Positions 1 through 64,000 of a stretch of DNA of 64,000 bases are shown one piece after another. Below the pieces are notes generated by a model. It ran no database searches. It had not been told where the DNA came from and worked only from the letters and a program-made list of their open reading frames with translations. Origin of the DNA: a gamma proteobacterium symbiont of Taylorina sp. (GTDB taxonomy: Bacteria > Pseudomonadota > Gammaproteobacteria > GRL18). The translations under genes were made by a program, and so were the position numbers. The stretch spans positions 1-64,000 of the forward strand of contig JAHXIV010000007.1 of the NCBI GenBank assembly GCA_025655455.1, written 5' to 3'. Position 1 is the stretch's first letter. Each line of letters begins with the position of its first letter.

Positions 1-112
1 CATCTATAGCAAAGGTCTTTGACAGCAGAGCCAGTCGTTCTTCTATCCATTGTTTACGATGGCTGTAGTCTTTGTTAGTGATAGAGTCAAAACCACATAA
101 GAATTCTGACAT
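1..112 (-). pseudogene. REP-associated (Y1/RayT-type) transposase, N-terminal fragment
   Basis: Reading leftward from an ATG at 110-112, the frame stays open to the window edge for 37 codons. It contains FLCGFDSITNKDYSHRKQ followed by WIEERLALLSKTFAID. This is the pattern that precedes the HUH (HxH) motif in the Y1-transposase family linked to REP elements, where the usual text is FLCG-x-D-x-x-T-G, HRRQW and FAID. The family cuts and joins single-stranded DNA at palindromic repeats. The expected start of the protein (around CVSRCVRR) is missing: an in-frame stop lies just upstream and the DNA becomes a pepN remnant. The 5' end is therefore truncated at about 105-112. Whether the rest is intact lies outside the window. 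The family call rests on remembered motifs only. Confidence 0.55.
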
Positions 113-279
113 TGGATAAGTTTAACCCACAAATAGCATCGCGACTAATTAAGGGTTTTTGTCGCTGGAGGCGTTATAATGAAATACGTCAAAACCTGAT
201 GAAGGCAGAGTTACAGCGAGCATCCAATGAATCTTTATCAAAAGATGCCTATGAAATAGTGAGCAAAAGTTTAGATTAA
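112..279 (+). pseudogene. pepN: Aminopeptidase N, C-terminal remnant
   Basis: The plus strand from 112 reads LDKFNPQIASRLIKGF, then CRWRRYNEIRQNLMKAELQ, then SKDAYEIVSKSLD and a TAA stop at 277-279. This is the conserved end of the M1-family alanyl aminopeptidase PepN, a zinc metallopeptidase of about 870 residues whose helical C-terminal domain ends in this RWRR, LM-A-L and S-D-x-(Y/F)-E-(I/V)-V-(S/T)-KSL pattern. Only the last 55 or so codons are present. Upstream in the same frame there is a stop at 82-84, and the sequence turns into the opposite-strand transposase fragment within a few bases. No start codon or catalytic domain (HExxH) is present, so this piece cannot encode an active peptidase. 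The remainder may lie left of the window. Confidence 0.75.
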
Positions 280-532
280 AAATCCAGGGCATCATAAAAA
301 TATATGCTTGATATCTGACAGAAAAACAAACCAAGGGGGTTTTCGGTTCACTTTTCTAAATTCTCAGCCACCAGTCACCTGATTCATAACATCTAAACTA
401 TCACAATTATTGATTTATAGATTGAAAAATACCATTGAATTTCCTATTCTTTATATTGACTGGGATAGATCTCTTCACCCCCTGGGCAGTTGAAACCTGC
501 CAAAAAATTCTCTTCGACCGAGGCTCAGAACA

Positions 533-823
533 ATGACAAACAGCAGTGTATCTAAAATATTTGGAGTACTTTATGGGCTTACGGGAATACTGGGAGCTCT
601 TACGACGATACCCCAAGCGATTAAGATCTGGAATACCCATACACAGCATATTGATGGCTTGTCATTGATAACGTGGGGATCTTATTTTTTATTGGCCAGC
701 ATCGGACTGATTTATGGTCTTATAGATAAGCAATGGCCTCTGATTATTCAAAATGCCGCATACACTTGTATTTATTTCATAGTGGCTCTAGGCATTGTGC
801 TGGAAACAACCTCCTTCTGGTAG
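533..823 (+). CDS. SemiSWEET / PQ-loop family small transporter
   Basis: A 96-residue, very hydrophobic protein with three predicted membrane helices (about residues 8-28, 43-63 and 68-90). The first helix carries TTIPQAIKIW, the PQ-loop signature of the MtN3/SWEET superfamily, and length and topology fit a bacterial SemiSWEET. Known members form homodimers and move sugars or other small solutes down their gradient across the inner membrane. The substrate cannot be read from the sequence. The ATG at 533 has a GAGG-like ribosome-binding site about 8 bases upstream. The gene stands alone between the pepN remnant and a group II intron relic that begins directly after its stop, so it may lack its native downstream context. 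Confidence 0.8.
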   Translation: MTNSSVSKIFGVLYGLTGILGALTTIPQAIKIWNTHTQHIDGLSLITWGSYFLLASIGLIYGLIDKQWPLIIQNAAYTCIYFIVALGIVLETTSFW

Positions 824-825
824 TA

Positions 826-900
826 CAACTGAAGAACCGGGTGCGAGAAAACTGCACGTCCGGGACTGTTCGGGGGGCGCTCAAGTACTTAATAATGTAA
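826..900 (+). mobile_element. Probable group II intron 3' relic (domains V/VI)
   Basis: The text GAAGAACCGGGTGCG, then GCACGTCCGGGACTG, then GGGGGGCGCTCA at about 830-883 matches the layout of bacterial group II intron domain V. A GTGC/GCAC stem and a CCGG/CCGG stem are separated by a two-base bulge, and the start of domain VI follows. The closing arm of domain VI and a normal 3' splice site are not evident, and no intron-encoded reverse transcriptase lies upstream, since the preceding ORF is a transporter. It is therefore best read as a degenerate 3' fragment. A covariance search with the group II catalytic intron model would settle it. Confidence 0.5.
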
Positions 901-925
901 AGAAACATCATGCAGTAAATGAACT

Positions 926-1843
926 CTACGCCTGCTTACCATCAAGAATTTCAATCACTCTTGGAATAAAACGAGACAGTTCACCAGTCATTAAATTAAA
1001 ATCTGCATCAAAGTGTGCAATGGGATCTTCAGCACCATCATTATCAGCCTGTTCTAATAATTCATCAGAAAATTTTAAACGTTTAATAGCCAGATCATCT
1101 TCCAGAATACATTCAATGGTATCATTCCAATTGATGGAGAGTTTGGTGACTTCTTTTCCATTATCAAGATGCATTTGAATTTCATCGCTGCTGAGATCCT
1201 GACGTTTGCAGCGTAGAATCGCTCCATCATCATCGGATTCTTTTAATTCACATTCATCCTTGATAAGAAAATCATCTTTCAGGTTTTCACCTTTTAGCCA
1301 GTTGGTCATCAGCAGGGTGGCTAATGTTTTTGTTTTTAGAGGAACCACCGGTAAACTACCAATGCTTTCTCTTAACAATTCAATCAGTTCTTCTGCCTTA
1401 TTGCTACTGGCAGCATCGACAACAATCATTTGTGCCTGCTGATCAATATAGGCGTAAGTTCGTTTGGAGCGAGTAAAAGCCTTGGGTAATAAAGTTAAAA
1501 TCACTTCATCCTTGATACTTTGCTTGTATTTTCCAACAGGGCGGCGTCCATTTTCTGCCTGTATCAGATCCAGTTGTTCATCAAGTGCATCATTAATGAC
1601 GCTGGAAGGCAGTATCCTTTCTTCCTGGCGCAGGCAAAGCATGGTTGTTTTGCCAATGCTATGAGTGAGCTGAGTACTATTATTTTCAGCGAGTGAGCCC
1701 AGAGGAGTCACCCAGCCTGCAGAAGAAGCCTGAGTTGAAGAACAGGGTTGAAAAGACTGCTCTGATAATTGTGTTTCCAGTTGATCTTCTGTTATTGAAA
1801 ATTCTTTGCTGAAGTGATAAATTTTCAGATTTTTAAACCACAT
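926..1843 (-). CDS. rdgC: Recombination-associated protein RdgC
   Basis: 305 residues, essentially the length of E. coli RdgC (303). The N-terminus MWFKNLKIYHFSKE, the core EERILPSSVINDAL, VDAASSNKAEEL, SLPVVPL and the C-terminal KRLKFSDEL and FDADFNLMTGEL are all family hallmarks. RdgC is a ring-shaped, sequence-nonspecific DNA-binding protein that can limit RecA filament activity and is needed in some recombination-dependent backgrounds. It acts on the nucleoid. The gene lies 17 bp downstream of the umuD-like gene in the same direction, so the two are probably co-transcribed, which links RecA modulation to the SOS response. No damage or frameshift is seen. Confidence 0.96.
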   Translation of the reverse strand: MWFKNLKIYHFSKEFSITEDQLETQLSEQSFQPCSSTQASSAGWVTPLGSLAENNSTQLTHSIGKTTMLCLRQEERILPSSVINDALDEQLDLIQAENGRRPVGKYKQSIKDEVILTLLPKAFTRSKRTYAYIDQQAQMIVVDAASSNKAEELIELLRESIGSLPVVPLKTKTLATLLMTNWLKGENLKDDFLIKDECELKESDDDGAILRCKRQDLSSDEIQMHLDNGKEVTKLSINWNDTIECILEDDLAIKRLKFSDELLEQADNDGAEDPIAHFDADFNLMTGELSRFIPRVIEILDGKQA

Positions 1844-1860
1844 ATTTTATTTTTCTCGAT

Positions 1861-2376
1861 TTAGAGTGAATGAATCACATTGGTGACTACGCCCCAGATA
1901 TGCAGTGTTTCATCAGGGGCAATATCGATTGGTTCAAAATCATCATTTTCCGGCATCAGACGAACCAGCCCTTCTTTTTTGTAAAGTCGTTTAACAGTTA
2001 ACTCACCTTCTACGGCAGCAATGACGATCTTTCCATGTCGTGCTTCCATACTGCGATCAACAATAAGTATATCGTCCGGGTGTATCGCTGCATCAATCAT
2101 AGAAAAACCGGTTACTCGTACAAAAAAAGTGGATGTGGGATTATGAATAAGATGTTCGGCTAAGTCAATTTGATCTTCAATATAATCATCAGTCGGTGCA
2201 GGACAACCTGCAGCCACCTTACCACCGTAGAGAGGTATCTTGAAGCCACCTGAGTGAGCATACTCCAGAATACGCTCCACCATGCTTTCCGGTACACGAA
2301 TAGCCTTGGTTGATTCTGAAAATTTTCCGGTACCTTTCGGACGGCCTGCCCCAGTTCTTTTGCCACCTCTTGCCAT
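1861..2376 (-). CDS. umuD: UmuD/LexA-type S24 self-cleaving protein
   Basis: 171 residues. It starts with the basic motif GGKRTGAGRPKGTGKF found at the start of many UmuD/MucA/RumA proteins. The self-cleavage site is A56-G57 in KVAAGCPAP. The catalytic dyad is Ser92 (TGFSMID) and Lys129 (TVKRLY), followed by the peptidase S24 beta fold ending in IWGVVTNVIH. UmuD proteins are cleaved on RecA filaments and the processed dimer partners with the UmuC (Pol V) catalytic subunit. No umuC is present within several kilobases; instead rdgC follows by 17 bp. Either a distant umuC is served or the protein works as a regulator. I found no CTGT-N8-ACAG LexA box upstream, only a different inverted repeat at 2447-2464. 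Confidence 0.88.
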   Translation of the reverse strand: MARGGKRTGAGRPKGTGKFSESTKAIRVPESMVERILEYAHSGGFKIPLYGGKVAAGCPAPTDDYIEDQIDLAEHLIHNPTSTFFVRVTGFSMIDAAIHPDDILIVDRSMEARHGKIVIAAVEGELTVKRLYKKEGLVRLMPENDDFEPIDIAPDETLHIWGVVTNVIHSL

Positions 2377-2446
2377 GCTGTGCTCCTTAAAATTTTTTGA
2401 AATACGCCAAAATTTGAGATAAAAATAGCTTGATAATAATAGAATA

Positions 2447-2464
2447 ATGTACTTTTATCTACAT
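2447..2464. promoter_or_regulatory. Inverted repeat upstream of umuD-rdgC
   Basis: ATGTA, eight bases, then TACAT forms a perfect 5+8+5 dyad 71 bp upstream of the umuD start. The geometry resembles an operator half-site pair, but the bases are not those of the gammaproteobacterial LexA consensus. It could be a divergent SOS box or chance in AT-rich DNA. Confidence 0.25.
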
Positions 2465-2524
2465 GTCCATTTATTTTTTGTCTTTTTTCAAGGATAATAA
2501 CACCTCTGAAAAACTTAATGCTGA

Positions 2525-2632
2525 TTAACACTCTTATCAAACATAAATTTGTCACCACTGTCGCCTTGCATGAAAAAATGTTTGCAAAGCGACAGCGGCA
2601 AAAAATTTATTTGCTGAGGGCTCTTATTACAA
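2525..2632 (-). repeat. Palindromic repeat family, copy A
   Basis: On the minus strand this element begins with TAAGAGCCCTCAGCAAATAA and ends with ATTTATGTTTGATAAGAG. Between the ends it folds back: GCCGCTGTCGC near the left pairs with GCGACAGTGGT near the right, with a second stem (TTTGCA/TGCAAG) at the tip. Its two ends closely match copy B at 21336-21435. It lies between the ybiT start on one side and the umuD promoter region on the other. Confidence 0.7.
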
Positions 2633-2647
2633 CCCGGGAATACAACT

Positions 2648-4240
2648 TTGATATCAACTGCAAACCTTACTATACAATTTGGTGCCAAGCCATTATTTGA
2701 AAATGTCTCTGTAAAATTTAGTGATGAAAACCGTTATGGTCTTATTGGAGCTAATGGCTGCGGCAAATCTACTTTTATGAAAATTCTTGGTGGAGACTTA
2801 GATGCCACCAGTGGAACAGTCACCATAAGTAGCGGAGAACGGGTTGGTAAGTTACGTCAGGATCAGTTTGCCTATGAAAAATACTCGGTCATTGATACAG
2901 TGATTATGGGGCATGATGAACTATGGAAAGTAAAAGAAGAGCGTGACAAAATCTATGCAAATCCAGAGATGTCTGAGGAAGATGGAATGCGTGTTGCTGA
3001 TCTGGAAGTCCAGTATGGTGAGATGGATGGTTATACTGCTGAATCCAGAGCAGGTGAATTATTAATGGGTGTGGGCATTCCTGTTGAGCAGCATTTTGGT
3101 CTTATGTCCGCTGTCGCTCCGGGTTTTAAGCTGCGTGTGCTGCTGGCTCAAGTGTTATTTTCAGAGCCTGACATCATGCTGCTGGACGAGCCGACCAACA
3201 ATCTGGATATTAATACGATACGCTGGCTGGAAGATATTATTAATGAGCGTAACTGCACCATGATTATTATTTCTCATGACCGTCATTTTCTCAATAGTGT
3301 CTGTACTCATATGGCAGATTTAGACTTTGGTGCAATTAATATTTATCCGGGTAATTATGATGAATATATGCTGGCTGCCACTCAGGCCAGAGAACATCAG
3401 ATGCAGTCCAATGAGAAAAAGAAAACGGAAATGTCTGAACTGAAGAAGTTTGTGGAACGCTTCTCCGCCAATGCATCCAAAGCCAAACAAGCGACTTCAC
3501 GCCGTAAACGCCTGGAAAAAATTCAGTTGGATGATATTAAAGTTTCTTCCAGAAAAAATCCTTTCATTCGTTTTAATCAGGATAAAAAGCTTTATCGAAA
3601 TGCTTTTGAGATTGAAAATTTAAGTAATGGCTATGACGATCTACTCTTTAAAAATCTCAATATGCTGGTGGAAGTGGGTGAGCGTATTGCGATTATTGGT
3701 GCCAATGGTATTGGTAAAACAACTTTATTGAGAACCATGCTGCACGATCTGGAGGCTAAGTCAGGACGGGTCAAATTTTCTGAAAATGCAGATAATGGCT
3801 ATTATCCGCAGGAGCATCTTGATGAGTTTGCTGCAGAGATGACCTTATTTGACTGGATGGATCAATGGGGACAGAAAAGTGATGACGATCAGGTTATCCG
3901 GGGAATTTTAGGTCGCTTGTTATTTTCCCGTGATGATACCAATAAATCAGTTAAAGTGCTTTCCGGTGGTGAAATGGGACGTATGGTTTATGGTAAATTA
4001 ATGCTGGAAAACCCCAATATCTTATTTATGGACGAGCCGACCAACCATATGGATATGGAGTCTATTGAGTCTTTAAATATGGCTTTGGATATGTATGAGG
4101 GCACACTCATTTTTGTCAGCCATGATCGGGAATTTGTTTCCTCTCTGGCCACTCGTATCCTGGAAATTAAAGAAGACAGTATCGTGGATTTTAAGGGTAC
4201 TTATGATGAATATCTGGACAGTCAGGGAATTGAACAATAG
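2648..4240 (+). CDS. ybiT: ABC-F family ATPase YbiT
   Basis: 530 residues, the same length as E. coli YbiT, and collinear with it. The first nucleotide-binding domain has Walker A GANGCGKS (about residue 36) and [10 protein letters not shown]; its signature is the degenerate [12 protein letters not shown], as is normal for YbiT. The linker with [16 protein letters not shown] follows. The second domain has [16 protein letters not shown] and [21 protein letters not shown] proteins have no membrane domain; they bind the ribosomal E site and modulate translation. The start is a TTG at 2648, chosen because the next residues align with the YbiT N-terminus and an upstream CCGGGA can serve as ribosome-binding site. 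It is a single-gene unit, with the upstream palindromic repeat A on the opposite strand. Confidence 0.93.
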
Positions 4241-4296
4241 ATATTTCAGCTTAAACTTAATTTGGCATACACTGTCAGATTAAGTCTAAATTTTAT

Positions 4297-6462
4297 TTAT
4301 AATGCCAATTCAGCACGCATAAACTTTTCAAAGTCTTTTTTCAGCAACGGCCTGGAAAAATAATAGCCCTGAATAATGTCACAATCATTTTCTATCATAA
4401 ATTTCAGTTGTTCATCAGTCTCTACACCTTCAGCAATCACTTTTATCTTCAGACCATGAGACAGGCCGATAATACCTCGACACACCACCGCTTCATGCAG
4501 ATCATGATGAACATGCTGTACAAAGGACTGATCAATTTTTACGATATTAATAGGAAATCTGGTTAAATAACTCAGTGATGAATATCCAGTGCCGAAGTCA
4601 TCAATGGAAATGGTCACACCCACCGATCTTAATTCTTCTAACATTGACATGGTTGCAGGTGTATCATTCATCAACAAACTTTCAGTAATTTCCAGTTCTA
4701 ACTGACAGGGATCGACTGCGTGATGTTTAAGCATTTGTTGTATTTTCTTAGCTAGATTTTTGTCATTGAACTGTTTTGAAGAGCAGTTAACGGCAATACG
4801 CAGGGGTTGTTTATGTCGTCTGTTCCAATAATGAACCTGAGCCAAAGCTTGATCCAATACCCATTCACCTATTTCCAATATCAAGCCGGTTGATTCTGCC
4901 AGAGGGATAAAGTCAACAGGAGAAATCATACCTAACTCCGGATTATTCCAACGCAGTAATGCTTCAGCGCCCAGAATCCGTTTCTTCTTAAGATCGATCT
5001 GTGGTTGATATACAAGATATAATTCCTGATTTTTCAGTGCGTGTCTTAAGTGGTTTTCTATTGTCAGACGCTTTTTCACTGCTTCATTCATTGCAGATGA
5101 AAAAAAGCGATAAGTGTTGCCGCCTGCCTTTTTGGCATGGTACATGGCCGCTTCTGAATTTTGTATTAAACTTTGTGTTTCAAAGCCGTTATCCGGAGCA
5201 TAGGTGATGCCAATACTGGCAGAAAGAAACATTTGTTCAGATTGATCTTCTTCATTGACTTCATAGGGGTTAGAAAGTGCATTTAATATTTTTTCAGCAG
5301 CACGCTCAGCACCTTCACGATCCTCCAGTCCAACCATAAGAATCAAAAATTCATCGCCTCCTAAACGGGCGACTGTATCATCACTGCGCATCAATTGGGT
5401 TAAACGGCTGGCACATTCAACCAGAATTTTATTACCGGTATCATGTCCCATTGAGTCATTGATTTTTTTAAAATCATCTAAATCAATATACATCAGAGCA
5501 AGGTTGAGTTTAGAACGTTTAGTACTGGCCAGTGCCTGATTCAGTCGATCGATTGCCAGTAAACGGTTAGGCAGTTCTGTAATATCATCAAAATTACTTT
5601 GCTTTAACAGACGCTCTTCATATTGTTTGCGTAAGGTAATATTTTCCTGAACGCTAACAAAATGGGTTATCTCATCTCTTGCATTATGAATGGCAGAAAC
5701 AGTCGCATAGACCCAGAAAGTATCACCATTTTTAGAGCGATTATTGATTTCACCGCGCCAGGTTTTGCCAGATAAAATTGTTTCCCACATATCTTTATAA
5801 ATTTCATCAGGTGTATCGTCAGATTTAAGCAGAGATGTTTTTTTCCCCCGAACTTCATCCAGAGTATAGCCCGTCAAAGCCTCAAATTGTGCATTGACAT
5901 ATTGGATTTCTGAGTTGGCATTGGTAATAATTGCGGCAGTCGGACTTTGTTCAACCACCTGGGAAAGGTTGCGTAAGCGTTGTTCAGCTTCAATTCGTTC
6001 AGTTACTTCTTTTTTGAGCAGTAAATTATGTTCTTTTTCTTTTTTCAGTAGTTCTGCCAGCTGTTCTTTTTGTTGATGTAATTCCAGGAATATTTTCACT
6101 TTCGACAACAGAATTTCTTCATTGATGGGTTTTTCAATATAATCCACTGCCCCTGCACCATAGCCTTGCAGAAGATGCTGTTCATCCTTATAGACTGCAG
6201 TAACAAAAATAATTGGAACCTGTTGTGTTTCCTCTTCCTCGCGCAGAAATTCAGCCACTTCATAACCATTCATTTCCGGCATCTGAACATCCAGTAAAAT
6301 GAGTGCAAAGTCATGTTCCAGAGTCAATGCTAATGCTTCGTTGCCTGATGTTGCTGCAATAGTCTGAACCGGCAGACTACTTAACAAGGCTTTTAAAGCA
6401 ATAATATTTGCCGAAATATCATCGACAATCAGTATCTTGGGTTGTTTCATGGTTTTTTTCAC
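4297..6462 (-). CDS. Response regulator with PAS, GGDEF and EAL domains
   Basis: 721 residues. Order: receiver (about 8-125, ILIVDD and LLDVQMPEM, phospho-acceptor Asp present), coiled coil (130-165), PAS with PAC (170-290), GGDEF (295-465, intact RLGGDEF at about 368) and EAL (485-715, with GAEALLRW, DDFGTGYSSL and IAEGVET intact). It should both make and break cyclic di-GMP, with the receiver and PAS deciding the balance; which activity dominates cannot be told. It is the last gene of a four-gene overlapping operon (its ATG overlaps the CheB-like stop by 4 bp), so its receiver is the likely target of the hybrid kinase at the operon start. It is soluble, with no membrane segments. Confidence 0.94.
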   Translation of the reverse strand: MKKTMKQPKILIVDDISANIIALKALLSSLPVQTIAATSGNEALALTLEHDFALILLDVQMPEMNGYEVAEFLREEEETQQVPIIFVTAVYKDEQHLLQGYGAGAVDYIEKPINEEILLSKVKIFLELHQQKEQLAELLKKEKEHNLLLKKEVTERIEAEQRLRNLSQVVEQSPTAAIITNANSEIQYVNAQFEALTGYTLDEVRGKKTSLLKSDDTPDEIYKDMWETILSGKTWRGEINNRSKNGDTFWVYATVSAIHNARDEITHFVSVQENITLRKQYEERLLKQSNFDDITELPNRLLAIDRLNQALASTKRSKLNLALMYIDLDDFKKINDSMGHDTGNKILVECASRLTQLMRSDDTVARLGGDEFLILMVGLEDREGAERAAEKILNALSNPYEVNEEDQSEQMFLSASIGITYAPDNGFETQSLIQNSEAAMYHAKKAGGNTYRFFSSAMNEAVKKRLTIENHLRHALKNQELYLVYQPQIDLKKKRILGAEALLRWNNPELGMISPVDFIPLAESTGLILEIGEWVLDQALAQVHYWNRRHKQPLRIAVNCSSKQFNDKNLAKKIQQMLKHHAVDPCQLELEITESLLMNDTPATMSMLEELRSVGVTISIDDFGTGYSSLSYLTRFPINIVKIDQSFVQHVHHDLHEAVVCRGIIGLSHGLKIKVIAEGVETDEQLKFMIENDCDIIQGYYFSRPLLKKDFEKFMRAELAL

Positions 6463-7052
6463 TTCTGGCTAATCAAATCAAGTATTTTTTCTGCTATTTT
6501 ATTAATAGAGCTTATCTGACAGTCTCTACAGGCATCAAGTGCTGCCTGAGGCATATTTTTTGCCCGGGCAGATTCCGGTGACTGAATAATGCATTTCCCA
6601 CCTTGATCACAAATCGACTTTAGTCCGGCAGCACCATCCTGATTGGCACCGGTAAGGATCACGGCAATGACTCTCTCTTTATAATTATAAGCGATAGATT
6701 CAAAAAGTACATCAGCTGATGGTCTAACATTATGGATTTTTTCATCTTCTGATAAGGCAAAGGTCTTATCATCTTCAATTAATAAATGGTACCCCCCCGG
6801 TGCCAGATAAATATGACCTGCCTGAACAGGGCTTTTATCCTGAGCGATATTGATTGTGTGACCTGTTTTGTGCTCTAAAACTTCTGCATAAGTTGTTTCA
6901 CTGTTTTCAGTCAGATGGGTTAACAGGATAATGGCTGGTGTGATCTGAGCAGGAAGATGGGATAAAACAATCGTATTGGCCTCCACTCCCCCAAAGGAAC
7001 TGGCTATGATCACTAACTCAATTATTTTAGGCCCAGGATCACCTTTTTTCAT
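6459..7052 (-). CDS. CheB-type methylesterase domain protein without receiver
   Basis: 197 residues covering only the CheB catalytic domain. The triad can be placed: Ser19 in ASSFGGVEA, His46 in LLTHL and Asp139 in LTGANQDGAAGL, with the conserved YLAPGGYHL between. Canonical CheB removes methyl groups from, or deamidates, glutamates on chemoreceptors and is switched on by an N-terminal receiver. That receiver is absent here, so control must come from elsewhere. It is coupled by 4-bp overlaps to a CheR-like gene upstream and a GGDEF-EAL gene downstream. In such kinase-CheR-CheB clusters the modified protein is often thought to be the coiled-coil kinase itself; this is inference. ATG start. 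Confidence 0.9.
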   Translation of the reverse strand: MKKGDPGPKIIELVIIASSFGGVEANTIVLSHLPAQITPAIILLTHLTENSETTYAEVLEHKTGHTINIAQDKSPVQAGHIYLAPGGYHLLIEDDKTFALSEDEKIHNVRPSADVLFESIAYNYKERVIAVILTGANQDGAAGLKSICDQGGKCIIQSPESARAKNMPQAALDACRDCQISSINKIAEKILDLISQK

Positions 7053-7915
7053 TTTATTTTTGAACCTCGTATTTGTAACTCTTTTTTACGATGTCCTTGT
7101 TTCTGAAAGATGCCGGCTTTTCTATTCAGTGCGATAAAATTATTTTTTTGACTATAACAAGTAAGACTTTCCTTGGGGCTGATGCAAAGAAAACCGCCAT
7201 TGTCCAGAGACTGATGAAACAGATTAATTACCTTATTTTGTAACTGACAATTAAAATAGATAAAAACATTACGACACAGGATTAATTGTGGCCGACAAAA
7301 ACTGCTGTCTGAAACCAGATTGTGGGTTTCAAAGTCAACCTTATTGAGTATTTCAGGGGTAACACGCCCATATCCATAAGCAATATTATAATAGTCCAGT
7401 AAAGATTCCTGTCCACCTGATTCAAAGTAGGATTTTGAATACTCTTTGAGCTTCTCCATCTCTACAATCCCTTTTTTAGCGGTTGCAACTGCGGCAGGAT
7501 TAATATCAGTAGCATAAATCTGAGTTCGCGAGAGTAATCCGGCTTCCTTGAGCATAATGGCAACAGACCAGACTTCTTCCCCGGTGGCGCAACCGGCAAT
7601 CCATAATGTGATAATCGGATAAGTCTTCAGTAATGGAAATATTTTTTCCCTGAGGGATTGAAAAAACAAAGGATCCCGATACATTTTAGTCACAGGAACT
7701 GAAAGGTGGTTAATTACCGGAATAATAAAATCGGGATTACGCAGAAGATAAGGTATCATCTCTGCAATATGATTAAAACCCTGAGACTGGCACAGTTCAA
7801 TCACTCGTCTTCTCAGTGATGCTTTAGCATAGCCTGAATAGTCATAGTCATAACAGAGCCGCACTGCATCAATAAATAAATCAATAGCAATTTCACGGAG
7901 TTTATGTTCATCCAT
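7049..7915 (-). CDS. CheR-type SAM-dependent protein methyltransferase
   Basis: 288 residues from the ATG at 7915. The N-terminal helical domain has YARASLRRR-type text (GYAKASLRRRVIEL). The SAM-binding motif is IAGCATGEEVWSVAI (about residue 110), with YATDINPAAVATA after it and LILCRNVFIYFN near the end, all typical of CheR. CheR methylates glutamate side chains of receptors. An in-frame TTG at 7936 would add seven residues overlapping the kinase gene; I prefer 7915 because family members start near MDEHELREI and it follows the kinase stop by 1 bp. It overlaps the CheB-like gene by 4 bp. The C-terminal tail is basic (KKELQIRGSKIK). Confidence 0.92.
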   Translation of the reverse strand: MDEHKLREIAIDLFIDAVRLCYDYDYSGYAKASLRRRVIELCQSQGFNHIAEMIPYLLRNPDFIIPVINHLSVPVTKMYRDPLFFQSLREKIFPLLKTYPIITLWIAGCATGEEVWSVAIMLKEAGLLSRTQIYATDINPAAVATAKKGIVEMEKLKEYSKSYFESGGQESLLDYYNIAYGYGRVTPEILNKVDFETHNLVSDSSFCRPQLILCRNVFIYFNCQLQNKVINLFHQSLDNGGFLCISPKESLTCYSQKNNFIALNRKAGIFQKQGHRKKELQIRGSKIK

Positions 7916-7916
7916 A

Positions 7917-10900
7917 TTAACTGGTCCAAACTTCAAGCTTTGATAGTAATTGAGTCATATCGATTGGTTTTGTAATATGTTCATTAGCACCAACCTCAAA
8001 GGATTTATCCTGATCCCCCTGCATTGCCTTAGCCGTTAACATCAAAATGGGTAAGTTTTTATATTTTTTCTGTTTTCTGATTTCAGTCGTTGTTTCATAG
8101 CCATCCATAACAGGCATCATTATATCCATTAAAATAATATCAATATTATCATGCTCATTGAGCCGTTTAAGACATTCCTCTCCATTTGAAGCCATATAGG
8201 TTTTCAAACCTTCAGCCTTTAATGCTTTTGAAAGAGCAAAGGTATTACGCATATCATCATCCACAATCAGTACAGTTTTACCCTTTAGATTATGTGGAGT
8301 TAATGTTTCATCGGATGCAGCTGGAGTGCTTTTATGTTGTTGGATATTATGTAAAAACAGATGTACTTCATCGCTCAGTCGCTGGTCAGAATAAGTACTT
8401 TTAAGAATAACACTATCAGATTGTGACTGTAATTTTTGTGTTTCTTCAACACTCAGATCTTTCCCGGTAAATATAATCACAGGGGGCATGGTTAATTCCT
8501 TGTCCTGTGCTATCTGTTCCAGTAATTCATGGCCGTCCATGTCCGCTAATTGCAGATCGAGAATAATAAGATCAAATGGTTTATCCTTTAATAGCTGCAG
8601 AGCATCTACGCCATTGCCGGTTAACTGGACTTTAGTAGAATCACTGGATAATAATTGACTAACCGCCTTCTGGGTGGAGGGATCATCTTCTATTAACAGG
8701 ATCTCATGCTGCTGTTTTTCCTTTGCCAGATTTAATTTCTCAATAGCCTGCTCTATTTGTTTCTGGCTCACGGGCTTGGTTAAATAGCCCATCGCACCCA
8801 TGGCGATTTCTTTGCCGCTATTATCCAGAGCAGAAATAATATGCACAGGAATGCCTTTTGTTTTAGAACTGGCTTTAAGCCGCTGTAGAATTGTACGACC
8901 ACTCATTTTAGGTAAATTCAGATCCAGAATAATACCACTGAGAAAATATTGCTGACTGAGACCCAGAGCAGATGGCCCATCCGATGTCACCAGACATTTC
9001 AAGCCGCTCTGACGAACTTCATCACGCAGGATACTGGCAAACTGAAGATCATCCTCAACCACCAAAATGGGTTTATCTCCCTTTTGGAGTTGTTTGCGAT
9101 CATCCTCAATAGGTGCCGACATGATTTCATAGCTCTCTTGTTCGTTTGTTTCCTGCTCAATGTTTTCTTTTACAGTCATAGTTTTTGCAACAGGAGCAAC
9201 AGGGGACTGCAGTGCTGTTGTATTATCAACAGCAATATAAGGTAAGACCAAAGTAAAGATACTGCCTTTCTGGTCAACGCTGCTGACATCAATATAACCA
9301 CCCAGTAATTGAGCAAGCTGTGAAGAGATATTCAAACCCAATCCAGTTCCGCCATACTTGCGGGAAATAGAACCATCAGCTTGTTCAAAAGACTTAAATA
9401 TTGTCTCAATCAATTCATCCGGGATGCCAATTCCAGTATCTTTAACAGCAATAAGAATGGCCTCTTGTGTATTAATATCTGCATGAGTATTCGTCTTCAT
9501 ACTGACATTTAATTGCACTGAACCCTGTTCAGTAAACTTCACGGCATTGGCCATCAGATTAGTAATGATTTGTTCTAATCTTTTACCATCGGTGTATATT
9601 TGCTCAGGCATCTCTTTATCAATGGACAAATGACATTGAATCCCTTTTTCTTCTGCCATGGGGGTAAAGCGTTGTTCCAGGGTTTGTATTAAATCACTTA
9701 ATACGACATTGTCAGGTGATACCTGCAGTTTGCCTGCTTCAACTTTGGCAATGTCCAGTATGTCATTAATTAACTGTAATAAATGATTTCCGCTATTATA
9801 AATGGTACTGGCAGACTCAACCTGATCCTCTGTGAGGTTACCCTGACGGTTGTCTCTTAATAATTTAGATAGAATCAGTAAACTATTGAGTGGTGTGCGT
9901 AATTCATGAGACATATTAGCCAGAAATTCTGACTTATAGCGACTGCTTTGTTCAAGTTCATGGGTTCTCTTCTCAAGAATATTTTTTGCACCCGTTAATG
10001 AATCGGTTTTTTCCTGTAACTCTTCATTAGAAGCACGCAGTTCTTCACGCTGCTCCTGAAGGTCGGTCTCTCTGGCTCTTAATTCCTCCGTTTGCTGCTC
10101 TAAAAGCGTTTGTTTTTCCCTTAATTCTTCATTTGAGGCAAAAATTTCCTCTTTTTGTTCTTTCATTGTGGCCTCTGAGGCCTTTAACTCTTCAGTCTGT
10201 TGTTGCGTCTCACGTAATAATTCTTCAGTACGAGTACTTCGGTTCATATTTTCCAGATTAATCGCAATGACATCAATGATACTATTGAGAAAATCCTGTT
10301 CATGACGCTCAAAGGGGTGAAAAGAGGCCAGTTCCATGACGGCAACTAAATTCTCCTGATAGACAATGGGGATGGCTATTAGATTTAATGGTGTGGCATG
10401 ACCCAGTGCGGAACTGATTTGTACGTAATTCTCAGGTGCATCGGTGAGGATAATGGTTTTTTGTTCCAGAGCACACTGACCAATCAGGGTTTCACCCAGA
10501 GCAAAACGATTGCTCAAATTTTTTCTTTCTTCAAAAGCATAACTTCCGGTTAACTCCAGTTGCCTGGATTGATTGTTAAAACAACAAAAAATGCCGTGGC
10601 CAATATGAAACAGTGGTGCAATATAGCTCATCACTGCCTGAGAAAGCTCATTAACGTTACCGGATAGCTGCATGAGATTAGACAGCTCAGCCACATGTTC
10701 ATTATTCAATGCTAATTGTTGTGATTTCACTGCACTGAGGCGTAATTGTTCTGCAGAACGTGCCATGATCCCTACCTCATCCTTTCTACTCTGATAGGGT
10801 ATCTTAGTCTGTAAAGAGTCTTTCGAATCACCCGAGGCAAGTTGACTCAGAGTGAGTGCAATATTATTAATAGGCAGTGTAATACTTCTGGTAATAATAA

Positions 10901-11513
10901 AGGCAATACTGATAGAGACCAGTGTCAGTATCAGTAGTCCCCACCCCAAAGTGGATTGAAGATTATTCTGTTCGGCAAAAACAGCATTAACAAAGGTATC
11001 GGCTTTATTATTAGCAAAATCAAGTAATGTCTGCATGGAATTTTCCATTTTTACCACATGTCGAGCACCTTCACCACGAGTGATCTCAGCGGCTTTTTCA
11101 TACTCACCTGCCCGGCGCAAATCAATCACCCGATCACGGATCGGTTTCCAGTTTCTAAACAATTCACTGGCATTATGAACCAGAGTTTTATCACCCAGGA
11201 ATCGTTCATGAATCATATGTAACGAGGTCAGAGCACGGCTTTCATATTCTGAAACCACCTGAACAGCCTGCTCCAGTTGAGCATCGGTTTTTGACAAGGC
11301 GACATCTTTCATACTGCGATGCATGGCAATAATATGTCCATTGGTATCCCTGACGGCATTGGATACTGCGAAGGGATGCTTATACAACTTGCTGGTCATC
11401 TCAGAGAGTTGAGTGATCCCGTAATAAGTAAAATTTCCTATGCCAGTAGTAATGAGAATAATACCAAAAAAAGCGAATCCTGAACGAATACCAATTTTGA
11501 GATTCTGTAGCAT
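7917..11513 (-). CDS. Membrane hybrid histidine kinase, HAMP-GAF-coil-HisKA-HATPase-REC3
   Basis: 1198 residues. TM1 (about 12-30), a periplasmic four-helix-bundle sensor (30-185), TM2 (187-207), HAMP (208-262), GAF (285-420), then a long Glu/Gln-rich coiled coil (425-530) with repeated REEL-ASNEEL-type units. HisKA follows with SHELRTPLN at about 533, then HATPase (640-757, GGTGLGL) and three receivers (about 814-930, 936-1050, 1076-1195), each with its Asp (LDLNLPKM, LDLQLADM, MDIMMPVM). This is a well-known architecture that pairs with CheR/CheB-like enzymes, whose methylation sites may lie in the coiled coil (inference). It is the first gene of the operon running to 4297. The ATG start lies just before the hydrophobic segment. 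The upstream gap holds three 10-bp direct repeats. Confidence 0.93.
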   Translation of the reverse strand: MLQNLKIGIRSGFAFFGIILITTGIGNFTYYGITQLSEMTSKLYKHPFAVSNAVRDTNGHIIAMHRSMKDVALSKTDAQLEQAVQVVSEYESRALTSLHMIHERFLGDKTLVHNASELFRNWKPIRDRVIDLRRAGEYEKAAEITRGEGARHVVKMENSMQTLLDFANNKADTFVNAVFAEQNNLQSTLGWGLLILTLVSISIAFIITRSITLPINNIALTLSQLASGDSKDSLQTKIPYQSRKDEVGIMARSAEQLRLSAVKSQQLALNNEHVAELSNLMQLSGNVNELSQAVMSYIAPLFHIGHGIFCCFNNQSRQLELTGSYAFEERKNLSNRFALGETLIGQCALEQKTIILTDAPENYVQISSALGHATPLNLIAIPIVYQENLVAVMELASFHPFERHEQDFLNSIIDVIAINLENMNRSTRTEELLRETQQQTEELKASEATMKEQKEEIFASNEELREKQTLLEQQTEELRARETDLQEQREELRASNEELQEKTDSLTGAKNILEKRTHELEQSSRYKSEFLANMSHELRTPLNSLLILSKLLRDNRQGNLTEDQVESASTIYNSGNHLLQLINDILDIAKVEAGKLQVSPDNVVLSDLIQTLEQRFTPMAEEKGIQCHLSIDKEMPEQIYTDGKRLEQIITNLMANAVKFTEQGSVQLNVSMKTNTHADINTQEAILIAVKDTGIGIPDELIETIFKSFEQADGSISRKYGGTGLGLNISSQLAQLLGGYIDVSSVDQKGSIFTLVLPYIAVDNTTALQSPVAPVAKTMTVKENIEQETNEQESYEIMSAPIEDDRKQLQKGDKPILVVEDDLQFASILRDEVRQSGLKCLVTSDGPSALGLSQQYFLSGIILDLNLPKMSGRTILQRLKASSKTKGIPVHIISALDNSGKEIAMGAMGYLTKPVSQKQIEQAIEKLNLAKEKQQHEILLIEDDPSTQKAVSQLLSSDSTKVQLTGNGVDALQLLKDKPFDLIILDLQLADMDGHELLEQIAQDKELTMPPVIIFTGKDLSVEETQKLQSQSDSVILKSTYSDQRLSDEVHLFLHNIQQHKSTPAASDETLTPHNLKGKTVLIVDDDMRNTFALSKALKAEGLKTYMASNGEECLKRLNEHDNIDIILMDIMMPVMDGYETTTEIRKQKKYKNLPILMLTAKAMQGDQDKSFEVGANEHITKPIDMTQLLSKLEVWTS

Positions 11514-11835
11514 GTATTTATGTCCATAGTCAGTTGATTAAACTTTCTTGTTATAGCTGATTATAGCCGATAATAGCTGATGATCGGAAGTATATTATCA
11601 GAAGTTAATATGACGTCAATCTGATGCACAATTAGTTGACAAAAATCAATTCTTATAATTACTGATTTAATTTGCAAGATACACCGAGTGCAGCGAACTG
11701 TATCACTCTCGTAATATCTCAGATGCAGCATTATCAAATGTGTACTGATAAAAGCCTTTATCTAAAAATAGTTTGTTTCGTTATGCTGTTAGCTGTATTC
11801 TTGATAAAAATCATCTTTAAAAGGAAATCATAGTT
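11514..11835. other. Divergent intergenic region
   Basis: 322 bp between the divergent kinase operon (minus) and the DUF255 gene (plus). No ORF with family resemblance is seen. It holds three 10-bp direct repeats (11551-11580), a GAGTG-N13-CACTC dyad near 11694-11716 and an AAAGGAAA ribosome-binding site just before 11836. Promoters for both sides should be here, but I could not place one with correct spacing. Confidence 0.5.
11551..11580. repeat. Three 10-bp direct repeats upstream of kinase operon
   Basis: TTATAGCTGA, TTATAGCCGA and TAATAGCTGA follow each other without gaps, one helical turn apart. They lie 38 bp upstream of the hybrid kinase start on the minus strand. The phasing suits cooperative binding of a regulator along one DNA face, but the function is unproven. 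Confidence 0.5.
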
Positions 11836-14352
11836 TTGCAAAAAATATTATTCACAGTTTTTCTGTTAGCTAATTTCTGTTTATTGCCAATATCTCAGGC
11901 GGCTGTTATAGATAAGTCAATAAAACAAAAATATCTTTCAGCCTTTCAGGATAAGGGGAGCGATTATCAACCTCGTACAGAACATTTTAATGAAGATGGT
12001 ACGCCGAAATATATTAATCGTCTGATTTTTGAAGAATCTCCCTATCTGATTCAACATGCTCATAATCCCGTCAACTGGTATCCATGGGGAGCTGAGGCTT
12101 TTGCTAAAGCGAAACGTGAAAATAAGCCGGTTTTTCTTTCTATAGGCTATTCTACCTGCCACTGGTGCCATGTGATGGAAAGGGAAAGTTTTGATAATGA
12201 GGCAATTGCTGCTTATCTGAACAAACACTTTATTGCCATTAAAGTTGACCGGGAAAGACGACCTGATGTGGATAAAGTCTATATGACGGCTCTAACCATG
12301 ATTAAAGGCAGTGGCGGATGGCCTATGTCATCAATGTTAACACCGCAAGGGAAACCTTTTTATTCCGGTACTTATTTTCCTCCGGTGACTTTTGTGCAGG
12401 TGTTAAAGCAGGTTGCGGAATTATGGCAGAGTGAGGAGAAAAAATTACGTGATATAGCTGATAATATCGCTGCAGCGGTGCAGGCGAGACAAGCTGGAGA
12501 AAAGCAGGCAGGTAATTTAACACAGGAACATATACAGATCGCAGCGATTAATTTGATGAATCAATTTGATGAACTGCAGGGTGGTTTTTCTCAGGCACCT
12601 AAGTTTCCCAATGAAACTTATTTGTTTTTATTACTGGACATGGCAGTCAGAGAACAAAACACTGAGATATTAAATGCTTTAAAGTTAACCATGAATCTTA
12701 TGGCTCAGGGTGGCATTTATGACCAAGTTGGCGGTGGTTTTCACCGCTATTCAACTGATAATGAATGGCTGGTGCCGCACTTTGAAAAAATGCTCTATAA
12801 TCAGGCTCATCTGATCAGAATCTATTTAGAGCTTTATCTCATCAGCCATGATATCAATTATGAAAGAGTTATCAAACAGACACTGAACTATGTTCTGATT
12901 GAAATGAAAAATGATTCAGGTGTCTTTTATTCCGCCGGTGATGCCGATAGTGAAGGCAGGGAAGGTCAGTTTTTTTTATGGACGATGGATGAAATTCAAC
13001 AAACATTAGCACCTGATTTAGCCAGGCTGGCGATTAAACTTTATGGTGTCAGCAAAGCAGGAAATTTCAGTGAGTCAGGTATGACTGAAGGTGGTGAAAG
13101 TATTGAGATCGGCAGCAATATTTTAAATCTACCGCTGGCAATTACTGAATATGCTAAAGAGAATCAATTAGCTCAGGATAAGCTCTACCGGGATATTGAT
13201 AGCATTCGTAAAAAACTCTATCAAAAACGTCAAAACAGGATTGCACCTGCACTGGATAAAAAGGTAGTGACGGCCTGGAATGCCATGATGATCACTGCTT
13301 TAACTCAGGTAGGTATGAAGCTCAAAAAAGTTCAATATATTGATGCGGCAAAAAAAGCAGCTCATTATCTCTGGACAGTTCATCACTCATCAGCAGGCTT
13401 AATGCGGGCAAGTTTGAATGGTCGGGCTTCAGTGACGGCCACTCAGGCAGATTATGCTTATCTGGCTCAGGCTTATTTGTCCTTGTATGATGCAACACAG
13501 GAAGTTGTATGGCTGGAACGTGCTGAGCTACTGACACAGGAAATGATACAGTTTTTTCTGGATGAGGAAGATGGTACTTTCTATATGAGTAATCAGACAA
13601 AAAATCCCGGACAGGATACTCCTTTATTCAGCCGTCCTAAAGATTTGCTTGATGGTGCAATACCCTCGGCCAACGCTATTGCCCTGGAAGTTTTAGCGCG
13701 GCTTTATCGGCGCACAGGAAAGGCAGATTATCGTACTAAGGCTATGGCTCAGATAGCGGCGTTATCCTCTAGAATAATAAAACAGCCCGCAGCTTATTCC
13801 TATTTCTTAATGGCTGTTCAGGCACACAATTCAGGTGAAATCTCTGATATTCAATATGGAGGCAAAGGACATGTCCGCTTTGAGATATCATCTATTTCAC
13901 AAAAACAGCAGAGCCAGCGGCCAATAAACCTGCCCGTTGTTGTTTTGCCAACATCTTCAGCTGCAAATAAGGCAGTGGGCAGGTCTATGTTTGATAAGAG
14001 CATTGAACTTGAAATTAGACTGAAAGTGGATAAAGGCTGGCATATTAATAGCCGTTATCCTATGGATAAAGATTTAATTGCCACTGCTGTTTCTTTAGAT
14101 AACAAAACCAAAAAATATTGGAAAATCAGTCGTGCGGAATATCCTGCAGGTGAGACAATAAAATTAAATTTTAATGATACAGCATTATCGCTTTATCAAA
14201 ATACTAATGTAATAAAGCTGCTATTAGAGCCCGTCTCTGGCAATCAGCATAAACAGCTGGTTTCCATTCCTCTACAGATCAATTATCAGACCTGCAGCAA
14301 TAGCATTTGTCTGGCTCCTGAAATGAATACATTGTATTTCTTCCCAAAATGA
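11836..14352 (+). CDS. Secreted thioredoxin-like DUF255 protein with C-terminal DsbD-alpha-like domain
   Basis: 838 residues. A signal peptide (about 1-22) is followed by the DUF255 thioredoxin-like fold, whose redox motif STCHWCHVM lies at about residue 106. Next comes an alpha/alpha-barrel region like N-acyl-glucosamine epimerase folds (about 230-670, with [15 protein letters not shown]). The last 150 residues ([10 protein letters not shown], then [13 protein letters not shown] with two cysteines) resemble the periplasmic N-terminal domain of DsbD. YyaL/SPATA20-type proteins usually lack both the signal peptide and this tail, so export plus a second thiol domain suggests periplasmic disulfide or thiol chemistry. 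The start is a TTG with AAGGAAA upstream; no ATG fits the signal peptide. A hairpin covers the stop codon. Confidence 0.85.
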
Positions 14353-14372
14353 CAATATTTTGTCATTTTGGG
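14343..14372. terminator. Perfect 13-bp stem-loop over stop codon
   Basis: CCCAAAATGACAA and TTGTCATTTTGGG form a perfect 13-bp stem with a 4-base TATT loop. The structure spans the stop codon of the DUF255 gene. No run of T follows on the plus strand, so it is not a textbook intrinsic terminator. It may attenuate readthrough or protect the mRNA 3' end. Confidence 0.45.
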
Positions 14373-14409
14373 GATAATTTATGGCTTGATATTTGCATTA
14401 TTTTCTAGT

Positions 14410-15567
14410 ATGAAAAAAGTTAGTATGAATAAAACAATGCTCAATTATTTGTCAATAATCAGCTTTATTGTGCCTGCTGTTTCTATGTTGTATGCTCTTC
14501 CAGGTTTTTCTGCAGAGCGTGATTATGTTGTGCCTATGATAGACTCAAAATGGATCATGAACGGCAAGAAAAATTATGAGTGTATTTTGTCCCAGACAAT
14601 TCCATTTTATGGTGAGGGAAAATTTATTCATCGTTCAGGTAATGGCATTATTTTTAATTTGATAAGTGACAAATTGATGGTATCAGATGTGCGCGTTGTT
14701 CTTCAATCTGAACCGCCTGCATGGCGTCATGAAGAGGTTTTTGAAATTGGAGAATTTATTTTTGAACAGGGTACGGAGCCATTAGTTATCCAGCCGCCTT
14801 ATGCTTCCAGAATATTTCAGGAAGTTGAAAATGGTATGTCACCCCTGGTTATTTATCGTGACCTGGCAGATGGTCGTGATCTGATTTCTGTTTTACTTTC
14901 TCCTATTAATTTTCGCAGTGCACTGGAAGAATATCTGGAATGTGAAAAAACATTGCTGGATTTTGATTTGGATGAGATCAAAAATATAAAGCTCTATTTT
15001 TCTACTAATAAGTCAACACTGTCTGAGCGTTCTAAACGTGATTTAAAAAATATATTACGCTACCTGAAAATTGATTCCACTATTTTACAAATTAAAGTAG
15101 ATGCCCATGCGGATGCAAGGGGAAGACGTCGTTTTAATGATAAGCTGTCTGAAACACGTTCAGCAGCTGTTGTAAAATACCTTCTTTCAGTGGGAGCAAA
15201 ACAGGAAATGATCTATGCCGTCAGTCATGGTGAACGTGCTCCTACTTTTAATAATAAAACCTCAGCTGGCAGAGCACAGAACCGTCGTGCTGATATACAG
15301 CTTCTGACAACAGCGCCGCCGACTCCTGAAGAACAGGAAGCTCTGGAAAAAGCCAGAAAGGCAGAGCGTCGTCAAAAATTATTAGCTAAATCAATTTTTA
15401 ATGGTGTTCCTAAAAAGCCTCTCAGTAAAAAAACATCTAACACAGACGATATTCCTGATACTGCATCTAATGAGGAAGCAGGAATAGAGCCTGTTGATGA
15501 TGAACCCCCTGCTCCTAACTTTATCAATATGGATCATCTGGTGGATAAAAACAATAATCCTTTGTAA
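14410..15567 (+). CDS. MotY-like flagellar motor protein with OmpA peptidoglycan-binding domain
   Basis: 385 residues from the ATG at 14410. A signal peptide is evident (hydrophobic LNYLSIISFIVPAVSML, likely cleavage after FSA). The N-terminal half has DSKWIMNGKKNYECILSQTI, PFYGEGKFIHRSG and EPPAWRH, matching MotY, the T-ring protein that anchors Na+-type stators. The OmpA-like domain (about 205-310) has VDAHADARGRRRFND and LSETRSAAVVKYL, then AQNRRADIQL. Beyond it lies an extra charged, proline-rich tail of about 70 residues. Longer in-frame starts (TTG 14368 or 14386) are possible; I chose the ATG because it sits just before the signal peptide. It precedes a chemoreceptor, fitting a motility role. 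Confidence 0.85.
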   Translation: MKKVSMNKTMLNYLSIISFIVPAVSMLYALPGFSAERDYVVPMIDSKWIMNGKKNYECILSQTIPFYGEGKFIHRSGNGIIFNLISDKLMVSDVRVVLQSEPPAWRHEEVFEIGEFIFEQGTEPLVIQPPYASRIFQEVENGMSPLVIYRDLADGRDLISVLLSPINFRSALEEYLECEKTLLDFDLDEIKNIKLYFSTNKSTLSERSKRDLKNILRYLKIDSTILQIKVDAHADARGRRRFNDKLSETRSAAVVKYLLSVGAKQEMIYAVSHGERAPTFNNKTSAGRAQNRRADIQLLTTAPPTPEEQEALEKARKAERRQKLLAKSIFNGVPKKPLSKKTSNTDDIPDTASNEEAGIEPVDDEPPAPNFINMDHLVDKNNNPL

Positions 15568-15584
15568 TAAAAAGATGAATTATA

Positions 15585-15634
15585 TTTTGCAAAAAGACAG
15601 CGACTATATTTTATCTTGCTGAAGTCAGTATCTT
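15585..15634 (-). repeat. Palindromic repeat family, partial copy C
   Basis: The plus strand reads TTTTGCAAAAAGACAGCGAC and then TATTTTATCTTGCTGA, parallel to one half of copy A (TTTGCAAAGCGACAGCGGC, then ATTTATTTGCTGA). The other half is missing. It lies in the 210-bp gap before the chemoreceptor gene. The match is clear but degenerate. Confidence 0.45.
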
Positions 15635-15777
15635 GCAAAAAATAAGAATCTCAATTATTCTCTATACAATCATTATCATCAGTTTGGTTGATTTAAATGT
15701 TTTACTTAGAAAAATTAAATTAATTATTCTGTCTGCCGATATTTTTTTTGAGGCAGGTTTGCAGGGGGATAAATCTA

Positions 15778-18207
15778 ATGTTTAGTTCGATTCATAATCA
15801 GCTTTCAAAGTATAAATTGTGGCATCGCTTATTTGTGTTGAGCATGATTCCTTTATGCGGTTTAATTTTTTATGCTGTGGAATTAGTACTATCGGCAAAA
15901 GATTTAGCCAATGAGAAGCAGATTAATGTTGAATTCTCATCTCAGGCAATTAAGGAAGCCAACGCTCTGCTTAAAGAAAGAAGTGCTTTTTTAACACAGG
16001 TTGAACAAAGCGTTAAGGGAAAGAATAAATTTATAGCAGAAATTGAAATTAATTTAAATAACAAAAAGCAATACTTAAATGTAGTTGATGGCATGATTCA
16101 AGAGGTACAGGCGGCTGATCAGGAATTGCTTTTATTACAGTCATTATTTAACAGCTATGTTCTGCTTAATGAATATTTACAAGCTGTACAAATTGAACGG
16201 GATCTGTCTTTAGCTTATATTGGCAGTGAAGGACGGTCTTTTACCGCACAACTAAAAAGCACATTTTTAAATACTGATAAGTTGATATCTAATCTTGATA
16301 AGATTGATCTGGTGCTTTTAGAGAAAGTAAGTTCTGACTTACCAAAAAAAATAACAAAAATAAAAAAATTATCCAAGCGCTTAAAAGGGAAACGAAAAAA
16401 AATCCAGAGTTTAAGAGTTGTTCCCCTCCCCATTATGGATTACTATCTGCTTATAACAGAAAATGCATTGTCTGTTATTGAAGCCCTGTCTATTCACGTC
16501 AGTCATAATAAATTGCAAAATATTCTGGCCAGTTATAGCAATATATTACGTATGATTGATCTAACCTCTCAGGAAAGAGCCTATGTGACTTATTCTCTTG
16601 GACAACCTGATTTCCCTCAGGCAGTGTTTCAGAGACTGATTCAGGTTCTGGCTCGAATGGAGGTTTATCAAAAATCATTTGAAACCTGGAGTTCTACAGA
16701 ACTCACGACTTTATTTTTTGAAAAAATGAAGAATAAAATTGGTAAACAAGCCAGGTCTCAGCGTTATTCCATCCTAAATTATGATCCGGAAATGGGGTTT
16801 GATACACAGCCGACAGACTATTTGACAACATGGAGTGCGCTAATTAAAGAAATGATGATTATTCAAAAGCAGGTTTTCAGTTCTCTGGAAAACTGGACAG
16901 AAGCTTTGATTGAAGAAAATGCATTATTAGTTAAAGAGTATAATGGAAAAAAACAGGCGGCAATAGAAGGCAAGACAGAATTAGCTGCTAAAATAAACGC
17001 TAATAAACAGGAAATCGCATCAATTTTGCTACGCAAGAAAAAAAGTAATGATTCCATCGCATTAACAAAAGAAAAAATCAAACAGCTTACCGAGCATAAA
17101 TTAACGACTGAAAAAGCATTGCAGGAAGCCATTGAAAAGCAGCAAATAGTTATTATTTTTTCAACACTGGGTATTATATTGACAGCTTTGCTGAGCTATC
17201 TGGTTTTTACCAGTGTTTGTAAACCAATGAATCATTTATTAAGTGGTTTTAATCGACTGACTCAGGAAGATGCTGACTTAACTTATCGTATTCCCGTTAT
17301 TGGTAAAGATGAATTGGCCGAAGTTGCTCAGGGGTATAATTTCTTTGCTTCCAGGGTGGGAATGATGATAGGTCAGATACAGTCTGTTGTTGACTCTCTA
17401 AGTGATGCTATTGGAGAGTTAAATGCAGTTAATAATGAGAATACGGAAGGCAGCCATAAGCAGCAGCAAAATACTCTACATATTATTGAAGCGATTGAAG
17501 CGGTGAATTTGAATATGAATCGTGTGGCATCCAGTGCTTCAGAGGCGAGTCAATCTGCTGAAACTGCAAACTCACAAGCTGATCAGGGCAAGTCTATTGT
17601 AGATAATACGGTGACTTCAATTAAACAGCTGGCTAATGAAATTGATCAGGCTTCCAATGTGATTAATATTCTCAGCAGGGATAGTGAAGATATCAGCTCT
17701 ATTCTGGATGTTATTGGCGGTATTGCAGAACAAACAAACTTATTGGCACTCAATGCAGCTATTGAAGCTGCAAGAGCTGGTGAACAGGGACGTGGATTTG
17801 CGGTGGTTGCTGATGAAGTCCGGACTCTGGCGGCCAGAACTCAACAATCAACCAGTGAAATCAGAGTAATGATTGAAAAGCTGCAGCAAGGTTCACGTGA
17901 TGCCGTTGCAACTATGGCAAAAGGGACTGAACAGGTGAATAGTAGTGTTGATCAGGTGATGCAGGCAGATGAGTCTCTCTCTGAAATTAATGCCTCGGTA
18001 CGATTAATTCAGGATAAAAATAATGAGATTGATAGTGCATCACAAGAACAAATGCATAGTGTGAGACAGATCAACCAGAATGTTGAAGAGATCAAAGAGT
18101 TAAGCGCAGATACTCAGAATAGAACTACTCAATTACAATCAGTCAATACGACTTTATCCAGCCAGGCTGCAGAACTTAAACAGCTGGTTGGTCAGTTTCA
18201 AATTTAA
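15778..18207 (+). CDS. Methyl-accepting chemotaxis protein with NIT sensor domain
   Basis: 809 residues from the ATG at 15778, chosen over a TTG at 15748 because AGGGGGA lies just upstream of it. TM1 (about 18-40) and TM2 (about 455-480) flank a large periplasmic helical region. That region contains [13 protein letters not shown] and [13 protein letters not shown], the paired ER-containing motifs of the NIT (nitrate/nitrite-sensing) domain. HAMP follows (about 480-535), then the signaling domain with the conserved hairpin [20 protein letters not shown] and [17 protein letters not shown]-domain receptors are thought to sense nitrate or nitrite, but the ligand here is inferred from the family only. 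No C-terminal CheR-docking pentapeptide is present. It probably signals to a CheA/CheW complex encoded elsewhere. Confidence 0.92.
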
Positions 18208-18285
18208 ATAATGTACTTTTTTCAAAAAATAAGCTAGACTGAAGGAATCTTAACTGTATTTCCAGGCTAACTTTCCAGACTAAGA

Positions 18286-19671
18286 ATGGCAAAAAATAAA
18301 TTATCTTTTGTATGTATTGATTGTGGTGATAACTTTTCTAAATGGCAGGGACAGTGTGATACCTGCGGTGCCTGGAACACATTACAGGAATTCAAAGAGC
18401 CTGTCCAGACTCGCAATACAAAGAGCCATTCTAATCAAAAAGGATATTCCGGTGCCAAGGAATTAGTACAAAAACTCAGTGATGTCTGTTTAGAAGAACT
18501 GCCGCGCTTTGGTACAAAAAACACTGAGTTTGATCGTGTTCTGGGTGGGGGGATTGTGCCCGGCAGTGTTATTCTGCTGGCTGGTACACCCGGAGCCGGT
18601 AAATCAACCTTAACCCTGCAAACCCTTTGTGAACTCAGCCAGAGTATTCAATCTATTTACCTGTCAGGCGAAGAATCACTTTCTCAGATTGCCATGCGCG
18701 CTGCCCGTCTTAAATTACCAACACAGCACCTGGATATTGCAGCAGAAACAGATGTACTGGCAGTGTTGAATATGGTGAGCCAGCTTAAGTCTAAGCTGGT
18801 GGTGATTGATTCATTACAATCCATGTATCATCCTGATGTGACCGGTACTCCCGGTGGTGTGACACAATTACGGGAATGTGCTCATGCTTTAACACAATAC
18901 GCCAAGCAAAATGGTGTGGCAATGATTGTTATTTGCCATACTACTAAAGATGGTGGTGTAGCCGGTCCTCGCGTGGTTGAGCACATTGCTGATGTGATGA
19001 TGCATTTACTGGTGATGGAAGGCTCACGCTTTCGTGAGCTGCGGGCACAGAAAAACCGTTTTGGATCAATCAATGAACTGGGTATTCTGGCTATGATGCC
19101 TGATAATGGTTATCTTAAGGCGGTGACCGATCCCTCGGCTATTTTTTTGAATAGAAGCCGTCAGCCGCACCCCGGTTCTATGGTTGCTGCACTATGGGAA
19201 GGTTCCCGATCCATGCTGGTTGAACTGCAGTCACTGGTGGTTGAATCCAGCCAGGGTAATCCCAGACGTCTGGCGGTTGGTCTGGATCAAAACAGGGTCA
19301 ATATGCTGGTGGCAATCCTGATGCGCCATGGTGATCTGGCCATTTTTGATCAGGAATTATATGTTAATCTGGTGGGCGGACTAAAAATTTCTGATCCCAG
19401 TACAGATTTACCATTAATTTTATCGATGATTTCTTCCTTTCAAAACCGTGCCATTCCACAAGACTGGCTGGCATTTGGTGAGGTGGGTTTATCCGGGGAA
19501 ATTCGCGCGACACCCAGTGGACTGGAACGTATCCGCCAGGCGGCACAACAGGGATTTTGCCATTGTATCTGTCCTAAGGCTAACATCCCCAAAACCTTAC
19601 CGGAAGGCATTAAGGTTTATGGTGTTGAAACCCTGGTTGAGGCAATTGATGCACTGGATCATATTGCTTAA
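18286..19671 (+). CDS. radA: DNA repair protein RadA
   Basis: 461 residues, typical for the family. An N-terminal four-cysteine zinc finger (CIDCG and CDTCGAWN) is followed by a RecA-like ATPase with Walker A GTPGAGKST at about residue 100, the RadA-specific KNRFG motif at about 255 and a Lon-protease-like C-terminal domain. RadA is a branch-migration helicase that processes recombination intermediates. It follows the chemoreceptor gene by 78 bp in the same direction but is functionally unrelated, and it converges with the next gene at 19765. Confidence 0.97.
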   Translation: MAKNKLSFVCIDCGDNFSKWQGQCDTCGAWNTLQEFKEPVQTRNTKSHSNQKGYSGAKELVQKLSDVCLEELPRFGTKNTEFDRVLGGGIVPGSVILLAGTPGAGKSTLTLQTLCELSQSIQSIYLSGEESLSQIAMRAARLKLPTQHLDIAAETDVLAVLNMVSQLKSKLVVIDSLQSMYHPDVTGTPGGVTQLRECAHALTQYAKQNGVAMIVICHTTKDGGVAGPRVVEHIADVMMHLLVMEGSRFRELRAQKNRFGSINELGILAMMPDNGYLKAVTDPSAIFLNRSRQPHPGSMVAALWEGSRSMLVELQSLVVESSQGNPRRLAVGLDQNRVNMLVAILMRHGDLAIFDQELYVNLVGGLKISDPSTDLPLILSMISSFQNRAIPQDWLAFGEVGLSGEIRATPSGLERIRQAAQQGFCHCICPKANIPKTLPEGIKVYGVETLVEAIDALDHIA

Positions 19672-19764
19672 CTGCTGAAAATAAAAATTCAGAATAGTGA
19701 CAATATGTATTGAAGAAATAGTAAATTTATTTCCACGACTACGATCCTGCCTGCTATTCAAATG

Positions 19765-21330
19765 TTACACTTTCTCTTCCCATTTTAGAAGTTTAACTAT
19801 CAGTTTTGTTCCCTCTTTTTTTGATGTGGTAAACTCAATGCTACCTTTTTGAGCTTCAGTCATTAATTTAGCAGAGTAGGTTCCAAGTCCTGTACCTTGT
19901 TTTTTACCCTTAGTAACATACTTCTCAAAAAAACAGTTTTGTATATCCTGAGGAATCATTGCATTGTTATGAATGCTAACTGAAACCTGATCTTTCCCAG
20001 TAATTTCTATTAGTATTTTCTCTCCATGTTCAGAGGCTTCAACTGCATTTTTAAGCAAATTAGAAAGCAACGAGTAACAAAGAAGTTCTTCTCCCCAAAC
20101 CATGACGTTGGTATCATCTGCTACATTGATCTGAATTTTATGATCGATACCTTCATTAGTACCCAAAATACTATAAGATAAATCATCACGAACTCTGATA
20201 ATTGTTTCTTTGATATCTACTATTTCAGGATCCAGCTGATAGTTATTTTTTTCCATTTTATAGATATTAAGCGATGCATTCACCATATTCAAAATGGTGA
20301 CTCCTGCGGTACCTACGTCTTTGTTTATTTTTCTATATTCTTTGCCAATATCAGAGTTTTCAGCAAGCAGTGCCGATTGATGAATAATGACACCCAATGG
20401 GTTTTTTATATCGTGCATTGATATTCGTTCAGTGTCTTCACGCAATCGTGCATTGTCCATCAGCATGTAAACCTGATTTTTTAAACTGTCTTTTGATTTT
20501 TTTAGATTAATATGGTTTTTGATTCTGGCCTTTAATAGTTCGGGTTTAACCGGTTTGGTAATATAATCTACTGCACCCAGTTTAAACCCCTCAACAGCAG
20601 TATCAGAATCACCTTTAGCGGTTAAAAATATGACTGGAATATCCATAGTCTGTGGATTACCTTTTAATAAACGGCAGACTTCCATACCATCCATTTCAGG
20701 CATCATAATATCCAGTAAAATCAGATCTGGAGTGGGATCAATGGCTGCAATTTCCAGAGCTTTTTTACCATTGGTTGCTATACGTATTTTATAGCTGCCC
20801 TTAAGTATACCGACAATCACATCAATATTTGATGGTAAATCATCCACAACTAAAATTTTTGCTTGTATTTCATCAACTTTTTTCTGATCAGAATCTGATT
20901 TTGTTGTAGATTTTGTTTGCTTTGATAAACCAGACTGAAGAAAAGGTAACTTACCGGCAAATAATAAGTCCAGTTTTTCCTGCAGTTTTTTTGGTGTAAA
21001 AGGTTTAATAATAAAATCATTTACACCGTTATCAATTGCCTGATTAACCTGATCTTCATTTGTTTCTGCAGTAATCATTAATACCGGAACATGTTTGGTT
21101 TTTTCTATCATGCGGATGTTCTTAAGCAATTCCAGACCATCCATTTTAGGCATATTCCAGTCTGTCAAAATCAAATCAACCGTCATATCCCGACAGATAG
21201 ACAGAGCTTCAACACCATTTCCAGCAAAAAATAATTTTTTAAAACCCATAGCCAGAAGATTTGATTTGATAAGGTCACGCATTGCCCTCAAATCATCAAC
21301 AATTAATATTCTTTTATTCTCTATTTTCAT
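19765..21330 (-). CDS. REC-REC-histidine kinase (HDxKNP type)
   Basis: 521 residues from the ATG at 21330. Receiver 1 (5-125: ILIVDDLRAMR, LTDWNMPKM) is CheY-like; receiver 2 (about 150-275: ILVVDDLPSN, LLDIMMPEM) is PleD/HD-GYP-like. A coiled segment leads to HDIKNPLG at about 303, carrying the probable phospho-His, and a HATPase (420-518, LLKNAVEAS and GTGLGTYSAKL). It has no membrane segment, so it is a cytosolic kinase controlled through its own receivers. It is closely similar in plan to the kinase at 23208-24326. A longer start at 21351 lies inside palindromic repeat B, whose end supplies AAGAG as ribosome-binding site for 21330. It is last in a three-gene operon behind REC-HD-GYP and a lone receiver. 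Confidence 0.9.
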   Translation of the reverse strand: MKIENKRILIVDDLRAMRDLIKSNLLAMGFKKLFFAGNGVEALSICRDMTVDLILTDWNMPKMDGLELLKNIRMIEKTKHVPVLMITAETNEDQVNQAIDNGVNDFIIKPFTPKKLQEKLDLLFAGKLPFLQSGLSKQTKSTTKSDSDQKKVDEIQAKILVVDDLPSNIDVIVGILKGSYKIRIATNGKKALEIAAIDPTPDLILLDIMMPEMDGMEVCRLLKGNPQTMDIPVIFLTAKGDSDTAVEGFKLGAVDYITKPVKPELLKARIKNHINLKKSKDSLKNQVYMLMDNARLREDTERISMHDIKNPLGVIIHQSALLAENSDIGKEYRKINKDVGTAGVTILNMVNASLNIYKMEKNNYQLDPEIVDIKETIIRVRDDLSYSILGTNEGIDHKIQINVADDTNVMVWGEELLCYSLLSNLLKNAVEASEHGEKILIEITGKDQVSVSIHNNAMIPQDIQNCFFEKYVTKGKKQGTGLGTYSAKLMTEAQKGSIEFTTSKKEGTKLIVKLLKWEEKV

Positions 21331-21335
21331 CTTGG

Positions 21336-21435
21336 TGCTCTTATCAAACATAAAAATGTGCTGCTGTCTTAATTTTCAATTTAAATATGTTTAAAAAGCA
21401 ACAGCGGCATATTTTTATTTGGCTGAGGTTTCTTA
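21336..21435 (-). repeat. Palindromic repeat family, copy B
   Basis: On the minus strand it reads TAAGAAACCTCAGCCAAATA at one end and TTTTTATGTTTGATAAGAGC at the other, nearly the same ends as copy A at 2525-2632. The interior pairs with itself (GCCGCTGTTGCTT with AAGACAGCAGC) around an AT-rich tip. It fills the gap between the HD-GYP gene stop and the downstream kinase start. The terminal AAGAG sits 7 bases before that ATG. Confidence 0.75.
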
Positions 21436-22464
21436 AATATGCTCAGCGTACTTTGCTTTTAATTCCAGTATATCAGGGATAACATTCATAAATACTTTTA
21501 CCAGTTCAGGGTCAAAATGTTCACCAGCTTCTTGCTTAATAAGATCCAATGCATCATCTACCGTCCAGGCTTTTTTATAAGGCCGCTCTGTTGTCAGCGC
21601 ATCAAATACATCTGCAATGGCGATAATCCTGCCTGATATAGGAATGTATTCTCCCTTTAAACCATTAGGATAGCCCTTTCCATTATATTTTTCATGGTGG
21701 CTTATGGCAATTTCACTGGCCAGGTTTAATAAAATAGAATCATCATTGTTACCAATAATTTCAGCGCCAATTTCTGGATGTTTTCTCATCACAGCCCATT
21801 CTTCATCATCCAGTTTTCCAGGTTTTAACAAGATATTATCAGCAATACCAATTTTTCCTATATCATGCATTGGAGATGCACTCAGTATTAATTCTGCTTC
21901 GGATTCACTCATTCCTGAAGCAAGAGCCAATACCTGAGAATAGTGGCTCATGCGCATCACATGCATGCCCGTTTCATTATCCTTATACTCAGCTGCTCGC
22001 CCAAGTCTTTGAATAATCTGCAAACGGGTATTTTCGATTACCCGGGTTTTTTCTTTAACCTGTTCATCTAATAAACGTTTTTGATCATAGAGGTTTAAAT
22101 GTGTATTGACCCGTCTTGATACCAGAGCAGGACTGACGGGCTTGGTGATATAATCCACTGCACCCAGATCAAAGCCGCGACTTTCATCTTTAACCTCTCC
22201 TTTGGCAGTAACAAAAATAACGGGGATGTCTGCCGTACTATAATTCGCTTTTAGTTGTTTACACACCTCATAGCCATCTATGCCCGGCATCATAATATCC
22301 AGCAGAATCAAATCAGGTTTTGATTTTCCTTGTGCAATTTTTAATGCTTTTTCACCATCGGTTGCTATTTTTAATTTATAGTCGGTTTTTAAAATACCTC
22401 GTAAAACATCAATATTATCGGGTATATCATCAACAATAAGTATGCTTGCTTTTTTGTTATCCAT
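21433..22464 (-). CDS. Response regulator with HD-GYP phosphodiesterase domain
   Basis: 343 residues from the ATG at 22464, chosen because GGAAAG lies 7 bases upstream; a TTG at 22509 would extend it by 15 residues. The receiver (about 7-125: ILIVDDIPDN, LLDIMMPGIDG) is followed by a short coil and an HD-GYP domain with HDIGKIGIAD and HHEKYNGKGYP intact. HD-GYP proteins with these metal ligands hydrolyse cyclic di-GMP, linking phosphorylation to second-messenger removal. It lies 53 bp downstream of a single-receiver gene and upstream of a REC-REC kinase in one operon. It is soluble. Confidence 0.95.
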   Translation of the reverse strand: MDNKKASILIVDDIPDNIDVLRGILKTDYKLKIATDGEKALKIAQGKSKPDLILLDIMMPGIDGYEVCKQLKANYSTADIPVIFVTAKGEVKDESRGFDLGAVDYITKPVSPALVSRRVNTHLNLYDQKRLLDEQVKEKTRVIENTRLQIIQRLGRAAEYKDNETGMHVMRMSHYSQVLALASGMSESEAELILSASPMHDIGKIGIADNILLKPGKLDDEEWAVMRKHPEIGAEIIGNNDDSILLNLASEIAISHHEKYNGKGYPNGLKGEYIPISGRIIAIADVFDALTTERPYKKAWTVDDALDLIKQEAGEHFDPELVKVFMNVIPDILELKAKYAEHI

Positions 22465-22517
22465 TAGCTTTCCAGATTCAGATAATAGTTTTATTGTACT
22501 ATAATGCAAGAGTGTAT

Positions 22518-22937
22518 TTAAACTAGCAACTCATCTAAGGCTGCAAATAATTTATTTGCATCAACAGGTTTTGTTAAATAGGCTTTTGCTCCTAATTCAA
22601 GACCTTTTTGTTGTTCCTCAGCAGAAATGTTAGCAGTAATAAATATGATTGGAATATCTGTTGTTTGTGGATCATCTTTCAAATACTTACAAACTTCATA
22701 TCCATCCATATCAGGCATCATTACATCGAGAAGGACTAAATCAGGATGAGGTTCTTTTTTAGCAATTTTTAAGGCCTTTTCACCATTACTGGCTACCTTA
22801 AGCTTATATTGACCATTGCCTTTATCTTTTAACAGTCCACTTAATAAACGCAGATTATCAGGGACGTCATCAACAATTAAAATAAGTTTTTTCTTTGATA
22901 AGCCTGGTTTTGATCCTGTATCCTTTTCTGTAACCAT
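22518..22937 (-). CDS. Single-domain response regulator
   Basis: 139 residues: a short Lys-rich leader (SKPGLSKKKL), then one receiver with LILIVDDVPDN, phospho-acceptor Asp in LLDVMMPDM, ITAN and KPVDANK. There is no output domain, so it acts by protein contact or as a phosphate shuttle. GGGAG upstream fits a ribosome-binding site. It is first in the operon with REC-HD-GYP and REC-REC kinase. Its leader resembles a fossil leader peptide found at 42848-42901. Confidence 0.9.
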   Translation of the reverse strand: MVTEKDTGSKPGLSKKKLILIVDDVPDNLRLLSGLLKDKGNGQYKLKVASNGEKALKIAKKEPHPDLVLLDVMMPDMDGYEVCKYLKDDPQTTDIPIIFITANISAEEQQKGLELGAKAYLTKPVDANKLFAALDELLV

Positions 22938-23096
22938 AGTCTGTTGTTACTCCCTTATTTTAAACAATTGCTTTCAAAAGACGATTTTAACTAAAAATCT
23001 TCAACTTATCCAATTCAATTCAGTTCTTATTCTAATAAAATTAAGTACATAATAATATAGAGATTTTACTTCCATCACTTATCCCTGAAATATATG

Positions 23097-23125
23097 CTGA
23101 CATACCACTATCGATTAGGTATATT
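23097..23125 (+). promoter_or_regulatory. Sigma-70-like promoter for kinase-CheY-motAB operon
   Basis: CTGACA at 23097-23102 and TATATT at 23120-23125 are separated by exactly 17 bp. The predicted start of transcription would fall at about 23132, at the beginning of an 11-bp tandem repeat array. Confidence 0.55.
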
Positions 23126-23130
23126 AGTTT

Positions 23131-23181
23131 AATAATGAAATAATAATGAAATAATAATGAAATAATAATGAAATAATAATG
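23131..23181 (+). repeat. 11-bp tandem repeat array in operon leader
   Basis: AATAATGAAAT occurs four times head to tail plus a partial fifth copy (23131-23181). It lies right after the predicted -10 box and ends 26 bp before the ATG at 23208. Perfect short repeats like these can change copy number by slippage. Confidence 0.9.
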
Positions 23182-23207
23182 GAAGAAATATTGGGTAATC
23201 GTTAAAT

Positions 23208-24326
23208 ATGAACACAGATAAACCTGGTAATAATAAAAAAACTATTCTGATCGTTGATGATAAACCAGAGAACATATCAATCATTGTGGGATTGTTGCCG
23301 AAATATAATAAAATTGTGGTTTTAAATGGTAAGAATGCACTGAAAAAAGCTCATGGAGAAAAAAAACCTGACCTTATTTTACTAGATATTATGATGCCGG
23401 AAATGGATGGCTATGAGGTCTGTAAACAATTAAAAGCTTCTCCACAAACCAAAAATATTCCTATCATTTTTCTTACCGCCAGTGTTCAAGAAGATGCCGA
23501 GACTAAAGGTTTTCAATTAGGTGCAGTTGACTATATAACCAAACCAATAAAACCTACCGTACTACAGGCTCGCATTAGAACACATCTTGAATTGCAGCAG
23601 ACAAAAGAAACCCTTGAAAAAAAGAATGAAGCTTTGTTAGAAGCTGCACAACTTAGAGAGGATGTAGAAAGGATAACTCGACATGACTTAAAGTTACCCT
23701 TAAGCAGTATTTTAGCAATTCCTGACTTACTTATGATGGATGACAATATAACCGCATCTCAAACAGAGTCATTAAAAGTCCTTAGAGATTCAGGTTATCA
23801 GATGTTGCACATGATTAATCTTTCTCTGGATTTGTTCAAAATGGAAAGAGGAATCTATCAGGTTCACCTTGAAAATGTTGATCTGATTTTAAGCGTAAAA
23901 AAGATTCTTAAGGAATTTAATGGGCTTATAGTTACTAAGGATCTATCCGTAGCTTTATTGCTGAATAGTACACCAGTTGTTCCTGATAGTTGCTTTGTCG
24001 TACAGGGAGAAACACTGCTTTATTATTCAATGTTAGCAAATTTAATAAAAAACGCCATTGAAGCTTCACCGGAAAAGAAAATCATCACCTTTAATTTTAA
24101 TAACAATAAATTTAGGAAATTGAGTATACACAATGAAGGTGCGGTACCGGTGGAAATCAGAACCTCTTTCTTTGATAAATATTCAACTTATGGTAAAGTT
24201 GACGGTAGTGGACTGGGTAGTTATTCTGCTAAATTGATTGCCAAAACATTGCAGGGGGACATTATTCTCGATACTTCAGTTGAGGATAACACGACATTAA
24301 TCCTGCAGATTCCACACCATGATTAG
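23208..24326 (+). CDS. REC-histidine kinase (HDxKxP type)
   Basis: 372 residues. An N-terminal receiver (10-130: ILIVDDKPEN, LLDIMMPEMDG, KPIKP) joins by a coiled segment to RHDLKLPLSS at about residue 160, the probable phospho-His site, and a HATPase domain (about 265-370) with LIKNAIEAS and GSGLGSYSAKL. There is no membrane segment. Plan and motifs match the kinase at 19765-21330, which carries one extra receiver, so they look like paralogues across a divergent promoter region. It is first in a five-gene operon leading to a CheY-like protein and MotA/MotB; the CheY-like protein is the obvious phosphate acceptor (inference). Confidence 0.9.
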   Translation: MNTDKPGNNKKTILIVDDKPENISIIVGLLPKYNKIVVLNGKNALKKAHGEKKPDLILLDIMMPEMDGYEVCKQLKASPQTKNIPIIFLTASVQEDAETKGFQLGAVDYITKPIKPTVLQARIRTHLELQQTKETLEKKNEALLEAAQLREDVERITRHDLKLPLSSILAIPDLLMMDDNITASQTESLKVLRDSGYQMLHMINLSLDLFKMERGIYQVHLENVDLILSVKKILKEFNGLIVTKDLSVALLLNSTPVVPDSCFVVQGETLLYYSMLANLIKNAIEASPEKKIITFNFNNNKFRKLSIHNEGAVPVEIRTSFFDKYSTYGKVDGSGLGSYSAKLIAKTLQGDIILDTSVEDNTTLILQIPHHD

Positions 24327-24353
24327 TCATGTGATTTTAAATTAGTTAAACAG

Positions 24354-24761
24354 ATGATGACAAAAATACTTGATAAAAAGACTGTCCTGGTAGCTGATGA
24401 TATGCCGCATATCCAGTACATAATGAAAGACATATTAATGCGGATGGGATGTCATAAGGTATTACTGGCATCAGATGGCAAACAGGCTATCAGCCTGGTT
24501 GAAAGTCAAACTATTCCTATTGACCTTATTATCAGTGACTGGAAAATGCCGGGTGTGTCTGGACTTGACTTTTTTAAATGGACAAAATCATATGATAAAA
24601 CAAAGAATGTTCCTTTTTTGATGATTACCTCAGAACGTAGTAAAAAGCAAGTGGTTGATGCTGTTAAAAGTGGAGTCAGACACTATGTTGGCAAACCATT
24701 TAAACCACAGGAAATCATGGACAAAATAACACAACTTATTGAAAATCAGGGAAATTTATAG
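24354..24761 (+). CDS. CheY-like single-domain response regulator
   Basis: 135 residues of pure receiver: VLVADDMPHIQ acidic pocket, phospho-acceptor Asp in IISDWKMPGVSG, conserved Thr in MITSE and Lys in KPFKP. DWKMPG is typical of CheY-like proteins. It could bind a flagellar switch or the stator complex encoded next to it. Its stop TAG shares its last base with the GTG start of motA, so translation is coupled. A second ATG at 24357 is equally possible. Confidence 0.9.
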   Translation: MMTKILDKKTVLVADDMPHIQYIMKDILMRMGCHKVLLASDGKQAISLVESQTIPIDLIISDWKMPGVSGLDFFKWTKSYDKTKNVPFLMITSERSKKQVVDAVKSGVRHYVGKPFKPQEIMDKITQLIENQGNL

Positions 24762-25543
24762 TGTCCACAATAGTCGGGATTATTTTAGGTCTGATACTGA
24801 TATCCAGCAGCATTCTTAGTGGCGGCGGTTATCAAATATTTTTGAATCTGGATGCATTAATGATTGTTGTTGGCGGGACATTAGCAGCAACATTGATCAG
24901 TTACCCATTCTATCGGGTAATTAATTTTTTTATTCTTTTCCTTAAACTATTTAAAGAACAAAGCAATAAGCAATTAGAGCTGGTTCTTATACATCTTGCA
25001 GAGCTGGGACAAAAGGCTTTTCAGGACTCTGTTTTTTGTCTTGAAGAAGAAATTAAACAAGAGAAAAACTACTACATTCGTGTAGGTATGAAATTATTGG
25101 TTAATGACACACCCACTCAGCACATCATACATCGTTATCAATCAGAAGCAGATGGGATCAGAGGTCGTCACAAAGAAGGCATTCAGTTATTTAGTTTTAT
25201 GGGCAGAATCGCTCCTTCATTTGGCCTGGTTGGAACTCTAATTGGATTGATTAATATGCTGCGAGGTATTGGTGCTACGGTATCACCAGAAACCTTAGGA
25301 CCCAGTATGGCTGTCGCATTGGTGACAACACTTTATGGTGCTTTTTTAGCTTTTTTTATTTTTATTCCTGCATCTGAAAAACTAAAAACCTATTCTGAGC
25401 AGGAATTGATCATCCTTAATGTGGTTAAGGATGCTATGATCATGATAAAAAATGGTGAATCAGGAAGGGATATCGGTGAGATGTTACAAGCTTATTTACC
25501 TGAAAAAAATCGTCGTGTTGTCATGCAGAAAATATTAAAATAA
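24761..25543 (+). CDS. motA: MotA/PomA-type stator channel subunit
   Basis: 260 residues with four membrane helices (about 2-22, 30-52, 148-170 and 180-204). The cytoplasmic loop carries the charged motor-contact region, and the C-terminal pair has APSFGLVGTLIGLI and GPSMAVALVTTLYGAF, as in MotA/PomA proteins. With MotB it forms an ion channel in the inner membrane that drives flagellar rotation. The GTG start overlaps the stop of the upstream CheY-like gene. Together with the MotY-like protein at 14410 a sodium-driven motor is plausible, but ion choice cannot be proven from this. An ExbB/TolQ role is less likely given the MotB partner. Confidence 0.92.
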   Translation: MSTIVGIILGLILISSSILSGGGYQIFLNLDALMIVVGGTLAATLISYPFYRVINFFILFLKLFKEQSNKQLELVLIHLAELGQKAFQDSVFCLEEEIKQEKNYYIRVGMKLLVNDTPTQHIIHRYQSEADGIRGRHKEGIQLFSFMGRIAPSFGLVGTLIGLINMLRGIGATVSPETLGPSMAVALVTTLYGAFLAFFIFIPASEKLKTYSEQELIILNVVKDAMIMIKNGESGRDIGEMLQAYLPEKNRRVVMQKILK

Positions 25544-25573
25544 ATTTTTTAATTTTATATAAATAACGATATT

Positions 25574-26701
25574 ATGGAACACTCAAACAACAAAATCAGA
25601 CTTACATGTTCTTCTTGTCATGCAAAATATGTTATTGATATAAGCAAAGCATCTAAACAACAATTAGAAAGCTCATTTGTAAAGTGCAAAAAATGTGGGC
25701 AAAAAATACCTGTCCCGAAACTATCACTGGCATCAACAATAGATAAAGAGACGATTACAACAAACAATCTTGAATCCAGATCGAAGTTGCCGTTATCTTC
25801 TGAATCACCAACAAAAATAGAGCAAGAACCAGAAAAAATAAATGTCTGGCCACAATCTTCACTGTCGCTTAATAAACAGGATGATGAATCAGAACAGGAC
25901 AACTGGATGGCTCTATACGGTGACATGATGTCTATTCTACTTATTTTTTTCATCCTTATGTTTGCTATTTCTACCATTGACAAGCAAAAATTCCAATCAG
26001 TTATAGAAGGCATCAGTCAATCACTGGGTGGTTCTATCCAGTATCAAACATTACCACAAGCCTCTGATGAGCAAAAAGCAATCATGCTGCCACCTCCAAC
26101 GCCACTTGAGGAGAAAAAGATAAATATACAGCAGGTTCAGGAGCTATTAAATAAACTTCAAACAAAGGTAAAGAACGAATCAGAATCTCTTTCAGATTTA
26201 CAGCTGGTTTTAAATGAGTTGATCAATGAAAATCAGTTGAAAAATAACCTCACTGTAAAAAATGAACAAAAAGGTCTGGTGCTAATTGTTCAGGACATCA
26301 GTATGTTTAAATCAGGTAGTGCAGAGATCACTTCTGCTATTAAGCCAATACTTTTAGATATTGGTCAGATTCTAAGTAAACTGAATATTGAGATTGATGT
26401 AGAAGGACATACCGATGATATTCCTATCAGCACAAAAGAATTTGCTTCAAACTGGGAACTTTCTAGCAAACGAGCAACCAATGTAGTGCATTTTTTTATT
26501 GAAAAATGTGCTATGGAACCCTCTCTGGTTTCTGCCTCAGGATATGCTGAAAACAGACCACGCTATAGCTATCTTGATGAACAGGCCAGTAAGAATCGGC
26601 GTATAGAAATTGTTGTAAAAAAGAAATATGACTCTGAACTGTTGCATGATTTTATGGATCTTAATCCTCAAAGTGCCACTCCACAATTTATAGAATATTA
26701 G
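25574..26701 (+). CDS. motB: MotB-type stator subunit with N-terminal zinc ribbon
   Basis: 375 residues. Residues 10-45 hold two CxxC pairs (C12-C15 and C38-C41) with the layout of an MJ0042-type zinc ribbon, followed by an acidic, Ser-rich linker to about residue 108. The MotB plug and single membrane helix follow: WMALYGDMMSILLIFFILMF, with the ion-binding aspartate at D117. A coiled periplasmic linker leads to the OmpA-like peptidoglycan-binding domain (about 235-350: VEGHTDDIPI, WELSSKRATNVVHF, NRRIEIVV). Ordinary MotB has only about 25 residues before its helix, so the cytoplasmic zinc ribbon is an unusual addition. It could dock the adjacent CheY-like or TPR protein (inference). Confidence 0.92.
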   Translation: MEHSNNKIRLTCSSCHAKYVIDISKASKQQLESSFVKCKKCGQKIPVPKLSLASTIDKETITTNNLESRSKLPLSSESPTKIEQEPEKINVWPQSSLSLNKQDDESEQDNWMALYGDMMSILLIFFILMFAISTIDKQKFQSVIEGISQSLGGSIQYQTLPQASDEQKAIMLPPPTPLEEKKINIQQVQELLNKLQTKVKNESESLSDLQLVLNELINENQLKNNLTVKNEQKGLVLIVQDISMFKSGSAEITSAIKPILLDIGQILSKLNIEIDVEGHTDDIPISTKEFASNWELSSKRATNVVHFFIEKCAMEPSLVSASGYAENRPRYSYLDEQASKNRRIEIVVKKKYDSELLHDFMDLNPQSATPQFIEY

Positions 26702-26718
26702 CATCAAGGTTCAATATT

Positions 26719-28422
26719 ATGGATGTAAGCCAATCTAATATATTATTTTATAAAGATTCCAAATCTGTCGATCATCTTATGCAATTTGTCCATGATTGTG
26801 GTTTTAAAAATATTTATTCAACTGATAATCATCAACAAGCTACTCAACTATTATTAACCAGTCAGATTGATCTGGTTATTATTACCAAGCTTGATGATCT
26901 TAAAAAGACCATAGCAACCTTTATAAACTATGGGGAAAGCAATGAGACAACAGATGGATTACCACTGGTTGTTATCACTCAAAATGAATCGATAACATCA
27001 ATACAGAAAATAATGGCTCAGGGTGTTAATTCTGTGCTGATAGAACCGGTCAATCATCAAACTATACAAAACACTCTCAGCTTCCTGTTATTTTCTATAC
27101 AGGATGGCATTATTGGTATGGCACAATTGCAAGATGCACAGCAATTAATTGAGGAAAATAAGCCGGATGAAGCCGTGATTATATTACAGGATCTTGTAGG
27201 CTTTCCTGATTTTGGGATTGAAGTACATGTAAGTCTCTGTAAAGCTGCTATAAAAAAGAAGGATAATGAAAGTTCTGCTTCAACACTTAAGGAACTTATA
27301 AAAATAGCTAAAGCGACTGAGGATCAAACCGAAAGACATATTAGATTATCCACAATTGCACACTTGCATGGCAAGCTTCTTTCACAACGTGGCTCAGTTG
27401 GCAAAGCTCTGGAACAATATAAAATCGCTTATGATCTGCATCCCTATAACGTAGATAACTTAGTCAGTCTGATTAGCTTATTACCAAAAGAGAATAAAGT
27501 AAAAGAATTAGAAAATATTTTAAAGAAAACTGTTTTTGATTTTTTGTCCTTTAGCAAACCTCTTGATATTATTGCATATCAACTTTCAGAAACCTGTGAG
27601 CAACTGCAAAAATTAGGATTAGAAGCAGAAGTACTGTCTCTATTCAATATATTGTTAAAAATAGATCATAAAAATATTGAAGTTCATCAGAAAATTCTTT
27701 TTTATTGTGTAAAGCAAGGAAAATACAGCCTTATTTTAGATTATGCCAAATATATTATTACAAAAGTAAAGGATCCTGAACTATTTTATAATTTAGCAAG
27801 AAATTGTCTGGACATACACTCAGGAAAAATAGAATTCATCAATAAAGAAGATGATAAAGCAGAGAGTCACTATGAAAAAAAGGATGACCTGGAAAATAAT
27901 AAACAACTGCTTTATCTTGCAAAAGAGGCGATACAACAAGTGGTCTTCTGGGAACCTGATGCACCTAAGCATAGAGTTTTACTTGCTATAGCTGAGTTTC
28001 GTCTTGGTAATGAAAAGACAACAGAGACAATTTTACTGCAGGTAAAAGAAGAATACCAAAATGATTTAGAGGAATATGCCCAGGTAATAAGGGAGTTGCT
28101 TGACGAAAAAATGTTTCCAACAGCCTTTGACTGGTTAGAAAGTGCTGAAGATTACTTCCCTGATAGTGAAATAATTCTGAAATTAAAATCTGAATATTTC
28201 TGTTGTGTAGGTGAACCATTAAAAGCAGTTAGAGCGATTAAAATATTTTTGCTTAAAGATTCAAAAAATGTAGAACTCATCGTAATGTTGAGTGAAATAT
28301 ACATTGAAGCACAAGATAAAGACAATGCACTGATAGCTATTGAAAAAGCAAAAAAAATTGCTCCTGACAACCAGCGGGTTATAAAGCAGATGAAGGCTGT
28401 CATAAAAGCCTCATCACCTTAA
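26719..28422 (+). CDS. Degenerate receiver with TPR repeats
   Basis: 567 residues. The first 130 fold like a receiver (ILFYKDSKSVDHLM, VVITQNE, and EPVNHQT in place of KP). The acidic pocket and phospho-acceptor are lost: where LLDxxMP is expected it reads VIITKLDD, so it should not be phosphorylated. The rest is helical with TPR-like repeats (for example AVIILQDLVG near 150, ALEQYKIAYDLHP near 235, ALIAIEKAKKIAPDN near the end). It is probably a scaffold for protein contacts. It is last in the kinase-CheY-MotA-MotB operon, 17 bp after motB, suggesting a role in assembling or regulating that stator. No membrane segment. Confidence 0.82.
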   Translation: MDVSQSNILFYKDSKSVDHLMQFVHDCGFKNIYSTDNHQQATQLLLTSQIDLVIITKLDDLKKTIATFINYGESNETTDGLPLVVITQNESITSIQKIMAQGVNSVLIEPVNHQTIQNTLSFLLFSIQDGIIGMAQLQDAQQLIEENKPDEAVIILQDLVGFPDFGIEVHVSLCKAAIKKKDNESSASTLKELIKIAKATEDQTERHIRLSTIAHLHGKLLSQRGSVGKALEQYKIAYDLHPYNVDNLVSLISLLPKENKVKELENILKKTVFDFLSFSKPLDIIAYQLSETCEQLQKLGLEAEVLSLFNILLKIDHKNIEVHQKILFYCVKQGKYSLILDYAKYIITKVKDPELFYNLARNCLDIHSGKIEFINKEDDKAESHYEKKDDLENNKQLLYLAKEAIQQVVFWEPDAPKHRVLLAIAEFRLGNEKTTETILLQVKEEYQNDLEEYAQVIRELLDEKMFPTAFDWLESAEDYFPDSEIILKLKSEYFCCVGEPLKAVRAIKIFLLKDSKNVELIVMLSEIYIEAQDKDNALIAIEKAKKIAPDNQRVIKQMKAVIKASSP

Positions 28423-28476
28423 TACTATCAATAGACAGCTACAAATAAACTAGAAAAATCAGTCTACCTACATAGA

Positions 28477-31400
28477 TTACAATACCACATCTATTCTATG
28501 CAGTTCTTCAAGTGCCAGTTCAAAATCATATTCATCAATGGCTTTTAATAAGCGTTTTAAAATAATCTTATGGCTCGATATACCGGGCAAGTCCTCAATT
28601 TCTTCTACAATATCTACCGCATCAGGATCATCTTCTTCTAATAATTCCCGTAACTGGCCTAGAAGGGAGTTAAGTTTTTCTGCATCCAATAGTTCTGTAT
28701 TTTCCTCTTTTTTCGGTGTTATGCCTGTGTTTTGTTGAAGTAATTCTAATGAGATTAAAACAGTTGATAAATTTCTATCTACATGATTCAATAGCTGGTC
28801 TATTTGCTCATCAAATTGATGTTCCATGCAAGCCAGCTCTAATGCCTGTGCTGCTTGGTATAAATCTGTTGCGCCAATATTGCCAGCCACTCCTTTTAAG
28901 CTATGAGCGCAGCGAGTAGTTGCTTCCTGATCCTTTTTTGAACGGTCGGTTGCCTGGGCTTGTTTAAATTGTCGGGTAAAATCGGATTCATTTTCCTTGA
29001 ACTTATTTAGTAGCTTTATATACAATTTTTGATTACCCTGGCAGGTGGCCAGTCCTTCAATGGTATTAACACCAGCCAGTTCGGGTAGTTGTGTTTTATC
29101 TTCTTTGTTATCACTTACATTATAGTTATTATCTAAATCATTTATAGCAATTTCCCTATCAGGATGAGAAGGCGTAATCCATTTTGCCATAATACTAAAC
29201 ATTTCTTTCACATTAATGGGTTTGGCGATATGGTCATTCATCCCTGCTTCAAGTACTTTCTCTTTATCTCCCAGCATGGCGTTAGCGGTCATAGCCAGTA
29301 TTGCTAAGTCCTGAAAGCGTTCCTGATTGCGTAATTTACGGGTGGCTTCATAACCATCCATTACAGGCATCTGACAATCCATTAAAATACCATCACAACT
29401 GCTGGCAAAATCTTCCTGAGCCATAATATCCAGTGCCTCTTGCCCATCATTAGCCACTTCCACACTGATTCCATTGGAGCTTAATAACTCCATCGCCAGT
29501 TCCTGGTTGATTTCATTATCTTCAACCAGCAATATTTGAGCACCGCGTAATTTTTGTATGGCTGCGCGGGCTTCATCTTGAGTATTGAGGCTTCGCTGTT
29601 CACTGCTCACTTCATAACCCATGGCTATCATAATGGCATCCAGTAAACTCGATGGAGTGACCGGCTTGGTTAAAAATCCACTGATATTAATGCCTTGGGC
29701 TGCATGATGTGCTTCTTCTCGTCCATAGGCAGTCACCATAATCACCGTGGGAATTTCAGTGAGATTTGTATTAGCGTGAATTGCTTTGGTGGTTTCAATA
29801 CCGTCCATGCCCGGCATTTTCCAATCCATTAAGACTAATTTATACGGGTCATAATTATTAGCCTGCTCTAATTGTACTAAAGCCGTTTCACCTGTGCCTG
29901 CCTGGTCAATACGCAGGCCAAAACTCGCTAACATAGCACTTAATATCTCTCGTGATGTACTATTGTCATCCACCACCAGCACGCGCATGGCTCCTAAATC
30001 AGTAGCGACGGAACGGCGTTTGGAAATCTCCCCCTGTTGTTTGCCAAGACAGGCGGTGAAGTGAAAAATACTGCCTTTATCTGGCTCACTTTCGACCCAG
30101 ATATCTCCCTGCATTAATTCAGTGAGTTTTTTTGAAATAGACAGACCCAGACCGGTACCGCCGTATTTTCGTGTAGTGGAGGTATCAGCCTGTGAGAAAG
30201 ATTGAAATAATTTGCTTTGTTGCTCAGTCGTCATTCCCACACCGGTGTCGTGTACTGAGAACTGTAATTTAACCTCATTTTCACCTTCTTCAATGGCTTT
30301 AACCCGAAAGACGATTTCCCCTGTTTCGGTAAATTTAACTGCATTATTGCCCAGATTGGTAAGTACTTGTCCCAAACGCAAAGGGTCACCTATCAGTGCC
30401 GTGGGCAAATCAGAGGGCAAATCAAACATTAGTTCAAGATTATTTTCTTCGGCTTTCAGACCTACCAGATTAGCCAGATTATCAAACACATCTTCCAGGC
30501 GAAAATCAACACTTTCCATATCCAGTTTACCGGCTTCAATCTTGGAAAAATCCAGAATATCATTGATAATGCCCAGCAGTGATTCTCCTGAACGGTGGAC
30601 TTTTTCAACATAATTACGCTGTTTGCGGTTAAGTTCTGTTTGTAAGGCCAGGTGGGACATGCCGATAATCGCATTCATCGGGGTGCGGATTTCATGGGAC
30701 ATATTGGCTAGGAAGTCTGATTTTGCTCTAGTTGCTTCTTCAGCTATTTCTCGTGCATTTTGTAAATTTTCTTCTGCCTCCTTCATTTTTGTAACATCAA
30801 CCACTGAACCACTTGTTTTTAATGGTTTACCATTTTTATCTCGTTGTGTCTTACCTCGAACTCTTGTCCAAAAATAACTACCATTTTTTCGTTGGCTACG
30901 ATAAGTATTGTCATAAATCGAATCTGTTTCTAAATGTTTTGTGTATTCTTTTTGTATTAACTCTAAATCATCAGGGTGGATAGTGTTAAAATAGGTATCA
31001 ATATTTAACTCTAACTCATCAGCACCATAGCCATACATTTCAATGAGCCTTGGAGACCACCATAGTTCACTCGTTATTAAATTATAATCCCACAATCCAT
31101 CACCACTGCCAGAAATGGTTAATTCAAATCTTTCCTGAGCTTCTTTAAGCTGAAATTCTATTTCCTTGCGTTGGCTAATATCTCTGGTAACAGCATAAAT
31201 ATGGGGCTGAAAATTAATATTAATAACTGCGAGAATAACTTCCGTATAAAAAGGTTTTTGAATATCTTTGCGTTGATGTAACCACTCAAATTGGGCAGAA
31301 CCCTGCTCAAAAACCGTACCAAAATTAGAAATAAGATGATCCGCTGATTTTTTACCATCAGATTGTAATTCAGGGGTAAAATCCAGAGATGACTTACCAA

Positions 31401-34400
31401 TAAAGTCTTCTTTACAGTCCATACCAAACAATTCTATGGTTGCTTGATTAACATCAACATACAAACCATCTTTTATTATAGCAATACTGTCGGGTGCTGC
31501 ATCAAAGAGAGTACTAAATCGATTACTAGTCTCCTGTAATTTACTCTCTATAGTCCTACGCTTATCAATTTCTCTGGCCATTTTTCGATTCCAGAAAATG
31601 ATAATAACCAAAACAAACAAACCAACAAAAGCAATTTTCCAAAATAAAGAATAATCAATTTTTGTCACAGAATCTTGTTTTACCCAATTATTTAAAATAG
31701 CACTTCGTTCTTGTTCACTGATTGCAGCAATTGCTTTATTTAAAATACTCACTAATGGTGCATAATCTTGACGTACCCCAAGGCCTAAAGAGATTAAAAA
31801 CTCAGTTTCTCCCACAATTTTTATATTACTTAATCCCATTTTTGCAATGCTATAACTACCCAAAGCAAAGGTGCATAAAAAAGCATCTATTTTGCCTGTA
31901 GAAACAGCGCTCAAACCTTCCTGAATATTATTAACTTCTATAAATTGAGTGGATGGATACTTTTGTTTAATACGTATTGCATAACCATAATCTTTTATTA
32001 GACCAATGGTTTGATCTTTAATCTCATTTAAGTGACCCACATAGTTTTGCTTATTATTCATTACAATAATGATATTGTTGTGAATATAAGGCTCTGTAAA
32101 AATCAGATGTTGGCGATTAGAATCAGTTGTTTCGGATAAGACATCAACCTGTTTATTCTCTGATAATCTAACCGACTCACTCCATGTTTTAGTCGCTATT
32201 TTCTCAAACTGCAGTCCCGTCAGGGTTTCAATTTTTTTTAAATAATCTGAAACAATACCAATATATTCACCCTGTGAATTAAAGGCTTCAAAAGGCAGCC
32301 AACCAGGGTCACCGGTAAACTTTAATATGTGGTGTTGACTTATCCACTGTTTTTCTTCTTTACTCAGCTTAATTGTTTTAATATTAAAATCAAACTTTTC
32401 ATAGGATCGTGAAATTTTTTGAAATATTTTTGTCTTCATATCTGAAAATTGGGTTAAATTTGGCACCAATAGACCATTATTTAACTTAAAGTTTTTTTTA
32501 TAATAAATAATAATATTTCCTACTAACAATGGGTTGCCATTATTTTCAAAATAGGATTTCTTATTTATAGTTGGTAATGAATAGAGTGAAGAATGCTGCA
32601 AAGAAAGCTTAGCTTGCTGCTGCTTTAAAGTATTGACTACTTTCCCGTTAACCCTGGCCAAATTAATATACTCACTACCAGTATTAAAGGAATTGACCTG
32701 TATTTGCATAATATCGGGATGACTAAAAAATTGCTCTAAAACTTTTTCTAATTCTTGTGATCGTGCAGAAAACAGGAATCGGCCTGAGATATCAGCAATT
32801 AAATTAGCAAACTTTAAAACAGGACGTATGTCTTGCTGTAAATAAAATTTTATAATTTCATCATATCGACCACTTTCTTTTAACTTGGCCAAGCCAATAT
32901 TAAAATCATCTCTTACTTGTTTTGATTTAAAAGCTGCAGGATAAGAGGTGATTTGTGGAAATATATTGTGAAAATCATATTCTTGTGAATTTTTTAATGC
33001 TAGTTGATACCATTTAAAAATGGTTTTATCAATGATAATGGCATCATTTTTACCCGAAAAAAACCGTTTAATATCTTCAGCCTGTGAGGATGAATCGGTA
33101 TAATTATCTCTGTCGGTTCCATTATCAGGATTAAATAGATGATTAAATTGCTTGCCCAAATCATTATAAGCTCCTTTCCAGGCAACTATTTTTAGTTTGG
33201 CTAAATCATCAATCGAGTTTATAGACAGTCTATCTTTTTTTCGTGTGATCGCATAATTTTCAAATGAGATAAAATGATCACTATAAAATAATTCATCCTC
33301 TTGTTCTGTAACCGCTGAAACACTATCATAGTCATTATTACCATGTAAAATATTTTCCAAATAGTGCTTTGACATTTGTGAAATATTAACCTTATAACCT
33401 TGGAGCTTTAATATTTCTGTCATTAAATCAGACTCAATTCCTTTAGAGCTGGTTTTGCCAAACATAAAAGGGGGACGCTCAAAATTAAAGGCAATATTCA
33501 GTTCTTTAGTGTCACCTTCAAACTTATCAGCATAAGGTTGTTGAGACAGCCATTTAAATATAATGGATTTTTTATCATTAATACTAATGCTCTGCAATGC
33601 TTTTTGTAAAATTGATTGCAGTAAGGGCTCATCCCTATTTGAGAAAAAATGCAGTGTAGGTGCTTCAAAACCCCTCTGTGCAATACCTTTTAAGCCAGTG
33701 ATAAATTCTTCTTCAATTTTTTTTTCAAGAACGATTTGCCCTTCATATAAGGCATCAGCTTCCCCATTTAAGACACGATTAATAGAATCATCCAAATTTT
33801 GGGTTAAGACTATTTGAATATCAGGGTATTTTTCTTTAATCTTATCGATGGTTCCATAACCTTTTTCAATGGCTAATTTTTTACCATTCATATCATCAAG
33901 AGAACGAATAGAGATATTATCTTTTTTAATATATAAATAATCCTTCATCTTAAAATAACCACTGGAAAAAAGACCATACCTTGCTCTTTCATTGGTATAA
34001 TAGGTTGCGGGCAATAGATCCAGTTTTTTATTTTTAAAATCCGTTAACAAGTTATCCCAAATATCAGTGACTATCCTAATTTTCAGGCCTGTTTTTTCAG
34101 AGATTTTCTTTAAATAATCTCCTGCAATACCATCAATATCATTACCATTATTTGAAAAAACCACGGGATCCCATTGTTCTACACCTACACGCACTATATG
34201 AGAATTTATCCAGGCTTTCTCTTCATCAGAAAATAATGCATTATTTTCATTATCTTCTACATCATGTCTTTGTTTAGGTATTTCATAAATAAGTTTATCC
34301 AAATTTTGATTAGCCTTAGATACCAATCCCAGTAATCGGTATAGCTGTATATTCTTACTCACTTTTTCAAAGCTAATATTTCCAAGAGGAATATTTTTTT

Positions 34401-35256
34401 TGTCGGCCAATTTAGCAATTTCAACGCCTTCAAAATGTAAAGCATCTTTTGTTCTTTTTTGAGTGTTATATTGATTATAAATAATATCTACCGCTTCATT
34501 GATGTGTTTTAGTGCATACTCCCAACCTTGTAATGATGCCTGCCTAAATTTTTCAACTTTTTGTGGATGCTGATTAAGCATATTTTGTGAGGTAAATAAA
34601 ATATCACTGTATAGATCAAAACCATGATCTCGAGGATTAAAAATAGTATATTTAATATTTGCTTGTTTTAAGGTATAGGGTTCATTAGACAGGTAGGCAA
34701 AAATAGCATCTGTTTTATCATCTATTAAATCCTGAACATTAAATGAATGTTGCTGGCGTATAAACATATCAGAACGAACACCAGCAGAAATTAGCATTGA
34801 GTTAATAGATGCTAATCCTGTTTGATCTTCTGTCATCATAATGCGTTTGCCTTTAAAGTCACTCAGTTGTTGAAGATCTTTTCGTTGTTTGGTCAACAGA
34901 ATAACAGGCGAGTGTTGAAAAGTTGCAGCCAACATAACAACTGGCTTACCATCTAAGTAATCTAGTAGTAACGAAGAACGACCGACAGCAAAATCAGCCT
35001 TTCCTGAAAGAACATCCTTAACATTGTCCATACCCAATTGATATTCTCTAATATTAACATCAAGACCTGCATCCTTATAAAAACCTTTTTCTTTAGCCAT
35101 ATAGTAACCGGCAAACTGAAACTGATTTTTCCATACCAGTTGCAGGTTTATAGTTTTATCGTTGCTGCTGCCAGTATTAGCGAAACAGACATGGCTAACT
35201 AATAATACAAGCAATAACGTGGTAATTTTGTTTAATATATACATATTAAAATTCAT
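28477..35256 (-). CDS. Giant hybrid kinase A: four solute-binding modules, PAS2, HisKA, HATPase, REC2, Hpt
   Basis: 2259 residues. Signal peptide; NMT1/THI5-like module (about 35-330, [18 protein letters not shown]); SBP family 3 modules at about 354-572 ([15 protein letters not shown]), 590-802 ([12 protein letters not shown]) and 980-1190 ([17 protein letters not shown]); an unassigned segment at 803-950; one membrane helix at about 1205-1225. Inside the cell: two PAS (1245-1365, 1378-1495), HisKA with SHEIRTP at about 1522, HATPase, receivers at about 1755 (LMDWKMPGM) and 1903 (MDCQMPVM), Hpt with AHSLKG at about 2116 and a helical tail. Bases 28883-30723 match kinase C. It starts inside the end of kinase B, so translation is coupled. 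A second ATG at 35244 is possible. It is the last gene of the array. Confidence 0.93.
28883..30723. repeat. 1,841-bp duplicated kinase core, copy 1
   Basis: This stretch, from HisKA to mid-Hpt in kinase A, matches 38981-40821 in kinase C with a constant offset of 10,098 and no indel. All positions compared by eye, and the whole translated segment, were identical. Identity stops abruptly at both edges. Confidence 0.9.
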
Positions 35257-38200
35257 CCAATTTGCCGAGTTCTTGCAGAGCTAATTCAAAATCATAATTA
35301 TCAATGGCCTTGACTAAACGTTTTAAAGTATTTTTATGAGTGGATATGCCTGGTAAGTCTTCTATCTCTTCTACAATATCTGCTGCTTCAAGGGCATCAT
35401 CCTCTAATAGTTCTTGTAGTTGAGCGAGAAGTGTATTGAACTTTTCTGTATCTAATGTTGGTGTTTCGCTATCTGTTTTCTGTTCAGTTGAGGATTCATT
35501 TTCTTCAAATGCTTCTATAGCACTTAATACAACCGATAAATGCTTATCAACAGCCATTAATAATATTTCTATTTGATCACTAGATTGATTTTCTTTACAC
35601 GCCAGCTCTAATGCCTCTGTGGCATGGTATAAATCAGTTGCACCAATATTGCCTGTAACGCCTTTAATGCTGTGCGCACAACGGGTACTTGCTTCACTGT
35701 TATTATTTGTTTGGTCTTCAATTTGTGCCTGTGTAAATTGCTCTCTAAAATCTTGCCCATTATCTTTAAACTTAAGAAGTAATTTTTTATATAGTTTTTG
35801 ATTACCCTGGCAGATAATCAGTCCTTTTTCTACATCAATACCCTCTATCGAAGGAAAGGGTTCATCCTCTTGTGATTTATCGTTATCTGTACTTTCAGTA
35901 TTCTTGATGTGAATAGCACTTGGTGGATTGGAAGGAGCAATCCATTTGGCCATAGTAGTAAACATGTCTTTAATATTAATGGGTTTAGCTATATGGTCAT
36001 TCATACCGGCTTCAATGACTTTTTCTTTATCGCCCAACATGGCGTTGGCCGTCATTGCTAGTATCGGTAAATCTTTAAATTGTTCTTGTTTACGTAATAA
36101 ATGTGTGGCTTCATATCCATCCATAACAGGCATTTGACAATCCATCAGTATACCATCACAACTTTCGGCAAATTCTTTATCCGCCATCTTATCCAATGCT
36201 TGTTGTCCATCATTAGCAACAGCGACAGTAATACCGTTAGATGTGAGTAATTCCAGTGCTAATTCCTGATTAATTTCGTTGTCTTCAACCAATAATATAT
36301 TTGCACCATGAAGTTTATTGGTAGTAGATTTCTCTCCTTGTACACTATCTTTACTTGAATAGCGCTGAGAAATTTCTCCTTGCTGTTTACCAAAACGGGC
36401 TGTAAAGTAAAATTTACTGCCAATATTTACTTCACTTTCTACCCAGATTTCACCGTGCATTAATTCGGTCAGTTTTTTAGAAATCGAGAGACCTAGTCCA
36501 GTTCCCCCATATTTACGTGTAGTAGAGGTATCTGCTTGAGAAAAAGACTGGAATAATTTATTTTGTTGCTCCGCTGTCATGCCCACACCGGTATCATGCA
36601 CAGAAAATTGCAACATAAGCTCATTTTTATCTTCTTTTATCATTTTCGCATCAAATAAAATTTCTCCTTTCTCTGTAAATTTAACGGCATTATTTCCTAG
36701 ATTAATAAGTATTTGTCCTAAACGCAGAGGATCACCAACTAAGGCTGTAGGTATATCTGAAGGTAAATCCAATACTAATTTTAGTCCATTTTCTTCAGCC
36801 TTAAGGCTTACAAGATTATCCAGGTTATCAAATACATCTTCTAAACGAAAATCTATTTCCTCCATATCCAGTTTACCTGCTTCTATCTTGGAAAAATCAA
36901 GAATATCATTAATAATACCTAATAATGCCTGGCCTGAACGATGAACTTTTTCTATGTAGTTTCTTTGCTTACGATTCAGCTCTGTTTGTAGTGCCAAATG
37001 TGACATACCAATAATAGCATTCATAGGGGTACGAATTTCATGGCTCATATTAGCTAGAAAATCTGATTTTGCCTCAGTTGCTAATTCGGCAATTTCTTTT
37101 GCCTCTTTAAGATTTTCAGCTAAATTTAACAATGTGGCTTGTGAACGTTTAATAATAAATGTCAATAATATAATGGCAGCAATAAAAACAATCCCGCCCA
37201 TTGCTACATAGGTAGATAAACCTCTTGCATTTTCCATTTCATTAAAACGGGTATCTCTAACAACAGATAAAGCTGAATCTGTATTGAGTGCAGCCTCAAC
37301 CATTTCATTTGCCACTTGTTCTGCTTGTTTATTAATACTAAGCACTTGATCGAAGTTCCTAAAATACAATTCAATGTTAGGTAGTACGCTGTTAAAAACT
37401 GATTTTTCATCTTCTTCAATTAACATCGTAGCAATTTTTTTTGCCCTGAAGATACTTGATTCAAGATAACTTGATACTCGACGATTATAAATATCTTTGG
37501 CTTCAGCTGTTCTTGACATTGCATAGTCTCTATCTGCCTGACGTGCATTGCTAATCCCTCTCATGAGTGCAATAACTTCCTCTGACAAATCTAAGCGGCG
37601 TTCCATTAAGTCTTGAAGATCGTTAACAGAGTCTTGAATACTATCAAATACCTCCTTTTCATTTCGTTGCAGCGCCAATGCTGCCTCAGTAAGTTCAAAT
37701 GCCACTGTGTCCAATAGAACAATATCGGTCTTTGATAGCTTTATATGATTATCACTTGGATCTTTTTTTACACTTGATAAGGCTGATTTTATTTGTTTTA
37801 TTTTTAATAATTCAGTACGGTATCTGGAATGTATTAATATAATCTTTTCTAAAAGCGTTCGGCTGTGTTCATTTTTAAGCCGCTTAAAAAGCGTACTAAT
37901 AATTTGTGCCATTCTTTCCAGTTCACTACTAGCAAGATCAAGATCTCGGTAACTATTTGAAATAAAATAATTTTTCTCATGATTTCGGGTAACTTCACCA
38001 AGAATAACTAACTCGTAGGATAAGGCCACATTATCAGAGATATTTTTCATTTGTTTGCGTAATTTTTTAACAGAGAATTTGTCTATTCGAATATACTTTT
38101 CTTGCAAATTTTGTAGTGCATCTGCACTGGAAGATGCTAATCGTGCAGCAGTAACCATTTTAACTCTAGCCTCATCACTTTTTCCACGAAGCTCGACATT

Positions 38201-38575
38201 CCTATTAAAACCTTCCTTGTATGCCAGGATTAATTCTTCTAAACCAGCTGTTTTAGTGTGATCATCAGGTCGGGTGATATGAAATTCTCGTACTAATGCA
38301 AGCTCCTGATCTATTAGCTGTTTCGCTTTTTCAGCAGATTCCTTATTATTATCTCGGGTATAAACCAATTCATCTAAGCGAGCACGATCCAATAACAAAA
38401 CCAACTGACCTGCTGTATCATGTCTTTCTACAGCAAGAAACATTGAGGTCAAAGTATACCAGCCTGTAAATCCAATGATTGCCAGTAAAATAATACCAAC
38501 AATTGAGCCAAATAGAATTTTCTTGTTCTCTTTATTTACAACTGAATTGCTTGTTGTAGTGACATATTCACTCAT
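35246..38575 (-). CDS. Hybrid kinase B: helical-bundle sensor, HisKA, HATPase, one REC, Hpt
   Basis: 1109 residues from the ATG at 38575; an ATG at 38584 abuts the GAGGA ribosome-binding site and is too close to it. TM1 (about 17-45) and TM2 (about 453-477) enclose some 400 residues of nearly pure helix, suggesting a two-bundle periplasmic sensor of the HBM type (inference). No PAS follows; a short coil leads into HisKA (SHEIRTP near 512), HATPase, a single receiver (about 757-875, [10 protein letters not shown]), Hpt (AHSIKG near 965) and the conserved helical tail. The first receiver found in the other five kinases is absent here: HATPase is followed by a short Ser-rich linker. The gene starts 17 bp after kinase C stops and overlaps the start of kinase A. 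Confidence 0.92.
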
Positions 38576-38592
38576 GAATTGCATTCCTCATT

Positions 38593-41500
38593 TTAAATTC
38601 TATCCAGCTCTTCAAGAGCCTGTTCAAAATCATAATTATCAATAGCCTTGACTAAACGTTTTAAAATAATTTTGTGAGCAGATATTCCCGGTAATTCTTC
38701 TATCACTTCTACAATATCTGTTGCATCAGGATCATCTTCTTCTAATAATTCTCGTAGTTGAGCGAGAAGAGTCTTGAACTTTTTTCTATTCAATACTTCA
38801 TTAGAGCTTTCTTTTTTAGTAGCAGTTGTACTTTGTAATGACTCCAGGCCTGTTAAAACCTGATTTAAATTTTTATCAACATCCCTTAATAAAATCTCTA
38901 TTTCTTCTGTCGATTGATTTTCTTTACATGCCAGCTCTAATGCCTGTACAGATTGATATAAATTTGTTGCACCAATATTACCAGCCACTCCTTTTAAGCT
39001 ATGAGCGCAGCGAGTAGTTGCTTCCTGATCCTTTTTTGAACGGTCGGTTGCCTGGGCTTGTTTAAATTGTCGGGTAAAATCGGATTCATTTTCCTTGAAC
39101 TTATTTAGTAGCTTTATATACAATTTTTGATTACCCTGGCAGGTGGCCAGTCCTTCAATGGTATTAACACCAGCCAGTTCGGGTAGTTGTGTTTTATCTT
39201 CTTTGTTATCACTTACATTATAGTTATTATCTAAATCATTTATAGCAATTTCCCTATCAGGATGAGAAGGCGTAATCCATTTTGCCATAATACTAAACAT
39301 TTCTTTCACATTAATGGGTTTGGCGATATGGTCATTCATCCCTGCTTCAAGTACTTTCTCTTTATCTCCCAGCATGGCGTTAGCGGTCATAGCCAGTATT
39401 GCTAAGTCCTGAAAGCGTTCCTGATTGCGTAATTTACGGGTGGCTTCATAACCATCCATTACAGGCATCTGACAATCCATTAAAATACCATCACAACTGC
39501 TGGCAAAATCTTCCTGAGCCATAATATCCAGTGCCTCTTGCCCATCATTAGCCACTTCCACACTGATTCCATTGGAGCTTAATAACTCCATCGCCAGTTC
39601 CTGGTTGATTTCATTATCTTCAACCAGCAATATTTGAGCACCGCGTAATTTTTGTATGGCTGCGCGGGCTTCATCTTGAGTATTGAGGCTTCGCTGTTCA
39701 CTGCTCACTTCATAACCCATGGCTATCATAATGGCATCCAGTAAACTCGATGGAGTGACCGGCTTGGTTAAAAATCCACTGATATTAATGCCTTGGGCTG
39801 CATGATGTGCTTCTTCTCGTCCATAGGCAGTCACCATAATCACCGTGGGAATTTCAGTGAGATTTGTATTAGCGTGAATTGCTTTGGTGGTTTCAATACC
39901 GTCCATGCCCGGCATTTTCCAATCCATTAAGACTAATTTATACGGGTCATAATTATTAGCCTGCTCTAATTGTACTAAAGCCGTTTCACCTGTGCCTGCC
40001 TGGTCAATACGCAGGCCAAAACTCGCTAACATAGCACTTAATATCTCTCGTGATGTACTATTGTCATCCACCACCAGCACGCGCATGGCTCCTAAATCAG
40101 TAGCGACGGAACGGCGTTTGGAAATCTCCCCCTGTTGTTTGCCAAGACAGGCGGTGAAGTGAAAAATACTGCCTTTATCTGGCTCACTTTCGACCCAGAT
40201 ATCTCCCTGCATTAATTCAGTGAGTTTTTTTGAAATAGACAGACCCAGACCGGTACCGCCGTATTTTCGTGTAGTGGAGGTATCAGCCTGTGAGAAAGAT
40301 TGAAATAATTTGCTTTGTTGCTCAGTCGTCATTCCCACACCGGTGTCGTGTACTGAGAACTGTAATTTAACCTCATTTTCACCTTCTTCAATGGCTTTAA
40401 CCCGAAAGACGATTTCCCCTGTTTCGGTAAATTTAACTGCATTATTGCCCAGATTGGTAAGTACTTGTCCCAAACGCAAAGGGTCACCTATCAGTGCCGT
40501 GGGCAAATCAGAGGGCAAATCAAACATTAGTTCAAGATTATTTTCTTCGGCTTTCAGACCTACCAGATTAGCCAGATTATCAAACACATCTTCCAGGCGA
40601 AAATCAACACTTTCCATATCCAGTTTACCGGCTTCAATCTTGGAAAAATCCAGAATATCATTGATAATGCCCAGCAGTGATTCTCCTGAACGGTGGACTT
40701 TTTCAACATAATTACGCTGTTTGCGGTTAAGTTCTGTTTGTAAGGCCAGGTGGGACATGCCGATAATCGCATTCATCGGGGTGCGGATTTCATGGGACAT
40801 ATTGGCTAGGAAGTCTGATTTAGAGCGAGTAGCTTCCTCTGCAATCTCTTTAGCATGATATAATTCTTTAGTTCTCACTTTTATTTGTTCTTCAAGTTGT
40901 TCCTTATGTTGCCTTATTTCAGTTCGAGCCTGCTGTGCATCTTCTGCTAAACTTATCGCATGAAGCCTCTCTTGCTGAGATTGCTTAATTTGATTTTTTA
41001 AATTTAATTCAGCACACCGACTTAAATAATTATTATGACTTAAAGAACCAATAAGCTTGGTAAAACCGGTTAAAAAACTTAACATGGTGGGCAGCTTTTC
41101 TTCATTGGTCACTGGTGCTTCATGTATAGCAGACAGGTAATCGGCCACATCAAAATCATGCTCTATTGCTTGTTGTATAAAAAAGTTCTCATCAGGCTCT
41201 TCTACAAAAAACTGACCAATAAAAAAGTTGGCCACATGATGACCTTCAATAATAATGGGTGAAGCACAATCATTCATACCATTTTTACAGCGGTAGAGTG
41301 AGTAATTTTCTCCTTTTTCTAAATTAAGTACTAACTCTGTATCACTTTCAATACATTTGGCACAGGTTTTTTTATTGATGCGATGGAAGGTGGAGCAAAC
41401 TCTTCCCCATTCTGATGTTGCCAAAATATTTGCCTCTAAATCGATAATAGCAACAGGAATACCGATAACTTGACATAAATCTTGAAAAATATCATTCATG

Positions 41501-42843
41501 TCTTCTTGTTTTAATAACTGAATAAAACTTTCCCTTACTTCTAGATAAGATCTTGAATAATTGCTGCTAGTATGAATAATTTTGGTATCAGGGGTATTTG
41601 AATTTTCAGGAAAAAAATCGAACCTTTTTTCTACTTCTCTATTATTGGTCTCTGCGTCTTCTCCACTATTTATCTCTGACTTAACTTCTGACTTAACTTC
41701 TGGCTTGTCTTCTGAACTGCTATTTGAAAAAGCAATAGTTTCTAGTCCCTTAACATCAATCTCTGAATCAAGCACATGATAGGGCTTAGAATAATTTAAT
41801 TGTGCTGAAAGTGCATTAACTTCTTGCTTAAGTTCTAAAATTCTATCTTCACGATCCTTAGTTAATCGATTAAATCGTTCCAGTTCATCTACTTTTTCTT
41901 TATTAAGTTTACTTTCGAACAGTGCAATTTCATCTTTTTTACGGTCTGTGATGTCAATAATCCAGGCTAAAATCGCTTTTTTACCTTGATAGCGATAAGA
42001 CATAAATGTTGCCATAACATCAAGAATTTCTTTATTGGCATTGTAAAGCTGTATCTCATTATTGCTCACAATACCCTCATCATTTAATTTCTGAATGATA
42101 AGCTGTCGTTGTTCCGCTTTAACATAATTATCAGTTGATGAACCACCAATTTCCACACCCAATAATTCTGAAATTTTTGAGTTACAGAATTTAAATACTC
42201 CATTGACGGTGATACCCACACCCACAGGGCTTTCATCCAGGATATGACCCAAAAACTCATGTTCTTCAGTTAAGTTATTTTCAGTGTATTGTTGTTTTAA
42301 AATGGTTTCTTGCAATTGAATCGAACTTTTTTTATGTAGCAGATCATTATTAATGAGCTTTTGATTTGATTGAATGAGTTCTAGAGTCATGTCAAGTATA
42401 TGAATAAAATGATTGATCAGTTGCTGCTCTTCTTTTGTTACATGTTTAGTTACTTTATCTAAAATACATAATGTGCCAAAAGGTGTTTTATCAGGCCAAT
42501 TTAGAGGAACTCCATAATAAGAAATCATGCCCAGCTCAATATCAGGATTCTTATCCCATTGAGGATCATCAGGCGCATTGGGAATATGTAAGGCTTGCTG
42601 TGTGTTTATTACAGTTTCACAATAGGGTTCATCTTCAAGCGGTGCTGTTTCAAAAGCCTTATAAGGTGAGTCTTTATGCTGAGAAGCAGACATAATCTCC
42701 ATGCTTGTTGGATTCATTCGCATAATAAGCGCTGCAGGTACATGGCAAAGCTTTGCAACTAAATTAGTAATTTCTTGCCATTGCTGCAAGGTTTCTGGAC
42801 TGATATCTGGATAATTATCATCCATAAGTTTTCTATGCGTCAT
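38593..42843 (-). CDS. Soluble hybrid kinase C: GAF, PAS, PocR-type sensor, HisKA, HATPase, REC2, Hpt
   Basis: 1416 residues from the ATG at 42843 (TGGA upstream); TTG 42858 and ATG 42825 are alternatives. There is no membrane segment. A GAF-like domain (about 15-170, [19 protein letters not shown]) is followed by PAS (about 190-310) and coiled coil. A PocR-type sensor domain (about 446-620) has [22 protein letters not shown] and a cysteine cluster; in known proteins this domain binds small hydrocarbon derivatives. HisKA lies near 681, then HATPase, receivers with LMDWKMPGM and MDCQMPVM, Hpt (AHSLKG) and tail. Bases 38981-40821 match kinase A. A small fossil leader ORF lies just upstream at 42848-42901. 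Confidence 0.92.
38981..40821. repeat. 1,841-bp duplicated kinase core, copy 2
   Basis: Counterpart of 28883-30723. The left edge falls in the Hpt domain (after the GATNLY/GATDLY divergence) and the right edge just upstream of the HisKA motif (at AKSDF/SKSDF), so the block swaps the catalytic core without the sensor or the tail. Confidence 0.9.
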
Positions 42844-42847
42844 AAAA

Positions 42848-42901
42848 CTAAATTCCAATTAACTTGTTCTGTGTTAAGCCTGGTTTTGGTTCTGTATTCA
42901 T
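42848..42901 (-). pseudogene. Fossil leader of a receiver gene (17 codons)
   Basis: The minus strand reads [17 protein letters not shown] then a stop. It resembles the first residues of the lone receiver at 22937 (SKPGLSKKKLILIVDD) and of the kinase at 23208 (MNTDKPGNNKKTILIVDD). The frame breaks exactly where the receiver should begin. It looks like the leftover start of a receiver gene displaced by kinase C; it might alternatively act as a short leader peptide. Confidence 0.4.
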
Positions 42902-42931
42902 AATCTGATATTACACCTCTATAATTGAAAA

Positions 42932-45900
42932 TTAAGTCTCATTAATTTTATCTAGCTCTTTAAGCGCCAGTTCAAAATCATATTTATCAATTGCCTTTAA
43001 TAGAAGTTTTAAAACAATCTTATGACTGGATATACCCGGTAAGTCCTCTATTTCTTCAACAATATCGGCTGCATCAGGATCATCATCTTCTAATAATTCA
43101 CGCAGTTGAGCTAGTAAGGAGCTAAGTTGCTCTGTATCCAGTGCTGCATTATTTGTTTCTTTTGCTGACTCTGGTGTTGAGTTATTTAATGCATCTAAAG
43201 AAGCCAAGACGACTGACAAATTTTTATCCACATCATTTAATAACAACGCTATTTGTTCATCGGATTGATTTTCTTTACAAGCCGACTCCAATTCCTGTGC
43301 TGTTTTAAATAAATCCTTTGCTCCAATATTACCCGCCACACCTTTTAAGCTATGAACACAGCGGGTGCTTGCTTCACTATTATTATTGGACTTATCTGTC
43401 TCTTGTGCCTGTTTAAATTGCTCGGTAAAATCAGACTCAGTGTCTTTAAAAGAGTGATTGAATTTGATTAATAATTTACGATAGAGTTTTTCATTTCCCT
43501 GACAGGTTTCCAGTCCTTCACCGGTATCTATGCCATTCAGTTTGGGCAGCTTGCTATTATCATTGCCATTATCAAAATCATCTAAATGGCTGGGGGATAC
43601 GGCTCTGTCTGGATGAGCAGGGCTTATCCAATTAGCCATAATGTTAAACATCTCATTGATATCAATGGGTTTGGCAATGTGGTCATTCATGCCTGCGGCT
43701 AATACTTTTTCCTTATCTCCCAACATGGCATTAGCTGTCATGGCTAATATGGGTAATGTTTTAAATTGCTCCTGCTTGCGTAATTTCCTGGTTGCTTCAT
43801 AACCATCCATTATCGGCATTTGACAATCCATTAAAATCCCATCACAGTCATTGGCAAATGTTTCATCTGCCATTTTATCTAAGGCCTGTTGTCCATCATT
43901 GGCCACCTCAACACTCACTCCATTGGAAAGTAATAACTCTATGGCCAGTTCCTGGTTGATTTCATTGTCCTCAACTAATAAGATTTTGGCACCACGAAGT
44001 TTTTTAATCGCTGCTTGTGCATTGCCCTGATGACCCATACTGCGTTGTTCTTGACTCACCTCATGACCCATAGCCAGCATAATGGCATCCAGTAAACTGC
44101 TTGAGGTGACCGGCTTCGTTAAAAAAACACTGATATTAACGTCTTGTGCTTCATGATAGGCTTCTTCTTTCCCATAAGCGGTAACCATAATTATTGTAGG
44201 AATTTCAGTTAAATTACCATTGGACTGAATCGCTCGAGTGGTTTCAAAACCATCCATACCCGGCATCTTCCAATCCATAAAGACCAGTTTATAAGGATCA
44301 TTATCATTGGCCATCTCTAGTTGTGCTATCGCCTTCTCTCCTGTTCCCGCCTGGTCTATACGCAGCTCAAAACTGGCCAGTAGACTGCTGAGAATTTCAC
44401 GAGAGGTTTGATTATCGTCCACCACTAAAACCCGCATAAAGCCTAAATGACCAATCGTAGAACGACGTTTGGATAACACCCCGCTTTGTTTGCCTAATTT
44501 AGCCGTAAAATGGAAGATACTGCCCTTTCCTTGTTCACTTTCGACCCATATATCGCCATCCATTAACTCAGTGAGTTTCTTACAGATAGACAAACCCAGT
44601 CCCGTACCACCGTATTTACGTGTAGTGGATGTATCGGCCTGAGAGAATGACTGGAATAATTTACTTTGCTGCTCAGCAGACATACCTACACCGGTATCAC
44701 GTACTGCAAAGTGTAATTGTGCTCCTTTTTCATCCTGCTCAATAACTTCTATTTTAAATACAATTTCTCCCTGCTCGGTAAACTTAATCGCATTATTACC
44801 CAGATTGATGAGGATCTGTCCCAAACGCAGGGGATCACCAATCAGGGCAGTCGGCACTTCCACCGGCAAGTCAAACATTAACTCAAGTCCTTCTTCTTCA
44901 GCCTTAAGGCCAAGCAGATTAGCCAGATTATCAAATACATCTTCCAGACGAAAGTCAATAGCTTCCATATCCAGTTTGCCCGCCTCAATCTTGGAAAAGT
45001 CCAGAATATCATTAATAATACCGAGTAATGCTTCACCTGAATGATGCACTTTCTCAATATAATTACGCTGTTTACGGTTGAGTTCGGTCTGTAATGCCAG
45101 ATAGGACATGCCGATAATAGCATTCATCGGGGTGCGGATTTCATGGCTCATATTGGCCAGGAAATCTGATTTGGCTTGTGTAGCTTCTTCAGCAACATTT
45201 ATTGCCCTAGCCAATTTAATCTGAGCTAATTTTTCCTTTGTAATATCTTGAGCCACCCCATACATAAATTCCGCTTTGCCCTGTTTGTCATTAAACACTT
45301 CTCCTATAGCATGTACCCAGATAATTTTGTTATCAACAGGGCGTTTATAGGCATAAACAGCATCATATTTTGGAATTTCTCCTGATATAGCGGCAGCATA
45401 ATTATCAAAATTTTTAATGGCAGCTTCTGCATCCCCGGCTTTAACACATTCTGCCCAATGTCCCATTAACTTATAACGATATCCATCAGTAGGAATATCT
45501 CCAAAAATAGCGACTGTACGCTCTGATGAGGTGTAATATTCCTGATCATTCAGATCAATTGACCAAAAACCAGATTGGGTCAATTCTAATGCCTTATCAG
45601 ACATAAAGCGTATATGTTCCATTGCCGATGCTGCTTCTTTTCTTAATGTAATATCACTAAAGGTTATTACAGAACCAGCAATTTTATTATCAATAATTAT
45701 CGGACGAGCTTTATACTCAACAGGAAAATTGCTTCCATCTTTACGCCAAAGCACCTCATTATCAATATGACTGATTTTCCCTTCATTTAAGGCATGATAC
45801 ATTGGGCAAAGCTCAGCAGGATAAACACGACCATCAGCATAAGTATGATGAATAATCGGATGAATTTTTTGTCCCAAAATTTCATCTTCTTTATATTGCA

Positions 45901-47116
45901 GCATTTCCAGTGCAGCAGGATTGATAAAGTTAACCAATCCGTCCTGAGCAACGCCAAAAATACCCTCACCGATAGAAATCAGTAATAATCGTATTTGTTC
46001 TTCAGCCTGAATGATTGCATTTTCACTTTGTTTTCGTTCTGTAATATCACGAACACTGGCACTAAAAATAATCTGAGAATCAATTTCAAAGGTACTTAAA
46101 GTAAATTCTATCGGGATCAAATGGCCTTTTTTATGCAGTCCATTAACTTCAATTAATCCCTTTCCAAGTATATGAGTTTCTTTTGTGTTTAAGTACCGTA
46201 GAATACCCTCTGTATGTGCCTTTTTCATGTCATCAGGAATAATAATTTGAACAGGTTGATGCAGAATCTCCCCTTCAGTATAACCAAAAATTGATTCAGC
46301 TGCTTTATTCCAGGAGGTGATCGTATTTTCATGATTGATTAGAATGATACCTTCCTGTGAATTCTCAATAATTGAACGAACCCGGGTTTCTGACTCTATT
46401 TGAGATTTTAACACTGCCTCCATATCAATATTTTTTTGATCCAGCATAGCAATATATTTGTCTTGTCTTTTTTCTGCTTTTTGAACAAACTTTAATTGCT
46501 TTTTCAAGTCAGCTTTTTGATTAACATTCATGCTTTGCAGATCATGGATTATTAGAAAATTATTTTTATCTTTATTAATAAGTATTCCCAGTACAAATAA
46601 CTCTAATACCACATAAAAAGCATGCAAAAAGGCAATACTATAACTACAGCCATAGTTAAAAATAAGAATGGGAGAACCAAAAAGTTCACTATTATTGAGT
46701 TGTAAATAGGTAAATAGCAGATGATGAAGAATCGTGTACAGCACAGCAGCAATCAATGGTTTTAAATCTTTATATATCACCAGAAAAGACAGGGCAACAA
46801 AAAAATGAAAATGCATTTCAATACGCCCCAGATTTTGCTGCACTGAAATAATACTAAATGTGATTAAACAAAGTGCCATCGTTATTCTATAAAAAGCCGT
46901 TCCTTTGTACCATTGGTAAAGTAAAGCTGAAATCGAGAATACAAGCCCCCCTGTTATAAAACCAAAAAGATATGTACTATAAAACATGCCGCTGAAAGTG
47001 GATACTAATAACCAGTGTAGAAAAACCAGTATTAACATGAAACGATCAGCTTTAAGAAAATCTGCCTTTAATTCAGTTGAATTTCCCTGCTGATTTAAGA
47101 AGTTTAATAAATTCAT
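42932..47116 (-). CDS. Hybrid kinase D: His-rich multi-TM sensor, PAS3, HisKA, HATPase, REC2, Hpt
   Basis: 1394 residues. About six membrane helices (25-190) include [14 protein letters not shown] and [10 protein letters not shown], a cluster of histidines placed to bind a metal or heme within the membrane (inference). A coil is followed by PAS domains at about 242, 375 and 505, two with PAC-type ends. HisKA near 655 has [17 protein letters not shown], then HATPase ([12 protein letters not shown]), receivers with FMDWKMPGM and MDCQMPIM, Hpt (VHSLKG) and the helical tail. It overlaps the upstream SCO-like gene by 4 bp (ATGA), tying the two together. The tail region 42964-43240 is nearly the same as in kinase E, while the HisKA-HATPase part is closest to kinase F. 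Confidence 0.92.
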
Positions 47117-47694
47117 TTAATTTCCTGACTTTTAACTTTGGCTAAGGGCTTTATATCATTTACAATCACATTTTCACTAAATGGAACCTGGGTATAAATC
47201 CTGGTCAAATAATAATTGTTTTCTATCTTTTGCAGCCGATACAAAAAAGCAGAGTGTTCCAGTTGATTATCCGCTGTTAATGCAGGTGCACTATAAACTT
47301 TAAATTCCTCAGTGATTGGAACAAGTTGCTTCTGAGTAAAATAGACCCCTTTAAACTGAGGGTGAAAAGACTTAGCAAAAAGTTCAGGGGCATTAGTATT
47401 ATTAATCGGTGAAAGATTAATGAATAATACGCCCACATCTAATTGCTTTTGCTGTAAGACCTTGTATATTTCTGCCAACTCCAACAAGCGCGGTGTACAA
47501 ATATGAATACAACCCACATAACCGAAAAAAACTAAGAGATCCTTATCGTCATATTGATCAAAATAAGTTGCTTCTATTTTTTGATCAAGCTCAACATAAG
47601 CATTATCTGCAAAAAAAAATCCCCATAAAGGTATGACTATTATCATTGCCAATACGACTAAACCAGCTAATATTTTTTTTAAATTATTCATCAT
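47113..47694 (-). CDS. SCO1/SenC-type thioredoxin-fold protein
   Basis: 193 residues with an N-terminal membrane anchor (about 7-29) and an extracytoplasmic thioredoxin-like domain. [15 protein letters not shown] holds a CxxxC pair followed by a proline-containing turn, as in SCO/SenC/PrrC proteins (usually CPxxCP). These bind copper, deliver it to cytochrome oxidase or act as redox sensors. The family's distal histidine is not obvious, so copper binding is uncertain. The gene overlaps kinase D by 4 bp, and no oxidase genes are nearby. A role as sensory partner of that kinase is the likeliest reading, by inference. Confidence 0.75.
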
Positions 47695-47754
47695 ATATTT
47701 AAACTATCAATTCAGGCAGACGTTCAATAAGATAAGACAGGTCTATTTTAAACC

Positions 47755-47850
47755 TTAAGAGCCTTCAGCCAACATGAATTTGGCCACCATCATTTGTAGC
47801 AATATAAAAATTCTATAAATGATGGAGGATAAATTTTTGTTACTTAGAAG
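47755..47850 (+). repeat. Palindromic repeat family, copy D1
   Basis: Begins TTAAGAGCCTTCAGCCAACA and ends TTTTTGTTACTTAGAAG, in line with the ends of copies A and B. The interior stem is different in sequence but pairs well: CCACCATCATTTGTAG with CTATAAATGATGGAGG. Stem change with kept pairing argues that the structure matters. Confidence 0.6.
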
Positions 47851-47945
47851 TGCCCACAGCCAAAAAAATTGGCACGAATTATTTTAAGTAATATAAAAAT
47901 AGCTTTAAATCATTTGTGTCAATTTTTTGTTACTCAAGAGTCTTA
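47845..47945 (+). repeat. Palindromic repeat family, copy D2
   Basis: Begins TTAGAAGTGCCCACAGCC, sharing its first bases with the end of D1, and ends AATTTTTTGTTACTCAAGAG. The arms AATTGGCACGAAT and ATTTGTGTCAATT pair imperfectly around an AT-rich tip. D1 and D2 form a tandem pair. Confidence 0.55.
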
Positions 47946-48046
47946 ATTATGGTTGTCTTTTCTATATTTCCAATAATAGTAATTATTGAAGAAAAACCTA
48001 AAGTCAGGAATCCTGAAACTTTATAGTTAGAGTTATTTATCATTAC

Positions 48047-50992
48047 CTATTTCCTCAAAACAATGGGTATTATATCTAACTCTTCAAGCGCCAGTTCAAA
48101 ATCATATTCATCAATTGCCTTTAATAGACGTTTTAAAACAATCTTATGACTGGATATGCCCGGTAAGTCCTCTATTTCTTCAACAATATCAGCCGCATCA
48201 GGATCATCATCTTCTAACAAGTCACGCAGTTGAGCTAGTAAGGAGCTAAGTTGCTCTGTATCCAGTGCTGCATTATTTGTTTCTTTTGCTGACTCTGGTG
48301 TTGAGTTACTTAATGCATCTAAAGAAGTCAGGACGACTGACAAACTTTTGTCCACATCATTTAATAATTGTGCTACTTGCTCGTTGGGTTGATTTTCTTT
48401 ACAAGCATTCTCTAATGCCTGGACAGACTGATATAAATCTTTTGCTCCTATGTTTCCAGACACTCCTTTTAAACTGTGAGCGCAGCGAGTGCTTGCTTCC
48501 CGGTCATTTTTTGAATTGTCGATTGCCTGGGCTTGTTTAAATTGTCGGGTAAAATCTGACTCATTTTCTTTAAACTTGGTGAGTAGCTTTTCGTAGAGCT
48601 TTTGATTGCCCTGACAGGTAGCAAGACCTGTTTGTGTATCAATCCCCTTAAGTTCAGGTAGAGATTTCTCTAGTCGATTATAATCTATATTATCTGTGTT
48701 GCCCGAGGCAATTTCCCTATCTGGATTAGAAGGTGTAATCCACTTTGCCATAATGCTAAACATTTCTGTGACATTAATGGGTTTGGCAATATGGTCATTC
48801 ATGCCAGCATCAAGTACTTTTTCCTTATCTCCCAGCATGGCATTCGCTGTCATCGCCAGTATGGGTAAGTCCTTAAATCGCTCTTGTTTACGTAAGTGAT
48901 GGGTTGCTTCATAACCATCCATCACAGGCATTTGACAATCCATTAACACACCATCACAGCTGCTTGCAAAGTCTTCATTGTTCAGCATATCCAATGCTTG
49001 TTGACCATCATTAGCCACTTCAACACTGACACCATTGGAAATTAATAATTCCATCGCCAACTCTTGATTAATTTCATTATCTTCAACCAGCAGTACCATG
49101 GCACCTCGAAGTTTTGTAATTGCCGCTTGTGCATTACCTTGAGTACTCATACTGTATTGTTCTCGACTCACCTCATGACCCATGGCAAGCATAATGGCAT
49201 CAAGTAAGCTGCTTGAAGTTATTGGCTTGGTGAGAAAACCACTGATATTAACCCCTTGAGCGGAATGTTGGGCTTCTTCCCGTCCATAAGCAGTGACCAT
49301 AATCACAGTAGGTACTTCACTTAGCTTATTGTTGGACTGAATGGCTTTAGTGGTTTCAATACCATCCATGCCCGGCATTTTCCAATCCATTAAAACTAAT
49401 TTATACGGGTCATAATCATTGGCCTGCTCTAATTGTAACAGGGCTGTTTCACCCGTACAGGCCTGGTCAATACGCAAACCAAAGCTGGCCAGCATAGTGC
49501 TTAAAATTTCCAGTGAGGAGCTATTGTCATCCACAACAAGAACTCGCATTGAGCCTAAATCAGTAGCAACTGAGCGGCGTTTGGAAATTACGCCCTGCTG
49601 CTTGCCAAGGCTAGCAGTAAAGTGAAAGACACTGCCTTTACCTGATTCACTTTCTACCCATATCTCGCCTTGCATCAGCTCCGTCAGTTTTTTAGAAATG
49701 GATAAGCCTAAGCCCGTGCCACCATATTTGCGGGTAGTGGAAGTATCTGCCTGTGAGAAAGATTGAAATAATTTGTTCTGTTGCTCAGGCGTCATGCCTA
49801 CACCAGTGTCATACACAGAAAAATGCAATTGTATACCTTTTTCATCCTGCTCAATCACTTTAACCCGAAAGACTATTTCACCTTTGTCTGTGAATTTAAC
49901 CGCATTATTACCTAAATTAGTTAATATTTGTCCTAGGCGCAGTGGGTCACCTATTAAGGCAGTCGGAAGCTCTGCGGGAATATCAAACATCATTTCAAGA
50001 CCTTGCTCTTCTGCTTTTAAACCAACCAGATTAGACAGATTATCAAATACATCTTCCAGTCGAAAGTCAATGGCTTCCATATCCAGCTTACCGGCTTCTA
50101 TTTTGGAAAAATCCAGAATATCATTGATAATACCTAATAAGGATTCAGCTGAACGATGCACTTTTTCAATATAATTACGCTGTTTACGATTCAACTCTGT
50201 TTGCAAAGCCAGGTGTGACATACCGATAACGGCATTCATGGGGGTACGGATTTCATGGGACATATTGGCCAGAAAATCTGATTTAGCCTGATTTGCCTCT
50301 TCTAATTTAGCTTCATGTTGTTTTGTTGACTGTATATACGTTTGTACCATTCGATAAACAAAAAACAGGATTAATTTTAAAATTAATATTTCAACTATTG
50401 CAGTACCAACCAGAGTATAGTACGCCGTAAATGAGTTTTTCTGAGCATTATTAGAGACAGATTCACTGGAAAAAAACTGTTTTTGACCATATTCTTTCAG
50501 TGCCTTTTGTAATTCTAAATAATATTTGGTTTCTTCCTGAGTCACATTAATAAATGAAGCAACTCGTATTCCTTCATTGATATAATAACTAGTGCCAAAT
50601 AATGATTTTTTATAATTATGCCATTTGTCTAAAATATTTTTGCTCTGACTATTAGGAGCTAATTGTTTCAACACTTTTTCCAGTGCCTTGATTTTCTCAT
50701 CACGCTCTTTTTTTACTTGATAAACCAATTTTTTATTTGGAGACAGAACCATTTGCATCGATAAAATTCTAATCTGTGATATAGGTGTTGATATATTACT
50801 TGCAAGATCATTAAGATTATTTGCATTATTACGCATGGTAGCAATTGACTCATCAACTTTTTCAAGATTAGACAGGTTATATAAACTTTGTATAATTAAA
50901 ATAGCCGAAGCAGCAAGAATCAAAAAAATAATATTTCTTGATAATTTCTTTTCTTTATTTAAACCATAAGTGTTTTTACTATGGACGTTCAT
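48047..50992 (-). CDS. Hybrid kinase E: two-TM sensor, HisKA, HATPase, REC2, Hpt
   Basis: 981 residues from the ATG at 50992, chosen because AAGAGGAG lies at ideal distance upstream; an earlier in-frame start at 51022 is less likely. TM1 (about 20-40) and TM2 (about 195-220) flank a small helical periplasmic sensor of about 155 residues. There is no PAS or HAMP; a short coil leads to HisKA ([13 protein letters not shown] near 250), HATPase, receivers with LMDWKMPGM and MDCQMPVM, Hpt (AHSLKG) and tail. The start overlaps the end of the SBP family 5 gene by 14 bp, so a binding-protein-to-kinase signal is plausible. The tail 48088-48364 is nearly identical to that of kinase D. Confidence 0.92.
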
Positions 50993-52748
50993 TAACACTC
51001 CTCTTGAAACGATGTCTATCAACTTTAACGGGCACCTGCCTGTTAAGAGGATATTTTATTTCTTTTCTTAATGACCAGTGATAGTCTGTCACCTCAATAT
51101 CTCTAAGATAAATAAAAGCAGATTCTCCTGCATGAAAAACAACTTCTTTATTGACAGCAAAAAGATTATTTGGAGTGGGTAAAAAAACCATAAAATTATT
51201 TTCATAGACAAACTGAATAAACTCAGAAATCAGACTGCTATAGCCTTCTGATTCAACATTAACGGTGGTCAACCTGTCAGTATACGCAAGAAGTTTTGGG
51301 TTTTCAGGTATGGTTGACCAGGCATAAAATGGGCGATAAACAAAAAAAGCAGTCCATGGGTGTTTATACCAGTCATAATTTCCCCAGAGTAAAAGATCCC
51401 ACGAGGTTTTATTTTTATTTTTATAGGTTGAAAGCAGGTTGCCAAAAACCTCAGCCTCCGTTGCCACAATTTTTAATTTTAAATCAATATGCACTTTGGA
51501 AAGAAAATATTTGATATCTTTTAATAAAAAGAGGTAACTTTCCTGTGCCAGCAGTGTTATTTCAAGTGGTTTATTAGTATCCAGTTGATTTTCACGCTGA
51601 TAGTCAGTAATAAGGTGAATTAAATTATTAATACTATTGTTGTGTTGACCGGCATCGTTCTGAAAGTATCCCTGTAAAGATTTTATTGCATTGTCTACTT
51701 TGTAAAAATTGGGAGATACCATGGTGGGTGATGGTATCCCTTCTCCAAGCATCGATAGGTTTAACAGGTAATCCTGATCAATTGAGTGATTGATAACATA
51801 ACGAATTCGACTGTCTTTTATAGCCTGATGACCATTAATCATATTAAAATGCATTGCATAATTATTTTTAGATTCTGACACCGTCAGTTTTGCATATTTT
51901 GATAAGACGGTATCCACACTACTGGAAAAGGCAATTGAACTAATATCCAGTTCACTTTCACTATTTATCACCATATCAGTGGCTTGTTCAATGCCAAGAT
52001 CATTATATATAGTAATGGTTTCAACTTTGGCTTTATTTTCTCCCCAGTAATCTGGGTTTGCTTTTAAAACAACTTTTTTACTGTGTCGATCACCTTCAAT
52101 ATAACCTTCCGTTAAAATATAGGGTCCAAGACCGTACAATCCAGGTTCCGCTAAATTGGGACAGTTTGGCTTTCCATTCCAGCCAAATTCTTCAAGATAT
52201 TCCTTTGTATAAAACTGTAACCAATTCGCATCATGCAAAAACAGGCCATACGGTTCTTTTAAATAAAATCTCACCGTATAATCATCCACCTTTTCAAGGT
52301 AGTCAAAAATAGTATGAAACTTTGAAAAAACAAAAGGTTTTTTTACAAAGTATTTCATATTCAATACAACGGAGTCAGCATTAAATGGGCTTCCATCCTG
52401 AAATTTAACATCTTTTCTTAACTTAAATTCCCAAACTTTATCATCAATGCTTTTATGTGAGATAGCGACATCATACTGATACCCCTTATCATTGTCTGCT
52501 GGACGGACAAGTGAACCATTAATAGCATGTGATATAGCAAGATAGGGTAGGTTGGGAATAAATAGTTTGATATGTGAGCCTGGTTTAAACTTGCCATTGA
52601 CCTCGTTAAAACTAAAATCATTTGCTAAATTGAGCAATCTATAATCTTCATTTATTAAGCTATCATCAGCCGCCAGATGTGTGTTAAATAATCCAAAAAA
52701 CACTAATATAACTATATGGAAAAAGAAATAATAGTCGTTTATATTCAT
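50979..52748 (-). CDS. Orphan extracellular solute-binding protein, family 5
   Basis: 589 residues with a signal peptide (hydrophobic [16 protein letters not shown]). The fold is that of DppA/OppA-type binding proteins: [46 protein letters not shown] and [16 protein letters not shown] are typical of the family. Such proteins bind peptides, nickel or other solutes. No permease or ATPase genes are nearby; the gene is sandwiched by overlaps of 4 bp with kinase F and 14 bp with kinase E. It therefore probably delivers a ligand signal to one of them instead of feeding a transporter (inference). Confidence 0.88.
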
Positions 52749-55700
52749 AATATTTCCAGTTTAACCAATTCTTCCAGAGCCAGTTCAAAATCATACTCAT
52801 CAATGGCTTTCAATAAACATTTTAAACCAGTTTTATGACTGGACATACCTGGTAGTTCCACTATCTCCTCTACTACATCAGTCGCATCAGGATCATCCTC
52901 TTCTAATAATTCTCGTAGTTTTCTCAACAGGAAATTGAATTTTTCTGTATCCAGAGGTTCATCTTGTACAGGTATTTTGTCTGTGGTATGTTCAAGTGCC
53001 TCTAAAGAGATAAAGACAATTGATAAGTTGTTATCCAGCATATCTAACAACCTGTCTATTTGCTCTGCAGACTGATTTTCTTTAGATGCTGATTCCAGTG
53101 CCTGTGCAGCCTGATAGATATCTCCAGCACCTATATTCCCTGCAACGCCTTTTAAACTATGGGCACAACGGACAGGAGCCTCCTTGTCATTGCTGTCCCG
53201 GGTCTGTTGAAACTGCTGGATAAAATCACTTTGTGTGTTTTTGAATTTTGTTAATAGTTTGCGATACAATTTTTGATTACCCTGACAGGTGGCCAGTCCT
53301 TCAGTGGTATCAATACCTGACAGTTCAGGTAATGGTACTTCATCTTCATTATCATCATCATCTAAATGATTTGTAATAATTTCTTTGTCCGGGTCTGATG
53401 GTGTAATCCATTGCGCCATAATCGCAAACATGTTATTGACATTAATCGGCTTTGCAATATGATCATTCATACCTGCTTGCATTACTTTTTCCTTATCACC
53501 TAACATGGCATTGGCTGTCATGGCTAATACAGGTAATTCCTTAAAGCGTTCCTGCTTGCGTAATTCAATAGTAGCTGTATAACCATCCATTACGGGCATC
53601 TGACAATCCATCAGAACTCCGTCAAAATCCTCATTATTCAGAATGTCCAATGCCTGCTGACCGTCATTAGCTACGGCAACACTAATTCCATTGGAGTTCA
53701 ATAACTCCAATGCTAATTCCTGATTAATTTCGTTATCTTCAACCAGCAGGATTCTGGCACCACGAAGTTTATTGATAGCTGATCGGGCTTGCTGTTGTTT
53801 ATTGCACGTTCCTTGAACATCTGTTACTTCATGCCCCATAGCACTCATAATGGCATCCAGCAGGCTGGATGGTGTAACGGGTTTTGTTAAAAATCCACTG
53901 ATATGAATACCCTGTGCAGCATGATGTGCCTCTTCCCGACCATAAGCAGTCACCATTATCACTGTAGGTATCTCAGTTAACTGGCTATTGGACTGAATTG
54001 CCCGGGTGGTTTCAATACCATCCATGCCCGGCATCTTCCAGTCCATTAATACCAACTGGTACGGGTCATAATCATTGGCTTGCTCTAACTGTAGCAATGC
54101 AGTTTCACCTGTGCCTGCCTGGTCAATGCGCAGACCAAAGCTGGCCAGCATAGCACTGAGAATTTCTCGTGATGAGTGATTATCATCCACCACCAGAACA
54201 CGCATAGCCCCTAAATCCGTGGCTGTTGAACGGCGTTGTGATAACTCTCCCTGTTGTTTGCCAAAGTGTGCGCTAAAGTGAAAAGTACTGCCCACACCGG
54301 ATTTACTTTCAACCCATATATCTCCGTTCATTAACTCAGTGAGCTTCTTGGAAATAGATAAACCTAATCCTGTTCCCCCGTATTTTCGGGTAGTAGATGC
54401 ATCGGCCTGAGAAAATGACTGGAATAATTTGCTTTGCTGCTCAACAGACATACCCACACCAGTATCATGTACTGCAAAGTGTAATTGTGCTTCTTTTTCA
54501 TCCTGCTCAATGACCTCAATTCTAAAGACAATTTCTCCCTGCTCGGTAAATTTCACCGCATTATTACCCAGATTGATGAGGATTTGTCCCAGACGCAGGG
54601 GATCACCAATCAGGGCTGTCGGCACTTCCACCGGCAAATCAAACATTAACTCCAGTCCATGCTCTTCCGCCTTAAGACCAAGCAGATTGGCCAGATTATC
54701 AAATACGTCTTCCAATCGAAAGTCGATAGCTTCCATATCCAGCTTACCGGCTTCAATCTTGGAAAAGTCGAGAATATCATTGATAATACCGAGTAATGCC
54801 TCACCCGAGCGATGTACCTTCTCAACATAATTGCGTTGTTTGCGGTTGAGTTCAGTTTGTAATGCCAGATAGGACATACCAATAATGGCATTCATCGGGG
54901 TACGGATTTCATGGCTCATATTAGCCAGAAAGTCTGACTTGGCACGTGTTGCCTCTTCGGCAACCTCTTTAGCGATACGCAGCTCCTGCTCAGCCTTTGA
55001 GCGGTCACTAATATCAATAATAATGCAGTGAGTACGAAGAAAATCACCTTTTGCATTCGTCTGCACTCTGCCAGTTAATAATACAATGATCGGTGTTCCC
55101 TTCTTATGCAATAGATGGAGTTCGACATTGTTGATATAGCCCTGATTTTTGAACTTGAAAAAATGATCGGAGAAAAGCTCACGAGTCTCCTCAGTCCAAA
55201 ACTCGTTGAACTTGTGGCCAAGCACTTCATCTCGCTGATAGCCAAGCAGATCTAACCAGATGGGATTGATATCAAGAATATTTCCATCAAAATCAAGTGA
55301 CTGATAAACCACTGGTGTATTCTGGAACAGGTGGCGGAAACGCTCCTCACTTGTTCTGAGTTCATCTTCTGCCTGTTTTCGTGCAGTGATATCCTTGAAC
55401 ATCACCACTGAACCAACCAGCTGAGTAGCTTTGTGCATTGGCACTGAGGTATACTCGACGGGGAAGCTGGTGCCGTTCTTACGCCACAAGACCTCATCAT
55501 CAATATCATGTCTTTCACCATCCTGAAAAGCTGCCCGCATGGGGCATTTGGCAGCATCATAATGGGTAGCGTCAATATGGGCATAGTGAATAGTTTCATG
55601 CATATCAATACCCAGCAGTTCATCCAGCGGGTAGTCCAGCATCTCGGCAGCCGCCCGGTTGTAAAAAGTCACCTTACCGTCAGTGTTCAGGCCAAAAATC

Positions 55701-58252
55701 CCTTCGCCAGCCGAATCCAGAATTAATTGAGTCCGCTCCTGTTGTTCCTGCAAAGCTTCCTTTACTTGTTTTTCTTCGGTAATATCTGAGGTCATAGCAA
55801 CAAAGTGGGTGACAAGACCTTTATCATTTTTAACCGGTGCAATGGAAATTTCACCCCAGTACAGCTCACCTGTTTTTTTACGGTTTAGAACTTCACTATG
55901 CCAGACTTTACCTGTACAAATTGTTTTCCATAAATCAGCATATTGCTGAGATGATGTTTTTCCACTTTTCAAAATACGAGGATTCTTGCCGATAACCTCA
56001 CTGGATTCATAACCGGTTACTCGGGTAAAAGTGGGATTAACATACTCAATATCCCCTTTAACATCAGTAATTACCACACATAGCGGGCTCTGCTCCACGG
56101 CTTGTACCACCTTGCGAAGCTCATCAGTACGATCATTGACCAAACTTTCAAGACGACTACGTGATCGCTCACCAATCCACACAGTTAATGCGGTTAATAA
56201 TAAGGCAATAAAAACAATACTCGCCAATACTCCAAATATCAGGGATCGCATCGCATAATAAGGCTCCATTGCTTCAGAGAGATCGATTTCCGTAGCCAAC
56301 CCAACCCCCAGATTTTCCAGCCAGCTCCATGCGCCCATCACTATAACACCGCGATAGTCACGATAACCGTTAATATCCAGTCCATCTTTACCGCTTAATG
56401 TTTGTTTGGCCATTTTTGTTAATGGCCATTGGGAACGCTTGACTGCAGGTAAATATCCATCTACAAGATTGCCTCCAGGATCATGAATTTGCAAACTAAG
56501 TAATTGGGAATCAGAAGTAAAATAGTTGCTCAGTTTGGATAACTGTTCTTTAAATCTTGATTCCGTAAGTAGCCTTGCATGGCGATCAAAAGCATAGGTT
56601 TCACTGGTTTCCCCCATTCCTCCAACACGAGTAATACGGCCAAACTCCATAACCGGATCAAAGCGTAGTGTGACAACGGCGATGACTTTGTCTGAAGTAT
56701 TGTATAATGGAGCGGCAAAAAACATGGTTGCTGCTCTTTTGACCATTCGCCCGGAGCTATCTTTTAAGGGCACATCAGAAAATATGGGGGGAATAAATAC
56801 CGTTTCACCGCTAAAAGCTCTGTCCATTAATTCCTTTTTTTGCTCTGCAATCAGATTACGGCTACCTATATTGGTATCACGTCTGGAAGCAACACTGATT
56901 CTATCCGGTGCAATAATAAAAAAACCTTTGGCATTCATTTCATCCATATGATATTGGTATAGATTACGTAATTCCTTTAGTACCATACTCTGACGAATCA
57001 CTTTGGCATCACGAGGTAAGTCCAATAGCTGCTCAGTCAGTGGTAGGAGATTGCGGTCATGTGCCAGATGTTGTATTTCCCGGGTACGGCTTTTTAACCA
57101 CATTAGCATTGTTTCTTTGACTGCGTGATTAACGGTTGTTAATGTATCCCCTATTTCAACTCTGAGCTGCCGGTTCATGCGCTCCATGGCAAACCAGGCA
57201 ACAAATATTACTATCGCCAGAAAACCGGCAACAGCAATTATCCCGATATAGGTAAGATGACGGCGCTGAAAAAAATTGTCCATTATTTTACTATGCAGGC
57301 GTGTAATTATTACCAGAAAAATGAGAAGTATGATCAAAAACAAGGCAAACCATAACAGTAAGTTCAGTAATGATGATTCTTCCGGAGATTTTTCTTCTGC
57401 AGTCAATTCAGTTTTTTTATCATCCTTTGCAAATATTACCTCTGCTTGTTCAGACAAAACGGTCACTGCACTTTTGTCTTCCCTGCTGACAAGTTCACTC
57501 CAACGATTAAGCACTTTTTTTCGTTCAGCCGGAGATATTTTTTTCATCCCGTTATCAACCATTTTCAGCAGCTTTGAACGACCTTCAGCCACAGCTATCC
57601 GCCATTCATTACTATAAAGCAGGTGGCTATCAGAAATTTTAAATTTATCCAGTAGTTTCTGATCTTTGAGGTGGTAAATACCTGTGGGTGTATCTGCGGC
57701 AAAGGATTTTAATTTTCCCTTCTTAATATCACTAAACAGTGCTTCATAGTTATTATACGGGATGACCGCATCTGCCGGCAGACGTCCTTTCAGATGTGTT
57801 TCAACATAGTCACCAGCCAGTACACCGGTTCGATAACCGGCTAAATCTTCAACACGCTCAATGAGAGGAAGGCTGCGATGAAGAAATACATGGGTATCTG
57901 TGTTGGTGAGTGTGGAGCCATAATCCAGATAATGATCGCGTTGTTTGCTGAAAAATAAACCGGCATGAAGTTGGGATTGTCCTGACTTCACTCTCTCAAG
58001 TGACTCCGACCAACTTGCCGGATGAAAATCAATTTCTATCTGATTTTTTTCTGACCATAATTTCCACAAATCAATAATCATCCCGGCTGGATTACCCTGT
58101 GCATCCTGAAAGTGAAAGGGTACGCAATCAGTACAATAGGTGATAGAGACTCGTGTCTGAGAAAAATTGTCATCTGCAGCACAAAGGCTATTAGAAATGC
58201 TAATAAAAAGTATGAATGAAAAAATTAAATACCATAAGCGGAAAGTTAACAC
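52745..58252 (-). CDS. Hybrid kinase F: SBP family 3, dCache, PAS3, HisKA, HATPase, REC2, Hpt
   Basis: 1835 residues with a GTG start preceded by AAAAGGAG. Signal peptide (1-25), SBP family 3 module (about 31-265: [20 protein letters not shown]), TM (292-318), a second TM (about 335-357), a dCache-like periplasmic sensor (to about 650) and TM (665-690). Cytoplasmic PAS at about 715, 843 and 970 are followed by HisKA (SHEIRTP near 1112), HATPase, receivers near 1350 (LMDWKMPGM) and 1500 (MDCQMPVM), Hpt (AHSLKG near 1697) and tail. Two unrelated extracellular sensors in one chain are notable. It is the first gene of the array and overlaps the SBP family 5 gene by 4 bp. Confidence 0.92.
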
Positions 58253-58778
58253 CTTGATAAATCTCCTTTTAAAATAATATCTGCAGATCGTTTATCCTTG
58301 AAAATGCAGTTAGAATTAAAACCAATTCTCAATTTGTAACTTTTTAATGCGTTCAAACTCTGATGTGTTGCGAGTTATTAATGTTGCCTGATGTGCTACA
58401 GCTGTTCCTTGTTTCTTAAGGGATGCTCTAATACAAGCGGAAACTTTAGCTTCTTTTTTGAGGTGACTGAGATAGTAAATGCTGGCTAATATTTCCCATG
58501 CCCTTAAAGTAATAAATTAGAGTATTTGTATCTAATAGATACCTTATAATCCCCCGATAATTATGTGTAATTGTAATTATATGTGGTATTAACAATAAGT
58601 CAAATTTATCAATCTGAAGTTTTCTGGAAACCTGATTCTTCCGTTCACTATAAGCGAGAGGGCTTGATCCGGAGGTGTTTATTAGTTGAGGTGCATATTT
58701 ATTTTCTGTCCAATCAGGAATTTGATTCCCTATTAACCGGAAATATTATTCCGATTAATGTAAAAAATTGAGAAATCT
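58253..58778. other. Intergenic region with vapC remnant
   Basis: 526 bp without an intact gene. 58253-58290 holds the ribosome-binding site region of kinase F, 58317-58547 is a broken vapC, and 58560-58778 shows no recognisable coding or repeat signal. This is accessory-type debris between the kinase array and the hslO-gat operon. Confidence 0.7.
58317..58547 (-). pseudogene. vapC: VapC-type PIN-domain toxin remnant
   Basis: One frame starts RYLLDTNTLIYYFKGMGNIS, the PIN-domain N-terminus with its catalytic Asp. It is ATA-initiated and ends early. A second frame gives SLKKQGTAVAHQ and then ATLITRNTSEFERI and KLQIENWF with a TAA at 58317-58319, the usual VapC C-terminus. The IGPxDxLIAAHA segment between QGT and ATLIT is missing and the middle of the protein is lost. 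The start codon, a frame and an active-site stretch are therefore gone. VapC toxins cleave initiator tRNA. No vapB antitoxin is recognisable upstream. Confidence 0.75.
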
Positions 58779-59657
58779 TTAATGCCTGATAGAAGGATCG
58801 GAAGGCTGAACCTGTGGGGAGTATATTTCTGCAATGTCAATTTCATCAAATTGATAAGTTTTGCCGCAAAATTCACAATCAACAGAGATATTACCCTGTT
58901 CTTTAATAATCTCTGCTGCTTCCTGATGATTGATTGAGTGCAGCATTTTGGTGACTTTTTTTCTGCTGCAAGTACATTTAAAGTAGACTGATTGTGCATT
59001 AAACAGGCGAATATCTTCTTCGTGATATAAGCGGTAAAGAATTTTTTTAGCATCCAGAGTCAGCAGCTCATCATCTTTAATGGTACTACCCAGATGAGTG
59101 ATACGATCCCAATTATCATTATCTTCTCTATTTCCCGGTAATTGCTGCAATAATAAGCCACCGGCAGCCTTTCCATCTGCAGCCAGAAACAGTCGTGTTT
59201 CCAGTTGTTCAGAGCGTAGTAAATAAGCTTCCAGAAATTCAGCAATGCTGTTGCCATCTAAAGCAACGACACCCTGATAGCGTTCTTTAGTTTTGGATTG
59301 CTCAATGGTGATAACCAGAGTGCCGCTGCCTAATAGAATTTTGAGGTCATTTTCATCAGGAAATGGATTCTGGTACTTGGCCACACCACGTACACCAAAA
59401 TCATTGCTGCACTCTACAACCATCAATGTAAGTGCACCACCGCCGCTGGCCTGAATAGTCAGGGATCCTTCAAATTTTAAAGTGGCTGATAACAAAACAG
59501 ATGCTGCGACCACTTCACCCAGATACTCACGAATTATTTTTGGATAAGTGTGATTGGACAATATGGCCTGCCAGGCTTCTTTGATTTGAACAATTTCCCC
59601 GCGGATATCGGCTTTATCAAAAATAAAGCGGGTTAATTTATCTGCTGTTTGAGTCAT
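58779..59657 (-). CDS. hslO: Redox-regulated chaperone Hsp33
   Basis: 292 residues, the usual Hsp33 length. The N-terminal domain has [15 protein letters not shown] and [15 protein letters not shown]; the C-terminal redox switch has CTC and CEFC, the four zinc-binding cysteines that form disulfides under oxidative stress and activate holdase function. It acts in the cytoplasm. It overlaps gatB by 4 bp, making it the last gene of the gatC-gatA-gatB-hslO operon. Confidence 0.97.
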
Positions 59658-61087
59658 GACTTTAGTTTTTGTTGTAATAATTGATTGACCTGACCCGGAT
59701 TAGCCTTTCCTTTTGAGGCCTTCATGACTTGTCCGACAAAGAAACCAATCAGTTGTTCTTTACCATTTTTAAACTCTGCAACCTGGCCGGGATTATTGCT
59801 GATAACTTCATCAATAATGGCTTCAATTGCGCCGTTATCAGTAATTTGCTTTAGACCTTTTTTATCAATAATTGCATCAGCATCACCTTCACCAGTCCAC
59901 ATAGCCTGAAAAATTTCCTTGGCAATCTTCCCTGAGATGGTATTGTCCTTAATTCTTTTCAATAAGCCAATTAATAATTCTGCTGTAACAGGACAATCTT
60001 TAATGTCCATATCATTTTTATTGATCAAGGCTGATACTTCCCCTAACAGCCAGTTTGCCGCCATTTTAGAATCATCAACAGCCTGTTGCACCTGTTCAAA
60101 GTAATCGGCCATATTTCTGTCTACCGTCAATGCCCGGGCATCTTTTTCTGCCAGTCCCAGTTCGCTGACATAACGTGTACATTTCTCATCAGGCAATTCA
60201 GGTAATGTGGCACGAATTGCCTCAATTTCTTCATCTGAGATGACAATAGGTAAAAGATCAGGATCAGGGAAGTAACGATAGTCGTTGGCTTCTTCCTTAC
60301 TGCGCATAGGACGGGTTTCATTTTTATCGGCATCATAAAGACGTGTCTCCTGAACAATCCGACCACCCTCCTCCAGAATATCCATTTGACGTTCTATTTC
60401 AACATTAATGGCTTTTTCGACAAAACGAAAAGAATTAATATTCTTTAATTCTGCTCGGGTACCAAATTCTTCCTGTCCCTTGGGACGCAGGGAAACATTG
60501 GCATCACAACGAAAGGAACCTTCCTGCATATTACCATCTGAAATTCCCAGATAACGCACAATGGAGTGGATTTTTTTCATATAAGCCACAGCTTCCACCG
60601 CACTGCGCAGATCAGGCTCTGAAACTATTTCTAATAGTGGTGTGCCGGCTCGGTTTAAATCAATCCCTGTCTGGCCATGAAAATTCTCGTGCAAAGATTT
60701 TCCTGCATCTTCTTCCATATGAGCACGGGTTACGCCGATACGCTTTGTTTCACCATTATCCAGCTCAATATCAATATGCCCTTCACCCACAACAGGATAA
60801 TACAATTGGCTGATCTGATAGGCTTTGGGAGAATCCGGATAGAAATAATTTTTTCGATCAAAGACTGAGCGATTATTAATCTTTGCACCCACTGCTAAAC
60901 CAAACATCACAGATTTTTTCAGTGCTTCTCCGTTAAAAACAGGCAATACACCCGGTAAGCCCATATCAACTGTACTCATCTGAGTATTAGGCTCTGCACC
61001 ATAGGCGGTTGAAGAACCCGAAAATATTTTTGATCGGGTGGACAATTGCACATGGATTTCCAAACCAATAACGACTTCCCATTGCAT
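59654..61087 (-). CDS. gatB: Asp-tRNA(Asn)/Glu-tRNA(Gln) amidotransferase subunit B
   Basis: 477 residues from the ATG at 61087, preceded by GAGG 12 bases upstream; a GTG at 61096 sits too close to that site. It has [54 protein letters not shown] and a C-terminal YqeY-like tail ([16 protein letters not shown]). GatB holds the kinase site and tRNA-binding tail of the GatCAB complex, which makes Gln-tRNA or Asn-tRNA by transamidation. It follows gatA after a 180-bp gap with a large hairpin. Confidence 0.97.
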
Positions 61088-61143
61088 AACGATCACTAAC
61101 CTCTTAGGTTTTAAACTTTAAATTTATATGTCATCCGCACTAA

Positions 61144-61247
61144 GGTGATGGTGTTCGTTATAGCGGGGACGCTCAAGTACATCCTTGTAACGCTTTGAGA
61201 AAAACATCCGTGTTTTTCTAAACCCCGGTATAGCGAACACCATCACC
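61144..61247. repeat. Large nested hairpin between gatA and gatB
   Basis: Arms of 25 bases (61144-61168 and 61223-61247) pair with only two mismatches: GGTGATGGTGTTCG and CGAACACCATCACC at the base. Inside lie CTCAAGTACATCCTTGTA and a perfect 9-bp hairpin AGAAAAACA/TGTTTTTCT (61198-61219). It looks like an inserted palindromic element or dispersed repeat within the gat operon. Confidence 0.8.
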
Positions 61248-61269
61248 AACACGGATTTTCATCACACCT

Positions 61270-62724
61270 CTACACAAATAACGCAGGCACTTTTTTATGC
61301 CAATCTGTTTGCTGTTGAAACTGATGAGCTATGTTCAATAACTTTGCCTCTGAAAAATGCTTGCCTATTAACTGTAATCCCACCGGCATATTATTTACAA
61401 AGCCTGCTGGAATTGACATGCCGGGCAGGCCTGCCAGATTGACTGCAATGGTGTAAATATCGGACAGATACATGGTAATGGGATCATCACTGAACTCCCC
61501 CAGATTAAATGCAGTGGAAGGTGCAGCAGGTCCCATAATCACATCGACCTCTTTAAAGGCCTGATTAAAATCATCACTGATCAAACGACGGGTTTTCTGA
61601 GCTTTTACATAATAGGCATCATAAAAACCTTCTGACAAAGCATAAGTACCAATCAGTATGCGGCGTTTGACTTCAGCACCAAAGCCCTCACCACGAGATC
61701 GAATATAGAGATCATTTAAATTTTTGGGTTCTTCACAGCGGTGACCAAAACGCACACCATCCATACGAGACAGGTTGGAAGAGCATTCTGATGGTGCAAT
61801 AATATAATAAGTCGGTACCGATAAATGGCTGTTGGGCAGGCTGATCTCACTGACAACAGCACCCATTTTTTCATATTCTTTAACCGCAGCTTCAATGACT
61901 TTAGCCACTGAATCATCCAGGCCTTCAGCAAAATATTCTTTTGGCAAGCCTATTTTCAAACCTTCCATAGCAGCGTTTAAATCTGCTGTATAATCAGGCA
62001 CGGCTTCATCCACACTGGTGGAATCTCTGCTGTCAAAGCCGGCCATTACATTAAGCATAATAGCGGCATCTTCTGCTGTACGAGTCATAGGTCCTGCCTG
62101 ATCCAGACTGGAAGCAAAGGCAATCATGCCGTAACGTGATACCCGGCCATAGGTGGGTTTTAATCCGGTGATACCACAAAAGGATGCTGGTTGACGAATT
62201 GAACCACCGGTGTCAGTCCCGGTTGCTGCCGGGGTTAATCGGGCAGCAACAGAAGCGGCTGAGCCACCGGAAGAACCGCCGGGTACAGTATCCAATGACC
62301 AGGGGTTTTTAACCGGGCCATACCAGGAAGTTTCATTTGAAGATCCCATGGCAAATTCATCCATGTTGGTCTTACCCAGCATGACTGCACCTGAGTGATT
62401 AAATTTTTCAATAGTTGTCGCATTATAAGGCGATATAAAGGGATCCAGCATTTTGGAGCCGCAAGAGGTTTTTATATCTTTGGTACAAAAAATGTCTTTT
62501 TGAGCCAGGGGGATACCATTTATAATCGTTGCCTGACCTGCTGCACGTTGCTCATCTGCTTGTTTTGCCTGCTGTAATGCAAGATCCGGCACTATGGTAA
62601 TAAAACTGTTTAATTGTTCATCTAATGAATTGATACGATTTAGATAATGCCGGGTTAATTCAACACTGGAAAAATCTCCGGCCTTTAATCCGGCTGTGAG
62701 TTCGGCAATGGTTTTGTTATGCAT
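61270..62724 (-). CDS. gatA: Asp-tRNA(Asn)/Glu-tRNA(Gln) amidotransferase subunit A
   Basis: 484 residues, the standard GatA length. The amidase catalytic triad is visible: Lys in PLAQKDIF, and the two serines in [14 protein letters not shown] and [12 protein letters not shown]. GatA releases ammonia from glutamine or asparagine and channels it to GatB. The C-terminus ends [13 protein letters not shown] as in other GatA proteins. It follows gatC by 26 bp. Confidence 0.98.
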
Positions 62725-62750
62725 GTTTGTTATCCAATTTATTCAGCAAC

Positions 62751-63041
62751 TTATTCTACAACTCTGGGCACAAGGAACAAACCTGCTTCAACTTCTGGTG
62801 AATGTGCCATTAGATTATCTCTATCATTCACTTCTGTAACTTCATCCAGGCGTAAACGCTGTACACTATCCAGAGGATGGGACATGGGCTTAACTTCATC
62901 AGTATTGATTGAATCCAGCTGCTCAACCAAATCTAAAATATTTGATAAATTAGTCGCATATTCAGGGATATCCTGATCATTGATTCCCAGTCTTGCCAAA
63001 AAGGCAATTTTTTCAACATCACTTTTATCCAGTTTGGACAT
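62751..63041 (-). CDS. gatC: Asp-tRNA(Asn)/Glu-tRNA(Gln) amidotransferase subunit C
   Basis: 96 residues from the ATG at 63041. The open frame extends to 63116, but MSKLDKSDVEKIAFLARLGI is the normal GatC start. VKPMSHPLD and LRLDEV are family motifs, and the end (EAGLFLVPRVVE) is the classic GatC C-terminus. It is the small subunit that wraps around GatA and stabilises GatCAB. It is the first gene of the operon, divergent from mreB. Confidence 0.96.
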   Translation of the reverse strand: MSKLDKSDVEKIAFLARLGINDQDIPEYATNLSNILDLVEQLDSINTDEVKPMSHPLDSVQRLRLDEVTEVNDRDNLMAHSPEVEAGLFLVPRVVE

Positions 63042-63180
63042 CAGTAATTCTCCATTGCAGTATTTAGGGATGAGGCAGAAATCCCTTGGATTTTCTATTA
63101 TAAATTTGATTATCAATTTCTATAGGGTGCATAAGTTACCACAAATTTAATAAATTTATTAGTAATTAATGACTGAAAAT

Positions 63181-63209
63181 TGGACATTTTTTGATAATAT
63201 TCCTAAAAT
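63181..63209 (+). promoter_or_regulatory. Sigma-70-like promoter upstream of mreB
   Basis: TGGACA (63181-63186) and TAAAAT (63204-63209) with a 17-bp spacer lie about 118 bp before the mreB ATG. A small GGCAG-AAG-CTGCC hairpin at 63291-63303 sits in the leader just before the AAGGAAA ribosome-binding site. Confidence 0.5.
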
Positions 63210-63240
63210 GCAGGGTTCTATGTCTAAAATACTTCGCTGA

Positions 63241-64000
<760 letters not shown>

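Follow-up and report, generated by a model that had tools for sequence, protein, structure and literature searches.

What recruits a stator to its rotor once the arginine that usually serves this purpose is gone from MotA? Stator recruitment responds to load and, via YcgR/FlgZ-type proteins, to c-di-GMP, and we know of no description of a stator subunit that has a docking domain built into it and is encoded beside a dedicated two-component relay. A locus in the genome of a gammaproteobacterial symbiont of Taylorina sp. provides a clean test of this question. Within the window analysed here (a stretch of 64,000 nucleotides, contig JAHXIV010000007.1), a MotB with a predicted N-terminal zinc ribbon is encoded next to a partner MotA that keeps all of the channel residues yet has Phe at the position of the rotor-loop Arg, the state of MotA being what the present analysis adds.

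The cluster spans positions 23208–28422 of the plus strand and comprises, in order, genes for a soluble REC-histidine kinase (REC-HK, 372 aa, 23208–24326), a CheY-like single receiver (135 aa, 24354–24761), a MotA/PomA-type stator A subunit (260 aa, 24761–25543), a MotB stator B subunit (375 aa, 25574–26701) and a pseudo-receiver/TPR protein (567 aa, 26719–28422). These are the neighbours named in the first-pass annotation, and the span that it had assigned to the stator (24761–26701) corresponds to MotA plus MotB. The genes are separated by 27, −1, 30 and 17 bases, with the GTG start codon of MotA in a one-base overlap with the CheY stop. The MotB start (ATG 25574) was placed by ORF logic only, no Shine-Dalgarno-like motif being seen before it; a mis-called start was rejected, since a stop lies seven codons upstream of the ATG and no start further along would fit ahead of the ribbon. 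A short tandem repeat of ATAATGAAATA lies upstream of the REC-HK start (23130–23185), where the promoter of the cluster is likely to be, and could be phase-variable.

At 4.5 Mb in 104 contigs, the genome is rated complete; it has a single FliG gene and three MotBs, namely one at a chemotaxis/flagellar locus, one of PomB type, and the ribbon-bearing MotB of the window. The GC content of the cluster (33–37%) is similar to that of the adjoining kinase genes, and the neighbourhood of radA, the next gene, is not conserved among relatives, so the boundaries of a horizontally transferred insert could not be drawn.

The domain structure of MotB was defined by Pfam, PDB matches, alignments and a model of the ribbon. 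It consists of the zinc ribbon (residues 8–48, 25595–25717 on the plus strand), a linker (residues 49–105), a transmembrane and plug segment carrying the channel residue Asp117 (MotB_plug, 61 bits), and an OmpA/peptidoglycan-binding domain (residues 244–339; OmpA, 51 bits). The ion-carrying Asp is conserved in 72 of 72 MotBs compared, among which it mostly follows after 20–30 residues, giving an N-terminal extension of about 90 residues here, in line with the approximately 85 first proposed. Phe125 and Phe126, which follow the transmembrane Asp, are kept, and in the OmpA domain Gly278, Thr280, Asp281, Asn293, Arg300 and Asn341–Arg343 are conserved, with Ala at the R338 position.

Within the extension, two CxxC pairs are found at Cys12/Cys15 and Cys38/Cys41, as had been claimed, in the pattern C12xxC15 ... 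C38xxC41-G. The Pfam model Zn_ribbon_4 matched the N-terminus with 24.4 bits (E = 2.8e-5), below its curated cutoff of 30.3 bits. Among all PDB sequences, the best match was the zinc ribbon of AgmX/GltJ from Myxococcus (PDB ID: 7zok, E = 0.0012), and the zinc finger of ZitP (PDB ID: 2nb9) matched with an E of 0.077. AlphaFold2 modelled the 55-residue ribbon stretch alone with a pLDDT of 77 and the order β-β-α-β-β; a Foldseek search with this model returned nothing significant (best E = 0.6, with ZitP at rank three, E = 0.74). Taken together, sequence and model point to a candidate MJ0042-type zinc ribbon (PF13717/PF13719), which would bind zinc and whose cytoplasmic placement follows from the topology of MotB.

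The full-length MotB was used to search 57 related genomes, 369 genomes of the class, and 237 genomes of the phylum of Myxococcales plus four others, and the search with its N-terminal 151 residues covered two sets from the phylum, of 398 and 385 genomes; the search sets overlap. Across these samples of three clades, no MotB outside the window aligned over the ribbon, bearing in mind that ribbon-MotBs with an unlike linker could escape these queries. None of the 72 aligned MotBs had matching cysteines at the C12 and C38 positions, and two CxxC pairs spaced as in a ribbon occurred in no MotB N-terminus that we inspected. Zinc-ribbon MotBs were thus not found to be common, none occurring in the sampled genomes; the first-pass annotation had named their being common without the kinase, CheY and TPR genes as evidence against its proposal. 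As no orthologue of the ribbon-MotB was found in these genomes, selection on the ribbon cysteines or on Phe87 of MotA cannot be shown. In a full-text literature search, no publication came up that connects a MotB stator with a zinc domain at its N-terminus, and zinc is not mentioned in a survey from 2025 on the diversity of MotAB across 205 genomes (PMC12505986).

Short cysteine-rich tails are present directly before the membrane helix in four PomB-type MotBs of the class (for example MSQECECECEECEE, CECEECE and CKKCP), possibly as a metal or lipid site. In seven family relatives the third motAB is a different one, with a small conserved gene downstream whose product starts FWKK...RRxGVRI/DVRIKP and appears PilZ-like by eye; at the level of the MotB search, this small gene is absent from the present genome.

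MotA was identified by Pfam (MotA_ExbB), by an alignment of 71 MotAs and by alignment to PomA/MotA structures. Its residues Pro152, Gly155, Gly158, Thr190, Tyr192, Gly193, Ala197 and Pro203 match channel columns that are invariant among 70 MotAs. In the rotor loop, Phe87 (with Gln88 next to it) is found at the position of E. coli Arg90 and Vibrio Arg88, where 66 of the 70 other MotAs have Arg, both other MotAs of this genome included, and four lack it. Ser90 replaces a Gly and Asn115 an Asp, each present in 69 of 70 MotAs. Glu95, at the position of E. coli Glu98 and Vibrio Glu96, is kept, with Leu94–Glu95 aligned to the LE of PomA/MotA, as is the acid at the E150/D128 position. The single FliG retains the acidic-partner motif RAAEMLRDDL, within RAAEMLRDDLEASGPVK, and the partners that it offers can be met by the other two MotAs of the genome.

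In Salmonella, this MotA Arg is critical for stator assembly and Glu98 for torque (PMC6079164). The MotA of the window has thus lost the assembly-linked residue and retained the torque-linked one, a correlation within one sequence and no proof. The loss of the rotor-loop Arg makes another recruitment contact plausible. It could also be drift, because the branch of MotA, which stands isolated in the PomA part of the tree, is very long (2.29 substitutions per site); the third stator of the family's other members falls in the same half of the tree, with no supported grouping of the two.

The signalling proteins of the cluster have intact receiver and kinase motifs, with one exception. REC-HK matches Response_reg and HATPase_c, with HisKA just under the cutoff, and has the receiver Asp60, the phospho-acceptor His159, an N-box around Asn282 and a G-box at 333. 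The CheY-like protein (Response_reg, 86.6 bits) has CheY proteins as its best solved matches and intact motifs (Asp15/Asp16, Asp62, Thr92 and Lys114, with Tyr111 at the position of E. coli Tyr106). Adjoining the cluster is a divergent minus-strand operon (19765–22937), encoding a CheY-REC-histidine kinase fusion (19765–21351), a REC-HD-GYP protein (21433–22509; Response_reg and HD_5), which is a candidate c-di-GMP phosphodiesterase, and a lone single receiver (22518–22937; Response_reg). The fusion is a paralogue of both cluster proteins, with 43.6% identity to REC-HK and 36.6% to CheY, and by a Rosetta-stone argument makes a link between the kinase and CheY likely; REC-HK and CheY are thus likely to work together. 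With an HD-GYP protein alongside, c-di-GMP may be a further input.

The exception is the last protein of the cluster, comprising a pseudo-receiver (about residues 1–125) and a TPR superhelix (about residues 127–565, from Pfam TPR matches). Both the phospho-Asp and the Lys of a receiver are missing (the sequences there being DLVIIT and IEP), so the label pseudo-receiver was apt. The receiver part aligns to the receiver of its neighbour with a BLAST E of 1e-4 and only weakly to RssB and GlrR; for this part we relied on such sequence evidence, as the predicted structure, which has helical repeats, is uninformative over the receiver (pLDDT below 50). Relatives of the TPR protein were found neither in 299 genomes of the phylum at 1e-20 nor in the 57 related genomes at 1e-6, and none came from viral contigs or plasmids.

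Tentatively, we favour an accessory stator that is engaged by its MotB ribbon docking to another product of the cluster, instead of by the usual MotA–FliG contact. It would be the third stator of a flagellated gammaproteobacterium-like host, flagellar in type and strongly diverged (MotA5MotB2 by homology), in which the cytoplasmic ribbon would be the docking module and the flexible linker of about 55 residues its tether. The partner would most likely be the pseudo-receiver/TPR protein, and the local REC-kinase/CheY relay would decide the timing of docking, such that engagement of the rotor would await recruitment and would not rest on the contact between the MotA Arg and the FliG Asp. The first-pass annotation had proposed a stator set by a phosphorelay, perhaps through ribbon docking. 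The ribbon (at the level of sequence), its membership of a family of docking domains (ZitP, GltJ/AgmX), the co-encoded signalling genes and the loss of the MotA Arg all stand; what we infer is that zinc is bound, that docking occurs and with which partner, that the phosphorelay exerts control, and that the rotor belongs to the flagellum. The stricter proposal, that recruitment has moved from the MotA–FliG charge contact to the MotB ribbon and is read there by a dedicated kinase, CheY and pseudo-receiver/TPR relay, as direct phosphorelay control, we regard as rather doubtful.

The locus was compared with its closest known systems. With PomAB/MotAB stators (TGI4-type, PomA side), the pair shares the four-transmembrane MotA with its cytoplasmic loop, the channel prolines, the MotB Asp and the OmpA domain, and differs in the extension of about 90 residues with its ribbon, the lost rotor-loop Arg, the long isolated branch, and being encoded with a kinase, CheY and a TPR protein. 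ZitP from Caulobacter likewise has at its N-terminus a zinc ribbon belonging to this superfamily, followed by a linker and one transmembrane helix in what is predicted to be the same topology, whereas it carries a DUF3426 domain and not MotB. The ZitP ribbon has the order β-β-α-β-β and alone binds PopZ directly, for which Trp35 is needed, and AgmX, with Ile at this position, does not bind PopZ (PMC5182065). In the MotB ribbon, the equivalent residue is Ile45 (segment CKKCGQKIPVP, phmmer-type alignment), as in AgmX, so a PopZ-type partner would not be expected.

The closest solved ribbon, that of GltJ/AgmX (7zok), is likewise on a trans-envelope motility protein, in Myxococcus gliding, whereas GltJ is not a stator subunit and MglA/MglB are absent from this cluster. 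The GltJ ribbon reportedly acts as a switch, in work ascribed to Attia et al. from 2024. GltJ is listed as an effector contacted by MglA in gliding (PMC12288465). That the solved ribbons of this family serve for docking on membrane proteins of motility or polarity supports the docking reading. CheY-like or c-di-GMP-binding proteins such as CleA/CleD and YcgR/FlgZ also tune the motor (PMC5677366); those of CleA/CleD type act on FliM, and YcgR/FlgZ at the rotor–stator interface, whereas the candidate docking site here is a domain of MotB. The CheY of the cluster has no arginine-rich tail of the kind considered in the CleA/CleD comparison.

The alternative that survives best, though on balance we think it somewhat unlikely, is an ordinary accessory flagellar stator, with the ribbon as an ornament that stabilises or localises it and with a separate chemotaxis-like pathway, formed by the kinase, CheY and TPR protein, acting on FliM or transcription. 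CheY keeps its phospho-site as well as a Tyr where FliM would be bound, genomes of this family normally have several stators, and in Vibrio PomA the single or double loss of Arg88 and Lys89 barely affects rotation (R88A/K89A still rotates), so Phe87 need not prevent ordinary assembly. However, such a stator would explain less well the tight packing of the genes, with CheY and MotA overlapping, a ribbon from a known family of docking modules, and a rotor loop diverged exactly at its conserved positions (Phe87, Ser90 and Asn115).

That same divergence, with the channel intact, could instead mark a stator re-used outside the flagellum, as an ion-driven rotary unit driving or sensing another part of the envelope (as AglRQS does in gliding), in which the ribbon and TPR protein replace the FliG interface. 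The closest ribbon is that of a gliding machinery, and there is no second FliG in the genome. We consider this unlikely, as the full-length MotA can be aligned with flagellar MotA/PomA from one end to the other, cytoplasmic interface included, with Glu95 and the acid at the E150/D128 position kept; the plug/OmpA layout of MotB is typical of flagellar stators (PMC12505986), and no other gliding genes came to notice in the window.

Four cysteines in ribbon spacing, on the cytoplasmic side by MotB topology, could also form a zinc or redox switch, where zinc loss or a disulfide alters stator assembly with no protein partner; this is improbable, as the solved members of the ribbon family act in protein binding and the cluster has no redox- or metal-related genes. 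A Zorya-type anti-phage ZorAB was rejected as extremely unlikely: ZorB models match MotB (E = 2.7e-21), as expected for any MotB, whereas none of the ZorA models matches MotA, whose closest relatives are flagellar PomA/MotA, and no ZorC/D/E-type match was found among the cluster genes tested.

Elsewhere in the window, a MotY homologue (MotY_N and OmpA; 14368–15567, plus strand), which is a T-ring part, is followed by a chemoreceptor-like protein (15748–18207), and this pair fits a sodium-type polar motor. On the other side of the cluster, the minus strand (28477–58255) encodes a long series of hybrid sensor kinases and proteins with periplasmic-binding domains, all very large, with sizes of 2259, 1112, 1421, 1394, 991, 589 and 1835 aa.
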